A stretch of 64,000 bases of DNA from Aphrocallistes beatrix (Eukaryota; Porifera; Hexactinellida; Sceptrulophora; Aphrocallistidae), in NCBI GenBank assembly GCA_963281255.1, contig OY725488.1, positions 7,909,524-7,973,523 on the forward strand. The letters run 5' to 3'. How positions within the stretch are numbered: the first letter of the stretch is position 1; each line of letters opens with the position of its first letter. Below, piece after piece: positions 1 through 64,000 of this stretch. The position numbers and the translations under genes are program-made. The notes beneath the pieces were generated by a model. It ran no database searches and was not told where the DNA came from. It saw nothing but the letters and a program-made list of their open reading frames with translations.

Positions 1-1450
1 TGTCCAGTGAAGAAGACGCTGACGACCACTGTCAAAGAGGAAAGTGAGAAAGCGAGAGTGTTTGGTATTGCGAGTTTGGTTAAGAATAGGAATTCTTTGA
101 CCAACCAAATAGAGAGAAGCTTGCTTACTCGAGATTTCAATTTGGGATAGAAGGAAGATGTGTTATACTGAAAGTCCATGTCACATGACTCGATTGCATT
201 ATGTACTCGAATCACGCTATTTATAACAGATCAAGTGCACTGATCTACTTTGATGAAAAGCTATATTTAGCTCCAATGAATACTCCATCATCTTTCGTCA
301 TTTTAGTGCAGCTCCTGTAGGGAGATGTATGTATGTCCGTACGCGCGCTACTGAGAAATCTAACTGTCTCTCCTTATGGTGTAGGTGTGCACCATCAATA
401 TTTTTTCGCAAAATATCATCACTTCCGGTTTCTATAAGTGTATATTCATATTATATTTTAAAACACCTCCACTACAAAGCTTTGTCTAAAGATATAAGTA
501 AGATCCCAACGACTAATGTAGGATTTTTACAATGTAGAATCCGATTTTCACACCTTGAAAGTAATTATGTGAATATTTTATGTTATTAACGTATCGATAT
601 TATCATATTTTCACACCTTTTGAAATAATTCATATTTTAAGCTAAAAACGAGTTTTCAGCGGCTCTAGTATAGAGTATTTTAATGTGTTGATTTCACATT
701 TCACGTTTCTTCCAGTCACTTACTGGAGCTGCACTATCGGTCTGTCGACCGACATTTTTATATTTCGTATATCTCTACAGTCCTAGTATAGAGCTAGGTT
801 GTTGCGTGGCCTACCTTATAATAAGGCCTTTTCACTATGGAATTTTGTTCATTGATTATTTGCACAATATAGTTTGAGTTAATTAGCAAAATTAGTAATC
901 CAGAAGTAAAGGTATAATTTAGTCTTAATAGAAATCACATTTCAAGGAAATGTGCAAGAATGCAAAATACTAAAAAAGAATATGAAAAAGGATAAGTTTT
1001 AACAAATGCATATTCAAGGAACAATAATACTTAGTATACTGTAACCAACTCAACAAGACAACGTTGTTGGTAATTTGCAGAGTAATTTGCATTTCTGCAT
1101 ATTATCATCAATAACTTTATATTGTTGGTAATCTGAAGGCATTTGTTGGTAATTTGCAGCACTCCACTAGAATCGTCAATTAATCCAAGTTCAAATCATT
1201 AATCTTATTTTGTCAATTGTACATACTGGTATAGCGACAAACAAATATCTGCCTATCTATGTTAATCCTAATTTAACTCAAAATAACATACATTTAACAT
1301 AGTTAACTTAATACCAGTTAAATTGCACATTTTAACATTGTAGTATATTTATACTAATAAACCAAATGCAAATTTCTGGACAAAAAGAAGTTACTCATCT
1401 TATTTATTTACAAGATAAGCATGCCGCAGCTGCTTATCTGAACTGAAATG
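1..1450. other. Gene-free AT-rich stretch with repeats
   Basis: I see no convincing gene here. It holds one copy of a miniature element (301-764, listed separately) and, at about 1064-1160, three spaced copies of a motif reading TTGTTGGTAATTTGCA or close to it. A short open frame at 329-589 lies inside the miniature element and looks spurious. Confidence 0.6.
301..764. mobile_element. Miniature element with AGTGCAGCTCC inverted ends, copy 1
   Basis: The left end (TTTTAGTGCAGCTCC) is the inverted complement of the right-end core GGAGCTGCACTA at 725-736. The same left end, a CTTCCGGTTT(C/T)TATAAG block, a GATATAA(G/A)TAAGATC block and the right end TCGGTCTGTCGAC recur in the same order at 22395-22812, so this is a dispersed element. 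It has no coding capacity and is probably a non-autonomous DNA transposon. Its superfamily is not clear. Confidence 0.65.
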
Positions 1451-2554
1451 CTATGCGTCATTGATTAATGGTTCTAACCGCTCTGCTAACTTGGGCCTGT
1501 AAGTATACTTTCTCTTCCAGTTCTTGATGATAGTTCTACCATGCTTGATTGTGAATATTGAGTACGGCACCATGAACAGAAGAAACGAAATCATGTACAG
1601 TATTTGGATCGGATAAAATAGGATTCTCGTTACCTGTTCCACGGCTGCATGTGCTGTTGCTGGAATAGCAATTTGGATGTTATATGTGCTGTCGAGGATA
1701 CAGGGGTTTACCAGTGTGAGATCGAGTATCCTTTGCACTGCTGTAAGAAAAATACCCATTTGGAATGTTATCCCGCATAACAGGTAGATTTTAGAATATA
1801 GCTTGTATGTTCCCAATTGTTTTCTAGCTTTCTTGTAAACTATACTATTCTCGAATTGTAAATCTTGGATTCTTGATGTTATTAGTCGAGCTAATTTTCT
1901 CGAAGATATTATGTAGAAACATAGTTCTATCATTAGTGTTATTTCGAGAACTACTTGAGATATTGTGGTTGTAGATGGGATGAGTGTTAAGGTGGATACG
2001 ATTAATATCTCTGCTAAAGCTCTCACTGCGTGCCATATCAGCTTTATATAGCTGCGATTGAAGAAGGCGTTTTTTATGGTGAGGTAAATAATGAGGGAGT
2101 TAATCAGTCCGAGCGGAACCAAGTAGGATGGAGCCTCCAAAGCAAGGAGAAAGTTTATATACTTCTCTGCTGAAACGTACTTGCAAATGATTGATCCATT
2201 CTGATGCAAGATGGAGTTGTCGCGTTGTTGAATATAGATATCCACCTCTATAAATGCTTTTACTATTAAATATATTCCAGACAGTTCTTCACTAATGCAT
2301 ATTACCAACAGGTATATAACTTTTATCAGCTGTGTTCTGTAATATTCAGCTGTATAACCACTCCTGATCAGTTGTTGATTGCCATTAAAATAGTACTCAT
2401 AGGGGTCATCAGTTTGTTTTTTCATAGATTTGTAGAGTTTTCTTATTTCCATTATCAAAATGGGCATCCAATAACATGTTAATAATTGTAATGCGATGCC
2501 CACGATTCCTATTATCACAAATATGGGATCTTTAAGGAAGATTAGGAAATTCAT
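1451..2554 (-). CDS. Orphan seven-helix membrane protein
   Basis: This is an intronless 367-residue protein starting at ATG 2554 (minus strand). I do not recognise the family. It has about seven hydrophobic segments (near residues 10-35, 75-100, 130-158, 185-212, 213-235, 255-280 and 310-340) joined by short, often basic loops, and no signal peptide. It is a distant relative of the gene at 45096-46280. Both share a helix-2 pattern with C and E (ICISEE against CLYECG), an acidic residue in helix 5 (MIEL against ITEL), a PYSI/PYCI motif closing helix 7, and a basic tail ending in a PKL.(E/K)(R/K)L pattern. The topology would fit a G-protein-coupled or gustatory-like receptor, but no diagnostic motif (DRY, NPxxY) is visible. 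Function unknown. Confidence 0.7.
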   Translation of the reverse strand: MNFLIFLKDPIFVIIGIVGIALQLLTCYWMPILIMEIRKLYKSMKKQTDDPYEYYFNGNQQLIRSGYTAEYYRTQLIKVIYLLVICISEELSGIYLIVKAFIEVDIYIQQRDNSILHQNGSIICKYVSAEKYINFLLALEAPSYLVPLGLINSLIIYLTIKNAFFNRSYIKLIWHAVRALAEILIVSTLTLIPSTTTISQVVLEITLMIELCFYIISSRKLARLITSRIQDLQFENSIVYKKARKQLGTYKLYSKIYLLCGITFQMGIFLTAVQRILDLTLVNPCILDSTYNIQIAIPATAHAAVEQVTRILFYPIQILYMISFLLFMVPYSIFTIKHGRTIIKNWKRKYTYRPKLAERLEPLINDA

Positions 2555-4638
2555 TTCTGTTCTTATTTGCTATTTAGTTATCAATTCCCATGTCTATTTA
2601 TATATTTCTGCACTCAAGATGATTTCGTACAACGGACAGTTTAATATTACAATTGATATCGAATTGCAAAATATTTGTAATTACAGCCCAGCACTTTCAC
2701 TATATCGACTTATAGTCCATCTTATTTTTGTTTTTGTGAAGGTATTTTTACTTATTTCAAAAGTCTTTTTTAAGGTTTTACTCTAGAATTGATCTCGGAG
2801 GGTCTAATTTCTTGTAAGGCTATAGATATTATTTAATTTAGTTAGAAATGTCTCATTGTAGACTTTCGCTGTTATAATAGCAAAGCTAATACGTATCACA
2901 GAGGTATACTTTGACGCGAAAAAAGTTTTCAGATATTTTAACCCCTTACAGAATGATTCGTTAGCTGATGAAAAGAGGGGATTTGGACCCTCCGGAACCG
3001 CCAATGTATTGCTATATTTTCACCAAGGGGCAACCGAGAGTGGCTACGATCCAACTCTCCTCATTTCAAACTACAAACGTACCTCTGAATCCAAATACTA
3101 ACTGGGCCAGCGGAAGTGGTACGGCAGGTATGGCAACAAAATATTTTTGTTGTACAACTTTTCAGAATTTGCATAACAACCAGGGGAATGCTGCATTTTT
3201 GCCGCCAACTATTTCATTTTACTTCCGCCGGGTCTAACTAAATACATGTGGTTATTTACTAATATATGTGTCATGGACCAAAGTGTAAACTGGCCAAGAT
3301 TTTGAAGAATCTTGGCTCAGCCAAGATTCTCTAAAATCTTGGCCAGTTTACACTTTGGTCCATGACATATGCATTATTTCATTAATATACGTGTAAGTGT
3401 ATTTAATCTTTCTTGATGAACTTATTGATTTTATTGAATTTTAATGAACTGATGTCACATGCAATCTGTACGACAGATAACATTCTAAGTGGAAATTGCA
3501 TACAGTAATTATTCTCAATTACTGATCGTTCTAATAGCAAGATTCGTCTATTAACATGTCACATTCAGACTCTCCAAACATGCTTGATCTTATCTTAATT
3601 TGTTAGCTTTACTTATTAACACGTTTTAGGCAGGCCCACTCTGTAATCAGTCTGCTGAAGCTCTGGGGAATTTTATTTTATGTCATGTGCATGTGCTGAA
3701 CTGTTTGTAAGGACCTTCTTGGTAACATTGCGTAATAGACATACTTGTAATCCAATAATTATAAAGAAGTAATATATTACTTAGAATATTGAGAGATAGA
3801 ATTACACATGATAATGACTATTAATTAATCCATAACATCTCATCGTTTATTCAGTTCATTAAGCGGGTATAATTAATCCACATTCCGTGATTAAAATTCT
3901 GTAAATAATCCCTTCGCACAATATATTCGTAATAGTCAGTTCGTGTACTAAGTTCGTGTTTTCACAATGATTCGTGAACTTTCACAATGATTTGAAACTT
4001 CTACATTCCCTTCTGACAAATTCTGGAGTATTGCATTTAATACTAATCTTTGCACAAGTGTCCATTTATCCATACTGCGCAATGATAGATTTTTCGAAGT
4101 GGCTATTTACACCGACCGGTCGGTGGCAATAAGAGCACAGATTGGCTATTGCCGTCGACTGGTCAGGATACATTATGTTATTTATAGTATAGTAATATAT
4201 TTTCAAATCTTAACCGTTCTGTACTAAAATTACACAAATACTTAATAGGCGAGATAATGTCCGACTGATTTGGGACTGAAATAGGTTTAAGTTGAAGTCA
4301 CTAAGTATCTACCTTAGTCCTTAGTTATGAATATGGACTATCTATGTTGAATAGTTTTCTAGATATTAGCCGGGCTTACCAGGAATGTGTTGCGTCATTT
4401 TCGCTTTAAGCCATTTTAGGTGGGGAAGCCATAGAACTTATATAGAAAAGACCCCAGGTTATTTCGGGTTAGCAAAATAATGAAATCACAAAATGCTGCG
4501 TAATCATGCTCAGTCATGTAGTCCTAAATCCAAAAGTAAGGGAACGCCCCGAATCTGCTCGGCTCATATTCGCGTATATACGGTATATTTCAATGTAAAT
4601 GACATAAATTAATTGCATCACGTAGGGAGACTTAGCTA
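2555..4638. other. Gene-free AT-rich stretch with hairpin repeats
   Basis: No supportable gene. It contains a near-perfect 99-bp palindrome at 3269-3367 (listed separately) and a short perfect palindrome, CACCGACCGGTCGGTG, at 4110-4125, followed by a second small hairpin (GGCAATA...TATTGCC). The open frame at 2968-3237 shows no protein-like features. Confidence 0.5.
3269..3367. repeat. Near-perfect 99-bp palindrome
   Basis: The two arms of about 48 bp are almost exact inverted complements. The left arm begins TGTCATGGACCAAAGTGTAA and the right arm ends TTACACTTTGGTCCATGACA, meeting at GGCTCAGCC. The transcript would form one long hairpin. It looks like a fold-back miniature transposon or a palindromic repeat. 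Confidence 0.85.
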
Positions 4639-7600
4639 ATGGCTACAGCTTTCGTTTCTCCACAAGAATATCCTAACGGGCCTGAATCTTCTAATTCAGT
4701 AACATCTAAGAAGCAGTTCAACACTGGAGCCATAGTAAGCATTACACTCAAGAATTTCATAACATTTGAACACGTCAAATTTTATTGCAAACCCGGATTG
4801 AATTTGGTTTTGGGACCCAATGGATCTGGAAAGTCGACGTTCGTATGTGCTCTCTGCCTAGGACTAGGTGGACACCCCAAACTCCTGGGTCGAGCTAAGG
4901 AAGTGAAAGAATTCGTGAAGCGAGGGTGCCCTAGAGGGGAGATTGAGTTGGAACTGTTCAGAGAGGGCGGGAAAACTCTCCTTATCAAGCGCTCTATCAA
5001 CAGCCAAGACAATACTTCTGTTTGGCATATAAACGGAAAATTATCTAAGAAAGAGAAAGTATTGGAAACGATTGAAAAAATGAATATCCAGCTATCCAAC
5101 CTTTGCCAATTCCTCCCCCAGGACAAAGTAAGGTATAAATTACAACATTTGTGAGAGAGATCCGATGTTCCAATACATAATATTATGTTTATTGTCAGGT
5201 CGTCGAGTTTGCTAAGATGGACAAATACAAGTTACTCAGAGCGACAGAGCAGGCGATTGGATCAGCTGATCTCGATGAGATGCACGAGGAGCTGATTGAG
5301 CTGAAGCAGAGGGAGAAGGGTGCGAAGAATCGAGTAGAAACATTGACAGATAAATGCAAGCAGTGAGTGCTATTATCTAGCTACATGTGGTAGCAAGCAC
5401 CGTCATTTGTAATGGTAACTTGGACCACTATTATTATTCCTAGGCTGGAACAGTTAAACCAGTTGGTACAAGGTGACATAGAGAGGTACATGGAAAAACA
5501 GAAGATCATGGAGAACGTCAACGAACTGAAGCAGAAGAAGGCCTTGATTGAGTACCGAGTAGCTAGGAGTCGGTGGCTAGAGAAGAAGAAGCAGAAGAAA
5601 GAAGCGATGGAGTATTTGGGGGAAGCTAGGAATCTCCTGGAGCCAGTCGAGGGTGCGATTAGACAGATTGAGAAACAGGTTTGTTCGAATCGAATCGTTG
5701 TTTAGGACGCGAGAGTGAGGTTACATTGGATTATTTTTAGATCGTTAAGTTACGCGAGGAGTCGCAAGGCCTATCTCATAGGTACAGAAAGGGGGACACG
5801 TCCCTGCAGCAGTTGCTAGAGGATATCAGAGATGTTGCTGGGGAGCTAGATAATCCGAAGAGAGAGTTCTTTGAGAAGAAAAAGCAGGAGGAGACAAGAA
5901 TGGAGCGTATCGAGACTCTAACCAGGGATATTGAGAATATACAGGAGGAAGTAGACCACCTGCCTTCTCCTGAAGACATAGCACCAAAGCTGGCCAAAGT
6001 GTCGAAACAGACCTCTTCTTTGGATGAAAAAATCAGAAAAGTCCAGGTATGTGCTACGCTACCATCATGACTGGACTTTATTAGTAGCTCATCTGATATG
6101 CGTTTATAGGACAGCAAACAAGACGTAGAAGAGGACAAGAGCCATCTCCGCCGGCAGCTAGACCTCATAAAGAGAGAAATCCATCAGTTCAACGATATCC
6201 GTAGTATCCGACTTAAGGAGATCGGACGCAGGGAGCCTGACACTATGGCAGCAGTAGAATGGCTATCCATGAACAAGGGGAGGTTTAAAGGGCAGATATT
6301 CGAGCCGATTATTAGCACAGTAAATGCAAAAGACGTTAAATACACGAAAATGGTTGAAGCTTCCATCTTTCATAAAGAAAAGTTCGCTTTCGTAGCTCAG
6401 AACTCTGAAGTGAGTTAATAGATTCTTCACCATAGACATCGATGTATAATATAAAAAATAACAGGCCACATTCTATTAGCTGAACCCAATACTATATACG
6501 CACTAGATAATTGGACCCATATTCCCTAGCGTATGGAATATTCTTAATAATTATTATATTCAAGACTCACCCTATAGGACGCGGGCCATTTCATGGAAGA
6601 GCAGAGAGTGAATAGAGACTTGCGAATCGATTGTGTTTACGCTCCGGATAACCCTCCTTCCTTTTACAAGCACCCGTACCCGGTTGACCACATCAAAATG
6701 TTCGGATTCGAGACCTACCTCTCTCAGATCATAGACGCACCCGAACCTGTGCTAGCTTACATGTGTGATACTTTCTACGTGCACACCATCCCAGTCCATC
6801 GCGACAAGGAGGTAACAGATGCTGAGATGAAACAGATCCAGGCCAACCTGCCCAAGATCAAGTCTTTCTACACGCAAGATGTCCATTACTCAATTCAAAC
6901 GAGTCGCTACGATCCTGACAAGCGAATTATCACGACGCAACCCATTCGGAAGCCGCTGTACATGACTACAACTGGACAGCTGAGTAGGAAAAATGAACTT
7001 CAGGACAAACTGGGGGAGACTACGCGAGAGATAACCGACATAGAAAATCAAGTGGAGACATTCAACGATGAAGAGCAGCGGCTCCGTACGGAAATCGAGG
7101 CGCTGAGAAGAGAGAAGCAGGGCCTGGCAGATGTGTCCGGGACCAGGAAGAAGCTGGAGAGCAGTATCAAGATAAAGAATGCTCGACTACTCGACGCGTC
7201 TAAGAGCTCTTTCAATCTGGAAGAAGAGGAGCGCAAGTGCCAGGAACAGATCAATTTGATCCAGGAGAATAGAATCCAGATGTCTGACAAACTCTCCAAC
7301 ATGATAAAATCCCTGAAAGATAACACGAAAGAACACATCCTATTGAATATAAAGAAGGTACAACAAGCACTGAAGAAGGCGGACCACCTTAAGAACATTA
7401 GGAAGTATAAGGACGAAATCGACAGGCACGAATCAATGGCTAAGGAGTTCACACTAGCTGAGAATGAGTATAAGCGTACAGCCACTGAGCTACTGAATGA
7501 TGTGGAGAGTATGCTGGGCCACAAGCTGCAAGAGCTCCCCTTATCCATGAAGAACAGACTCATGGACGGCACGGATGAAGAACACGCAATTCAAAAGATC

Positions 7601-8260
7601 CAGACCCAATTGCATGAGTTCCAAGCTAAGCTGGAGCTCTGCATCGCCACTGACCCTCAGACCATCAAGCAGTACACCGAGAGGAACAAGGAGATCGAGG
7701 GCGTGCATGGAGAAATGGAGAAGGAGGCGATGAGCAATCAGAACACGCAGGCTAAGATCGATCACCTGAAGAAACTCTGGCTCGTTCCCTTGAAGGAGCT
7801 GCTGGAGGAAGTGAACAACCGTTTCTCCGACTACTTCAAGCAGATCTCCTGCAGTGGAGAAGTCAAGCTGAGCATCGATGATTTCGCTGGCGAGGACGAG
7901 TTTGACAAGTACGGTGTCACGATCAATGTCAAGTTCCGTGACGAAGAGGAGCTGCAGCAGCTCACTGCTTTTCACCAGAGCGGCGGGGAGCGCTCTGTCT
8001 CCACGATTCTGTACCTGATGGCCTTACAGGAGCACGCGCAGTCTCCTTTCAGGGTGGTGGACGAGATCAACCAAGGAATGGACTCGCATTATGAGCGCTG
8101 TGTGTTCGACTTCATTACCAGCTCCGCCAGCAAGCCTCACACTTCTCAGTACTTCCTACTCAGCCCCAAACTGCTCCCTTCCTTAAAGTTCTCCGCTGAC
8201 ATGGCTATACACTTCATTTGCAATGGTCCAGGAATTGGGAAGATTTCGTCACATTATTAA
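4639..8260 (+). CDS. SMC5: SMC5, structural maintenance of chromosomes protein 5
   Basis: Six exons: 4639-5127, 5199-5362, 5444-5678, 5741-6046, 6110-6409 and 6578-8260. They give 1058 residues, close to the usual SMC5 length, and all junctions are GT-AG with phase conserved. SMC5 pairs with SMC6 in the SMC5/6 complex, an ATP-driven DNA-entrapping machine in recombinational repair and replication-fork stability in the nucleus. The Walker A motif GPNGSGKS is at residues 59-66, followed by the SMC5-typical sequence FLPQDKV. Two long coiled-coil arms flank a hinge (around residues 430-560). The ABC signature SGGER is at about 966-970 and Walker B ends in DE (about 993-994). The start is the first ATG in frame before the N-terminal ATPase lobe. 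Nothing looks broken. Confidence 0.95.
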
Positions 8261-9132
8261 ATGCGAACAGTTTTGCACTAGATTTAGAACATTCATTCTC
8301 TGAGGGTCTTCAATTCATTCCACTTCTTATTTTATTGATTGTTAGAATTACTATGATATTCTTTCATTGCTCAATTCGTGAATTTAAATGCTAAACACTA
8401 CTTTACTTATTTCAAATAAAAAATCAATAGTAGGAAACTGATTTACTGTAGCACTCAATCCCAGATATGCAATATCTAATGGGTGACTTTATTTCTCTTT
8501 ATTGGATCATTGTTTACCCCTGACAAGTTAGCGTTTTGACTCACTACACAATATCATCTTTGTTTAATTGAATGTTGCTTAATTACGATTAATTACCGTG
8601 AGAGGAGCTCATTACCTGTCACAATACAATAGTCAGCGCGGTATTGAACTGAATTAGAGATACGTATATTAAAACGGCTAGGATTTTTGTTTGTTCGAAT
8701 TGATTGCAGAACGAAGAAGGATATAAATAGAATTCAATACAATCTGTTAAATTCAATTACAGAAAATGAACAATAAAAGAAATGTAGAAAATTTAGCGCT
8801 GATTATATCATATCAAATACGGCTGAAGGTTATGTGTATATTTCCAGACCCTTTAACGAATTTTGAAAAGTATGCTAGCGACTTGTAGCTTCCAACGGTT
8901 GACTTTGGGTTTTAAGGGTATATCGTATTTTCGAATCTACATACTGGTATGATAAATATTTTGTTTGTTTTTGTTTACAATAGATACATAAAATAAACAA
9001 ATCTCAAAATATGCTAGGAACTAGCTCAACTGTTGACCTGGGGTTTTTAGGGGTGTATATTTTGAATATCATATTTTCGAGCCTACTATATGATAAATTA
9101 TTTGTTTACTTGTAACTGCTACTCGTAGAATT
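8261..9132. repeat. Intergenic spacer with an imperfect tandem repeat
   Basis: No gene seen. Two diverged copies of a unit of about 110-130 bp (about 8865-8975 and 9002-9110) share TATGCTAG, GTTGAC, a GGGTTTT/GGGTTTTT block, CATATTTTCGA/CGTATTTTCGA and ATGATAAAT. The core ATATGCTAG...GTTGACC recurs at about 32716-32746, so this is a dispersed repeat. Confidence 0.5.
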
Positions 9133-10145
9133 ATGAAATTGGACATAATATTCAAATTCCTAATTGCGCTCATCTTCTCCTGTGTACTCGCCCCTATCCA
9201 CGCCTTGTACAGGTGGATCACGTACTGTAGGACTCCTCCCTCGAAAGACGCCCACTTTAGCCACGAACTGGTCCTAGTGACCGGGGGAGCTCAGGGAATT
9301 GGGAGGCTAATCGCTGAGAACTTCGCTCGCACATCAGCCACGGTCATCATTTGGGATGTGAATGAGCAGCAGCTGCATAAGACAGTCGCAGAGATGAAGG
9401 GGGCTGGAATGAAGGTGCACGGGTATGTGGTGGATGTGTCGGACTTGGACCAGCTGTTGACAGGATACCAGCGTGTTCAAGAGGAGGTGGGAGAGGTCAC
9501 GGTGTTGGTTAATAACGCCGGTATTGTAACCGGAAAAAGCTTCCTCGATATCTCCTTAGAAGAATTCGAGCTTGTCACGAGTGTAAACCTCACTTCTCAG
9601 GTACTCTTAACTAACACATTCTATCTGTATTGTACCGTAGCATCTACAACTTACTGGCATTGTACTATATCTAGATACACCTGACGAAAGCAGTACTTCC
9701 TCGCATGCTAGAGCACAACCACGGCTACGTCATCAATATCTCCTCCGTCACCTCGTATACCGGACTGACTAAGCTGTCCGCGTACTCCTCATCCAAAGCG
9801 GGGGTGCGAGCATTCTCCGAGGCGTTGCAATCTGAACTCTTCGTGATGGACAAGACAGGTGTCTCTGTCACGTGCGTGTGTCCCTATAAAATAGACACTG
9901 GCATGTTTACTGGAGTTGTACTTAAACACAATTGGTTATTCCCAGCATTGGACCCTAAATATGTCGCAGATCGCGTCTACTTCGGTGCGAGAAACCGCGA
10001 GTTTCGTATTATTATTCCTTGGTCAATGCATATATTGGTTTTACTCTGCTATATATTGCCAAGGCGCTCTCGAAAATTGTTTTTTACTTTTTTTGGAATA
10101 AATGAAAGTATGAACACATGGGTTGGTCATGCCAAGAAGGATTAA
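9133..10145 (+). CDS. SDR16C-type short-chain dehydrogenase (retinol/17-beta-hydroxysteroid)
   Basis: Two exons (9133-9600 and 9675-10145) give 312 residues. The protein opens with a hydrophobic membrane anchor (residues 5-28). The Rossmann cofactor motif TGGAQGIG is at 50-57 and NNAG at 127-130. The catalytic residues are Ser180, Tyr193 and Lys197 (YSSSK). The TGGAQGIGR form and the N-terminal anchor are typical of the SDR16C group (RDH10, SDR16C5, HSD17B11/13). These are NAD(P)-dependent enzymes of the ER or lipid-droplet surface acting on retinoids or steroids. A second hydrophobic stretch near residue 275 is common in this group. Which substrate is used cannot be told from sequence. Confidence 0.9.
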
Positions 10146-10370
10146 CGTTACATCTATACATATATAGATCAGCTGTACGTAGATTATATGTTCCACTATT
10201 TTGAAATTTATTATGTGATTTTACTAGTTACAAGGAATAGTATGTGATAATTAATAATATTCTGATGTTTTATTTAATTTCCATTTCTTAAAAATAAAAA
10301 TTCGAGATTGCTTACTACACACTTCATTTCTAATGAAATTGAGTTAATAAGTTTCTCCTCAGCACAAGCA

Positions 10371-11270
10371 ATGTCTGGAGAATGCCTGATCACTAACAAC
10401 GACCTGGTCCTGTATCTGAGTGTGCTGGTTGTGTTCGTGCTCCTATTCCCGCTGTTGGATATCCTGATCGTCCGCGTAGCTTGGCTCTATAAAGATGAAT
10501 TATCTCTGCTGGCCGACCCGATCACTAGGAAGGTTAGCTACTTCTCCAGGAACCAAACTGTGTCCTCGATCTCCAATCGTAGTCAGCACGTGCATCCGAT
10601 GGAGAGAACCGCCGCTACTCTCGTTTTTTCGAATGAAGGGTCGCGTGGATCAGAGGGTTTACCAGATTCGATAGAGTCGCCAGAAGACGCCATTGTCTAT
10701 GGTAAATCCTTCCCCAGACACCTCTCAATCAGGGGAGCTGACATAGAAGATACTTCTCGGTTCATCCGGTCTGCAGATGAGGTTACCTTCAAATCAAAGT
10801 TCGCCGAGAAAGGTGCGCTGCCTGCGACCAGACAAGCACGCACTGCCACGAAGATAGACGCCCTCCCGCCAATAGAGACTCCCTTCACGCGAGATGTTCC
10901 TGGCAGGAAGAGAACTGAGAAAGTGTCCGTAATGAGAGACACGGTAGAAGACATGTACAGAGCTGATGATCTCTTCTCACCGGATCGTGTCACCCTCGTA
11001 ACACCAGTCCCTGACCCGGGAATAAGATCTGCAGCCGTTGCGTACCAGAGCAGTGAGTACATTGAAAAGTTGGCTGCCACCAGTCTGCTGTACCAAGAGA
11101 CGAAGAGTGCCGTCTACGTCACTACCTCCAAGAGCAATCTCGTTGAAGGATCTAGCCGGGAGTCCACTCCAGTGCTGGGAGAGAGGAAGCTATTAACCCG
11201 ACCCGGAAATACGAGGAGGAAGGCTGCACAACTAGAATTAGCTCAGCGATCCGGTACAAGCCCGAAATGA
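10371..11270 (+). CDS. Orphan single-pass membrane protein
   Basis: This intronless 299-residue protein is not recognised. I chose the ATG at 10371, which is preceded closely by a strong acceptor-like TTTCTCCTCAG. In-frame sequence upstream has no ATG. One strong hydrophobic segment (about residues 13-36) is followed by a basic, Ser/Thr/Arg-rich and probably disordered tail of about 250 residues, containing several RxxS/T-type sites. The topology would place the tail in the cytosol. It follows the SDR gene by about 225 bp on the same strand. No enzyme motif is visible. Confidence 0.6.
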   Translation: MSGECLITNNDLVLYLSVLVVFVLLFPLLDILIVRVAWLYKDELSLLADPITRKVSYFSRNQTVSSISNRSQHVHPMERTAATLVFSNEGSRGSEGLPDSIESPEDAIVYGKSFPRHLSIRGADIEDTSRFIRSADEVTFKSKFAEKGALPATRQARTATKIDALPPIETPFTRDVPGRKRTEKVSVMRDTVEDMYRADDLFSPDRVTLVTPVPDPGIRSAAVAYQSSEYIEKLAATSLLYQETKSAVYVTTSKSNLVEGSSRESTPVLGERKLLTRPGNTRRKAAQLELAQRSGTSPK

Positions 11271-12666
11271 ATTCTCCTCACCACACTGATATCATATAAT
11301 TAGTATACTCGAAATGTTACATCTGAAGATCACTTCATAATTTTCATTTTCATTTTGTTTTATTAGAGCTGGATTCGCTCACAATATATAGTATCACCTC
11401 GCATAATTTTAAAAGTAAGTACATTTGATATAAAGAAAAATTACTTTATTAAAGAGTATTTATCTATTCTTTTACTTTTAACTCCATTTTGCTCGTTGGT
11501 ATTTCCCTGAGTTAAACTTCATAGCATTAAAACAGGAATTTTATGTATTGGGTGTGTTTCTGTTTATGGAAGTTTTCCCTCAAATTTTCTGAACAAAAGT
11601 ATCTTGCACAACACGTACATCATATCTAATTTTGAACTCGTTCTCAAATACACAATTAAATCAGTTATTTAATTATCTTGCTGCCCCACGAGTTGAGTAT
11701 AATTGGATACTTGCGTGAATCCTTCTAACAGAATTGAATTTGCTTAGAACATATTTTGGTTATGAAATATTGTGTGCAAAAGTGTATTATACATACAACT
11801 GTTAGGCCTTGATAGATGGCTGTTCAAATTGAAACCTATATACGTACGACACATAGGACACTACAATGACCTGATTTCAAGGATTCTGCCTAGAGACTAT
11901 TTATTCGTCCTAGACTGGTATCTTCAGTATTTTTTGTTTGATTTGCAGAAATTGATTAGTGTTTATGTCTTCAAATTAATGCTCACAACAAGTTATTTCT
12001 GTCTCAGTTATTTCTGTTTACTTCCAGGCTGTTAGCTGATCGATCTTATTAAATGGAAATATTATTCTTTGACAAATGCATAGCTTCTGATATTGAAAAC
12101 TTCCGTGCTATGTGTCAGCGATGTGTTGAAATATATAAAACAAACAGAAATTACTTTATACCATACATATCACTGAACTGTTTAGAGGTAATATTGATGT
12201 ATCTCCTTCAAAATACTGAAATAGTGATAGGTATAGTACGTATCTTGGAAAATACACAGATCGGTTAACCAATTTGCCGTTAACTAACGCGGTTAGTCGA
12301 TTAAAACCGGGTAACCGCATCCACTTGTGTCACAATTAACTTTGAAAGATACAGCTACTCTAATATTTTGCAAATAATATATAAATCCAGTTTAAATATT
12401 ATCGATTCCTGTTTTACCTTGATGTGTAAATGTAGATTGATGTTAGTTCTTATTTCGTGGCCGTTTCAGTTAAAATTGATCACATTTGCGCGTTATAAAG
12501 TCCAGGTTTGCTAACAAACTCTGCATCTCGAATCAGTTTGATTTGTTCTGACTGTTCCAACCGTACAAGCTTAATACATAATATAATCCAAATTTGTTTT
12601 ATTCTCATAACATGCATACATATCTAATGATATCATTTATTCTGTCATGCTAGTAGATATTGCGCG
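11271..12666. other. Gene-free AT-rich stretch
   Basis: Short open frames at 11772-12035 and 12053-12268 lack protein-like composition and neighbouring splice signals that would extend them. Around 12260-12320 a motif rich in GGTTAACC/GGTAACCG looks like the edge of an old terminal-inverted-repeat element. I see nothing else. Confidence 0.45.
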
Positions 12667-14430
12667 ATGAGTAATTTTATACGGGACTCGAGCTCTAGCA
12701 TCCGCAAAGATAGAGCTTTCTATCTGATGAGACTTGAGGTAGTTGCGATGCAATTGATTTGTGGCCCCAGCAAACTCCCAATTCGTAACATGAAACCTAT
12801 TTTTAAGACAACCCCGGTAATATCAGCTTTCACTGGAAATGATCTCGTTGTCAATCTCATGAAGGAACTTCGAGCTGAGAGGAAGGAATCTATTCACGTC
12901 GCCTCGCAACTGTATAAACACGGTTATCTTTACTCTGTTGAGCAAAATGTTTCTACATTCAAAGATGACTCGACTCACTACCGTATGCAGTCCGAACATC
13001 TATGGCCGTCTCAGTGCAACAATCCGAATAACTTAGACTACTCCGCTTACTTGGAAAAGAAAATGCTAATGAAATACAAGTTAGCAGAACATGAGCAAGA
13101 AGCATACGACAGGTTCAGGGTGATATACTCTAAAAATTGGTATATGCTGACCAAGAAAGCTTTGACTTTTATTGACCAGGAAGAAAATACTGTGAAAGAA
13201 GATCGTAGCATTAGTCAAGGAGAGGAGAGGGCATTTTGGCGCCTTCATCGCCCCCCTCCTGGAGAACCTCTGGTTATGGAGGCGAGTATTCAAAAAAGAA
13301 ACCTTAACATTTCTGATACAACTGATTTTCAGGCTATTCAAGGTTTGGAGACGAAAGTTGACATTTATAGGAGATCAATACGACGGAACGGTGTAAAGCT
13401 CTCTCACTCTGTTGAGCTCGTAATCCAGTATGTTGATAGGGTCAAGAATACTGATCCATTCTTGAAGAAGAGTATTCATAACCCTTGGATCAACGATTCG
13501 AAAACCCCTCCCCCAGTAAATCCCAGCAGATTCGAACAGTGGAGTACATCTTTTGACTTGTTACTACGGGATAAATTGGGTCGGGAACTTTTTATGAAGT
13601 TTCTCTCTTCAGAAGTTTCGAGTGAAAACCTTCAATTCTGTGAAGAAGTCACCAAGTATAAAATGTTACCCTCTTCACACCTCAGGGCAGTTGCTCCCCA
13701 GATATTTTTCCAATACTGCGGCGCCACGGCTAAACGCGAGATTAATATCGATGGTAAGACACTTCGAGCTGTGAGAGAACGAATGGCAAAGCCAGATAGA
13801 TACACGTTTGATCCAGCACAGAATTATATCTACGATCTAATGCGAAAAGATCCATATTACCGTTTTCTAAAGTCTAAATTTTTTGCTGACCCAGCAAAAA
13901 TTTATTCCATGGAAAGAAAGGGCCGTCGAGATACTAGAATTCTACCTCCCCCCCTGAATGCCGAGTCGATGCACCCGTATGGAAACAGAAATCATGATAA
14001 TCCCCCAGATATGCACCCTCTCCAAAGGAGCAATTCAATGGACGCCTTGGTGGAATCTCTTGTCGATCCTTGCAAAGCGGATCTTCTTTCAGATACGCAT
14101 CATTCCATTAATGCGGAAAGTCTCCGGGGAAAACATGCTTTTCAGAGAAATACCAGCGCTAACAATTTACTGCTTAATTCCACACCAAATGACATTGCTC
14201 AATTGGATGAAGTAGACGAGAGAAATGTCCCCTTCCACGAAACTAGCAAATCCAACTTCGAGAGACACTACCCTCACAACAATAATTCTTTTGATTCGAA
14301 ACTTTCTTCTTTTGACGAGATGTCATTAACCAAACCTTTATCACCGAGAATAAAGAACCTACCCAGACCAAAGACCTCTGTTTCCCATTTGCAACTGGAG
14401 GAGACTTATGTGAAAAAGGCGAATTCCTAA
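12667..14430 (+). CDS. R7-family regulator of G-protein signalling (RGS6/7/9/11-like)
   Basis: Intronless, 587 residues. R7 RGS proteins pair with G-beta-5 through a G-gamma-like domain and speed GTP hydrolysis on Gi/o alpha subunits. The domain order is the classical one: DEP (about 35-110, with AFTGNDLVVNLM), the DHEX linker (about 120-190, with YDRFRVIYSKNWYM), GGL (about 195-285, with AFWRLHRPPPG and the conserved DPFL...NPW), and the RGS box (about 290-410, with SENLQFCEEV and the closing YPYYRFLKS-like YYRFLKSKFF). A Ser/Asn-rich tail of about 170 residues follows. The absence of introns in a gene that is multi-exonic in most animals is notable. The reading frame is intact, so it is not a decayed retrocopy. 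Confidence 0.9.
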   Translation: MSNFIRDSSSSIRKDRAFYLMRLEVVAMQLICGPSKLPIRNMKPIFKTTPVISAFTGNDLVVNLMKELRAERKESIHVASQLYKHGYLYSVEQNVSTFKDDSTHYRMQSEHLWPSQCNNPNNLDYSAYLEKKMLMKYKLAEHEQEAYDRFRVIYSKNWYMLTKKALTFIDQEENTVKEDRSISQGEERAFWRLHRPPPGEPLVMEASIQKRNLNISDTTDFQAIQGLETKVDIYRRSIRRNGVKLSHSVELVIQYVDRVKNTDPFLKKSIHNPWINDSKTPPPVNPSRFEQWSTSFDLLLRDKLGRELFMKFLSSEVSSENLQFCEEVTKYKMLPSSHLRAVAPQIFFQYCGATAKREINIDGKTLRAVRERMAKPDRYTFDPAQNYIYDLMRKDPYYRFLKSKFFADPAKIYSMERKGRRDTRILPPPLNAESMHPYGNRNHDNPPDMHPLQRSNSMDALVESLVDPCKADLLSDTHHSINAESLRGKHAFQRNTSANNLLLNSTPNDIAQLDEVDERNVPFHETSKSNFERHYPHNNNSFDSKLSSFDEMSLTKPLSPRIKNLPRPKTSVSHLQLEETYVKKANS

Positions 14431-15316
14431 ATTCGAGAGAGCTCCGATTTTTATTTTGTTTTCTGAATTTGCTTACTCCCCTTGATTATGCATACCTCTT
14501 TGCTTTATACACATTATCATGTAATATGTGTCTCATCTGTATATTTCGTACCAATAGGCTAGCTAATGCTGTACAAACATATGTGTTTTGTTATTTTATT
14601 TCAATGTTTAATTATTTGACAATCTTGAAATGAGATATTGATATTTAGCCTAATGTCGTATTGCGTAGTATATAGTAGTACTTTCTGTATGGTCAAAGTG
14701 GTTAAAATTTCTTTTTATGGAATAAATACGCATAATATATTCAAATAATTCCAATGTATTGTAGCTCCTAAAATGTCCTGAATTATTTCAGAGATATTAG
14801 TTAACTTCTAAGCTATATATGAATCCCTATTAGGCTAATTCCCACTGAGATCATTTTTGAAAAAAGTTTTATAGTATGAATTAATCATTTAAACAAGTGA
14901 CTCTGCTTAATCGGGACACTTTGGTCCCGGTCCCGGAGAATTTATCCCGATTAAGCGGACTTCCAAATAACCGATGAAATTTAGTATTAGCTTCTATGTA
15001 TGGGAACCATTCCGTTCCTGGAGACTTGTCCCAATTAATTAAGCGGAGTTGACTGTAAATTGATTATTATGCAATGATCTCTTTTCAGTGGATGTACGTA
15101 AATTGAATCATATTAGATTCAATAATAAGTCAAATGGTCATACAGTAGGAACCCCGCGTATCTACCCGCCCCGGTACGCGGGGTCTAGGTGAACTCTAAT
15201 ATTAGGCAAAATAATCAAGTTTGGAACCCCCAACCCGTACAGCACCTAACCACTGTAATAGAATAACTTCAGTTGTCAGAACCTCAGTGCAGTGGTTACT
15301 CTCGGCCGTTTGAGGA
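14431..15316. other. Intergenic spacer with pogo-like miniature elements
   Basis: No gene seen. Contains a miniature element at about 14894-15055 (listed separately). At 15144-15185 there is a fragment starting TACAGTAGGAACCCCGCGTA with a perfect 9-bp hairpin, CCCCGCGTA/TACGCGGGG. Confidence 0.5.
14894..15055. mobile_element. Pogo/Tc1-like miniature element
   Basis: The left end CAAGTGACTCTGCTTAATCG matches the inverted right end CAGTCAACTCCGCTTAAT, with a shared inner GGGACA. The CAGT...CTC..CGCTTAAT ends and the adjacent TA on the right side are typical of non-autonomous Tc1/mariner (pogo-like) elements. About 160 bp, no coding capacity. Confidence 0.55.
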
Positions 15317-16213
15317 ATGAACGAGGCTCAGAGGGATGAGCTGAGTGCCCTGGAAGCAGTCTACCCCGATGAAATGAAAACCGTTAACAAGCTTCACCAT
15401 TCCTACTCCATCCAGCTGGAGGAGTCCGGACACTCTCTCACCCTCTCCTTCGAGTTCCATCCTGGTTACCCTGCCCTTCTCCCACCCAGATTCCAGCTGG
15501 AATCCTTCAGGTTAGACGAGGTATCAAAAGCCGAACTTCGAAACGAACTTATCGGTATATTTGAAAAAGAAACAGAAGTGTTGTTCTTATGGGTGGAACA
15601 TATCAAAGAATTTCTATCTCGCCTTCCTCCCATTTTAAGTTTAAGTCCAACACGGACACGTGAAGACTCCTCAAAATCCAAAGTTTGCAGCGAATCCATA
15701 AGAGTAGAGCAGCTATCTGTGACTGACACTAGGACCCACACTGAGATAGAAATATTCCATAAAGAATCGTTGCTGGACAGAGAGAGCCGCACTCCTGAGA
15801 CGGAAATATTCCATGGAGAATCAATCGTGGACAGGAGGAGTGTGTTCCAGGCTCACCTGTGTAGAGTGACGTCAGTGGATGAGGTGGGGCGTATGTTAGA
15901 CACTCTGAAGCAGAACAAGAAAATTGCTCAAGCGACACACAACATCCTGGCCTACCGCTTCCAGCCCCCGCACAAGTCCGTGTGGGTGCAGGACTGCGAT
16001 GATGACAGGGAGCACGGGGCTGGCGGAAGGCTCCTGCATCTGCTGCAGTTCTCTGGTGCCGAAGGAGTGGCAGTGGTTGTCACGAGGTGGTACGGGGGAA
16101 TCCAGCTTGGTCCGGACAGGTTCAAACACATCAATAATGTTGCCAGGACACTTCTGGTTAACTGTGACGTCATCAAAGGAGCTGAGAAGGATAGTAAAAA
16201 GAAGAAGAAATAA
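15317..16213 (+). CDS. IMPACT: IMPACT-like GCN2 regulator (RWD + UPF0029 domains)
   Basis: Intronless, 298 residues. IMPACT binds GCN1 through its RWD domain and so limits activation of the eIF2-alpha kinase GCN2 under amino-acid starvation. An N-terminal RWD domain (about 1-105, ELSALEAVYPDEM, with the HPGYP motif) is followed by a linker and the UPF0029/YigZ-like domain (about 170-290). The latter has RFQPPHKSVWVQDCDDD, the glycine-rich HGAGGRLLHLL and the hallmark VVVTRWYGGIQLG. The linker carries a short internal duplication (about residues 142-174) built on EIFH.ES..DR. The C-terminus is lysine-rich. Length is close to the animal family. Confidence 0.9.
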   Translation: MNEAQRDELSALEAVYPDEMKTVNKLHHSYSIQLEESGHSLTLSFEFHPGYPALLPPRFQLESFRLDEVSKAELRNELIGIFEKETEVLFLWVEHIKEFLSRLPPILSLSPTRTREDSSKSKVCSESIRVEQLSVTDTRTHTEIEIFHKESLLDRESRTPETEIFHGESIVDRRSVFQAHLCRVTSVDEVGRMLDTLKQNKKIAQATHNILAYRFQPPHKSVWVQDCDDDREHGAGGRLLHLLQFSGAEGVAVVVTRWYGGIQLGPDRFKHINNVARTLLVNCDVIKGAEKDSKKKKK

Positions 16214-16358
16214 TGTTTAATACAATATACGTATCTGCTGTAATAATTTATAGCTATTTTTAGTATCTACTTTATAGTCTGGTTTGAAGATCCTGACTGA
16301 GTTATTAATCTTTCCAAGCATAGCAATCACTATCGATCAGCTGACCGCACGATCTTAG

Positions 16359-17680
16359 ATGGCAACAGCTGACTCCGAGTGCGGCTGTCTCATCCAGGAA
16401 CCCTCACAGCTGGAAGAGGCGAAGGAGATGGCGCTGACTGTAAGAGAGGCCGGACTTCCGATTATGGACAGATCTGCTGGTCTCTTCAGTTTGTTTGGAT
16501 TCGGAAAGTATCCCAACTGTTTTATTTCTTCTGAGTTGGTGGACTTGCTGATACAACTTGAACGTGCCAAAAACCGCGAGGATGCTGTAAAGATTGGACA
16601 GCTGCTGATGGACACAGATCTTATCCACCATGTGTCTGACAAACAGCAATTCCAGGATGGGAAAGAGTTCTATATTTTCCGAGAGGATGAAGGGGAGAGC
16701 AAGGGACCTAGTGCTGCTTCCATCCGACAGATAAAGGGCGCCAAATGTGGCTATGCACTGAAGAAGGGTTGGGTATTCTGGTCGAGGTAACGCTTGTACA
16801 TTATCACTAATTTATGTGAATAACACAATTAATTAATTAACTCTGTGCAGATACTACTTGGCATTATCCTGTCCAAACGCTAAACAGCTGTTCCTATACA
16901 GACAAGAGCTCGACTCTGCTCCTGTGTTTGATTATTCCTTCTCCGAGGCTACCATCCAGCCAGACGTGTCTAGGAACTCTCAGAAGCTGATAATTGACCT
17001 AACTCTCACAATTGAGAAATCTGTGCTCTTCACAGTGGCATTCGAGACTGAGGATGAGCTCTTCGCATGGACCACTTCATTTGGGATGGCTGGAGCTAAG
17101 GTTCGTATTGAATCATTTAGATGCAAATGGTTACTGTTACATATGATTAATGCACTTGCAGGTACTGGAGACAGTAGGTGCAGCAGGGCCCAACGTGGCA
17201 GATGCTAACAGCGTGTTCGATTTCACAGCCATCGATATAGAGGGCAAGGAGTACAAGCTTGAAGAAGCCCGCGGGAACGTGCTACTGATCGTGAATGTAG
17301 CCTCTTCCTGAGGTTTGGCTGACAAGAACTACCGAGAGCTGGTGGATCTTGACACTCAGTACTCGGCCCGCGGCCTGACAATCCTAGCCTTTCCCTGTAA
17401 CCAGTTCGCTGGCCAGGAGCCGGGCACGAATGAAGAGATTGTACAGTTTGCGCAGGGATATAACGTCAAGTTTAAAATGTTTTCCAAAATCTCAGTTAAC
17501 GGCAGTCAGACCATCCCACTATATGCCTACTTGAAATCCCAGAAAGCTGGGCTATTAGGGTCTTTCATAAAGTGGAACTACACCAAATTTCTCTGTGACA
17601 GACAGGGCCAAGTCGTGATGCGCTACTCCCCGAACATCTCTCCGCTGTCGATTGTTCCTGACATTGAGAAGTGCATCTAA
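16359..17680 (+). CDS. DEP-PH-glutathione peroxidase fusion selenoprotein (GPx4-like)
   Basis: Three exons: 16359-16786, 16851-17100 and 17162-17680. The protein has 398 residues if TGA 17309-17311 is read as selenocysteine (residue 276). A DEP domain (about 30-108) and a PH-like domain (about 125-225, spanning both introns) precede a full GPx4-type peroxidase (about 235-398). The active site is complete: NVASS-Sec-G, Gln311 in FAGQEPG, and Trp364-Asn365 in KWNYTKF, with the spacing of GPx4. Sequence after the TGA is as conserved as before it, and a SECIS element follows at 17708-17786, so the TGA is not a stop. GPx4 reduces lipid hydroperoxides in membranes. The DEP and PH domains would tether the enzyme to phosphoinositides or membrane receptors (inference). 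I know of no such domain order in studied animals. Confidence 0.88.
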
Positions 17681-17707
17681 CCGCGTGCATTGCTATTGAA
17701 TGAGCCG

Positions 17708-17786
17708 TTAAGAAGGGCAGAACTGTGAAGACTCAGCTCTTAACCTCAAGGGGAGCTGAATCCGATTTTTAGACGCCTCTTCTTAA
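17708..17786 (+). promoter_or_regulatory. SECIS element (selenocysteine insertion)
   Basis: It lies 28 bases after the stop codon of the selenoperoxidase. Lower stem TTAAGAAGGGC (17708-17718) pairs with GCCTCTTCTTAA (17775-17786). An internal loop leads to the core quartet GTGA (17725-17728) facing CGAT (17763-17766). The upper stem GACTCAGCTC pairs with GGAGCTGAATC, with one mismatch. The unpaired apical AA is at 17742-17743, thirteen bases after GTGA, as in canonical eukaryotic SECIS elements. SBP2 binds this fold to recruit the selenocysteine-specific elongation factor. Confidence 0.85.
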
Positions 17787-17881
17787 TGACGAATTCATCT
17801 AGCTAGTTTATTTTGTACTTTGATTGCTTTTAATCTTTTAAAACATTTTTAAGTTTTGGACTTATTGAATCGGAATTTTAT

Positions 17882-18400
17882 GTCCACTTCCGAAACTGGG
17901 GTACCTCGGGACCAGAGCTGGGCGCCCCGGTTTTCGAGTGATTAGATGTACTGTATCAAGTTAGTTTAGCTCGTGACAAAAACAAAGCATTTTAAGAGAA
18001 ATAATATTGGGTCTGTGTAAACTAGCATCCTCAATCATTATGCTATAGTAAGACCACTCCAAAAAGTGACACGGCTTTCACATACCCGCCGAACCTGTTG
18101 TTTCGCCCTTGTATAGTACATACGTATGTACATACTACACAGTCAGTCTGTCTCATAGGTATTACATTGATGACAGTAAAAAGTGTACTTTGACTCTAAT
18201 TCATCGTGGCACCCACACCCATAAATGCTGTGTAACAACTCTTCATACATTAAGCATATACAAATGGAATGTTTTAAACTAAAAAACATAATTTTGCAAA
18301 GAAAAATATCATCCAAACTCGCCCCGGTTTCCGAGAGTAATTTGTATAGAACACGACCATATTTTTCCGGATTCGCCCCGGTTTTCGGAAGTGGACTGTA
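17882..18400. mobile_element. Miniature element with TCCACTTCCGAAA inverted ends
   Basis: The left TCCACTTCCGAAACTGGGG is mirrored at the right as CCCCGGTTTTCGGAAGTGGA. The right end continues to CTGTATA, giving a CAGTCCACTTCCG terminus next to TA, as in pogo-like elements. A further internal CGCCCCGGTTTCCGA copy lies near 18320. About 510 bp, no coding capacity. Confidence 0.55.
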
Positions 18401-18651
18401 TATATAATTAGTTATTCAAACTCAATTTTACTCTCAATTCATAATAGGAAATCATGTGTGTGTCTCTGTAAACTCGGTTCTTTCTAGTCTAGCTTACTCT
18501 TGAGCCTTTGTTGTGTCTCATAATAGTACCATTATACGGTGATGTGAATCCTTTATCCAATAATTTTAAACCTCTTTATATGTATGACGTATTAATTCAA
18601 ACTGCGTGCGCAATTAACATATAAAGTTAGTTTAATATGTTCTAGCGATAA

Positions 18652-21435
18652 ATGAATCAGCTACTACTTCCTTCTTCCGCTTCTCTCCCGACTCTCTTCC
18701 TCATTATTCTGCTCCTTGTCTCTCTGATTGCATTCCTACTTTTTTTCAAACAACACCTCCTATGCTCAAAAGGTTCAATCAATATCAGACTGATCCATGA
18801 AGAGAATGTCTTCAATCAAGAACTGATCTCTCTCATTCCCCAATTTGGACGCAACTACACGCCTCCCTGCTGTATGCGTAGTAGGATTCCGAGTACCTTA
18901 TTATTCGGCCTGCTCGGACGGTAAATACTATTCGGACTGAAACGAATATTCGAAATCGTAACGAACGAATATCCGAATATTCTTTCGTTTAGATGAGTAA
19001 TAATTCATACACTCCACTTGATATTTGTGGGTACTGAAGTCTAGAAAAGGTGTGAACCTCTGTTAAAATCACCCAAGGTAAAATCCAACTTCACGTGCCA
19101 AAAATTCTTTTTTTCGACTGAAGAACTCAACAATGCCACAATTCATTGTATTTAACGCAAACTAATATTCGTTAGGATCATTTCGAACGAATCTCCGAAT
19201 ATTCGGTATATTCGTTTCAGCCCTAAATATTATAATATTTTATAACCGCTTGAAGATCCACAATTTTAACCAAATTATTAACATTGACATTCTCGCAGGT
19301 TTGGAAGTAGATGTACCAACCCAGTAGGCGTGAGGCAGAGAATACCTCTACCTGATGGAACAGTCACCAATTTTGACCTCTATTTGGACCCACTAGTCCC
19401 AGATCCTCTCCTTGAGAATGTGATACTCGTTCTAATTCCTGGCATTTCTAACCACAGCGAGTCAGACTATGCCAGGGCTTACATCGAGTATGCCTCTTCT
19501 CAGGGATTTAAGGTTGCTTGTCTGAATCATCTGGGTAGGCATTTATTCGTGTCTAGCTTCAATTTAGTCATTAAACTCTATTCATCATATTATTGCTGTG
19601 TGTTGTGTAGGTTCTAACTGTGGGGAGAAGATCAGCCAAGAAGCTCCTCGTTTCCATACATATGGAGGCACGGGCGACTTCTCCAAAATGATAGATTTTC
19701 TCCGAGATCAGAACCCTGGCGTGAAGTTCGTCGGGGTGGGTATCTCATTGGGCGCTAACCTTTTGCTCAAGTACTTAGGCGAGTGTCCAGAGAGACAAGC
19801 CTACTTCCTGTGTGCTCAGTCCTGGTGTCAAGGCTACGACATTGAAGCCTGCACCCCTCACATGAATAAGGTGTGGAGCGGAGCGAAACTGTTCAACCAC
19901 CTCGTCGCAAGCAAAAAGAAAAGAGAAGTGAATGAGATTCTACACATCCTACTTGCTGGTCCTCCTGCCCACATGAGGCCAGTGCATAATTCCGTCCCAT
20001 CAGCCAATTCTCCATCCTCAGAAGACGAATCTAAACCCATGCTAGCAGCCAATAGTCTCACCCCCGATATCGCGGTTGCTGCCCCCCTCTCTCACCCCCC
20101 CGCCCCAGTTGTAGGAGAGGGAACTCCACTTCCCAGCTGGGTCCCAACCTACGCCTACCAGAGGGATGGGAGAGAGGTGTGCAAGAGAGACCCGTCCAGG
20201 GATACGAATGGGTTCTTGATTGAAGGCTGGGATGCCGTTCCGCCCTTCGATGTTAACGAGGTTAGAACCAAACTTTTATGTATCATGGCAATAATACTTT
20301 TAGTATGAGAATTAACCTTACTCGCTAGAGTAGAAAGGAACTTAAATCCAATAGAAATATAATTGAGAATAAAGGACTACAAAATACAGCAGATACTATA
20401 ATTATGCCCTCCTACGAGCACTGCGTGGTGTTATAATTATAGTGTGACTATTAGTAGCATGTTACATACTCCTAATCGTCACATCCTCACTATTAAAACT
20501 CGATTAATGTATATCGGTATATATCTCTGTAACGAATTGATTGAAGAAACTGCCAGGCACAGAAAGCTGATTTTTGGCATGTTCTGTCTTTTGGCTATGG
20601 CTCCACTGAGTTCTGACCTCAGACGGAAATGTCGACTCATCATGGAATTATGACATCATTGTCACCTTTTTTATGTATAATTAGAAATTTCAGTTTTTCC
20701 ACTATAACTCAGCCATTTTAGGTGATAGAAGGCTGAAATTTTAATAGAATGTGTATATTAATATATTTCAAATATGATACAACTATCATCAAAAAATGAT
20801 GACTCATCACTCTGTTATGAGTCTTATGACGTCATCATATGCATCAAAAATTGACAAATTTTGTGATTTTTCGAGTGATATCGATTATATCAGTAGGACA
20901 GACGTAGAGATGTTATCTACCTTATAATTAATCAATGTGAGCCTAGGCTCCCAAAAAGGCACCTCCAGCGGACACAAAGTGTCAGCCAGCCGCGCAGCGC
21001 AAGCAAGCGACGCGTGCTTGTTACATCATTATATTATGGTGTGTACTTATATTCTAGTTCAACCGCGCTACTAACATCGGCGCACTTGACACTAGTTTTA
21101 TTTCTCGATTGCTCGGATTCAGAACGCGGGAAGAGTTGTACCGCTGGAGTAGCTCTGCCCACGTCATGGACCAGATTACAGACTTGCCAGTTCTCCTCGC
21201 GAATTCGAGAGATGACCCTCTCATCCCCTGGTGGGTGATAGAGGAGATCGTGACGAACCACTGCAGAGTCAATGATAAGGCGATAAGCATAATAACAAAG
21301 CACGGAGGACATTTGGGATATTACGAAGGGTATTGCTGCGCTAGAAAACGGGTGTCTTGGATGGACAAAGTCTCGATTCGACACGCCAAGAGTGTTGTTC
21401 AAATGAAGTCTGGTGATTATACCGACCGTGTGTAA
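18652..21435 (+). CDS. ABHD1/3-like alpha/beta hydrolase, tandem copy A
   Basis: Four exons: 18652-18920, 19299-19534, 19611-20260 and 21058-21435, giving 510 residues. An N-terminal membrane anchor (about 8-35) is followed by the hydrolase fold. The nucleophile Ser214 sits in GVGISLG, the acid is the Asp pair in SRDDPL (437-438), and His470 sits in HGGHLG. This arrangement is typical of the ABHD1/2/3 group, ER-associated lipases or phospholipases. A Pro/Ser-rich insertion (about 285-350) makes it longer than copy B. Intron 1 carries a miniature element and intron 3 a 545-bp repeat. Exon 4 begins with a stretch (FNRATNIGALD) unlike copy B, so the start of that exon is somewhat less sure. It is followed by copy B 330 bp downstream. 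Confidence 0.85.
18933..19224. mobile_element. Miniature element in ABHD copy A intron 1
   Basis: The left end CTGAAACGAATATTCGAAAT is mirrored at the right by CGAATATTCGGTATATTCGTTTCAG followed by CCCT, so the right terminus read inward is AGGGCTGAAACGAATAT. This terminus resembles hAT ends. No matching 8-bp target duplication is visible. Confidence 0.5.
20479..21023 (-). repeat. Dispersed 545-bp repeat, copy 1 (in ABHD copy A intron 3)
   Basis: This is the reverse complement of 44067-44613, recognisable along its whole length. Shared blocks include ACTATTAAAACTCGATTAATG, AATTGATTGAAGAAACTGCC and GACAGACGTA. At the GC-rich end lie hairpins built on CGGACACAAAGTGTC and a CGCTTGCTTGCG-like stretch, here partly degraded. 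No protein is encoded. Confidence 0.8.
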
Positions 21436-21767
21436 ATATCAATGTATCATTCACTCATCTATATTTATATATATATTTCTTCCATATATCCGATTTTAGA
21501 CTATTTTAGGATGCTATTAGGTCATCTCATCATTTTGTGTTTTATAGATATTTTCACTTGTAGTACATTCATTTTAGTGCTCTTTCAATAATGCCATCTT
21601 AAATTAGAATATCACCTATTTATCTCTGATCTTATGTTAAATGCGAATACAGTAATATTTAAACTATTGTTGTTTTAGGTCATAATCTCGCTTTTAGATA
21701 TTGAGTGTCACTATCTCGATAATATTATCCAGCTGGTTTCTGTAACCAATTTCGTCAACGGAGAGTG

Positions 21768-23923
21768 ATGCTATACGCCTTTCCTTTCATACCTGGGCTG
21801 CTATTTACAGGTGTCGGCTTTCTATTATTTCTGAAGAATTTCTCCTTTAGAAAGAGATCCTCCAATGTCACTCTCAGACACGAGGGCAGTACCTTCATTC
21901 AGGAGTTGATCTCTCTCGTTCCTTTGCTTAGTTCAGACTACAATCCTCCTTTCTGGCTGAAGTGTAGTATCATCCCCACCTTTATATTTGGACTGATTGG
22001 ACGGTAATAAACTCTTGACTGCTTTGCGACTCCTTGTCCAGACTGTATTGCATGTTGCAACATCAGTTGCTAACTACTAATCTTAGTTTTAAGCACCATA
22101 CCGTACTACGGATACTTTGTTCTCGTCGACCTTTTGTAGGTTTGGGAGAAAAATGTCAGATCTGGTACCAGTTCGGAAGAAAATTGACTTGCCAGACGGG
22201 ACTAATCTCAAAATTGATCTGTATTTAGAGCCGCTCGTTCCGGAGCCTCCCCTTGCTGACGTGCTCCTGGTCGTGATCCCTGGCATTTCGAACCATAGCG
22301 AGTCGACTTACATCAAGAGCTACATCGAGTATGCGTCTTCTCAGGGATTTAAGGTCGCCTGCTACAACCATCCTGGTGAGTATGCGTAGTTATATTTTAG
22401 TGCAGCTCCTGTAGGGAGATGTCTTTATGGCATGGACGGCGTTCTACGTCCGTCCGTCCGTGTGTATGTATTACTTCCGGTTTTTATAAGCGTCTATTAA
22501 AACCCTCGCCTGGCTAGGTCTCAAAAGTATAAATAGAGAAAACCCCACTTTCATTTTCACTTTCAACATTCCTAGCCAACCGCGGGTTAAACGATATAAA
22601 TAAGATCTTGGTAATGTGGGGTATTTCACTTTATAGAATCCAATTTTCTTTTTAGAATAATGTGAATATTTTATGAATTAAAACATATTTTCACACATAG
22701 AAAGCTCTAATGTGAATATTTCTTATTGTTTCAAATGATTGATTTTTCGTATCGGCATCCCTCTAGACACTTACCTGTAGCTGCACTATCGGTCTGTCGA
22801 CTGACATTTTATAATGTTGTATGAACTTTACGCTGTGTTTCTACGAATATAGCATCGCTACCGAACGAAGATCTGACCCCTAGCGCACCCCGCATGTTCA
22901 CCTACGGAGGCACCGGAGACCTGGCAGCCATGATGGACTACCTCATAGCGGAATATCCTACCATGAAGTATTTCGGAGTTGGATTCTCGCTGGGAGCTAA
23001 TATTCTCCTCAAGTATTTGGGGGAGCAGCCAGAAAGGCAGACTGCTTTCCTGGGCGCTCAGTCCTGGTGTCAGGGGTACGACGCCACCAGATGCATTCCT
23101 TACGGGAACCGTATCGAGTACGGAAGCTTCCTGTTCAATTACCTGCTCGCCACGAGGCAAAGATCTCTCATTTCAAGTCAATATCTCTATAAACTATTTA
23201 ATGGACCGCCACTGACTTCGGATAAACTCGGTAGCGATTGTGGGTCGGATTCCCCCTCGAACTCCTCTGAGGAGAGTGTGCTGCTTCCGGACTGGGCGCC
23301 TACCTACGCTTACCGGAGAAGAGGGAGGGTGAGGGGGGAGAGAGACCCTTCTAGAGATGTCAACGGGTTCTTGATGGATGGGTGGGATGAAATCCCGCCC
23401 TTTAATTTTAACAAGGTACTAACTAGTTCGACTCTTTGAAACAGACACATTTACATCGAAAGTAATGCCAAAACATTACATAGAAACTACATACGTACTT
23501 GCGTAGGAATACCAAGGTTTACTATGTTAATGAATTTATGTTAATGACGGGTTAATTCTTTCTTAGTACAAGAGCTCTCGGAGTTTATTGGACTTTGACT
23601 CTGCCTTCACTTGCCCTCTTCTCGGCTTCAAGAATCCAATTGAAATGTATCGTTGGAGCAGCTGCTACTATGTGATGGATCGTATTAAAAACTTTCCACT
23701 TCTCCTTGTCAACGCCAGAGATGACCCTCTGGTTCCATGGTGGACTGTAGAGGAGATTGTCGATAACTATTGTAAGACTAACGCCTGTGCAGTGGGTGTA
23801 CTGACGCGTTTTGGAGGACACTTGGGGTTCTATGAGGGTGCCTTGTCCTGTGAGTCTCTTACCTGGTTAGACAGACTTTCTATTCAGCATGCCAAGGCGA
23901 TTGTGCAACTCAAGTCGTCATAG
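21768..23923 (+). CDS. ABHD1/3-like alpha/beta hydrolase, tandem copy B
   Basis: Four exons: 21768-22003, 22140-22375, 22853-23415 and 23567-23923, giving 463 residues. Exon phases are identical to copy A, showing a tandem duplication of the whole gene. An N-terminal hydrophobic anchor (about 5-25) precedes the hydrolase fold. The nucleophile is Ser203 in GVGFSLG, the acid lies in ARDDPL (397-398), and His430 in FGGHLG. Conserved blocks IPGISNHSES and YIEYASSQGFKVAC are nearly identical in both copies. The expected role is a membrane-associated lipid ester hydrolase; the substrate is unknown. Intron 2 contains a miniature element with a second element nested in it. Confidence 0.88.
22395..22812. 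mobile_element. Miniature element with AGTGCAGCTCC ends, copy 2
   Basis: The same left and right ends and inner blocks as copy 1 at 301-764. It lies in intron 2 of ABHD copy B and is itself interrupted at 22503-22586 by a smaller element. Confidence 0.65.
22503..22586. mobile_element. PiggyBac-like miniature element, copy 1
   Basis: An 84-bp unit starts CCCTCGCCTGGCTAGG and ends CCTAGCCAACCGCGGG, imperfect inverted ends sharing GGCTAGG. TTAA follows directly on the right, and TTAAAA precedes on the left. The CCC...GGG ends next to TTAA recall piggyBac. A second copy sits at 42759-42865. It contains a TATAAAT box-like motif and TTTCATTTTCACTTTC. Confidence 0.6.
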
Positions 23924-24121
23924 ATCTTGATTTTATAAAAAATATATTACAGCCTTTTCATTTAACATCATAATTTTAACAATTCATCAGTATAGTTTTT
24001 CATCCTCATTTTTTGAACGTTTTTCCAGATTGAGTTTTTCCGATTTATAATCAACGTGTTTTTTCTATTACGGACTCGTCCTCATTTATGTGTAAATTCG
24101 ATAGCTAAATACAGTACACCC

Positions 24122-24841
24122 CATAGGCGTAACGTTAGGGGTGGCGGCCTATATGGCGCCACCCCAGGTTTGTTAGAATTTTGCTCGAGTTGAAACCGCT
24201 TCGAATAGAATAGTAATTCATTCTATTTAAAAGTAAACTCCTCCAAGTTGTCACACATCAGTCATCTGATACGGTCAGTATTCTAGTCTCAAAATTCAAT
24301 GTTGTAACTGATATTAATTCATGATGCCATCTAACTCACCTTTCCTTTCATGATTGAGTGTTTTGAAACACCTTTCAGCCAATGGTATGTAATTATCTCT
24401 TAATTGATTTCATCAAAGTTATGGCTTCAAACAATATACTAATATACTATATAGTTTATACTACATTCATACTTCACAACTTTGGAATTTACATTTACAA
24501 CAATGACTACCAGCTGATCTGTAAAGAGGATAAGAGATCCCGGTGTAAATCAACCTTCTATAATCGTGAGCTTCGGCGCGAAAAATCCAAGGCTCGATAA
24601 CGCAGATTATTCCAGTGAAGCTTCTGGTGAGGTCGGCTTGGAACCTGGTACTGATGTATATTTCCAAAAGGAGCAAGATATGCTATGCTTACCCAAGTCC
24701 CTAAGTGGTCACTCCATTCAAAAGCAGTGGTTTGCAGAAAATGCGTCAATAGTATAGTGATAGTGTTCATAAAACTCGAGATGAAAAGCGAATCTCGCCA
24801 CCCCAGATTTTTCTCTGTTATCTTAAAACGTTACGCCTATG
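24122..24841. mobile_element. Non-autonomous hAT-like element with 8-bp target duplication
   Basis: The terminal inverted repeats are CATAGGCGTAACGTT at the left and its complement AACGTTACGCCTATG at the right. Each is flanked by the identical octamer GTACACCC (24114-24121 and 24842-24849). Subterminal GGGGTGGCG/CGCCACCCC also mirror each other. An 8-bp target duplication and CA...TG ends are typical of hAT elements. No transposase is encoded. Confidence 0.85.
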
Positions 24842-25162
24842 GTACACCCTCGCTAATCTTTAGATTGAGAAAATGAAGCACAATGGAATAATACTTCGAT
24901 TGAATTCATTGTAAATGTAAGCCACTACTGTTTAGATCCCAATGTATTTGTAATCGAATTTGATTGGTCAGCACAATTTGTCATTTATCTCGGGGAGGTG
25001 TGAAGATTTCGCTTAGAACTCCCTCGTAGACTCATTATTATTTACCTGTGTGCAAAATTTCACGTTTTTAGCACCTCCCAGTTCCTCAATCAACTTGCAC
25101 AAACAAACAAAAACATTGAGTTTTAATATATAATATTTCACTAATCGGAAAGAATTCTTAAA

Positions 25163-25252
25163 TTTTTAGTGCAGCTCCTAGTATAGGAGAAGCCTTGTGT
25201 CATGATCGGCGTTCGACGTCCGTCCATCTGTACGTACGTCTGCTCGCTCCTG
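25163..25252. repeat. Left-end fragment of the AGTGCAGCTCC element
   Basis: TTTTTAGTGCAGCTCC followed by a small hairpin (CTCCTA-GTA-TAGGAG) and GGCGTTCGACGTCCGTCC, parallel to the start of copies 1 and 2. No right end is found downstream. Confidence 0.5.
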
Positions 25253-25515
25253 GAAATTATATTAGAGATTTAATTCGAACATTTTTTGATCATTGGTGCA
25301 GAGCTGTTCCGAATAGCGAGGGTGTACTGTACTACCAGACTCACGAAAAATCCCAAAGTCATGACATGACTGATGTAAGGTTTGATCGGTTTCAACCTTG
25401 GCACTGGTGATACAGTTTTCAACGGACATATGTCATAGTATTACAGCGTACGTATTCTGAAGTGATTATTAACGTCAGTCGAGTCTGATAACTGTAACAA
25501 TGGCTAGCTAGCGGG

Positions 25516-26996
25516 ATGTTTCGACTTCAGTCTCTCCGGAATATTCTCAAGCACTATGTGTCTCCCTCTAAATACAAATGTGAGCTCAGGTCCATCAGTG
25601 CAAGTTCCTATCATTTCCAACAAACCAATCCACAATCCCCCGCCACCTCCTCTCCGATGTTTGACTACAAAGATCCCTTTCTAATGGAAGAGCAGCTCAC
25701 TCAGGAAGAGATCATCATAAGGGACCAAGTAAGATGACAGCTCATTCAGTTACTGCTTATGGACAATGCAATATCTGCTCCAATAATCTGGTTACTTTAG
25801 TGTGTATGTTTAGGTTCGTGAGTTTTGCAGCTCTAGCCTCATGCCACGCATCCTCCTAGCGAACAGAGAAGGCTGGAAATCTTCTCCAAACGAGGGGAAC
25901 ATCCTCCCTGAGCTGGGGAAGCTGGGGGTGCTAGGCGCCACTATAGTCGGATACGGTTGCGCCGGTGTCAGCTCTGTAGCGTACGGCCTGATCGCGAGGG
26001 AGGTGGAGCGAGTCGACAGCGGCTACCGGAGCTCCATGAGCGTGCAGTCCAGCCTGGTCATGCATCCCATCCACTCCTTCGGGTCAGACTCACAGAAGGA
26101 GAGGTACTCTTCTCTTGGTGACATTGGACCACGTGTGTATTTATTAATTCGATGTTGAATCTAGATGGCTGCCTAAGCTGGCTAGTGGAGAGCTAGTCGG
26201 TTGCTTCGGTCTCACAGAACCAGATTTCGGGAGTGATCCCGGTGGCATGCTAACTCGAGCTGAATATGACTCAGCCAGAAAGTGTTACATTCTGAACGGA
26301 TCCAAATCCTGGATCACCAACTCCCCGGTAGCAGACTTGTTGATCGTGTGGGCACGTTCTAGTGAAGACGGAGGCAAGGTTCGCGGATTTGTGCTAGAGC
26401 GTGGAATGGAAGGATTAAGTACTCCGGAAATTGAAGGGAAGTTCTCTCTACGAGCATCCCCCACTGGACAGATTCTGATGGACCGGGTAGAGGTTCCGAA
26501 AGAAAATCTCCTTCCTGGGGTTTCTGGACTCAAAGGGCCGTTCTCCTGTCTCACTAATGCGCGCTTTGGCATTGCGTGGGGCGCACTCGGTGCTGCGGAG
26601 TTCTGCATGGAGACGGCGAGGAGCTACACACTGGAGCGAAAGCAGTTCGGACGCCCATTGGCCAAGAATCAACTGATTCAGAAGAAGCTGGCTGATATGA
26701 TGGTGGAGATTAACATTGGACTGCAGGCATGCCTGAGGCTAGGGCGCCTAAAAGATGAGGGAAAACTAGCTCCCGAGATGGTCTCAATGCTAAAGAGAAA
26801 CTCCTGTGGGAAGGCATTAGAAATCGCGAGGGCCGCTAGGGACATGTTGGGCGGTAACGGTATTTGTGATGAGTACCACGTTATTCGTCACTTGTTGAAC
26901 TTGGAAACTGTTAACACATATGAGGGGACGCACGATATACACGCCCTGATTCTAGGCCGAGCGATCACAGGCCTGCAGGCATTCACTGCAGACTGA
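25516..26996 (+). CDS. GCDH: Glutaryl-CoA dehydrogenase, mitochondrial
   Basis: Three exons (25516-25728, 25814-26103, 26165-26996) give 444 residues, the usual length. GCDH is an FAD enzyme of the mitochondrial matrix. It oxidises and decarboxylates glutaryl-CoA to crotonyl-CoA in lysine and tryptophan breakdown, passing electrons to ETF. The N-terminus is basic and Ser-rich, fitting a mitochondrial transit peptide (about 1-45). The acyl-CoA dehydrogenase fold follows, with [43 protein letters not shown] and RDMLGGNGI. The catalytic Glu421 sits in [20 protein letters not shown]. The reading frame is intact. Confidence 0.94.
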
Positions 26997-27185
26997 AATA
27001 CGATATATGCTATGATTCTTTTGAATGTTCCGATCCCTTTGTATTGCGAGTTAATTAACTATTACCGTTCATTGTGTGAGTTACTAGACTAAAATTAACA
27101 ACTACGTGTACGGTATGTAGTATAATTCTGTCAAATACAATTCTTAGTCAATTCTTCTCTCTTTCGTGGTGCTAGTATTCATTCA

Positions 27186-29108
27186 ATGGAATGGTTCCGA
27201 AATCCTGACAGCAATCGAGAATTTGAGAAGTATGTCCAGCAACTACCACCAGAGGCTGATCAAAAGATTTTGAGAGATTATTTTATTCCGATCTACTCGC
27301 AGTATCGAGTGAACATTTCTTCTGACAGAGATAAAACTCAAGTTTTAGAAGAACTGCTTATTAACGATGATACCATCCAGGATTTGCCTGAGCGACGTAG
27401 AAAGAAAGTTAAAAATATCATCAGAAATGCGATTAATATTTGCCATTCATTTGGTCCGCTCAGCTCTCCTGCTGGTACTCCTGAACCCAAGGAGACTTCA
27501 CCTTCGCCTAATAGAAATACTGATCTCAATTACAATGAGGATCTTGAGGAAGATCGAGAGGAAGAACGAAAGAAACGGATTGCAACTCTATCTGAACTTA
27601 AACGTCAAGGGAATCTGTTCTTTGAAAATAAGAATTTTACAGACGCGATTTCTTGTTATTCCAAAGCTATTGAACTTGATCCATCTGAGCCCATCTACTT
27701 CAGCAATAGGGCACTATGCTACCTCAAGCTCCTCGTGTTCGAGTCCGCACTGCTAGATGCTGAGAAGGCAGTATCGATTAACACAGCGGAATTCAAATAT
27801 CAATACAGATTGGCCCTCGCTTTGTCTGGTCTGGGAAACCACGTAAAGTCATGTGAAATACTAGAGAAACTTTGTTTAATGAATCTTGATACTGCGTCCC
27901 CTGTTCTACAGAGAGAAAGGGAATTGCTAAGGAACACAGAAGGAGAGTTTGATTTTGCAGAATTGGAGATGAAGGCTGGAAGAAAAGAAGAGATACAGAT
28001 AGGCGATTTTATTGGTCCATTGTCAATCGCGCAAAGCAGTGAAGGTAGCTACTCATTGTGTGTCACTAGGGATGTGAAGAAGGGAGAAATTATTCTGGTA
28101 AGTAAAGCAGTTGCTTATTCAGCCTGTACTACCGAAGTTAATAGCAACTGCAATCTGAATGAGTCTGCATCACCAAACAGTGCAAGCACTGAGCATACAA
28201 CGAATTTAAAGAATAAATTAAGATGTAAGGCCAAATATTCAGTTTTGGCTTTACACAGGATCTACCATTTATTTTATCGGAATTCAGAAGAAGCTCCAGT
28301 CTCAATCGAGCTCTACTGTTCCAATGGTTTCCAGGAAATCCGAGATAAAGCATGCCCTAACTACGTCTTGAGCGATTTAGAACAAGTCGCTAGGAACCAT
28401 TTTTACAGCGTTACACCTAGTGGAAGTTCCCATGTGAAATTGGGATGTAAGAACACTGCGAGAGGGATTTGGTATCTCCCTAGTTTTATCAACCACTCTT
28501 GCCTTGCCACAGGACATCAGCGTTTTATCGGGGACATCTCTGTAGCATGTGTTGATACTGATCTGTGCACTGGAGCGGAAATCACTCTGAGTTATATTCC
28601 GGTCTATGACTGCACCTGTGTAGAGGAGAGACGAGAACTGCTCAGTGAATGGGGAATTGAGTGCAACTGCAAATTGTGCGATTTCGAATCGGATTCTAGA
28701 AATACAGAACTATTGCAGCGTGCAATCCGAACCCGCACTAACTCCTTGAGACTCTCCTCGCTCACAGACAATCCCCTGCAGATCATAGGTACGCCTCAAT
28801 ACGAACTCCTCGCGGAACTTCTCTCTATCGCGGTCGAAATGCAGCTCGGGCCTAAAATGTTTAACGCAGCCTTTTGGCATGCTGTGATTGCTCTGACTAA
28901 GCTACGTGTAGCTCCCAACGATTCTTCAACATATTTTGATTTCATAAATAAGGTAGAAGTGTTCATTTGTGAACTAGAACTAACCCATCAGCTCCTGCTA
29001 TGGAAGAACGTGTTGTCCTATATCGAGTATATCCAATTGCCTGAGAAAGACAAGAGGCGCGTTGAGGTTGAGCAGAAGTATCAAGAAGTTAAGCGTAAGT
29101 ACCACTGA
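27186..29108 (+). CDS. TPR-SET domain protein, putative lysine methyltransferase
   Basis: Intronless, 640 residues. An N-terminal helical region (1-110) is followed by TPR repeats (about 138-245, KRQGNLFFENKNFTDAISCY and IYFSNRALCYLKL) and a split SET domain (about 275-500). SET motifs seen are FINHSC (433-438), GAEITLSY (about 462) and a post-SET Cys cluster CNCKLC (about 493). SET domains of this SMYD-like type transfer methyl groups from S-adenosylmethionine to lysine. The usual MYND zinc finger between the SET halves is missing; the insert there (about 315-345) is Ser/Asn-rich. It lies 189 bp after GCDH on the same strand. The TPR-first architecture resembles SMYD4, but I would not assign that name. 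Confidence 0.78.
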   Translation: MEWFRNPDSNREFEKYVQQLPPEADQKILRDYFIPIYSQYRVNISSDRDKTQVLEELLINDDTIQDLPERRRKKVKNIIRNAINICHSFGPLSSPAGTPEPKETSPSPNRNTDLNYNEDLEEDREEERKKRIATLSELKRQGNLFFENKNFTDAISCYSKAIELDPSEPIYFSNRALCYLKLLVFESALLDAEKAVSINTAEFKYQYRLALALSGLGNHVKSCEILEKLCLMNLDTASPVLQRERELLRNTEGEFDFAELEMKAGRKEEIQIGDFIGPLSIAQSSEGSYSLCVTRDVKKGEIILVSKAVAYSACTTEVNSNCNLNESASPNSASTEHTTNLKNKLRCKAKYSVLALHRIYHLFYRNSEEAPVSIELYCSNGFQEIRDKACPNYVLSDLEQVARNHFYSVTPSGSSHVKLGCKNTARGIWYLPSFINHSCLATGHQRFIGDISVACVDTDLCTGAEITLSYIPVYDCTCVEERRELLSEWGIECNCKLCDFESDSRNTELLQRAIRTRTNSLRLSSLTDNPLQIIGTPQYELLAELLSIAVEMQLGPKMFNAAFWHAVIALTKLRVAPNDSSTYFDFINKVEVFICELELTHQLLLWKNVLSYIEYIQLPEKDKRRVEVEQKYQEVKRKYH

Positions 29109-29474
29109 ATTCATGCGTATCTATTTATTACTAATTTATTTTTAATTTCTATATAGAACTTTACTGGGTATAAGACATTATTCATAGAAGCCTTTTCTAA
29201 CACCTTTTCATAAAGCTTGCCATTCTATTCTTGCTCACATCTGGTACTCACTGCCAGGCTTCCAATGCAGCTAGTTACTAGCTGTCTGCAATAATAAGCC
29301 CTCTGAGAGTAATATTGAGCTATTAAATGGTCAATGAACTTGAAACTGATGATGAAATTAGTTATTCATAATTTGATACCATGACACCGAAATATACTTC
29401 ACAGAATTAGACAAAATTCGGTAATATTATTCAATGATTACTAAGTTGTAGCATCACATAGTGAGCTAGTTGGA

Positions 29475-30774
29475 ATGCTGGTTATATTGGAGGGACTGTC
29501 TGTCCCGTTTCAATCGAACTACGAATCTCCTCTCTCCTATCAATCATTCAAGTCAGATGTATTGGAGGGTCTGCAAATAGACCTGAGTGGATTCAGTGTT
29601 TACCTCTCAGGGAGGTTGCTCCTATCAGGTGACAGCATAACGTTACCTGACACTGAATCTAACATTACAATACTACAAGTTCGGGCGAGGGTGCTGGGGG
29701 GGGAAAGGTGGATTTGGGTCGCAGTTAAAAGCGATTGGCGCCCAGATACAGAAGACCACCAGCCGGGAAGCGTGCCGGGACCTGAGCGGGAGACGAGTTC
29801 GCGATGTTAACGCAGAAAAGGCATTCAGCGAAATGGCGCGCGAGGAGAAGAGGCGCGCTGAAGAACGGCGGCAGCAGAAGCTCCGGAGGAGGGAGAAGAG
29901 ATGGGCTCAGAGGTCCGTCCCGCACCGACTGGAGGACCCCGTCTACTACCGGTCCCTGGCGGACAGTGAGGAGAGTGTGAGTGCCGCGCTTAGATACGCA
30001 CAGACAGGGAAGCGACCCTGCCAGGTTGAGAAGACTGGGGTTAAGAAGCCGGTGTTCCCCGGTATGTGTGATGATTTATCTGATAGCGAGTCAGATCAAG
30101 AGAAGGAGAAAGGAAAGATTAGCGACACTAACACAGATAGCATTCCACCCATCTTATCAGTGGAGCAGATCTCACACTCTCTTCTCCTTCCCACCATCCC
30201 TGAGTTACCACATCTAGACCAGACTGATAGCGTAATGGAGGTAGAGACTAAAGTTATTCAAGCTCAGAGCCCAGAAGAATCACCTGTTAATCCTAGCACC
30301 GAATCACCCAATATCACAGCTGATATTGAAGATGACGACACCAAACCATTAGATGATGGCGCCAAACCATTAGATGATGGAGCCAAACCATTAGATGATG
30401 GAGCCAAACCATTAGATGATGGAGCCAAACCATTAGATGATGACACCAAACCATTAGATGATGGAGCCAAACCATTAGATGATGGAGCCAAACCATTAGA
30501 TGATGGAGCCATCACTCCGCATGCTACCAAAACCGAGACTGTTGAAACAGAGCTAATCGACCTGGATGCCATTTCTGCAAGAGAGGAGTTGGAGGAGTTT
30601 GGACTGGAGTCTCTGAAACAGACTCTGATTAGCCTAGGTCTGAAGTGCGGGGGAACCCTACAGGAGAGAGTGGGGAGACTCTACATGTATAAAATCACCC
30701 CCAAAGAACAGTTGCCTACATTTCTTTTTGCTGGGAAAGGAAAGACCCAAGCTAAAAAATCAGATAAAAGATAA
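29475..30774 (+). CDS. SDE2: SDE2 homologue, frame broken at the G-tract of the processing site
   Basis: SDE2 is made as a ubiquitin-fold precursor and cleaved after a GG~KGG motif. The C-terminal part acts in spliceosome function and in PCNA-linked replication-stress control. The N-terminal ubiquitin-like part reads from ATG 29475 to the G-tract at 29696-29703. The rest (GKGGFGSQLKAIGAQIQKTT, then DLSGRRVRDVN) continues in another frame to 30774. One surplus G in a run of eight separates the two; seven would restore one frame of about 432 residues. Between them the halves contain every SDE2 landmark, ending with the SAP-like LGLKCGGTLQER. Eight 7-residue repeats (KPLDDGA) fill the acidic linker. 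Either a homopolymer sequencing error, an allele, or recoding. Confidence 0.85.
30343..30510 (+). repeat. 21-bp coding tandem repeat in SDE2
   Basis: Eight units of 21 bp, each encoding KPLDDGA or the variant KPLDDDT (unit 5). The units are nearly identical at DNA level (AAACCATTAGATGATGGAGCC), which indicates recent expansion. Confidence 0.95.
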
Positions 30775-30976
30775 AGCAGGTTGAATTTACTTCATATGTA
30801 ATTGCGCACTGCAATCTTGCATATCTCTATAATAATTGCTGAAGTTTTTCTTGAATTATTTCAAATGCTAGTATAATATTTTTAAGATCTCTCCTTGGAT
30901 GTACTCTCCATATCCTAGTTTTTTTATAAATTTTCCATATAAAACTCATTGAATTAGCTAGATTATAGTGTCAGAG

Positions 30977-31282
30977 ATGGGAGTTGGTGATATCGGAGCC
31001 AAGATCTTGTTCTCGCTTTGCGGATTCGGGGGCTCACTCTGCTGTATGATATTCAGCGTCTGGGGATTCATTATGCTGGGACTTCTCGGCGTGTTCTTCT
31101 ACATAGAAGCCGTGGCTCTCCTCGAGGACATCCCTACACCCTTGGCATCTAACCCTGAAAACTTTACACAAAGTTACCAGACTGCCGGAATTGGATGTTT
31201 TACTGGTGCTGGCCTCTACCTGCTTACCTTTTTCTTGTCATTGGGATTCTTTATCTTTGATAGAATCAGGTCAAAGAAGTGA
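30977..31282 (+). CDS. RNASEK: Ribonuclease kappa (RNASEK), V-ATPase-associated membrane protein
   Basis: Intronless, 101 residues, which is the family length. Two membrane segments (about 12-45 and 70-94). Family signatures are CG.GGSLCC, VWGFIMLGLLGVFF and ALLEDIP at the end of helix 1, and GCFTGAGLYLL in helix 2. RNASEK is a small subunit associated with the V-ATPase proton channel sector and is needed for endosomal acidification and uptake; an RNase activity was reported historically. I chose ATG 30977. It starts 202 bp after SDE2 on the same strand. Confidence 0.9.
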   Translation: MGVGDIGAKILFSLCGFGGSLCCMIFSVWGFIMLGLLGVFFYIEAVALLEDIPTPLASNPENFTQSYQTAGIGCFTGAGLYLLTFFLSLGFFIFDRIRSKK

Positions 31283-31901
31283 CTGAACACCGATTACTAG
31301 CAGAGAAGGTATTTGTATATGTGTAGCTACCCTATGGATTGTTCTCAAATTTAGCTTACACCATTAATGTTACAACTGTTATTGATTGTTGCTTGTAAAA
31401 CTATTGATTAACTTCTCATAACACGCATAAGGGAATCAGGGTCTCAACATGGGGACAGGGGCCAAATCCCCCCCCCTGACTAATTAAGGCCCCCTAGAAA
31501 AACGAAGATGGGAGACACATACATGGCAACTTGAGCCATGTAAAAGCGGGACGCAATATACAAGTATTATGCATCGGCTCACAAAAAGCGGGACCAAATG
31601 GGGAAATTTCGTTTAAAATCGAGACACTCGAGAAAATTATCTCATACGAAGAGTGAAAAAGGGGGACGGTTGGCATGTGTGGGGAAGATGTGAACTTAAT
31701 TCTTATTCAGATAACAATAATGCCTCCCTACGTGCAAATCCTGTATGAAACACTGCGAGTGAACAATGAGATTTGTGTATATACTGAAAATTGGAGAGAG
31801 TTACCTGCCCTATGCACTAAGATTCCCTAAACAGCGAATCTCAAACACTTTAGTTCAAGAAAGATTAATCTTTGTGCTAACATAGCAATTAAAGCATAAA
31901 A
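31283..31901. other. Spacer without a recognised gene
   Basis: Nothing coding. A G/C-rich patch at about 31434-31680 with GGGGCCAAATCCCC and GGGGGACGGT-type runs looks like an old repeat, but its ends are not clear. Confidence 0.4.
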
Positions 31902-34702
31902 ATGCTATCCACTCTTAAAGCTGCCAGAGAGAACAAGAAGCGAGAGGTGTCAGTTGATTTTGGTAAGAGTGGCTCCTCGCAGCCTGACTTGCAGGAGTTG
32001 CAAGAGCATCTGTTCAGTATAAATACGCTCAATGATCTCTCTGTCCTGCGACTTCCCTCAGAAGAGATCTTGAAAGAGTTCTACTCTCTCAGTAATCTCC
32101 TCCGCGTTTCCATCACCTCAGGGGTTCTCACCACGATATCTCCGAACATCTCTTTTCTCAAGCAACTCAAGTGAGTTATTTACCAACATTATAATTAGCC
32201 CACAAATGGGGCTGACTAGGATATATTTTAAGAGCTGTTCACCTTATTACTACCAGCAAAGCACACTCTGTGTCTGTTATTGACTGTTTCCTGACACGTT
32301 TTTAGCTTTGCTACAACTAACGGTAGCCATTGATCTTCCCTCACTACGTATTACAAGTAATGGGGTCCCCAGAAGTGGTATATTACTCAACTTACTACTA
32401 TGTAGGAACAGTATCAGTAGCCAAATACTATTTAGAAGGACTAGCAGTCAGCGAATTTCAACGTTTTTTTGGCTGTGGACCCCCTCCTATTAACCGTAAT
32501 GCAAAATTTTGAATCCTGTGGACCCCCTGATATCCTGGTCGGGAACCACTGTTAAAGTGACTAGCTCTTGATTCATAAATTGATATATGTGACCACGTGA
32601 CCTCCCACACAGGTGTTTTCTAGTTGTGACGTCGCTCAGATTTGGTGACTAAATTATTCTCACACACCAATACGTTTATATTTGTGTCGCAGATTTCTGA
32701 AAACGTTCGAAAAAATATGCTAGCCGGGTACTTCAGACGTTGACCACTACTGCACATAGTAGTCAGCGAATTATAAAAATATATTATTGGAGTTTACTGT
32801 TATTAGTTTTTATAATTATGTACATACATCATATTAAAGCTATTCAGAGCCCTCCACAGAAATACGCTCCTAATCTCAAGCCATAGATTCTCATACACCT
32901 AAATCGGTGAATAACATGATATATGGGTAACATTCCAAATTTCACGCTAAACACTTTCGAGCTTAAAACCATACGCCTAAAGGAGCCTCTCGCGCTCCTA
33001 TATAATCCCTTGAGTTATGCCATGTGTCCACTGTACTTAGGTATGATATTTCAAAATGTTTTAAGAAGGAGAGAACATTGTTGAATCTTCAATAATTTTT
33101 TAAGAGGAGAAAATCGTGTTATTTGGAATAGGTGCTCCGTTTCCACTATTATGTATTCGTTTTAAGATTTTTAGACTTTTCTCAAAACAAACTGACCTCG
33201 CTACCAACAGAACTCTACTACCTAAGCAATCTCACATTTCTCAATCTCTCCTCTAACCTACTCACCTCCCTCCCAGACGCGCCCCTTTCACACCTCCTCC
33301 CTGCCCTCACTGGTCTCAACCTAGGGCATAACCTGATCCAAAACTTCCCCACATCGATCCTCTACATGTCAGCTCTGTCCGAGCTGGACATTCCTGGGAA
33401 TTCTCTTCAGAACATTCCATCTGCCATTCACTATCTGCAGCAGTTGAAGCGAATTAACGCACGTGACAACAATATCTCGGGTATGAACACGAGAAGACCT
33501 TGGTATTCATGAGGGCAATATTTGATTCATTCATTCAATTGTTTAGATATATTACTTTATATTACTTCAGATATTGTTTGCATCTCTAGGATTACCTAAC
33601 GAATTATCTAAGTGTAAGATCAAGAGTTTATCATTTGAATCGAATCCAATTAAAGACCGTAAACTTAAGAAATTGATAGAACAACACGGCGCTACCAAAC
33701 CCAAATCTGTCCTGGATTATCTTAAGACAAATGTCCCTGAGAATAAGGATGAGGTTTTTCCAAAACCTCATGAAATGATGATTAAAGAAATGTCAAAGGT
33801 TTCAAAAAAGTACTACGCGTCTGTCAGACAAGGCACAGGCTGGCAAATTGAGGTGAGTAACTAGTATTAGATTTGTAAAAACAGCATTAATTAAATTTAC
33901 GTACATACATAATAAAAGGATTGAACCTAATTACAATATGAATACTGATCTGGAAACCTTATTTATTTCGTTCATTCACAAGATCTCAGACGCTGCTCGT
34001 GAATACAGACCTTTCTTTTGCTGCTGTATTGTTAAGAATCTCGACCTCTCGCATAAATCCTCCCTGGCTCAGTTCCTCAAACTACAAGCAGACATCCACG
34101 CTAGCGAGCTCAGCAACAACAGAGAGCTATGCACGATCGGGACGCACGATGTTAACTCCGTCTCATTTCCGCTCAGACTGTCTTTAGATTCAAGTCTTAA
34201 TGTTAAACTGCAGCCGTTGGGAATTGAAGTAGAACTAAGCGCTTTTGAATTTCTGAAACTTGTGGAGAGAGAGGGCCATGCGAAGCAGGGAGATCATGCT
34301 TACCTCAACAAGTTTATCCGCCTAATGAAGTCCACCGAACACGTGTGTTATCTCGAAGATCGTAACGGGATGGTACTCTCTATGGCCCCAATCACTAACT
34401 GCAGGCCTAGCATGATACGACAAGATCTCAGCGACGTGTTCATAGAGGTGAGTTCTGACAAAGCTGCTGAAAACTGTCGCAAGGTAATGGGGTCTCTCCT
34501 CGCACGAATGGCTCAGAGTGGTCTATTGTCTGTCTCCACTGCTCCCGTACCCAATTCTGATGGTGCCACTCCCTCCCCGGGAGTTGAGTCGCTAGGACAT
34601 CTTGAGATTGAGCAGGTTAGGGTAGTCAGCATGACAGGTGGTCTGCTCAACGTGTTTCCAGGAAGGAGTGATCTGGCTGACTGGGAGGTGAAGTGGACCT
34701 AA
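31902..34702 (+). CDS. LRRC47: LRRC47-like leucine-rich repeat protein with B3/4 (tRNA-binding-like) domain
   Basis: Four exons: 31902-32170, 33167-33480, 33590-33852 and 33983-34702, giving 521 residues. At least four leucine-rich repeats (about 60-210, LDFSQNKLTSLPTELYYLSN, then LNLSSN, LNLGHN, LDIPGN). Then comes the LRRC47-type segment NPIKDRKLKKLIEQH...SVLDYLK, and a C-terminal domain related to the B3/4 domain of phenylalanyl-tRNA synthetase beta. The end (EIEQVRVVSM.GGLLNVFPGRSDL) is diagnostic of LRRC47. The function of LRRC47 is poorly known. The acceptor at 33983 was chosen because it keeps phase and restores the conserved ARE.RPFFCC block. Intron 1 is about 1 kb and contains a hAT-like end (TGGTCGGGAACCACTG near 32537) and the dispersed ATATGCTAG repeat. 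Confidence 0.85.
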
Positions 34703-35551
34703 TATACACATTCTTATTTGGTCATTTTAATCCAATAGCTAGTTTCTTTTCTTAATTCCCTACGATCGTACGAGGCATTTCGCATATTTCTTATCCAATA
34801 AAATCCTAAATCTTTGAAAATTTATTACTCGATCTGTTGTTTAATAATTCCAAAGTTAAGCTTCATGAAAAAAAGTACTTTTATAAGCTAAGAGCAAATT
34901 AAAATAGTTTTAATTTTGCGAAATTTGATTGATTTTTAGACATAAATCTGTTAATACATTAGTTTAAGTTTTCAACGAAGGCGAATGCCTCCTGTTTCTT
35001 CAATTGTGTAATTACGTAGATATTTGGAGAGTATCTGAGTAGTTCCTAGAACTTTGAATACGTCAGAATTCCTCGTACACTTGGCCTGGGTATACGTAGA
35101 TTTTCCAATATTGTATGCATAGTTAATTTATCCTAGATGATATTATACACCAACAACTTCCAGTGCGTTACATAATTATCCTCGGGAAGTAGAGAAACAC
35201 CGAAATCCTACGAAATTGCATATCTAAACGTTTCTTGATATAAAAGGTATTTTATGTTTTGATACTGTTTGGATCCTATTTGAGTGAAACCGTCACATCA
35301 AATAACTTGAATGAACAATAGATACCACACTTCCTCACTCAGTCGAATATACTTAATTCAGTCCACAAGGATTCTAATCTTTTATTCAATACAACTGGTT
35401 TCTATTAGATTGACTTGATCAAGCTTCACAACTGTCCAACCCGTGTATGAATTGAATAAATAGCCTATTGAATCCTCATTACTTAGAGACACTGTCAACA
35501 CTCGTAGTTCATATTCATATTCAAACTTATCAATTCACGACCTGGTTATAA
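34703..35551. other. Gene-free AT-rich stretch
   Basis: I see no gene or clear repeat. The 3' end of LRRC47 (polyadenylation-like AATAAAA near 34798) and the promoter of the next gene must lie here. Confidence 0.5.
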
Positions 35552-37699
35552 ATGACTGCTTGCCTTCCACCAAACGCTAATCTATTCAATTTCGAAGATT
35601 TAATTGATGAAAGTGACAACTTTGAAGATTCAAGCATTGGACAGCATCCTCCATTGGGAGACGATGAAATGCAGCTGATGTACCAGGTCACCAGCGCCCT
35701 CTGTAGAGATACGCTCATCCTGCTAGCACTGGGACCTACCAGTAGCGGCAAGACGATCACACTCAACCGACTCACTGCTGACCTGGTACAGCTTGACATC
35801 AGCAAGCGAAAATCTCACGTTGACCTTATCATCAGACCAGATGTAACCCCGGATCTGTTTGGAGGGCGGCAGCCCGCTTGCTATGTGAGGGAGTTCGACT
35901 TCTCTTCTCTGCCGCCAAACCGTTTGCTGGGTATCGCACCTCTCGACACACCACTCAAACTCGCGGTTATCGACACACCAGGATTTACAAATAAGATTCA
36001 ACTCAATGAAGAAACAATAGCAAAAGGTATGAAGTCACTCGATGCATTCGTTAATGCGTGTAAAATCTCTCTCAACAGCCCGAAAGCACATGTGGTCGTC
36101 ATATACTTCCTCAAACAGACATGGACCTGGAGCAAGGTGGATTCCAAGATAATCAAAGCAATTCAAGCTTACTACGGATATGTGGGCTTGTTCTGTATCA
36201 CCCACTCCCTCGTCACCCCTGCATTCATACAGTCTCCTCTAGAAGAGGAGCTCTTGAACTTCAAACTGCTTGACTTGCCTGACGTTCAAGCGTTGAGAGA
36301 AGAGGAAGAGTCTTACATCGAGCTGGTTAGCGAGGCAGACAAAGAAGCAGCGCTGGATCAATTCGAGAAGAGCTGGGTTTCACTATACAAACGCCTATTC
36401 AGTCTCTCCACGCACATCACGAAGATAAAAGAATGCGTAACCGACGCAAGAATCATCTTCTTTGAGAACTCTCCAAACCTGGCAAGCAACAGTGACCTCG
36501 GACTATCCAACCTGGTGTCCAGGTTCTCTCGCGGTCTCAACTACAACTACGGCAGTTTCTTCACGATACTAACCTCGGTTGATCTCATCCAATCCGCTAC
36601 TCAGTACATGCTGCTGCCTACCTCCATGGACAGGAGTCGGATCAACAGGGTGGCTGTGTACAGAGAAGAACAGGTGCTGTCTCCATTCCAGAAGCACGAC
36701 ATGGAGGATGTTCGTAAGGGACAGATGTTCTTCTTCGAAGAGTGTAGGAGTGTGGTTGATGATATTCGCCGCGATAAAATTTACAGGTTGAGTCGCAGTT
36801 TCTTCAAGTCAAGTCTCCCAACCGTACAAGACGCTCGTCCCTTGCGGCCGGTGGAGAGTCCTTGCAGTGCGGTTCCCAGTTCCTCTCAGGACTCCTCCAG
36901 ATCCTGTAGCTCCACACTTTCCGACACAGACATCAGTAGCAGCGCCTCAGACAACAGTGAGGGGGCTAAGAAGGCGAAATTAAAGTTGTCGGGTATCAGA
37001 GCTCTCTGGTCTGATCTGTTCGAGAGCAGGGAGGAGGGCTTCCAGTTCCTCACTGAGGAGACAAGGAACATTCCACAATCTTACCAACCAAACAAGAAAC
37101 AAACAAGGACCAGTGCACGAGACAACAAAAGCTATATGTCTGAATCTGCTCAAATGAATCGCAGACAGAGCGCACCAATCTTTTCATATTTAGGAAGCCT
37201 TAATCCAGATTTGGCATCTTTGCTGTCAAAAAAAAGATCGTCAGAGTCTACACAGACGTACGGCATGTACTACGGCTCAGATTCTAGTGCGAACAACATA
37301 CGTCTCAAAAAGTGTGCGTCAGAGTCTGCTGGCAACCGCAAGAACTCACCAGGACAAAGGGCTCCACTATCTTCATCCGCGAGCTCTGTTCCAAAGAGAG
37401 GTCAACTCTTATCTACCTCTAGTAGCGGGAGTATGTCTCCTGCAGAATACAAACAATACACACGAGCATTGGGAGAAAACGAGAAGAACCAACATGTCTT
37501 GCCGAGTGAACTTGAGGAGACCATAGTAAGTTTGATAGGAGATCAACGGAAACAATGTATGCTGTGTAAGGATAACATTATCTACTCCATTTGTCCGAAA
37601 TGTAAGCGAGGGTATTGCGAAGCGTGTATTCAAACTTTCTCTAGGTTCCAGACACTATGTAAATTTGATTCTTCAATAATGGAAATTGTTTCTTTATAA
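35552..37699 (+). CDS. Unrecognised P-loop NTPase with C-terminal zinc-binding cluster
   Basis: Intronless, 715 residues; I do not recognise the family. A Walker A/G1 motif GPTSSGKT (61-68) and a G3-like DTPGF (141-145) place an NTPase domain at about 50-400. The expected G4 motif (NKxD) is absent, and the position after the GLFCI strand reads THS, somewhat like AIG1/GIMAP-type GTPases. Kinesin hallmarks are missing. A Ser-rich, probably disordered middle (about 425-640) follows. The C-terminus has a cysteine cluster (C669-x2-C-x8-C-x2-C-x4-C-x2-C-x10-C703) that fits a treble-clef or RING-like zinc site. Plausible as a GTP-binding regulator with a ubiquitin-related or protein-binding tail, but that is only inference. 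Confidence 0.7.
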   Translation: MTACLPPNANLFNFEDLIDESDNFEDSSIGQHPPLGDDEMQLMYQVTSALCRDTLILLALGPTSSGKTITLNRLTADLVQLDISKRKSHVDLIIRPDVTPDLFGGRQPACYVREFDFSSLPPNRLLGIAPLDTPLKLAVIDTPGFTNKIQLNEETIAKGMKSLDAFVNACKISLNSPKAHVVVIYFLKQTWTWSKVDSKIIKAIQAYYGYVGLFCITHSLVTPAFIQSPLEEELLNFKLLDLPDVQALREEEESYIELVSEADKEAALDQFEKSWVSLYKRLFSLSTHITKIKECVTDARIIFFENSPNLASNSDLGLSNLVSRFSRGLNYNYGSFFTILTSVDLIQSATQYMLLPTSMDRSRINRVAVYREEQVLSPFQKHDMEDVRKGQMFFFEECRSVVDDIRRDKIYRLSRSFFKSSLPTVQDARPLRPVESPCSAVPSSSQDSSRSCSSTLSDTDISSSASDNSEGAKKAKLKLSGIRALWSDLFESREEGFQFLTEETRNIPQSYQPNKKQTRTSARDNKSYMSESAQMNRRQSAPIFSYLGSLNPDLASLLSKKRSSESTQTYGMYYGSDSSANNIRLKKCASESAGNRKNSPGQRAPLSSSASSVPKRGQLLSTSSSGSMSPAEYKQYTRALGENEKNQHVLPSELEETIVSLIGDQRKQCMLCKDNIIYSICPKCKRGYCEACIQTFSRFQTLCKFDSSIMEIVSL

Positions 37700-38166
37700 T
37701 TTTATTTTTTTGTGAATTTTCGTACATTTAATTCTTATTGAAATTTAAATTTATGCAAGATTGTTATACTTACACGGTTTAATATTAACTAGGCCTGAAG
37801 TGATATTAATATTCGTTTGTTTTGTTAACGCAACCAGTTTTAATTATAAACATTAACTTTATACAGTGCAGTCTCCCAAAACGGACACTCTGAAAAGCGG
37901 ACAACCACTCTCGGACAAACCTCGCGGAACGGAATGAATTTACCATATACGTACTATGTATGTAATAGTTAGCACTCTCTGAGAAGTGGACATCTCTCAC
38001 AACGGACGAAAGTCGTGTCCCCAATGTGTACGTTATCCGGAGACTCCACTGTATACCCGTAACCATAGTGATGTTAAAAAAGTTGGCAGTATTCTTAAGG
38101 ACAAAATGATAAAATGATGTGTTTAGCTAAAGTATAGTCGCTTACTCAGTTATTAAACGCAATGTC
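37700..38166. other. Spacer with a pogo-like miniature element
   Basis: No gene. A 188-bp miniature element occupies 37864-38051; the remainder is AT-rich. Confidence 0.6.
37864..38051. mobile_element. Pogo-like miniature element with TA target duplication
   Basis: The left end CAGTGCAGTCTCC matches the inverted right end CAGTGGAGTCTCC, with TA immediately outside on both sides (37862-37863 and 38052-38053). Inner motifs AACGGACA and GATAACGTACA are typical of pogo/Tigger-like non-autonomous elements. The element carries several (A)CGGACA repeats and no gene. Confidence 0.75.
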
Positions 38167-39465
38167 ATGGCAGAGAACAATCGAAGCTTGAAGCTCTTTG
38201 CTCTTGAAATAATTCATCAATTCAATGACAATGTGGTAAAAGAGGTAACTCTGAGAGCTCAGCAGGAGAATCAAGTTCCACACTGTCTGCTAGATACGAA
38301 GCAATTGCTGCTCCCAGCTATTAAGGATAAGACTGATGCTCTAACCGTGTTACATTTGTTAGGGGAAGTGGTAACCTCTACACTGAAGGAAGAGAGCGGA
38401 TGGACTGATAGAATCGAAAAGGTGCAAATGCTGTTGGACCTGATCTGGGAGAAACTACACACCGGTGTGTGGAAGGATGTAGGGATGGAATGGAGGATCC
38501 TGTTTGGATTGTCTTGTCTAATTCAGGCTTGCTTGGTGATTACCGATGATGAACAAAATGGAATTAAAGCGATGCAGCTGTGTGATAAAGCCCTGATGAT
38601 GGGACATCCTGTACTCAGCCCTATAGTCCATGTTCTTATTAAAAAGTTAACACATGTCTTGATTGAATTATCAGATAACTGTTCTTCTCCACAAATGACT
38701 GATAGCGTTAAATCGCTCAAGGAATTAGAAGCCCCGATCATTGAGAGCCCAATTAAAAGATGTAGAGATGTTGATTTGCATATTTTCCGGACTCAACTAT
38801 TTGGTGTAGATCCAGTCGTGATATTGGGAATGATGGAACATTGGCCTAGCCTCTCCTCGCGTAAGTGGAACCTGCACTACATAATGAAGGTGGCGGGTTT
38901 CAGAACAGTGCCAGTGGAGATTGGATCGAAGTACACGGACCCAGATTGGAGACAGCAGTTAATGCTCCTCTCCGAATTCATTCAAAGTTACGTGGCCTCT
39001 GAGAACCCACCTCACATAGCTTATCTTGCGCAGCACACTCTCTTTGACCAGATTCCTATTCTCAGGGAAGACATACTAATTCCGGATTACTGCGCAATTT
39101 CTGATGCCAGCAACGAAGATGAAGAGGTGAGAATAAACGCGTGGTTCGGTCCTCCAGGAACAGTGTCCCCATTGCACTATGACCCTCCCCATAACTTGCT
39201 TTGCCAAGTAATCGGCAGAAAATATATCCGACTCTATAATCCTTCTTTCACAAGCTGTCTCTATCCGCACGAAGACAAACTCTTACACAACACAAGCAGA
39301 ATAGATATTGAGAAACCTGATTATATTTCTTTCCCAAAATTTAAGGAAGCTAAGTTTATTGAGACAATTCTATCCCCTGGGCAGATGTTATATATTCCGC
39401 CTGGTTGGTGGCACTTTGTTAAGTCTCTAGAACTTAGCTTTTCAGTTAGTTTTTGGTGGCAATAA
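38167..39465 (+). CDS. KDM8: KDM8/JMJD5-like 2-oxoglutarate oxygenase
   Basis: Intronless, 432 residues, near the family length. KDM8 is a JmjC 2-oxoglutarate- and Fe(II)-dependent oxygenase with reported arginyl 3-hydroxylase (and disputed demethylase or protease) activity, acting in chromatin and cell-cycle control. The N-terminal helical domain (1-190) is followed by JmjC (about 205-432). Iron ligands are His337 and Asp339 in LHYDP and His416 in PPGWWHFV. KDM8 landmarks include VVILGMMEHWP, AYLAQHTLFDQIP and the terminal VSFWWQ. The ATG at 38162 is out of frame, so 38167 is used. Confidence 0.92.
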   Translation: MAENNRSLKLFALEIIHQFNDNVVKEVTLRAQQENQVPHCLLDTKQLLLPAIKDKTDALTVLHLLGEVVTSTLKEESGWTDRIEKVQMLLDLIWEKLHTGVWKDVGMEWRILFGLSCLIQACLVITDDEQNGIKAMQLCDKALMMGHPVLSPIVHVLIKKLTHVLIELSDNCSSPQMTDSVKSLKELEAPIIESPIKRCRDVDLHIFRTQLFGVDPVVILGMMEHWPSLSSRKWNLHYIMKVAGFRTVPVEIGSKYTDPDWRQQLMLLSEFIQSYVASENPPHIAYLAQHTLFDQIPILREDILIPDYCAISDASNEDEEVRINAWFGPPGTVSPLHYDPPHNLLCQVIGRKYIRLYNPSFTSCLYPHEDKLLHNTSRIDIEKPDYISFPKFKEAKFIETILSPGQMLYIPPGWWHFVKSLELSFSVSFWWQ

Positions 39466-40654
39466 TATACAAGGATATCGAATACTAATTTGTAAAATTG
39501 AATACGAACATAGTATAACAAATAATCTAAAAGTCATTGTAATGTGGAGGAAACACTCGCTTCAAAAAGTTGGCACGAGGAGAGTAATCTCCGTTGGGTT
39601 AACAACATGTTGCCATTCACTATCAAACTCTAACTTAGACCAACTACCGCTCTGTCTATCTTAGCTCCACCGAAGCGTCGTCGCATCGACAGACAAATGA
39701 CAGTTACCCTCACGGTCTGTACTCTCTACACGAGTGTCCGGAGACTTTCCCCGAAGCAGGTTCCAAATGAATAGGGAGCTTCGAAAGTGAATCTTCCCGT
39801 GCCTTGATATTCCATGTTCCTTGTTTCTATTTATAACATGATGCATTAGAATATATCAAAATAAGGGTCGATTATAAATGTTAACGGACGCAACTCTTAT
39901 TCATGAAATAGCATTATTAATAAGTCAAGGAGCTTAATCCATTAATTGATCTAGATCTTTGGAAAATGGAACCCTTGTAAAGTTGTGATAAAAATGTAGG
40001 TTTCTCTTCATTGATCTCTATTTGTCACGTACGTATTTTGAAATTTTTGAAAATTTTACAAACTATTCACCCAGTTTTAATAAGAAATAAGTTGGATTGT
40101 TAAAAATATGACATATCATAGAATAATGCTCTTATTGCAGTAAGTACTAGTAATTGTGTATTTAGCCCCTGCTTGCTGTTGTGGTAGTATTTGGATAACT
40201 GGCTATGGTGGATAGACATCGCAAATAATACGTCTATTTCTTGCTGATATTAGTACATAGCACGTCCTAGTATATAAATAGCCATAGGTATATTTTATGT
40301 GTCAAGTTTCTGGAGAAATACAATATTAGAAGTACCTTTATCCAGCCTGCAGCAATGCCAATATTTTGCTGTATGCATGTATCATAAAATAGTTTTCTCT
40401 ACCGCAGTGGTTCTTAACCTTATTTACACGATTTCCTCCTTCGTGGTACCCAATCATGATTTTTCCCCTTGTATTTCTACGCATCCCAAAATATTGAACT
40501 AGGTATGAAAAATTTTTATTCTACCAACACACGATAGTAACTGTAGTGTGTTGGAAATGTCCATTAGATAGATAACATTAAATACACAATATGTTACAAG
40601 TGTGATATATATATTATAAAAAATAGATATGCAGATACGTATGTATGTGGATTT
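39466..40654. other. Gene-free spacer entering the segmental duplication
   Basis: No gene. From about 40215 onward the sequence is paralogous to 43830 onward. At 40406 this copy has CAGTGGTTCTTAACCTT, a hAT (Charlie-like) terminus, where the other copy has none, so it is a later insertion. Its right end is not clear. Confidence 0.55.
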
Positions 40655-41844
40655 TTAATATCTCTGCCAAATGGGATTGTGTCTACTACAGTTATAATTG
40701 TTTTCAAGAAGTCTCCTGATCAATTTGGGGTCTGTATAGCACCCGTGCCTCCTGAAACGAATAATCTTTTTAATTTTTGTGACCAGGAACTTCACTGAAA
40801 CAATGCAATAGGGAATCAGCATGATCAATCCTCCAAGCATCAGTGTCAACTTCTCGAATACCGTAAAAACAGCCATGAATATTTGAAAGTTCTGACTATT
40901 TGGGTCAAATTTCCAATTCATTCCAATCTCAGTGCCGTATACAATGTTTATCCACTTCGGATTGAAGATGAGCATGTACACGACTGGAAAACAGGAGTTA
41001 ATGAGAATTGTTATGTACACTAATATTAAGGAAGTCGCCAATATCCCTGATGCTATTTTGAATTCTAGATGCACTATTTTGAAATAGCTAGCTGCGCTGG
41101 GATCGTGCTCGTGGAACTTGGCGTCGAAATAGCGTTTGTAAAGCAGCTTAATTAGCTTGGATCGAGCTCTGAGGATGAGTATTAGTTCAGTTATCATGAC
41201 CACTTGGAGAAGAACTCGTTGGAATATTATCAATGGATTTATAAATCCAGTTATTGCAATAATTGCAACCGCTACGGAAAAGTAGCAGTATTTACACAGG
41301 AGTATGGTTCTCTTATAGAAAAACTCATAAGAATCCCTCATGTACTCTGTCAAAATTCGTGTTTGTACCACCAACAGCAAGACTGCTATGAATAATACGG
41401 TAGTGTGGACCCTCTTACCGATTGAAATTATTAAAAACTCCATTGCAATGTACATCTGTTCACTGGTCAATGTGAACGTGTACAAATGATGAGATAACCA
41501 TCCGAGTGGTCTTTGAACACTTTGCCCATGGCATTTGCTGCTATAACAATGCCACACTCATAGAGACATATAAAAAGAAGCAAGATCCTTTTGACCTGCT
41601 TTATTTTATAATTGCGTCTTTCAAGCTGCCATTCCGCTTCAGGTTTTAGCAGCCTTGACTTGTAGGCGTTTTTATGAATTCTGAATTCTCTCATCAGCAC
41701 ACACACGAGATAAACCGACCATAAACTTGACAGAAACATTATCAGAATACCTTCTATTTCCAAAATTAAGATAAAGGACCGAGTGATATCTAGGTTAATT
41801 CCTTTTAAAATGTTGAGTAATGAAGTTTTGTTTTCAGATTCCAT
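40655..41844 (-). pseudogene. Broken copy of the duplicated seven-helix membrane gene
   Basis: This is a close paralogue of the intact gene at 45096-46280 over its full length. The N-terminal part reads from ATG 41844 to about 41487. The frame is then lost: relative to the intact copy there is a net 8-base gain in the segment after DGYL (41478-41490 region), and the rest continues in another frame to 40655. No splice signals would remove the extra bases cleanly. Elsewhere the two copies are near identical, so the break is recent. If transcribed, it would give only a truncated protein of about 125 residues with two membrane helices. Confidence 0.75.
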
Positions 41845-42149
41845 TATTGCGTTTAGTAATGTTCAAAGAGTATAGAGTGAGCTGAAAGTAATTATACATA
41901 ATTCGCCATTGTTCTGTTTATATAGTTATCAAGTTTAAAATCATACTGTACCGCTTTATACAAGTAGAGAATCGAAGTATTCAATTTGGCCAATCACATC
42001 TTTGAGATCCACTTCTAGTATTCCTTTTAGAAAATCCCACTTTTTAATTTGGGGCAGATCAGTGTCAGGGATTATCTGAATCAATGATACGTATGAGCAT
42101 GAGTATTGTTAGTAAATATTACTGACAGTAATATATTATGGCACGCTTG

Positions 42150-42260
42150 CAATTGATCAATTAAAATTCATTGGAATAATCAACTTGGTAAGGTTTGCAA
42201 TTGCTTACTAAAATTCATTGCAATTATCAATTTGGTAAGGTTTGCAATTGATTCAACTAA
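42150..42260. repeat. Tandem repeat of about 57 bp
   Basis: Two adjacent copies share TTGCAATTG, TAAAATTCATTG(G/C)AAT, ATCAA(C/T)TTGGTAAGG and TTTGCAATTG. Confidence 0.65.
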
Positions 42261-42381
42261 TAATTTGCAATCGATGGAATGGATTGGATTGACTGAATAA
42301 GGCCAAATAATATGCAAAGCTGGAAAAGTGACTAACAGGGTAGTTGGTGAGAAACGCCTAAACCGGCTAATTTTTAAAATA

Positions 42382-42452
42382 TTGAATGTCCAGTTCGGTT
42401 TAAAGAAAGCTATCCAGACCTAGCATTCTTTAAAACTTAAAACGAATAACTA
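42382..42452 (+). pseudogene. Relic of the TANGO6 first exon
   Basis: GAATGTCCAGTTCGGTT matches the start codon region of TANGO6 at 46804. After an internal deletion of about 80 bp, AAGCTATCCAGACCTAGCAT and the following TCTTTAAAACT match 46909-46935. It lies at the same place relative to the upstream seven-helix gene, so the duplication unit reached into the neighbouring gene. Confidence 0.85.
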
Positions 42453-42589
42453 TAACTAAAAATAGTGGCAAATTTTCCGTTTTGTATTTCAAAATGTTTG
42501 TAGCGTCATATTGCGTGGTTATTGCACAGTTTTTCAAATATTTTTGATGTACTCTCATACTTGCAATTTCCTAATTCAAATTCTTAACA

Positions 42590-43670
42590 AAATGCAACAG
42601 AGAGCAAGCGTGTGAAAGTATCTGGTTGTTAGATCGAAAACAACCACTGTAAACGAAATTGCGAAGCGTTGTGGAGTCTCATTGATATCTCATTGATATC
42701 TCATTGATATCTATGGTGTCAGGACTAAGCTTTCGAAATCTCAAAGTTTGAAGCATCACCCTCGCCTGGCTAGGTCTCAAAAGTATAAATAGAGAAAACC
42801 CCACTTTCATTTTCACTTTCCATGTACTTTCATTTTCACTTTCAACATTCCTAGCCAACCGCGGGTTAAGGAGCAGGGAGACAAATGGAAATGTTAACGA
42901 ATAATAAGACTTCTGTCATTCAAACTCCGAAACAACTCGCGTATATCAGTGAGATGTTTAGCAAATGAATTTCAAGCTACTCAGGGCCTAAATATCTCGA
43001 GAGAATCTGTATGTAGGACAATTAAGAGTATGAGATTTTCTAAGAAAACTCCAATTAGAGGACCTGGAATTACTCCCCAGAAAGAAAAAACACGCGTTGA
43101 TTGAACCAAGAAATACAATAATTCATTGGCATAAAATCATATTCACTCGATTAATGTTCAATTTGGCTCGATCAAGGAAAAATTCGAAGATGGACCAAAG
43201 GTGAATGTCCATTCCTCAATATTCTACGTCATATATAGAAAGTACACATTTGGGGAGGGATTTCAGCCCGAGGTGCCACCTCAGTGAAAATATTCAAGAA
43301 ATTTCAATTTAGAACTTTACTGCAAAGTTTTAAATGAGGTTTTGTTTCAGATAACGGAAACATTATATCCTGATGGTTGAAATTGCAAGAGGATAACTCA
43401 AGTATCCACAAATCTAACTGTTCAAGTGCTTTTAAGAGACGCACCGGGTTAGATGCATAGATTAGATTGGCCTCCTAATATCCCCGATCTCAATCCTTTT
43501 GAAAGTTTATGGCGAGTCTAAAGCAACGATTTATGGTTAGCTCTCCAAAGACAATTAAAGAAGTGGAAACGATGATATATTCACAGTGGGAAACTTTAGA
43601 TCCGGATATTCTGACCAAGTTCACAAAATCGATGAAAAAAATATGTTATATGGTCCTCTGAAGGAAAAAT
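42590..43670 (+). pseudogene. Decayed Tc1/mariner transposase
   Basis: Fragments of a Tc1-type transposase appear in shifting frames. An N-terminal helix-turn-helix-like piece (VNEIAKRCGVS near 42650) and the C-terminal catalytic block DWPPNIPDLNPFESLW (43465-43512) are recognisable; the latter corresponds to the region around the third acidic residue of the DDE/D triad. Frameshifts, stops and an inserted 107-bp miniature element (42759-42865) show that it is dead. Terminal inverted repeats are not clear. Confidence 0.75.
42759..42865. mobile_element. PiggyBac-like miniature element, copy 2
   Basis: The same ends as 22503-22586 (CCCTCGCCTGGCTAGG and CCTAGCCAACCGCGGG), followed by TTAA on the right. 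It is 23 bp longer because the TTTCATTTTCACTTTC segment is duplicated. It interrupts the Tc1-like relic. Confidence 0.65.
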
Positions 43671-43896
43671 GATTAATTACTAGTCCCCTAATATTCTTTG
43701 TTACTTATGCACATATAAAATATAGCGATTTTCTGCAATAAAGCCTAAATATATAAAAATTGTTCAATTTAACATTGTAAATAATTTCGTGTCAGACTAC
43801 GATTTAGATATAACTGTCTATTGTTTCTTGCTGATATTAATTACTACATAGTACGTCCTAGTATATACAAGTAAAATAGCAATAGGTATATTTTAT

Positions 43897-44855
43897 CAGG
43901 GTTAGGTTCAAGTACAATTGTACGTAAGTACATTTTTTTAGTACTTGTACTTAAGTACTTTCGCCATTTTTCCGTTGTACTTGTACTTGTACTTAAGTAC
44001 TTGCATGTTATCCTTCACTTTCTTCTATTAACATCAATGTTCTTCAAATCCCATCTCAAAATAGTAGTGACAAGCACACTTCGCTTGCTTGCGCTTCGCG
44101 GCTGGCGGACACTTTGTGTCCGCCGGAGGCGCCCTTTGGGCGCCTGGGGTCACATTGATTAATCATAAAGGAAATAACATCTCTAAATACGTCTGTCCTA
44201 CTGTTATAATCGATATCGCACGAAAAATCACCCAATTTTTAAAATTTTGATTAGTAATGATGACGTCATAACAAAGTGATGAGTCATCTTTTTTTGATGA
44301 TTGCATCATATGTGAGATATGTTAGTATAAAGATTCTATTAAAATTTCAGCCTTCTATCTCCTATAATGGCTGAGTTATGCTCGAATAACTGTATTGCTT
44401 AACTTTTTAAAAATGTGACAATGACGTCATAATTCCATGATGAGTCGACATTTTCGTCTGAGCTCAGAACTTAGTGGAGCCATAGCCAAAAGACTCCCAC
44501 ATGCCAAAAATCAGCTTCTGTGCCTGGCAGTTTCTTCAATCAATTCGTTACAGATATATATATATAATATACGTATATATACACAAACATTAATCGAGTT
44601 TTAATAGTAAGGATGCTTAATACATTAGGATTTTTCTGTTAGTGTCTCGAACTACTCCAACTTTCAATTAAATAAACGTGTGTGATACTATGCTATGTAA
44701 CCTATTTTACACCCTATTTAAGACGAGAAATAATAAGAGCTTGGAAAGTACTGTACTTGTACCTAAGTACTTTCGCCATTTTTTCGTTGTACTTGAAAAT
44801 CTAGAGTGCTTGTATTGCACTTAAGTACTTTCAAAAGTATTTGAACTCAACCCTG
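43897..44855. mobile_element. Non-autonomous hAT-like insertion in segmental duplication copy 2
   Basis: The ends are CAGGGTTAGGTTCAAGTAC and, inverted at the right, CAGGGTTGAGTTCAAATAC. The flanking octamers TATTTTAT (43889-43896) and ATTTTTAT (44856-44863) are near-duplicates. The paralogous segment at 40285-40295 has the uninterrupted site (GGTATATTTTATGTGTC), which proves an insertion. Subterminal arrays of GTACTTGTACTTAAGTACTT palindromes at both ends are typical of hAT transposase-binding repeats. Inside lies a 547-bp copy of the repeat also found at 20479-21023. Confidence 0.85.
44067..44613 (+). repeat. Dispersed 547-bp repeat, copy 2 (inside the hAT-like element)
   Basis: Reverse complement of 20479-21023. 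Its GC-rich end carries two adjacent perfect hairpins, GGCGGACACTTTGTGTCCGCC and AGGCGCCCTTTGGGCGCCT, preceded by a CGCTTGCTTGCGCTTCGCGG stretch. The other end is TTAATCGAGTTTTAATAGTA. No protein is encoded. Confidence 0.8.
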
Positions 44856-45095
44856 ATTTTTATGTGTCAAGTTTCTGGAGAAATACAATATTAGAAGCAT
44901 CTTTCTTCAGTATGCAGTATAATGCCAATATTTTGCTGTATGTATGTATCATAAAACATGTTCCTATACCGAATCTATCCCAATGCAAATCTTGACCAAT
45001 TGTGAAAACTAATACACTATTCTTTTAATCAATAACAATTGAACATTAAATACACAATTTGTTACAAGTGTGATATATTAAGCAGATACATATTT

Positions 45096-46280
45096 TTAAT
45101 ATCTCTGCCAAATGGGATTGTGTCTACTGCTGTTATAATTGTTTTCAAGAAGTTTCTTGATCAATTTGGGGTCTGTATAGCACCCGTGCCTCCTGAAACG
45201 AATAATCTTTTTAATTTTTGTGACCAGGAACTTCACTGAAACAATGCAATAGGGAATCAGCATGATCAATCCTCCAAGCATCAGTGTCAACTTCTCGAAT
45301 GCCGTAAAAAAACACATGAATATTTGAAAGTTCTGACTATTTGGGTCAAATTTCCAATTCATTCCAATCTCAGTGCCGTATACAATGTTTATCCACTTCG
45401 GATTGAAGATGAACATGTACGCGACTGGAAAACAGGAGTTAATGAGAATTGTTATGTACACTAATATTAAGGAAGTCGCCAATATCCCTGATGCTATTTT
45501 GAATTCTAGATGCACTATTTTGAAATACCTAGCTGCGCTGGGATCGTGCTCGTGGAACTTGGCGTCGAAATAGCGTTTGTATAGCAGTTTAATTAGCTTG
45601 GATCGAGCTCTGAGGATGAGTATTAGTTCAGTTATCATGACCACTTGGAGAAGAACTCGTTGGAATAGTATCAATGGATTTATAAATCCAGTTATTGCAA
45701 TCATTGCGACCGCTACGAAAAAGTAGCAGTATTTACGCAGGAGTATGGTTCTCTTATAGAAAAACTCATAAGAATCCCTCATGTACTCTGTCAAAATTCG
45801 TATTTGTATCAATAACAGCAAGACTGCTATGAATAGTACGGTAGTGTGGACCCTCATATCGATTGAAATTATTAAAAACTTCAGTACAATGTACATGTGC
45901 TCACTGGTTATGTACAAATGCTGGAGATAACCATCCGAGTGGTCTTTGAACACGTTGCCCATGGCATTTGCTGCTATAATAACGCCACACTCATAGAGAC
46001 ACATGAAAAGAAGCAAGATCCTTTTGACCTGCTTTATTTTATAATTGCGTCTTTCAAGCTGCCATTCCGCTTCAGGTTTTAGCAGCCTTGACTTGTAGGC
46101 GTTTTTATGAATTCTGAATTCTTTCATCAGCACACACACGAGATAAATCGACCATAAACTAGACAGAAACATACCCAGAATACCTTCTATTTCCAAAATG
46201 AAGATAAAGGACCGAGTGATATCTATATTAATTTCTTTTGAAATGTTGAAAAGTAATGAAGTTTTGTTTTCAGATTCCAT
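45096..46280 (-). CDS. Orphan seven-helix membrane protein, intact duplicate
   Basis: Intronless, 394 residues from ATG 46280. I do not recognise the family. Hydrophobic segments lie near residues 22-50, 84-108, 128-165, 187-208, 210-228, 262-293 and 325-360. Loops are rich in Lys/Arg, and N-terminal Asn-Lys-Thr is a possible glycosylation site, which fits an outside N-terminus. It shares the PYCI motif after helix 7, the ITEL motif in helix 5 and the helix-2 C/E pattern with the gene at 1451-2554. A near-identical but broken copy lies at 40655-41844. The family is therefore present three times in 45 kb. Plausible as a lineage-specific receptor, but no known signature is visible. Confidence 0.72.
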   Translation of the reverse strand: MESENKTSLLFNISKEINIDITRSFIFILEIEGILGMFLSSLWSIYLVCVLMKEFRIHKNAYKSRLLKPEAEWQLERRNYKIKQVKRILLLFMCLYECGVIIAANAMGNVFKDHSDGYLQHLYITSEHMYIVLKFLIISIDMRVHTTVLFIAVLLLLIQIRILTEYMRDSYEFFYKRTILLRKYCYFFVAVAMIAITGFINPLILFQRVLLQVVMITELILILRARSKLIKLLYKRYFDAKFHEHDPSAARYFKIVHLEFKIASGILATSLILVYITILINSCFPVAYMFIFNPKWINIVYGTEIGMNWKFDPNSQNFQIFMCFFTAFEKLTLMLGGLIMLIPYCIVSVKFLVTKIKKIIRFRRHGCYTDPKLIKKLLENNYNSSRHNPIWQRY

Positions 46281-46804
46281 TCTTGCGTTTAGTAATGTTC
46301 AAAGTTTAGAGAGTGAGATGATTGTAATTATACATAATTTTACCATTGTTCTGTTTATATAGCTAAAGTTTAACACCATACTGTACCACTTTATAAAAGT
46401 AGAGAATCAAAGTAATCTATTTGACTGATTACATGCTATGAGCTGAGATCTCCATGATTACATCATTATGATTAGTAAATCATCCCGTTAGCATTTATTA
46501 CATTTAATTCATTGCTGATTCCTCCACCCTAAGTTCAGGTTAACATGGAGGTCGATGAACTAAGGAGGTCTAGCATGGATGAATTTATTAGAGTATTCCT
46601 TTGGGAAATTCCCATTTATTTAAGTAAGAGCGGATCAGCATCACATATTATCTGAATCAAGCATGATGCGTACGGGCATGAGTATCGTTAGCATATTACT
46701 GACAGTATGTTCTAGTTGTTTCGGTGACCCCTCTGGTTCAAATATGTTTTCCAATTAAGCGGATTCTCCTGTGATTATAACACTTAAACTATACAATAGA
46801 TAGA

Positions 46805-49800
46805 ATGTCCGGTTCGGTTCATGTTCTTTCCCCGAATTCTAACTTGAGTCAAGCAATTGGTATACTCACAACTCCACTAGATGTTGAACAAACGGTTAAG
46901 GAAAGCTATCCAGACCTAGCATTCTTTAAAACTCTACAAAAAACTTCGAATAACTTCAAAACGTTTTTAAACGCCACGCTTGAGATTCGAGAAGCGATTG
47001 GAGACGCCTCAATAGAATCCTCCCCTCCTCCCTCATTGTCCTGCTTAGCTCCTGAAAATCTAGCACTCATATACTACGAGTACACTTCTCACTTGCTTCA
47101 AGTATCTACACTTGTTCAATCGTGTCGAGAAGGCAAGTTTATAAATTTAACAGCACAAAAACAGGCATATAAACTGTTCCAATTTATCTTTTCCCTATGC
47201 ATTGTCCCTTTCTTGTTACCTGGTAACGGGGCTCCTATCGCGGAACGCTCTGTCACTCTACAATACCTAACAAAGCACAAGTCCAAGCTAACACCGCACA
47301 TACTCACATACCACCTGATAAGATGCTGTGATGTCATACTGAGGCAGAGTAACACCCCGTATTTAGTCCCGCACATCCGTGACGTGTTAGCCTCGCTCCT
47401 CCAGATCTCGCATTACACTGGTGCTGAGGGTGTCGAGTCGAGGGTGTCACTGAGATGCGCGTGGTATAGAGAGAATCGTAGCGATTTGATTGGAAGGTTT
47501 GAAACACCTCTTATCGTGAGTGAAATATTGATTCTTCAAGGATTAGCTCGTAAGGCTGGGGCCAAATGGTTAATAAATGTTACAACACATGAGCTGTCTC
47601 AGATACTGATTGGGTGCAATGGAATGCAGTCCGTTTTACGAGGATTCCTTGATATTATATCAAAGAACAAATCTCCTGATGCAATGGATTATACAAAATT
47701 GAAGGTGATTGCAAACGTTCTAACGAATAACCAAGTGCAGGAACGAATAGATGCATACTACACCTCACTGTGTAGACAGACGCTCGAGATATTACATCTA
47801 CGAGACGGGATGTTGAAGCGTGACGTCATCACAGCAGGTATTTGCGTGGTAGAAGCACTCGTGGTGAACAAACCTTCTGTCGCTAAGGAAAGTCTGCTGG
47901 ATAGAATTTCGTTCCCACTGAACAAAGTGGCAAATGATGGAACTACGAGTATGAATGAATTCGAGCTGAGTCAAACTATCAACGATATTCATGACGTAAT
48001 AACCCGGATCCCAGAATGGCATGGAGTTATTGAAACCTGGATTAGTAAGTATATGTCCTTCCTCTTTCACATGCTTTGTTTTGACATTGGAAAGATCACT
48101 CCGATCCGATCTAAGCTCTCTCAGATAATGGAGAAGTACTTTTGTCACAGCAGCAGTGAGAACTGTGCAGCATTTATCAGGGATAGTTTGTTTTATTTCC
48201 ACACACCGCATCAAACAGGAGGAACAGATGCAACCACGCTACACCCTGACCTTACACTGAGGCTAGGGGAAGAAGGCTCCTTGGAGATAGTCAGGGGGCA
48301 GTCGGAGAGTGACGTCAGGATATTCGTTTCTGAGCTTTTCCAGCTGCTAGAGTCTAGAGAGAAGTGCACTGCCTACCAATCAGTGATTGCCTCCCTCCTA
48401 GATACGCTCTCTGACTTAGTTGAGGAGAAGGCATCTTGCCAGGTTTGTAGTGCTTATGGTGAGGGGTTCCTCTATTTGGTGGCTCAACTGTTTGAAGAGA
48501 GAGGAGAGTATATACTGTCAGAATTAAGCACAGAGCAAATCATACAATGGACGAATCGCGTAGTTCGAATTCATTCCAGTAATATTGATAGGTTTACTGA
48601 TATTCAAGATTATAACATGTGCGTATTTGGTGGGAGCAGCACCCTTTCTATGGCATTTGGTAGGTGGTATGATATCTACTGACGTATCTGTATACTATAC
48701 TATTACAGTTGTAGTTATTGGGCTTTCTTTTATCACATTTTAGGCAGTCTAACCTACCTACTGTCCAGTAGCAAGGAAGTGAGTCTAAAAGTGAGCGCAC
48801 TGCTACAAGACCTCCTTCCATATTTAGAAGAAGTGGGAGTTAAGTTTCCAGATGAGTTACTACGCACTCAGTCAGCTGATCTCAGGATATGCATAGCAAC
48901 CTGTGGATCTGTGTGGTCGCACCAACTCAAACAAGAGTCCGCCAGTAACGGATTTAGTGAGAACAGAACAGATGAAAGCAAGCAAACAAACACAAACAGC
49001 TCAAATGAGGTGAATTGTTGCCAAGGCTAGGGAAATATGCACACTCTAAAGCAATTTAAATATCGGCATGTACTCAATAGATCAGCGAACTATCAAACTC
49101 CTCAGTTTTCATCTGATAAGTTCGGAATAAAAAGCGGATTAATTAACTTCTCTCAGCTGATTTAGAATTATGCTATTATCATCTCCCTAAAACGTGGAAG
49201 CACATCCAATCCCGTCTGTGAGTGTATTTGGGGGAACGGCAACCTTCTTTATACTTAGTACTAATTTAGTTATACTGTGCCCAATTTCCCACAGGAAATT
49301 TCCACTTAATTGTCCACTCATATAATTGCTAGAGAAACGCTGTTGATAGTTTACTGAACTGCGTGTCGCTCACTGCCATATATTAATCTAGAATATTACT
49401 GCAGGATTCGCCCTTCTCAGAAGCACTTGCCCTCTCCATGGACCCCATGCTCCCAATCAGAGCCAACGGGATACAGCAGCTCTCTAAGCTCATCTACAAG
49501 CGAAATACAGAAACTCTCAACAGAACTGACGAGTTAATGCAATTGTTCAAAGAAAATCTTCTCAGTGAAGACTCCTATTTATACCTAGCGGCTATCAATG
49601 GGATGGCAGCTCTCGCATTCGTTAGACCGGAGCAAGTGTTCCATGACATATCAGCTCAATTTGCTAAGATCACACAACAAACTAGCCGCCCTCTTGTTGA
49701 AGAGATAACTCCCAACCAGTCCGGAGAGTCCCAGTCTCCTCCTGCTCGCTTCAGCACTGTGGAGTTCCGCATGAAACTGGGAGAGATCCTGATCCATGCT

Positions 49801-50366
49801 GCCCGGGAGTCTGGAGAACTTTTTCCTCATTACGGGGAAGTTGTTTTGCGCGCAATTCTGAGTGGTGTGCGGGACAAAGAGCCAATGGTGCGTGCCAGCA
49901 CCCTCTCAAACCTGGCAGAATCCTGCCTCCTGCTAGGCTACAGCCTGTCCAAGTGTGTGGAGGAGGTGCTCAGTTGCTTGGAGCATTTGATCCCTGTGGA
50001 ACAGGAGGCAGCTGTGAGGAGAGCAGCCGTGCTGGTGGTGACCCGCATGCTGGACAAACCTCAGGATCAGGTAGGAATACTCTGTTTGATAGTAAAGTAC
50101 AGTACTCATGAATCCATTGGTAATATTTGGTATGGCAGATAATGCATATATTCGGAGGGAGACTGCTACGCCGTTCTTACCAGCTGCTAAAACGAGTCCA
50201 TTCATCTGATCCTGACCATCTTACTCGCACTCACGCACAGTGTGGCTTGGAGAGATTGAACCAAGTAATGAGACAATTCCTCACTCCCCTCTCTTCTCAA
50301 GGAGAAATGAAGAAAACTGTGTATATCCTAGACCCACCGCCAGATCCGTTTGATTGGAGTAAATAG
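46805..50366 (+). CDS. TANGO6: TANGO6 (transport and Golgi organisation 6; RTP1-like HEAT protein)
   Basis: Four exons: 46805-48659, 48744-49009, 49405-50070 and 50139-50366, giving 1004 residues, close to the animal family. TANGO6 is a HEAT-repeat protein needed for secretion and Golgi organisation. Its yeast relative Rtp1 takes part in RNA polymerase II assembly and nuclear import. The C-terminal RTP1 regions are recognisable: MLPIRANGIQQLSKLI, then DSYLYLAAINGMAALAFV.PE, VLRAILSGVRDKEPMVRAS and the end EMKKTVYILDPPPDPF. Hydrophobic helices occur in the N-terminal half. A truncated copy of its first exon remains at 42382-42452. STUB1 begins 165 bp downstream. Confidence 0.88.
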
Positions 50367-50531
50367 CATCATGCGTGATGCGACAGAGTTGTACACGTGT
50401 GGTGTGACATATTAATTAATAATTAATCTACTTAAAGACTTCCGTTTACATAATACGTGTAATTTTCAAAAATACACATTACGTCTATTACTGAATTGTC
50501 CGAGTTTGTCTGATTTAAGCAGAGTGTGTAG

Positions 50532-51423
50532 ATGAGTTCAAATAGTCCTAAAGATTTGAAGGATTCCGGAAATCGGTACTTCGGACAGGGGAACTACGCT
50601 GAAGCCATCATTCAATACTCAAAAGCGATAACGCGCACTCCCAGCAATGCCATCCTGTACACGAACCGAGCTCTGGCCAACTTGAAGCTGAGCAACTGGC
50701 AGAATTGCGTGGACGACTGCAACTCGGCTCTGAACCTGGAAAGCAACATGGTGAAGGGCCACTACTTCCTGGGACAAGCTCTGGTGGAGATGCAGCTGTA
50801 CGAAGAAGCGATTGAGGCGCTCAAAAAGGCGTACGTTCTCTCGAACGAACAGAGACGGTTCTTCGGGGACGACATCGCTTCGGCTCTCAGGCTGGCGAAG
50901 CGGAAACGCTTCGAACTGATGGAAGAGAAGCGCATCCAGCAGGAGATCGAGCTGCAGAGCTATCTGGATAAGCTGATCACTGCAGACATTGAGAAGCAGA
51001 TGTCTCTTGCGCTCGGAGAGGACGAGAAGCTAGAAGTGAGTGTGAGCAGATAATTGTGTGTCTAATCATTACAATTGTGAATTTGTTGTTGTGAATACAT
51101 TCCAGATAGAAAAGAGAGGGAAAAGCAGAAAGGAAGATCTTAACGAACTGCTAGCGGCGGTTGACGAGCGCAGGAAGAAACGAGAGATCCCTGACTACCT
51201 CTGCGGAAAAATCAGCTTTGACATTATGCTGGACCCTGTAATCACACCGAATGGCATAACGTATGACCGCAAACACCTCGAAGCACACCTGCACAGGGTG
51301 GGACAGTTCGATCCCATCACTCGAGAGGCCTTGACAGAGGACCAACTTATCCCCAATCTCGCTTTGAAGGACGTAATTGATAATTTTGTCAAAGAAAACC
51401 CATGGTTGGACGATTTAAACTGA
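50532..51423 (+). CDS. STUB1: STUB1/CHIP, U-box E3 ubiquitin ligase co-chaperone
   Basis: Two exons (50532-51035 and 51106-51423) give 273 residues, a little shorter than human CHIP. CHIP binds the EEVD tail of Hsp70/Hsp90 through its TPRs and ubiquitinates clients with its U-box. Three TPRs (about 5-115, [16 protein letters not shown] and [19 protein letters not shown]) are followed by a helical hairpin (about 120-190) and the U-box (about 195-270). The U-box contains [28 protein letters not shown] and the FDPITREAL loop. The reading frame is complete. Confidence 0.94.
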
Positions 51424-51704
51424 GCTGGCGTTGCAACTGCAGACGGATAATTGTAATTAACTACCAATTCTTTGTTTAATAACTGTGATACAATTCAGAT
51501 ATTGTCTTGCTTACATAACATTACAAATTCCAGCGTTTTTTGGTGTGTTTTTTGTTATTTTTATGAAATAAGTACTCGGTATATCATGTACCACATGACC
51601 CTACTACCAAAATAAAGACTCAACTATACCACGTTAATAGCTACAATTATACTGTGAGTATCATAAATTTACTGATAATTGTCGACTGCTATCTCACTCC
51701 TGAG

Positions 51705-54700
51705 ATGTACAACACTCCCACCTCCCCTTACCTCAGCGCCCTCCTCTCCACTCACTACTCTCCTTATGAAACCCGAGGGTTGTTCCGGGACAAGAACAGC
51801 ACTCTCTTCTGCCAGATTAAGAGCAGGCAGTACTCACACTCACGACACAACACAGTTGCGTTCAACAAAAAGACTTTTGAACTCTCCTTCCACCGCTCTC
51901 ACGATTTTTGGTCTCACGACCTGTTAGGTCACCACCGGAGCATCCGGAGTATCCACCTGTCCCCGGACGAGCGGCTGCTGGCCTCTGCTGGGGAGGACGG
52001 ACGCCTGCTGGTGTGGGACTTGCAGGAGGCAGTTCAGACGACCAACTCCGGCCAGAAGTGTCCAGGGGCTGGATTCGTGGAACTGGCGGACGTAAAGCCG
52101 AGGGAGTTCTGCTCCGTGGCTTTCGGTTCAGGAGGAACTCAGGTAGGACTGACGATTACTGACAATCCAACTAGCTGTAGCTGCTATTTGTATGAATTGT
52201 ATGTGACAGGTGGCTGCATCTGGCAGTGACTGCTTGCTCCTCTCCGACCTGGAGAGCCGGCGTGTGCTCTCCAACTACACAGGCGAGGTGTCCGCTAGAG
52301 AGGTTGCGGCTCACCCCTCCTGCGAGGCGCTCTACGCCAGTGCGTCGGACAGGGGGCAAGTCTACATCTGGGACAGGAGGGTGGCAGGGTACTGCGCGCT
52401 GGAGGTAGCGACCTCTCCTCATGCGTTCCGAGGCGTCCAGTTCCACCCAGCCCAACCCTGGTAAGTGTTTTGAGTTCTCATGTTCCATTAGTACGAACTG
52501 CGATATCAGAGAGTATTGAATCCACACAAGCAATAGACACCTGTTTCTGTTTCTCACCTCTTCATCTCATGGAATGAGAATGGAGGTAATTGCACAATAA
52601 TACGTGTAGAGACAAAACAAACGAATATTTGAACTATAAATGAGTAACAAAAGAACTGAGAATACAAAGAATCTAATCGTGATTATAACAAACAAGCTAT
52701 GACTGAACCTGAAGATCCAGGACAAACTCGGTTTTGGAGGGAGGCGGCGGAGGAGAGCGAGGAGAGAGTGAGACAGGAATGTCTCCTGGTGAGGAAGGAG
52801 AACGACCACCTCAGGTCGCTACAGAGACAGCTCGAGCTGAGTCAGGCCACTCTCCTTGAGACGCAGTCGCAGCTGGGACACTCCCTGGCTAAGGAGAACG
52901 AGTTTAAAGCCAAGAGCCAGCAGCAGGCACGCGACCTGAGGGAACTGTGCCACGAGGTGCGACTGATCGTATCGGACGTCCTGCCTCCTCTCACACTCAG
53001 CTCTCTGCTGCCACAGGACTTTGACCCTGACAGCCTGCAGCCGTACCACGCCAAGACCCTGATGCACATGCTCAGGGACGCATACCTGAGGGCGGAACTG
53101 CGAGTGAGGAACAGAGAAGCAGAGCTGTCTGAGCAGGGGACAGTTACTGAACAGATGGAAGAGTCCCTAAACAGCTGGTCCCTCCTCCTCTCGCAGACAT
53201 CAGACCCTCCTCAACAGCTCCAGCTGCAGAACCTGAGCGAGGAGCTGCGAGGCAAGGAGAAGCCCGCCCCCACCTGTCTCAGAGAGATGCATTCGAGTCT
53301 GAGCACGTTCTGTTCCGCAGTGGACAGAGGCTACCGTGTCCTCAGCTCTGAGCTGACACAGCTGAGAGGACGAGCGCGGTCCTGTGTGGGCGGGGAGGAG
53401 TCAGCGGACAGCACGCAGCTGGGACTGAGTCTGACAGAACGCTGGTCGGATATGCATACGCAGATGCGCGAACTAGAGAACAGACTGCGGGAGATGGAGC
53501 AGTCTCGTAGCAGCGAGATGCACGGCGCAATCTCCGCTCTCAAGTTGGAGCTTTCAGAGCAGAGAGCAGAGAGTGACAGAGAGAAAGACAGAGAAATGGA
53601 GAGACAGCTGGCCTGTCGACTTGAAGAGTATAAAAGCAGAGCGACTGCTATTCAGAGTGAAGAGGAAGTGGACCATGCCCGGGGGATGAGTTGTCTGTCT
53701 GACAAGCTGAGCAAGGCAGAGAGGGAAGGAGCGGAGCTGAGACAAGAACTGGAGAGGACTAGAGGAGAGTTCAGGGAGTCTGAATTGGACCGGAATAGGC
53801 AGAGCAAGGAGGCGGAGCGTCTGCTAGAGAGACAGGACAGGACAGAGAGGGAGAGCTGCGAAGAGCGCAGGCGGACGGAGAGAAGGTGTGAAGATGAAGT
53901 GGGAGTGTACAGGGAACAAGTGAGGCAGCATGCTCTGACCATCGTGTCCCTTGAAGACAAGCTAGTGAGGGCAGTGCGCGAGTCTGGTGAGCTGAGAGAG
54001 AATCTGAGAGAACGCAGAGTTCAACTGGAAAGAGAGAGAGAAGAGACACACAAGGAGGAAGTGGAGTCGATTAAAAGGGAGGAAGACAAGTTAGAGTTGG
54101 AGTTGTGTCAGGTGAGAAGCCAGCTGAAGCAAGAGAAGAGTGTCTGTGACGAGCTCTGTTCCGAGAACGCCACTCTCAAGTCCAGCCTCGCACTGCTCAA
54201 GAGACAGCTACTGGGAGAGGTGGAGCGATACCACAGCTCCGAGAAAATGCTCGGCAAGACGAAGTCGCTCGTCAGCAAGCTAGAGCGCAGCCTGGAGGAG
54301 AGAATGACCCGGAGTGCGTCGGAGCGAGAGGAGCTGCTGGGACTGAGACAGGACATGCCCCATGTGAGAGAGACGGTTGATGGCATCCATCAGAACTTGA
54401 GTCTGCTGTCCCATGACTTCACTGACTACAAAGCTGGGCAGGACTCGGAGCAACCACTGAAGCTAGCAGGCGCTAAGTGCACGAACGAGCTGCACTCCAG
54501 TACCATCTCCAAGCAAGCGCAGGCCCTCTCCGAGATGAGGTCCGCTCTCGAACAGATGAGAGAGGCCAACCTCCTGGTCCCCTCGCACCAGGAGTCTCTA
54601 AAGGAGGTGACAAAACTGAGGAAGCAGCTGAGAGATGCGAAGGCGGCGCTCGCAGGTAGCGACCTCGTGTACGCTCTCAACAGCGGAGATCTCGTGGAGG

Positions 54701-57700
54701 AGGAGCTGCAGAAGCAGTTGAGAACCAGGGACGCAGCACATCTGCAGGACAAGCTGCACCATGATGAGACTCGCAGGTGTTTAGAGATAAGCGAAGAGTC
54801 ATTCCAGCTCCTGGTCACAGCTGTGAAGGGGTCTCTGAGTCTGCAGATCCCTCTGGCATGCAACTGCATGGGCAAGATGGGCGAGATGGAGCGGGAGGTG
54901 GAGAGGGAGCAGAGAGTGAAGCAGATCGAGCTAGTGAGGATTCAGCTGAAGCTGATGTACGAGAACTTGAAACAGAGTCAGGCGATAGTGACTGAGTACC
55001 AAAAGTCGCAGATAGACGATCTCCGCCTGTCCCTGGACGATGTGAAGGGGGAACTGTACTCGCAAAAGGAGCTGAACCTCTCCCTACAGGCGCAGAGAGA
55101 ATACTTCAAGATGGAAAACCTCGTAGCCAAGAAACATCCACATCACAGCTGTCTCTACGGCAAGGAGTCGCTGGAAGAGAAGCTGACATCTGAGAAGAAG
55201 AAGCACAAGGAGAAGATGAGGAGGAAGGAGCAGGAGATTGTCGCACTCAGAGCCACGCTTGCGCGCTTAAATGACACACAACTATCTTGATTTATACCTG
55301 CTTATGTTGTAAATTAAAGAGCTTATACCGAGAATACAATGTATCTGATATACGTATCTATGTTCACTATCCGACATGTATTCAACATCAAGCAAGCACC
55401 AGCTAAATCGAGTCAATGTAATAGATGGGATTAGCTACGTATTCTTTAAATCAGTGTGGAGCCATGATGTAAATCAGGAATTTTAGTCATAATATACACG
55501 TATATTGAAGTTTTTAATAACATGACTAAAATTTTGTTAAGCATTCACTTAGGATCAAAACTCTGCGGGACAAAGTTCGACTTACTATTCTGTACGCATT
55601 CCTAAGCAATGAAATTTATTTGATACTTTTCTAAAGCATCACTTCTATAAAATGTTAACGCTTGCAGGTACCTCTCCACGGCTAACGCCTACTCGGGAGC
55701 TGCGCTCTACGACGTGAGACGCCCTAACGAGGCCTGCGTGGAGTACAAACTGGGCACGCTGGCTCGCAGGAGGGAGCACGTGACAAGTGCTGCCTTCAAC
55801 AGCAGCGGCACTCAGGTCCTGGTGCAGATCCGAGAGCACGACCCCCTGCTCTTCAACGCAGCCACCGGAGAGCCCATCTGCAGGTTCTTCCACCTGGACA
55901 TGAAGAATCGAGTTACGAGACACGAGCAGAAGGGCTGCTTCCTCGGAATGGAGGACGAGTATGTAGCTGTGGGGTCAGAGGACTTTAGGATCTATGTGTG
56001 GAAGGTCCCTCAACACTCCAACTCATTGTCTCCCGCCTGTCCTAACGAGATCCTGGACCTCTGCCACCTCCCACACCTCATGCTCCCCGGACACCGCTCT
56101 ATCGTCAGCAAGCTGCAGTTCTCCAGGAAGAACCAGCTGCTGTTCAGTGCGGGCGTGGAGAAGATGGTCAAGGTATAAATAGAAAAGCCTCACTTAAATA
56201 GCATTCAGTCACTGTAATTCTCACATTCACGCATAGTGCAGCATTACAACAAATCATCGTCACTGAAGGAGACCAGATTATCGCTCGAGTCTCCGAACAG
56301 ACTGGCCTCCTCCTTCTTGGTCAGCTTGTACTCAGGCTGCACGTGCACCTGTCTGCCCAACTCCTCCATGTCCCCTTCGTCCAGCGCGATGTCCAGCATC
56401 ATCATCCGCAGGTCCTGCCCGTTCAGCTCCTCCTCCGTCATCTCGCGGTGCGTCACGGCGAGGGTGGAGAAGACCGCCGGCTTGCCCCTCCCTCTCCGCT
56501 TGTTCAGCTTGATGCGCGTGCTGAGGTCGTTGTAGGAGACACAGTCCTCCTTCATCATGAAGAGGTACGAGTCCTCGCAGCCCTTCGCCTTGTTGAACAG
56601 GTTCCAGTTGTACTCTCGCTGCAGCTCGTACGTGTACTCCTCGTCCGGGATGTAGTTCCTGCTCTCTGCCTCGTCATCCAATCGCTTGTGGAGGGTATCT
56701 TGGGTGGGGAGGAAGTAGGCGATGTACTCCTCGTTGTCCCTCTCGTCCGTCATGGCCCGCATGATGGCGCCTGACATGTCCCCCAGGGCCTCCTCCTTCC
56801 CCTTCCCGTGAGGAGAGGGGTCTGAGTCGAATATGATGTGCGCGCAGGTCAGATGCCAGTTCTCGTGGTCCGGAAACAGAGGCAGCACCCACTCTGGCTC
56901 CAGGCCTGGCTTGCTGCTGTGACTCTTTATCTCCTCCTTCGCCTCCTCAAACGTGCTCTCGATCGCGCTTATCTGCGTCTCTTTATCCTTGTACAGGTCC
57001 ATGTGAATAGGCTGCTTGTGTCGCAGGCGGCTGCCAATGCCTATCTTGTTCTCACTGCTCTCCACTCCCATGTGCGTCGTGCGCGCGTACTCGCTGGAGA
57101 TGTACTCAGTCTTCCTCAGCCAGGAGATCGTCTTGGCGTGCTGCTTCGCGCGCTTCGACTCTGTAGGAGCTGGCGCCTCCTCCTCCAACAGTTCCTCATC
57201 CTTGGGGTCCAGCTGATAGGGGATGTCCGATGGCGTGTAGATTTTAGGATCGATGAGATTGATCGGCACCCCCAGGTCCACCTCTGTCATGAGTTCGTGC
57301 TTGTGGTTGCTCTCCAGTGAGGTGGTGTTGTACTGGATGAATCTGTTCTGTTCGAATGGGTACACCAGGAACTTCGGATCGAATGGAATGTCGGGGAGGT
57401 TGTTAGTGTACTTGACACTGCAGATCAGATCCTGTCTGCTGCTGCTCAGTCCGCTCGTGCTGCGGCGACTAGATCCTCCGGACTTAGCGCTGCTGCCTCC
57501 GTCACTTCTAACTGAGGATGGCATGATGACCTAGTTACGGCTGTGTGCAATAGGAATTTATACAAACATACATATATTATACTAACTTAATACATAAGTA
57601 TTAATCATTCCAAAAATGTGTTTATTTTTTGTCACCATTGCAATTGCAAGTTCTGGTGTTTATGCGTATAAATAATTTTGATAACTTTGATGGAAGTTTT

Positions 57701-58190
57701 GAACTCAAAGGTTTAAAATTGATGCATCCAGGTTTGGAGTCCGTGGAAGTTTTCAAACATTCAAGCAGTTAAGCACCGCTCGCATGGACATGAGTCCCGT
57801 TCTCACTTCACTCGCTGGGAGTATATCGAACTGTTAATGGTGAACGGCCGTCTCTCCCCCCGCCTCATCCCCACCAACCCTCCAGAGCCGACAATGGAAG
57901 AGGACCCAGTCATGCTAGCTTTCTATGACGTGTTGATTGACGAGTTTTCTAACAACAGCATGTTCTTCACGTTTCCTTCAGAAGATTTGGACATGGAAAC
58001 GTCCAGTTCCGGACAGATTCTGGACAGCATCCTGGCTAGCATCAGCGACAGCGAAACAGATACCGAATTCACGACGGATGTCTACACGCAGAGCACAACC
58101 GATGAGACGGATGAGACAGATGACATGCTTTCGACCTCTGACCTCACAGAGGTTGATGAGACTTATTACTATAATTCAGATGATTTTTAA
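51705..58190 (+). CDS. DCAF5: DCAF5-like WD-repeat CUL4-DDB1 substrate receptor, hosting two nested genes
   Basis: Four exons: 51705-52142, 52210-52460, 55668-56172 and 57732-58190, giving 550 residues. All junctions are GT-AG and in phase. DCAF5 is a WD40 substrate receptor of CUL4-DDB1 ubiquitin ligases. WD repeats start at LLGHHRSIRSIHLSPDERLL and run to LPGHRSIVSKLQFS and SAGVEKMVK. The last exon supplies the VWSPW that completes the final blade, then RWEYIELL and EEDPVMLAFYDVLI, both conserved in DCAF5, and an acidic Ser/Thr-rich tail. Without exon 4 the frame would stop at TAA 56176, inside the final repeat. Intron 2 (3.2 kb) contains a coiled-coil gene on the same strand, and intron 3 (1.56 kb) contains PAF1 on the opposite strand. 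Confidence 0.85.
52699..55290 (+). CDS. Coiled-coil protein nested in DCAF5 intron 2
   Basis: Intronless, 863 residues; family not recognised. Almost the whole protein is Glu/Lys/Arg/Leu/Gln-rich heptad sequence (about 10-150, 180-470 and 560-860) without a globular domain. It ends in a lysine-rich stretch followed by a leucine-heptad (EQEIVALRATLARL). Such a profile is common in centrosomal, ciliary-rootlet and Golgi tether proteins; which one cannot be said. Base composition is more GC-rich and purine-biased than the flanking introns, as expected for this amino-acid content. It must use its own promoter within the DCAF5 intron, or alternative splicing from the DCAF5 transcript, since it lies on the same strand. 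Confidence 0.75.
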   Translation: MTEPEDPGQTRFWREAAEESEERVRQECLLVRKENDHLRSLQRQLELSQATLLETQSQLGHSLAKENEFKAKSQQQARDLRELCHEVRLIVSDVLPPLTLSSLLPQDFDPDSLQPYHAKTLMHMLRDAYLRAELRVRNREAELSEQGTVTEQMEESLNSWSLLLSQTSDPPQQLQLQNLSEELRGKEKPAPTCLREMHSSLSTFCSAVDRGYRVLSSELTQLRGRARSCVGGEESADSTQLGLSLTERWSDMHTQMRELENRLREMEQSRSSEMHGAISALKLELSEQRAESDREKDREMERQLACRLEEYKSRATAIQSEEEVDHARGMSCLSDKLSKAEREGAELRQELERTRGEFRESELDRNRQSKEAERLLERQDRTERESCEERRRTERRCEDEVGVYREQVRQHALTIVSLEDKLVRAVRESGELRENLRERRVQLEREREETHKEEVESIKREEDKLELELCQVRSQLKQEKSVCDELCSENATLKSSLALLKRQLLGEVERYHSSEKMLGKTKSLVSKLERSLEERMTRSASEREELLGLRQDMPHVRETVDGIHQNLSLLSHDFTDYKAGQDSEQPLKLAGAKCTNELHSSTISKQAQALSEMRSALEQMREANLLVPSHQESLKEVTKLRKQLRDAKAALAGSDLVYALNSGDLVEEELQKQLRTRDAAHLQDKLHHDETRRCLEISEESFQLLVTAVKGSLSLQIPLACNCMGKMGEMEREVEREQRVKQIELVRIQLKLMYENLKQSQAIVTEYQKSQIDDLRLSLDDVKGELYSQKELNLSLQAQREYFKMENLVAKKHPHHSCLYGKESLEEKLTSEKKKHKEKMRRKEQEIVALRATLARLNDTQLS
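56244..57524 (-). CDS. PAF1: PAF1, RNA polymerase II-associated factor 1
   Basis: Intronless, 426 residues from ATG 57524. PAF1 is the core subunit of the PAF1 complex (with CTR9, LEO1, CDC73, RTF1), which couples Pol II elongation to histone H2B ubiquitination and H3K4/K36 methylation. Landmarks are ICSVKYTNNLPDIPFDPKFL near the N-terminus, VDLGVPINLIDP, ISWLRKTEYIS, FVE-like EWVLPLFPDHENW, RDNEEYIAYFLPT and YELQREYNWN. The tail is acidic and Ser-rich, as usual but shorter than in vertebrates. The whole gene sits antisense inside DCAF5 intron 3, ending 72 bp from DCAF5 exon 3. Confidence 0.95.
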   Translation of the reverse strand: MPSSVRSDGGSSAKSGGSSRRSTSGLSSSRQDLICSVKYTNNLPDIPFDPKFLVYPFEQNRFIQYNTTSLESNHKHELMTEVDLGVPINLIDPKIYTPSDIPYQLDPKDEELLEEEAPAPTESKRAKQHAKTISWLRKTEYISSEYARTTHMGVESSENKIGIGSRLRHKQPIHMDLYKDKETQISAIESTFEEAKEEIKSHSSKPGLEPEWVLPLFPDHENWHLTCAHIIFDSDPSPHGKGKEEALGDMSGAIMRAMTDERDNEEYIAYFLPTQDTLHKRLDDEAESRNYIPDEEYTYELQREYNWNLFNKAKGCEDSYLFMMKEDCVSYNDLSTRIKLNKRRGRGKPAVFSTLAVTHREMTEEELNGQDLRMMMLDIALDEGDMEELGRQVHVQPEYKLTKKEEASLFGDSSDNLVSFSDDDLL

Positions 58191-58394
58191 TATACCATAT
58201 ACGTATCGCATTGCGTTTTTCATATACGTACAGGCCGTATGATATGCCAGATTATTCAAATTTATTTCCAATTGCTAATGAACACTGACTGTCAAGTTCT
58301 TTAAAACAGCATTTCATTCGGGTTTGAATAGTCTCTATAAGAAATAGAAATTTTCTTGATTTAAAATTGTTATTAGAAGTACTACGTGTTACGT

Positions 58395-58853
58395 ACTGTT
58401 GCATGATATTTCTACTACCGTGATATTCTTACTACCTTTAATAGATGGACCATGGATACTATTAATCCATGATATTTCTACTACCGTGATATTCTTACTA
58501 CCTTTAATAGATGGACCATGGCTACTATTAATCCATGATATTTCTACTACCGTGATATTCTTACTACCATTATGTTAGTCAAACTATAGCCACCAAATTG
58601 TGTCGAGCGTCACAATTTGATGGCCCCGACATAATTTGATGGAACGCGACATATTTAGTGGCACCCGACTCAATTCAACACAATTTAGTATGATAAGATC
58701 AGGACGCTCGACACAATTTGGTGGCGATAGTTTGACTAACATAATGGTAGTAAGAATATCATGGTAGTAGAAATATCATGGATTAATAGTATCCATGGTC
58801 CATCTATTAAAGGTAGTAAGAATATCACGGTAGTAGAAATATCATGCAACAGT
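58395..58853. mobile_element. Large fold-back element with arms of about 160-240 bp
   Basis: The left end ACTGTTGCATGATATTTC is mirrored by GAAATATCATGCAACAGT at the right. The arms pair through TCTACTACCGTGATATTCTT, ATAGATGGACCATGGATACT, CATTATGTTAGTCAAACTAT and CCACCAAATTGTGTCGAGCGTC. The left arm contains an extra tandem copy of an 81-bp unit. The short centre has degenerate GACATAATTTGATGG-type repeats. No coding capacity. Confidence 0.85.
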
Positions 58854-58948
58854 GTACTATATTGTTACTTGAGTGTATTCGTAATTATGTCATCATACAT
58901 CCTAGCAGTGAATATCCTCGAGGCTTGAGCATGAAATCGGAGTCTTAA

Positions 58949-59269
58949 TTAATTAAGGGTAAATTGCGGCGCAGATGTCAAAATTGCAAAAAATCCCAAT
59001 TTCGGACGGGAATGAGTTGAAATTTGGTGTTTTGTACCAAAACCCCACCAAGTACCCTTTGGAGACTTTTTGGACCTAAAATGCCCACTAGGCTCAATAA
59101 CTTCAAATTCAAATTTTGATAAAATTTCCAACCTAAAATCCTTGGTGGCAGCATAACTCAAAAAAGCCTCCGAAGGGTGTTTGGTGGGGTTTGGTACGAA
59201 ACCTTCTGTTCGAAAGTGGACCTTTTTTGCAATTTTTCGATTCTGACGTCCACACCGAGGTTTAACCAT
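58949..59269. repeat. Inverted-repeat (fold-back) element of about 320 bp
   Basis: GGTAAATTGCGGCGCAGATG and AAAATTGCAAAAAA at the left are mirrored by TTTTTTGCAATTTTTCGATTCTGACGTCCACACCGAGG at the right. Internally, GTACCAAAACCCCACCAA is mirrored by TTTGGTGGGGTTTGGTAC. Identity between the arms is moderate, so it is older than the neighbouring element. An open frame across it is a by-product. Confidence 0.7.
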
Positions 59270-59595
59270 AACAACATTTGTGATGAATTGGAACGATGCA
59301 TAGTTTCGTTAATTAACCCGTAAAACGGAATAATGGCACTTCCCTCAACAAATTTGGAAAATCAATTCAGATTGTACTAGCAAGTAGAAATGCTATTTTA
59401 ATGAGCAAATTCGTTTCCACTTTCCAAGAACCTCAAAAACGGTATAGTTGAAATATTTAGCTGCAAATTGTATTTTAAATTAATCACAGTACTTAAGACA
59501 CATTTATAAAACCATTATATCATAATCTATTTTGTGTTCGTTCTCTGATTAGAGTAAATCCAAGATTAGCGAATTAGCCTAGAAGAATTCTTGAG

Positions 59596-59811
59596 ATGTC
59601 TAGATATGTAACTCTTGGTTCAGGCATGGCTTGCGGGTTAGTATTTGGAGTTTATATTTCTCAGAATTACGAAGTGCCACGGATGATGAACTTGGCTAGA
59701 GTGTTCTCACAAGAAGCAGGAAGGGCAGTTGAGAATATTGATAAAGTAGAAAGATTGGCGGAGAGTTTGCAGACACCAGATTCTGAGAAGGATGAAAGTA
59801 GAAAAGACTGA
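59596..59811 (+). CDS. STMP1-like (DUF4535) mitochondrial micropeptide
   Basis: Intronless, 71 residues. A glycine-rich hydrophobic segment (about 7-22, ending GLVFGVYISQNYEVP) matches the hallmark of the small DUF4535 family, whose human member STMP1 has a GxxxGxYLAQNYDIPN-like motif. STMP1 is an inner-membrane micropeptide linked to respiratory complexes and mitochondrial dynamics. This protein has a longer charged tail than the human one. It lies 157 bp before WDR18 on the same strand. The match is short, so the call is tentative. Confidence 0.6.
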   Translation: MSRYVTLGSGMACGLVFGVYISQNYEVPRMMNLARVFSQEAGRAVENIDKVERLAESLQTPDSEKDESRKD

Positions 59812-59968
59812 CCTTCGATATTATAAATGCATTTTAATAAAACCTTGGAAGTTTTCATTATCTATTAAATACGAATGAAATACTATCGGAAAACCTGGGC
59901 GAAATAATCAAATTAGTCGATCCATTAAAATAGTTAAGCAGCATTCCAATGTTTAATCGAGTTAGACT

Positions 59969-61321
59969 ATGTTCCATCGTCCTACCGAGAGCTCAATCAT
60001 TGCTGTCTTACTCTCGCAGAGAGGTGGGTCGCAATCTTCCAGTTGGACGCAGCTCCTCGTCACAGACCCGTTAACAGGAGGCACACTAGAAAAGAGGGAT
60101 GCCGAAGGGGTGGATGGACGCTCGTTAGCGCTGGTAGGTTCTCTACCCGGGGATCTCTACTTTATCACTTCGAGTCTGACCTCTCGGATCACCATTTTCC
60201 CAACTAACAGGTCCTCTACTGCGGTATACAGCACCCACGCCCCTATCCGGTGCCTGGTCTCCTCTCCCGACGGGGTGTACTACGCAGGGGGCGTCAAGGA
60301 GAAGATCCACGTGTGGGAAGGCGGGACCGGGGCTCTTATTGCAGTCATTTCTCAGCACTACCAGCCCGTGTCGGCGCTGGCCTTCTCCCCCGACGGCAGC
60401 TACCTGGTATCGGGCGGGGACGACGGGATGATATTAGTCTGGAGATTCGGCCTAGTCATCTCCTCAGCTTACACACCGCGGTTCAGTCTGCTGACAGTCC
60501 CGCGGGCGACCCAGCACGAATGGAGCGAGGCAAGGGTGAAGTGGACGCTAGCCGAGCACGCTCTACCGGTGACCTCGCTCCTCTGCGGACTGGGGGGAGT
60601 CCGGGGGCTCCTGTTCTCCGCCGCTGTGGACCACACTTGCAGGATCTGGGACCTGCTACGCGGCGTCTGTTTATTCACGGTTCCTATCTCAGGTGTCCCC
60701 ACCTGTCTGGCCACTGACCCTATGGAGAGTTCACTGCTGATCGGACAGAAGCATGGAGAGGTGAGAAAAGTTAGGATTACTTTCACACCCCCACAAACCG
60801 TGGCTAGTCTAGATGGAGCAGAGAATGCACATGATGGCACAACTGCATCATCACACCATCAAACAGAGGTGGCAGACCTCATAGCACTCAGAGACAACAT
60901 CCACTTCCTGTCGGCTGACGTGAGCGGGGTCCTGATTACCTGGCACACGGAGAGCCTACAACCTCTGAGGCGCATGGACCTGCACGCTCCAGTCACAGCT
61001 CTCCTGCTCCTCCCTCTAGCAGTGAGCAGAGCCTACTCCGCGCAGAAAGGGGGAGACAGGATGCTGACAGCTGCAGGGTTCAAGCCCCAGCCTCCTGCCA
61101 GGAGGATAGAGGAGACAGGGGAACAAGGGGTGTGCCTCCTCAGGACTCTCCGAGATGTTCCAATCGAGGAGCAGACTCGAAGAGACGAGAAAATGGAGCA
61201 GGAAGATGAGTCCCAAGAATTCATGAACACTCAACTCGCTAATAATGATAATTTCAAAAAGCTGACTGCCTGTATCGATGGCATGTTTAAACAAGCAGTT
61301 GAATTAGATTTTAACTTTTAA
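59969..61321 (+). CDS. WDR18: WDR18 (Ipi3-like), ribosome-biogenesis WD protein
   Basis: Intronless, 450 residues, family length about 430. WDR18 works with TEX10, PELP1, SENP3 and LAS1L (the Rix1/rixosome complex) in ITS2 processing and 60S subunit maturation. WD repeats are visible at APIRCLVSSPDGVYYAGG.KEKIHVWE, PVSALAFSPDGSYLVSGGDD and AEHALPVTSLLCGLGGVRG followed by DHTCRIWDL. The segment with ARVKWTLAEHALPVTSL is typical of WDR18. The C-terminal helical tail (about 385-450) is present. Confidence 0.85.
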   Translation: MFHRPTESSIIAVLLSQRGGSQSSSWTQLLVTDPLTGGTLEKRDAEGVDGRSLALVGSLPGDLYFITSSLTSRITIFPTNRSSTAVYSTHAPIRCLVSSPDGVYYAGGVKEKIHVWEGGTGALIAVISQHYQPVSALAFSPDGSYLVSGGDDGMILVWRFGLVISSAYTPRFSLLTVPRATQHEWSEARVKWTLAEHALPVTSLLCGLGGVRGLLFSAAVDHTCRIWDLLRGVCLFTVPISGVPTCLATDPMESSLLIGQKHGEVRKVRITFTPPQTVASLDGAENAHDGTTASSHHQTEVADLIALRDNIHFLSADVSGVLITWHTESLQPLRRMDLHAPVTALLLLPLAVSRAYSAQKGGDRMLTAAGFKPQPPARRIEETGEQGVCLLRTLRDVPIEEQTRRDEKMEQEDESQEFMNTQLANNDNFKKLTACIDGMFKQAVELDFNF

Positions 61322-61477
61322 ATACTAAATATAATAATTTTATCAATCCCGTGACCAATCAACCAACGTCTAAATTTAATAAACTAAAATTATAAAACAG
61401 AAATAAGACATCGGAATGTGTATGCAAGTGAAACATGCCTAAGATGCCTTGCAAATTGGCTAGGTTGAATAAATGAA

Positions 61478-61975
61478 TTATTTCTTCTGCTTTCCTGAGC
61501 TAGGCTTCATCCACCCCTTCCTCCTGAGATATCTAGCAATCACTGGCACACCCCCAATCGTCAGCCCGATCCTCAGGGGTAGGAACAGCTTATGCATCAG
61601 ATAGGCTATCGCTAGAGTTGAAAATCCTGCCGTTTTTTTGCTCACCTCCATTCCGAAGTAATTGAGTATTCCCTCCACGTTTACCCCCACGCTAATAACC
61701 GCATAACAAGCTCCTATTGAGATAAATCCTATTGTAAGGTAGAGTCCCATCGCCAATGGGCCGTACTCTTTGACGAGCACTTTAAACTTCTGAGTTCTGC
61801 TCAGTTTTAGCGGAGCTGCCACCTGTTCACTGAACGGACGGACCCCGGGAGTGGGGATACTTAGGAGTCCTGGGTTGAAGACACAACCGTGCGGTACTGG
61901 AAAGACCGAGGGGGGAACTCCGATGCTGAGAGAGTGCCTGAGCACGGGCATCCGTCGAAAAATAGACGGCAACAT
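61478..61975 (-). CDS. FAM210A/B-like mitochondrial membrane protein (DUF1279)
   Basis: Intronless, 165 residues from ATG 61975. An Arg-rich, Ser/Pro-rich leader (1-50) fits mitochondrial targeting. The DUF1279 domain (about 60-152) starts KFKVLVKEYGPLAMGLYLTI and has two membrane helices (about 74-96 and 112-140), with the family-typical AIAYLMHKLFLPLRIGLTI. FAM210 proteins act in mitochondrial translation and iron/haem metabolism. I cannot tell A from B. Convergent with WDR18. Confidence 0.82.
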   Translation of the reverse strand: MLPSIFRRMPVLRHSLSIGVPPSVFPVPHGCVFNPGLLSIPTPGVRPFSEQVAAPLKLSRTQKFKVLVKEYGPLAMGLYLTIGFISIGACYAVISVGVNVEGILNYFGMEVSKKTAGFSTLAIAYLMHKLFLPLRIGLTIGGVPVIARYLRRKGWMKPSSGKQKK

Positions 61976-62250
61976 AATTTCACTAAGAATCTACATAATC
62001 AAGTTTATATTTCTCTTTCGTATGATTTCATTTTTGTATAGGATGGATCTGAGAAGAATATAGTTTAATGTCGAAAACTCTTAATATGGCTATAGATTGT
62101 AATATAAAAATAAATTCTCAAAAATAGAAGTATAAAATGAAATGTAAAAAAACTAAAAAGTTACATAGTAAGTGTGAGTGTTGCCCTTACTAAGCTAGAT
62201 TAGCAAGGTTAACTAGGCGAGAAGTGTCCTACTTGAGCGAACTAAACCAT

Positions 62251-63709
62251 TCACTCAGTGACCTCGGTTTCTGAAGTTAGTTTCTGCTCTTTTTTAAGCT
62301 GTCCGTTACTCTCCGTCTTCTTTGAACGCTTCTTCTTGATGTAAGTGTGATAGTAGAAATTGCCGAACAGAAACAAGAACGAAGTGGCGTAAGTAACGAA
62401 TGTAAACTGCATCCACATAGGGAAGTTGCATCCCGTGGTTATTGTGTAAAATCCCAAGACGACGCCACTGCCAAACTGTACCTGGGAATGGGAGTAATCT
62501 GTCAACTGTCCAGGTAGTTTATGACCTCAAGGTTCACTTACCAGTTGAAGATCAGTGATGTATCTCTTCCACCAGAGATACGGTCGCAGGTCTGGGAATG
62601 CAGACAGACCGTAATAGGTGTACATCACGATGTGTACGATGGAGTTCAGTACGCTCCCAAGGGTGGCTACAAATATTGATTGGTAGATAGCTTCCCACAA
62701 ACTCTATTAACTTACGTCGGATTAGTTCATTGCATCAAAGAGTATAGACTTAGATACTTAAGTAACATAACTCACGCACATTGACCTCCTATTTGAACAT
62801 AGAAGAGAAACAGAAGGCAATAATTGTATGGAGTAAATTACATATTGGATTGTAAGCGATCCTTACCAGCTACCCAAGCGATGCCCATCCACCAGATGGC
62901 AAACATTGTGGCATGATGGTAGATGTGTAGGAAAGTGATCTGGTTGTTCTTCTTGCGTAAAATAAAGAAAATCTAGGAAAAAAATTAAAAGATAACATGA
63001 CTACTTTGATTTCGGAAATTGATTCAGTAGAAGGACTTACAGTGTCTAGAAATTCTATACATTTGGAGAAGTAGTACCACCAGAGTGCATTCGCAACCTA
63101 CACAGTACAAACAGAGACAAAATAGACAAACCGATTCTCAAACAAGGATGATAAGGATACCAACCCTCATGTGTGCTGGATGACGTGAGTATAGCATCGG
63201 CTGGCAGAGCCAAGAGTATTCTACCTCTACAGCACCAAAGAATGCCTAACAAAACAAAAGTTCAGCAAAAAGAATAGAGCAAAAGTATTTCCTACCAATT
63301 CAAGCTCCTACTTCTGTAGCGATGTAAGTGGAGAGTCCGACCATGGCAAAGTTGTAGAAGAAGAGGACGAACTGTAGGTCCCACTCCTTCCTGTTCTTCA
63401 TGATCTTCGGTCCCAAGTAGACTGTCAGTACGTAGAGCGCTACGAGGAAGAGCGTAGGGAAGGGAGACCCCATCAGGAACCAGTCCTTTGTGCGGGGATC
63501 TGTAAGTATGCAGCATTAAATGATTTCAGAAATGTACGTAACTCTATTGAATTGGCGTTACCTTGCATCTCAAGAGCAGCTTTGTAGAACTCAAAAGGCC
63601 CTAACTTTATCATTTCCATCTCCCTGAATAGCCGACCTAGTGAACTCTCGTTTACGTACCTGTCCTTAGGAAGCCATTCCTTCCCTTCCATCAGCTCGGC
63701 TCCTGCCAT
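62251..63709 (-). CDS. ELOVL very-long-chain fatty-acid elongase (ELOVL4/7-like)
   Basis: Seven exons on the minus strand: 63709-63562, 63499-63312, 63245-63165, 63097-63041, 62972-62867, 62666-62542 and 62481-62251. All are GT-AG and in phase, giving 311 residues. ELOVL enzymes are ER condensing enzymes that add malonyl-CoA-derived C2 units to acyl-CoA. The histidine box HIYHH is at 174-178, preceded by SKCIEFLDT and [33 protein letters not shown] and [13 protein letters not shown] follow. About seven membrane helices; the C-terminus is Lys-rich (KKKRSKK), compatible with ER retention, although the last residues are acidic. It is the only gene here cut into many small exons. Confidence 0.9.
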
Positions 63710-64000
63710 CTCCTATCTGTCTATTTATCAGCTAATAAGAATAAATATTCCTATTTCAAAGCTGTGGGCATTCAGGCTATAGTTCTGATATCATATAAGA
63801 CCATTATTGTTTATGCTTTAAGTCGATCCGTGTGTGCTGAAAAAGGAAATTGAGCTAATAGTTAATTCTTAGCTTCAGATCCATACATCTAGTTAATGAA
63901 TAGAAAATAGGAATGAAAAGTCTTGGACTAGGATTCGAGAAGTTTTTCCTCATATGGTGCATTTAAAAACTATTCCAATGAAAGTAAGAGTGTAAGCTTA
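63710..64000. other. Upstream flank of the elongase gene
   Basis: No feature recognised; it presumably includes the promoter of the minus-strand ELOVL gene. Confidence 0.4.

Follow-up and report, generated by a model that had tools for sequence, protein, structure and literature searches.

The locus carries one open spliced frame of 398 residues (16359..17680) on the forward strand of the window, by which we mean the whole 64-kb stretch of DNA analyzed; the frame encodes, in order, a DEP domain, a PH-fold domain, and a GPX4-type glutathione peroxidase (GPx). Its features are as follows.

16359..16786, +, exon 1: the start codon, a DEP domain matched over residues 48 to 107 and, by eye, the first PH strand
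16787..16850, +, intron 1: 64 bp, GT-AG, falling between PH strands 1 and 2
16851..17100, +, exon 2: remainder of the PH-fold domain, modeled as six strands and a C-terminal helix
17101..17161, +, intron 2: 61 bp, GT-AG, phase 0, at the PH/GPx boundary
17162..17680, +, exon 3: GPX4-type peroxidase domain, preceded by a short linker and closed by stop codon TAA
17309..17311, +, Sec codon TGA: residue 276, aligned with the catalytic position
17706..17788, +, 3' UTR SECIS element, from our own scanner and a fold

An IMPACT-like open frame, recognized by eye (15314-16213, +), stops just 145 bp upstream of the start codon of the fusion. The window also holds an RNase MRP RNA gene (39571-39805, -; 97.1 bits) and, by eye, a neighboring pair of alpha/beta hydrolase-like genes (19282-20308 and 22825-23439, +) and frames resembling multi-pass membrane receptors (1451-2569, 40655-41557, and 45096-46298, -), the last two of which are closely similar. 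An AT-rich hairpin at 18929-18996 (+) matched a microRNA no better than chance (E 0.66) and may mark one end of a small mobile element.

Spliced frame and DEP-PH module

The original prediction of a single spliced frame joining a DEP domain, a PH-like domain, and a complete GPX4-type peroxidase was borne out by an open frame, GT-AG joints in phase, and domain matches, and its second intron does lie at the PH/GPx boundary. The two introns of approximately 60 bp are consistent with a compact genome.

It can be envisioned that the locus instead yields two products, a DEP-PH protein ending in or soon after intron 2 and a single-domain GPx begun at an ATG at 17150 or driven by an exon-2 promoter, or that fused and single forms both arise from it. 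The ATG is in frame, inside intron 2 and four codons ahead of exon 3, and could start a GPx-only product; exon 2, if left unspliced, stays open to 17208; and the intron-2 donor, GTTCGT, looks weak, deviating from the usual consensus. We nevertheless consider separate products unlikely: splicing at the GT-AG sites keeps the frame across the domain boundary, and the stretch between the Trp of the last PH helix and the GPx motif VNV is 54 residues here, 53 in the database protein P0225, in which the DEP-PH-GPx order recurs, and 51 in five other fusions (P0020, P0061, P0123, P0146, and P0183). Because the same order is found in P0225, and probably in oomycete proteins, a real fusion becomes more likely.

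Searching the translated model against Pfam placed two of the three predicted domains above their cutoffs, the DEP (PF00610, 69.9 bits against 32.7) and the peroxidase (GSHPx); the PH profile gave no match at E<1 in the spliced protein. The PH assignment comes from structure. The model of exon 2 has six strands and a C-terminal helix, the first strand of the PH domain would fall in exon 1, and all 50 matches listed by one structure search were PH or PH-containing proteins. Another search, also with 50 matches listed, returned mostly PH domains, together with two Mis18 proteins and one PTB domain, and just one match had an E value of ≤0.001. These models support the view that the residues after the DEP domain would adopt a PH fold.

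The nearest solved relatives of the DEP domain are those of DEPTOR and P-Rex, both signaling proteins, the first DEP of DEPTOR scoring 58.3 bits. Two genes upstream of the fusion lies a 599-residue open frame with a DEP domain (12631-14430, +), by eye an R7-type RGS protein; derivation of the DEP studied here from that DEP/RGS-like neighbor was considered and rejected, as merely 3.7 bits connect them.

Coupling of the enzyme to G proteins or phosphoinositides, as originally suggested, was not supported by charge or motif, although it may still occur. The DEP domain is acidic (net charge -5, pI 4.8), the PH domain is near neutral (net charge 0, pI 6.4), and a motif scan of residues 121 to 165 found no basic phosphoinositide motif of the form K/R-x(4-14)-K/R-x-K/R. 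Many PH domains lack this motif. Judged from sequence, a protein partner would be at least as likely a contact for the DEP-PH module.

Peroxidase domain and selenocysteine decoding

The GSHPx domain scored 134.6 bits against a curated cutoff of 27, and the active-site residues Sec, Gln, Trp, and Asn are all present, as predicted (U276, Q311, W364, and N365), completing the GPx catalytic tetrad. The first three rows of a PDB ranking, at 173 to 180 bits, were a designed GPX4, human GPX4, and the GPx of Schistosoma mansoni, so that after one designed protein the nearest natural solved relatives are human GPX4 and the Schistosoma enzyme; GPX7 (118.6 bits) and human GPX1 (85.2 bits) followed further down. 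On the helix that reads QFAQGYN here and EFAAGYN in GPX4, at the place of the resolving Cys of thioredoxin-type GPx, the protein has Ala; the fusions P0061 and P0225 have Val. Since Ala occupies this place, as in GPX4, and the tetrad is complete, the likeliest reaction predicted from the sequence would be glutathione-dependent reduction of lipid hydroperoxides.

The prediction that the fusion is also a selenoprotein was strengthened by several lines of evidence. Behind the stop codon, the 3' UTR folds (17706-17788) with a lower helix that is long, a GTGA core (17725-17728), an upper helix, an apical loop beginning near AA (17742-17743), and a 3' core with GA at 17764-17765. With a score of 19.0, this element ranked first when both strands of the 64 kb were scanned (583 candidates), the next elsewhere scoring 14.2, and it exceeded all 206 control stretches (best 14.2, median 9.4), each of 1,200 bases and overlapping by half; the scanner was devised after the GPx element had been seen by eye, and the version used for the controls also admitted CC for AA and a longer loop. 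Rfam gave no SECIS match in the region of the gene, and its SECIS_1 model matched four places genome-wide, all elsewhere and none over the cutoff.

A tRNA of the decoding machinery and other probable users of that machinery are present. The genome has a tRNA-Sec (75.9 bits against a gathering score of 47), and every one of its seven matches to Rdx, which is SelW-like, carries one in-frame TGA (loci L025 to L031 of genome G000, several of them grouped on C6 and C8, both contigs). In six of these loci, the best SECIS candidate, of the GTGA type in four and the ATGA type in two, lies 47 to 80 nt past the stop. Their scores of 12.0 to 14.9 overlap the top of the control range or slightly exceed it (best control 14.2), so the weight of these candidates comes from their shared place and core rather than from the score. 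GTGA-type cores predominate among the elements found here; likewise, 12 of 21 SECIS elements detected in Amphimedon are reported to be of the GUGA_AA type, including that of its Gpx (PMC3473315), and on this ground a sponge is the likely source of the DNA.

We conclude that, with high probability, the TGA at 17309 is read as Sec. Were it a true stop, the gene would encode a 275-residue DEP-PH protein followed by a decayed GPx remnant, which is what the standard code alone would give; however, past the TGA the frame runs on without interruption as GPx-like sequence, a SECIS element follows it, and the genome holds a tRNA-Sec and the seven TGA-containing Rdx matches. We rejected that reading as highly improbable.

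The fusion may be the sole GPx of this animal. In the genome searched (G000; 100.5 Mb, 28 contigs), the locus was found by each of four queries: the Pfam profile, its own peroxidase part, P0017 (an unlabeled animal-like GPx), and a degenerate DNA pattern for FPCNQF. No second GPx gene was detected in searches run exon by exon, which a GPx divided into short exons could escape; the sole other match came from the P0017 search (E 0.53, 27% identity). A sponge survey reports GPX7 as the commonest kind and GPX4-like sequences from demosponges (PMC9925728). Apart from the peroxidases, the genome, which is that of an animal, gave 151 matches to cadherin repeats and 19 to the homeodomain, some of the latter reading by eye as Msx-, Bar/Bsh-, and POU-like. 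A Wnt search matched neither this genome nor the control genomes and so carries no weight as to the kind of animal.

Relatives and origin of the fusion

No close orthologue of the fusion is known. Residues 1 to 240, used as a query, returned nothing at E≤10 among 1,090 candidates, and scanning of prokaryote and viral contigs, where little was expected, gave no relative. The compared protein collection contains no U or X in any sequence; Sec forms would therefore have been cut or lost, and the lack of close relatives is weak evidence. Gene predictors end a model at TGA, and the present case illustrates how fusions with Sec can thereby be overlooked. Cys stands at the catalytic motif in 107 of the 111 readable proteins (119 examined, plain GPx included; 8 unreadable).

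More distant fusions are present in the databases. P0225, a 416-residue protein whose record is labeled Batrachochytrium salamandrivorans BASA81_005555, has DEP (6.3e-13), PH (0.0075, under the Pfam cutoff), and GPx (5.2e-36) in the same order, and P0232 has DEP and GPx without PH. The nearest solved relatives of both DEPs, as of the DEP studied here, are DEPTOR or P-Rex; a structure search with the P0225 model, in which the DEP part is of low confidence, listed only GPx and GPx-like structures. In an alignment of P0225 with 25 oomycete or unlabeled proteins (A2), Pfam matched PH at E≤0.1 in 8 of 26, including P0225, and DEP at the same threshold in P0225 alone. A profile of the N-terminal parts of 24 proteins (23 from A2, plus P0090) nevertheless matched a profile of 11 DEPs with a score of 34.9 (E 2.3e-5, probability 76%), against ≤14.3 for 60 column shuffles, and P0090 gave a partial DEP match at 0.039; P0225 against the oomycete profile alone gave an E value of 0.0023 and a probability of 12%. 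On these profile matches, the oomycete N-terminal part is probably a divergent DEP. A profile search likewise brought up oomycete and unlabeled proteins; among the best 120 of its 733 matches, at least 35 span 94% or more of P0090 (trimmed to 436 residues), the first sequence of a query that itself included P0020, P0061, and P0090. GPx sequence also occurs in two oomycete records whose names are aldehyde dehydrogenase and ammonium transporter (P0195 and P0220); these are perhaps merged gene models.

The original prediction knew of no described protein with this order. That stands for the print searched: no DEP-PH-GPx order was found among the papers listed, judged by title or abstract start and with most subscription journals outside coverage, and the algal selenoprotein fusions described in the accessible part of one report, SELENOM with other domains and GST-MSRA, do not include it (PMC7539508). 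It fails for the databases, given P0225 (DEP-PH-GPx), P0232 (DEP-GPx), the PH matches in A2, and the DEP-profile match of the 24 proteins. Judged by these sequence matches, water-mold fusions resembling DEP-PH-GPx probably exist in the databases, unremarked.

Whether such proteins share one origin was examined in two trees. The first had rows P0183, P0044, and P0004 removed by the cutting rule, and both bacterial rows were also left out of the second; the group named insect includes the unlabeled P0017, P0024, and P0058, the oomycete group the unlabeled P0061, P0179, and P0187, and the plant group the unlabeled P0064. Both trees place the GPx of the fusion with the animal group (support 91/91 and 86/90, not starred), its nearest neighbors in the second being P0017 and P0024, and both unite the GPx domains of the oomycete type, P0225, and P0232 in one group (89/86 and 99/95).

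One explanation may be that the animal and stramenopile DEP-PH-GPx proteins descend from one ancestral fused gene that was lost or split in most lineages. The domain order is common to both groups, and forcing the GPx of the fusion into one clade with the other fusions costs 3.2 log units and was not rejected (p-AU 0.238). The DEP domain scores 40.7 bits against that of P0225 (38% identical over 95 columns, E 1.7e-8) and 19.9 against that of P0232, versus ≤12.6 against the eight DEP loci found elsewhere in the same genome, which include single-exon pieces. Against descent from one fused gene, the best trees keep the GPx in the animal group, the first DEP of DEPTOR outscores the P0225 DEP, and DEP-PH scores hardly more against the oomycete profile than shuffles do (20.8 versus ≤20.3 in 40, probability 1.7%). 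We regard a single ancient fusion as a tentative proposal, somewhat less probable than its converse. The wider idea is doubtful, namely, that DEP-PH-GPx is an ancient, overlooked family of oomycetes and animals in which Sec has been kept here, in a sole GPx, so that GPX-based membrane protection would depend on an enzyme tethered by its module.

Proposed role and comparison with known systems

We postulate, with a probability of roughly two-thirds, that one gene gives one spliced 398-residue protein in which an N-terminal DEP-PH module places a GPX4-type, single-Sec glutathione peroxidase in the cell. Computed for this reading were the open frame after splicing, assignment to the DEP and GPx families, a PH fold, the SECIS element, tRNA-Sec, the other TGA-containing selenoprotein genes, and the failure to detect a second GPx. 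The peroxidase domain would reduce lipid hydroperoxides using glutathione, and the DEP-PH module would set its location, presumably by attaching to a partner protein or to the cytosolic face of a membrane. Should no other GPx exist, GPX-type protection from lipid peroxidation would fall in this animal, probably a sponge, to the tethered enzyme alone.

Alternatively, the protein could act mainly as a redox relay, the DEP-PH module taking the peroxidase to a signaling complex, where it would oxidize or sense rather than repair membranes. The nearest DEPs belong to signaling proteins, and an acidic DEP and a neutral PH domain fit protein contacts better than acidic lipids; however, the sequence is of the GPX4 type with a Sec active site, and with apparently no other GPx, general peroxide repair likely rests on the fusion enzyme. 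We consider such a signaling role rather improbable and favor the module-placed peroxidase. An animal whose apparently sole GPx bears DEP-PH would let one ask whether the location of the enzyme, besides its activity, decides protection against lipid peroxides, and the oomycete proteins provide a natural Cys counterpart for comparison.

GPX4 is known as a single-domain protein and is the central enzyme against ferroptosis. The peroxidase domain described here is 55% identical to human and S. mansoni GPX4 (the human row being the mutant 7l8m); GPX4 likewise has Sec or Cys, Gln, Trp, and Asn and aligns without a long insertion, whereas the Sec-Trp spacing here is two residues shorter than in human GPX4, and GPX4 has no front module. 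Pleckstrin (PH-DEP-PH), which is not known to contain an enzyme domain, likewise has DEP followed by PH, and its C-terminal PH domain ranked fourth for our PH model, but the Pleckstrin 2 DEP is distant (E 0.4). In the epoxide hydrolase-GPx fusions of moths and butterflies (P0059 and P0063, with the unlabeled P0058), Pfam lists likewise show a GPx joined to another module, with a different partner domain and, in P0058, Cys. P0225 is a Cys enzyme where the fusion has Sec, and it is a single record of unconfirmed taxonomic label. The oomycete PH-GPx proteins (P0020, P0123, and P0183, with the unlabeled P0061) share the order DEP-like, PH, and GPx in approximately 400 residues or more, as well as a similar PH-GPx linker; in contrast to the fusion, they have Cys in the sequences read, and their GPx domains group apart from its own.
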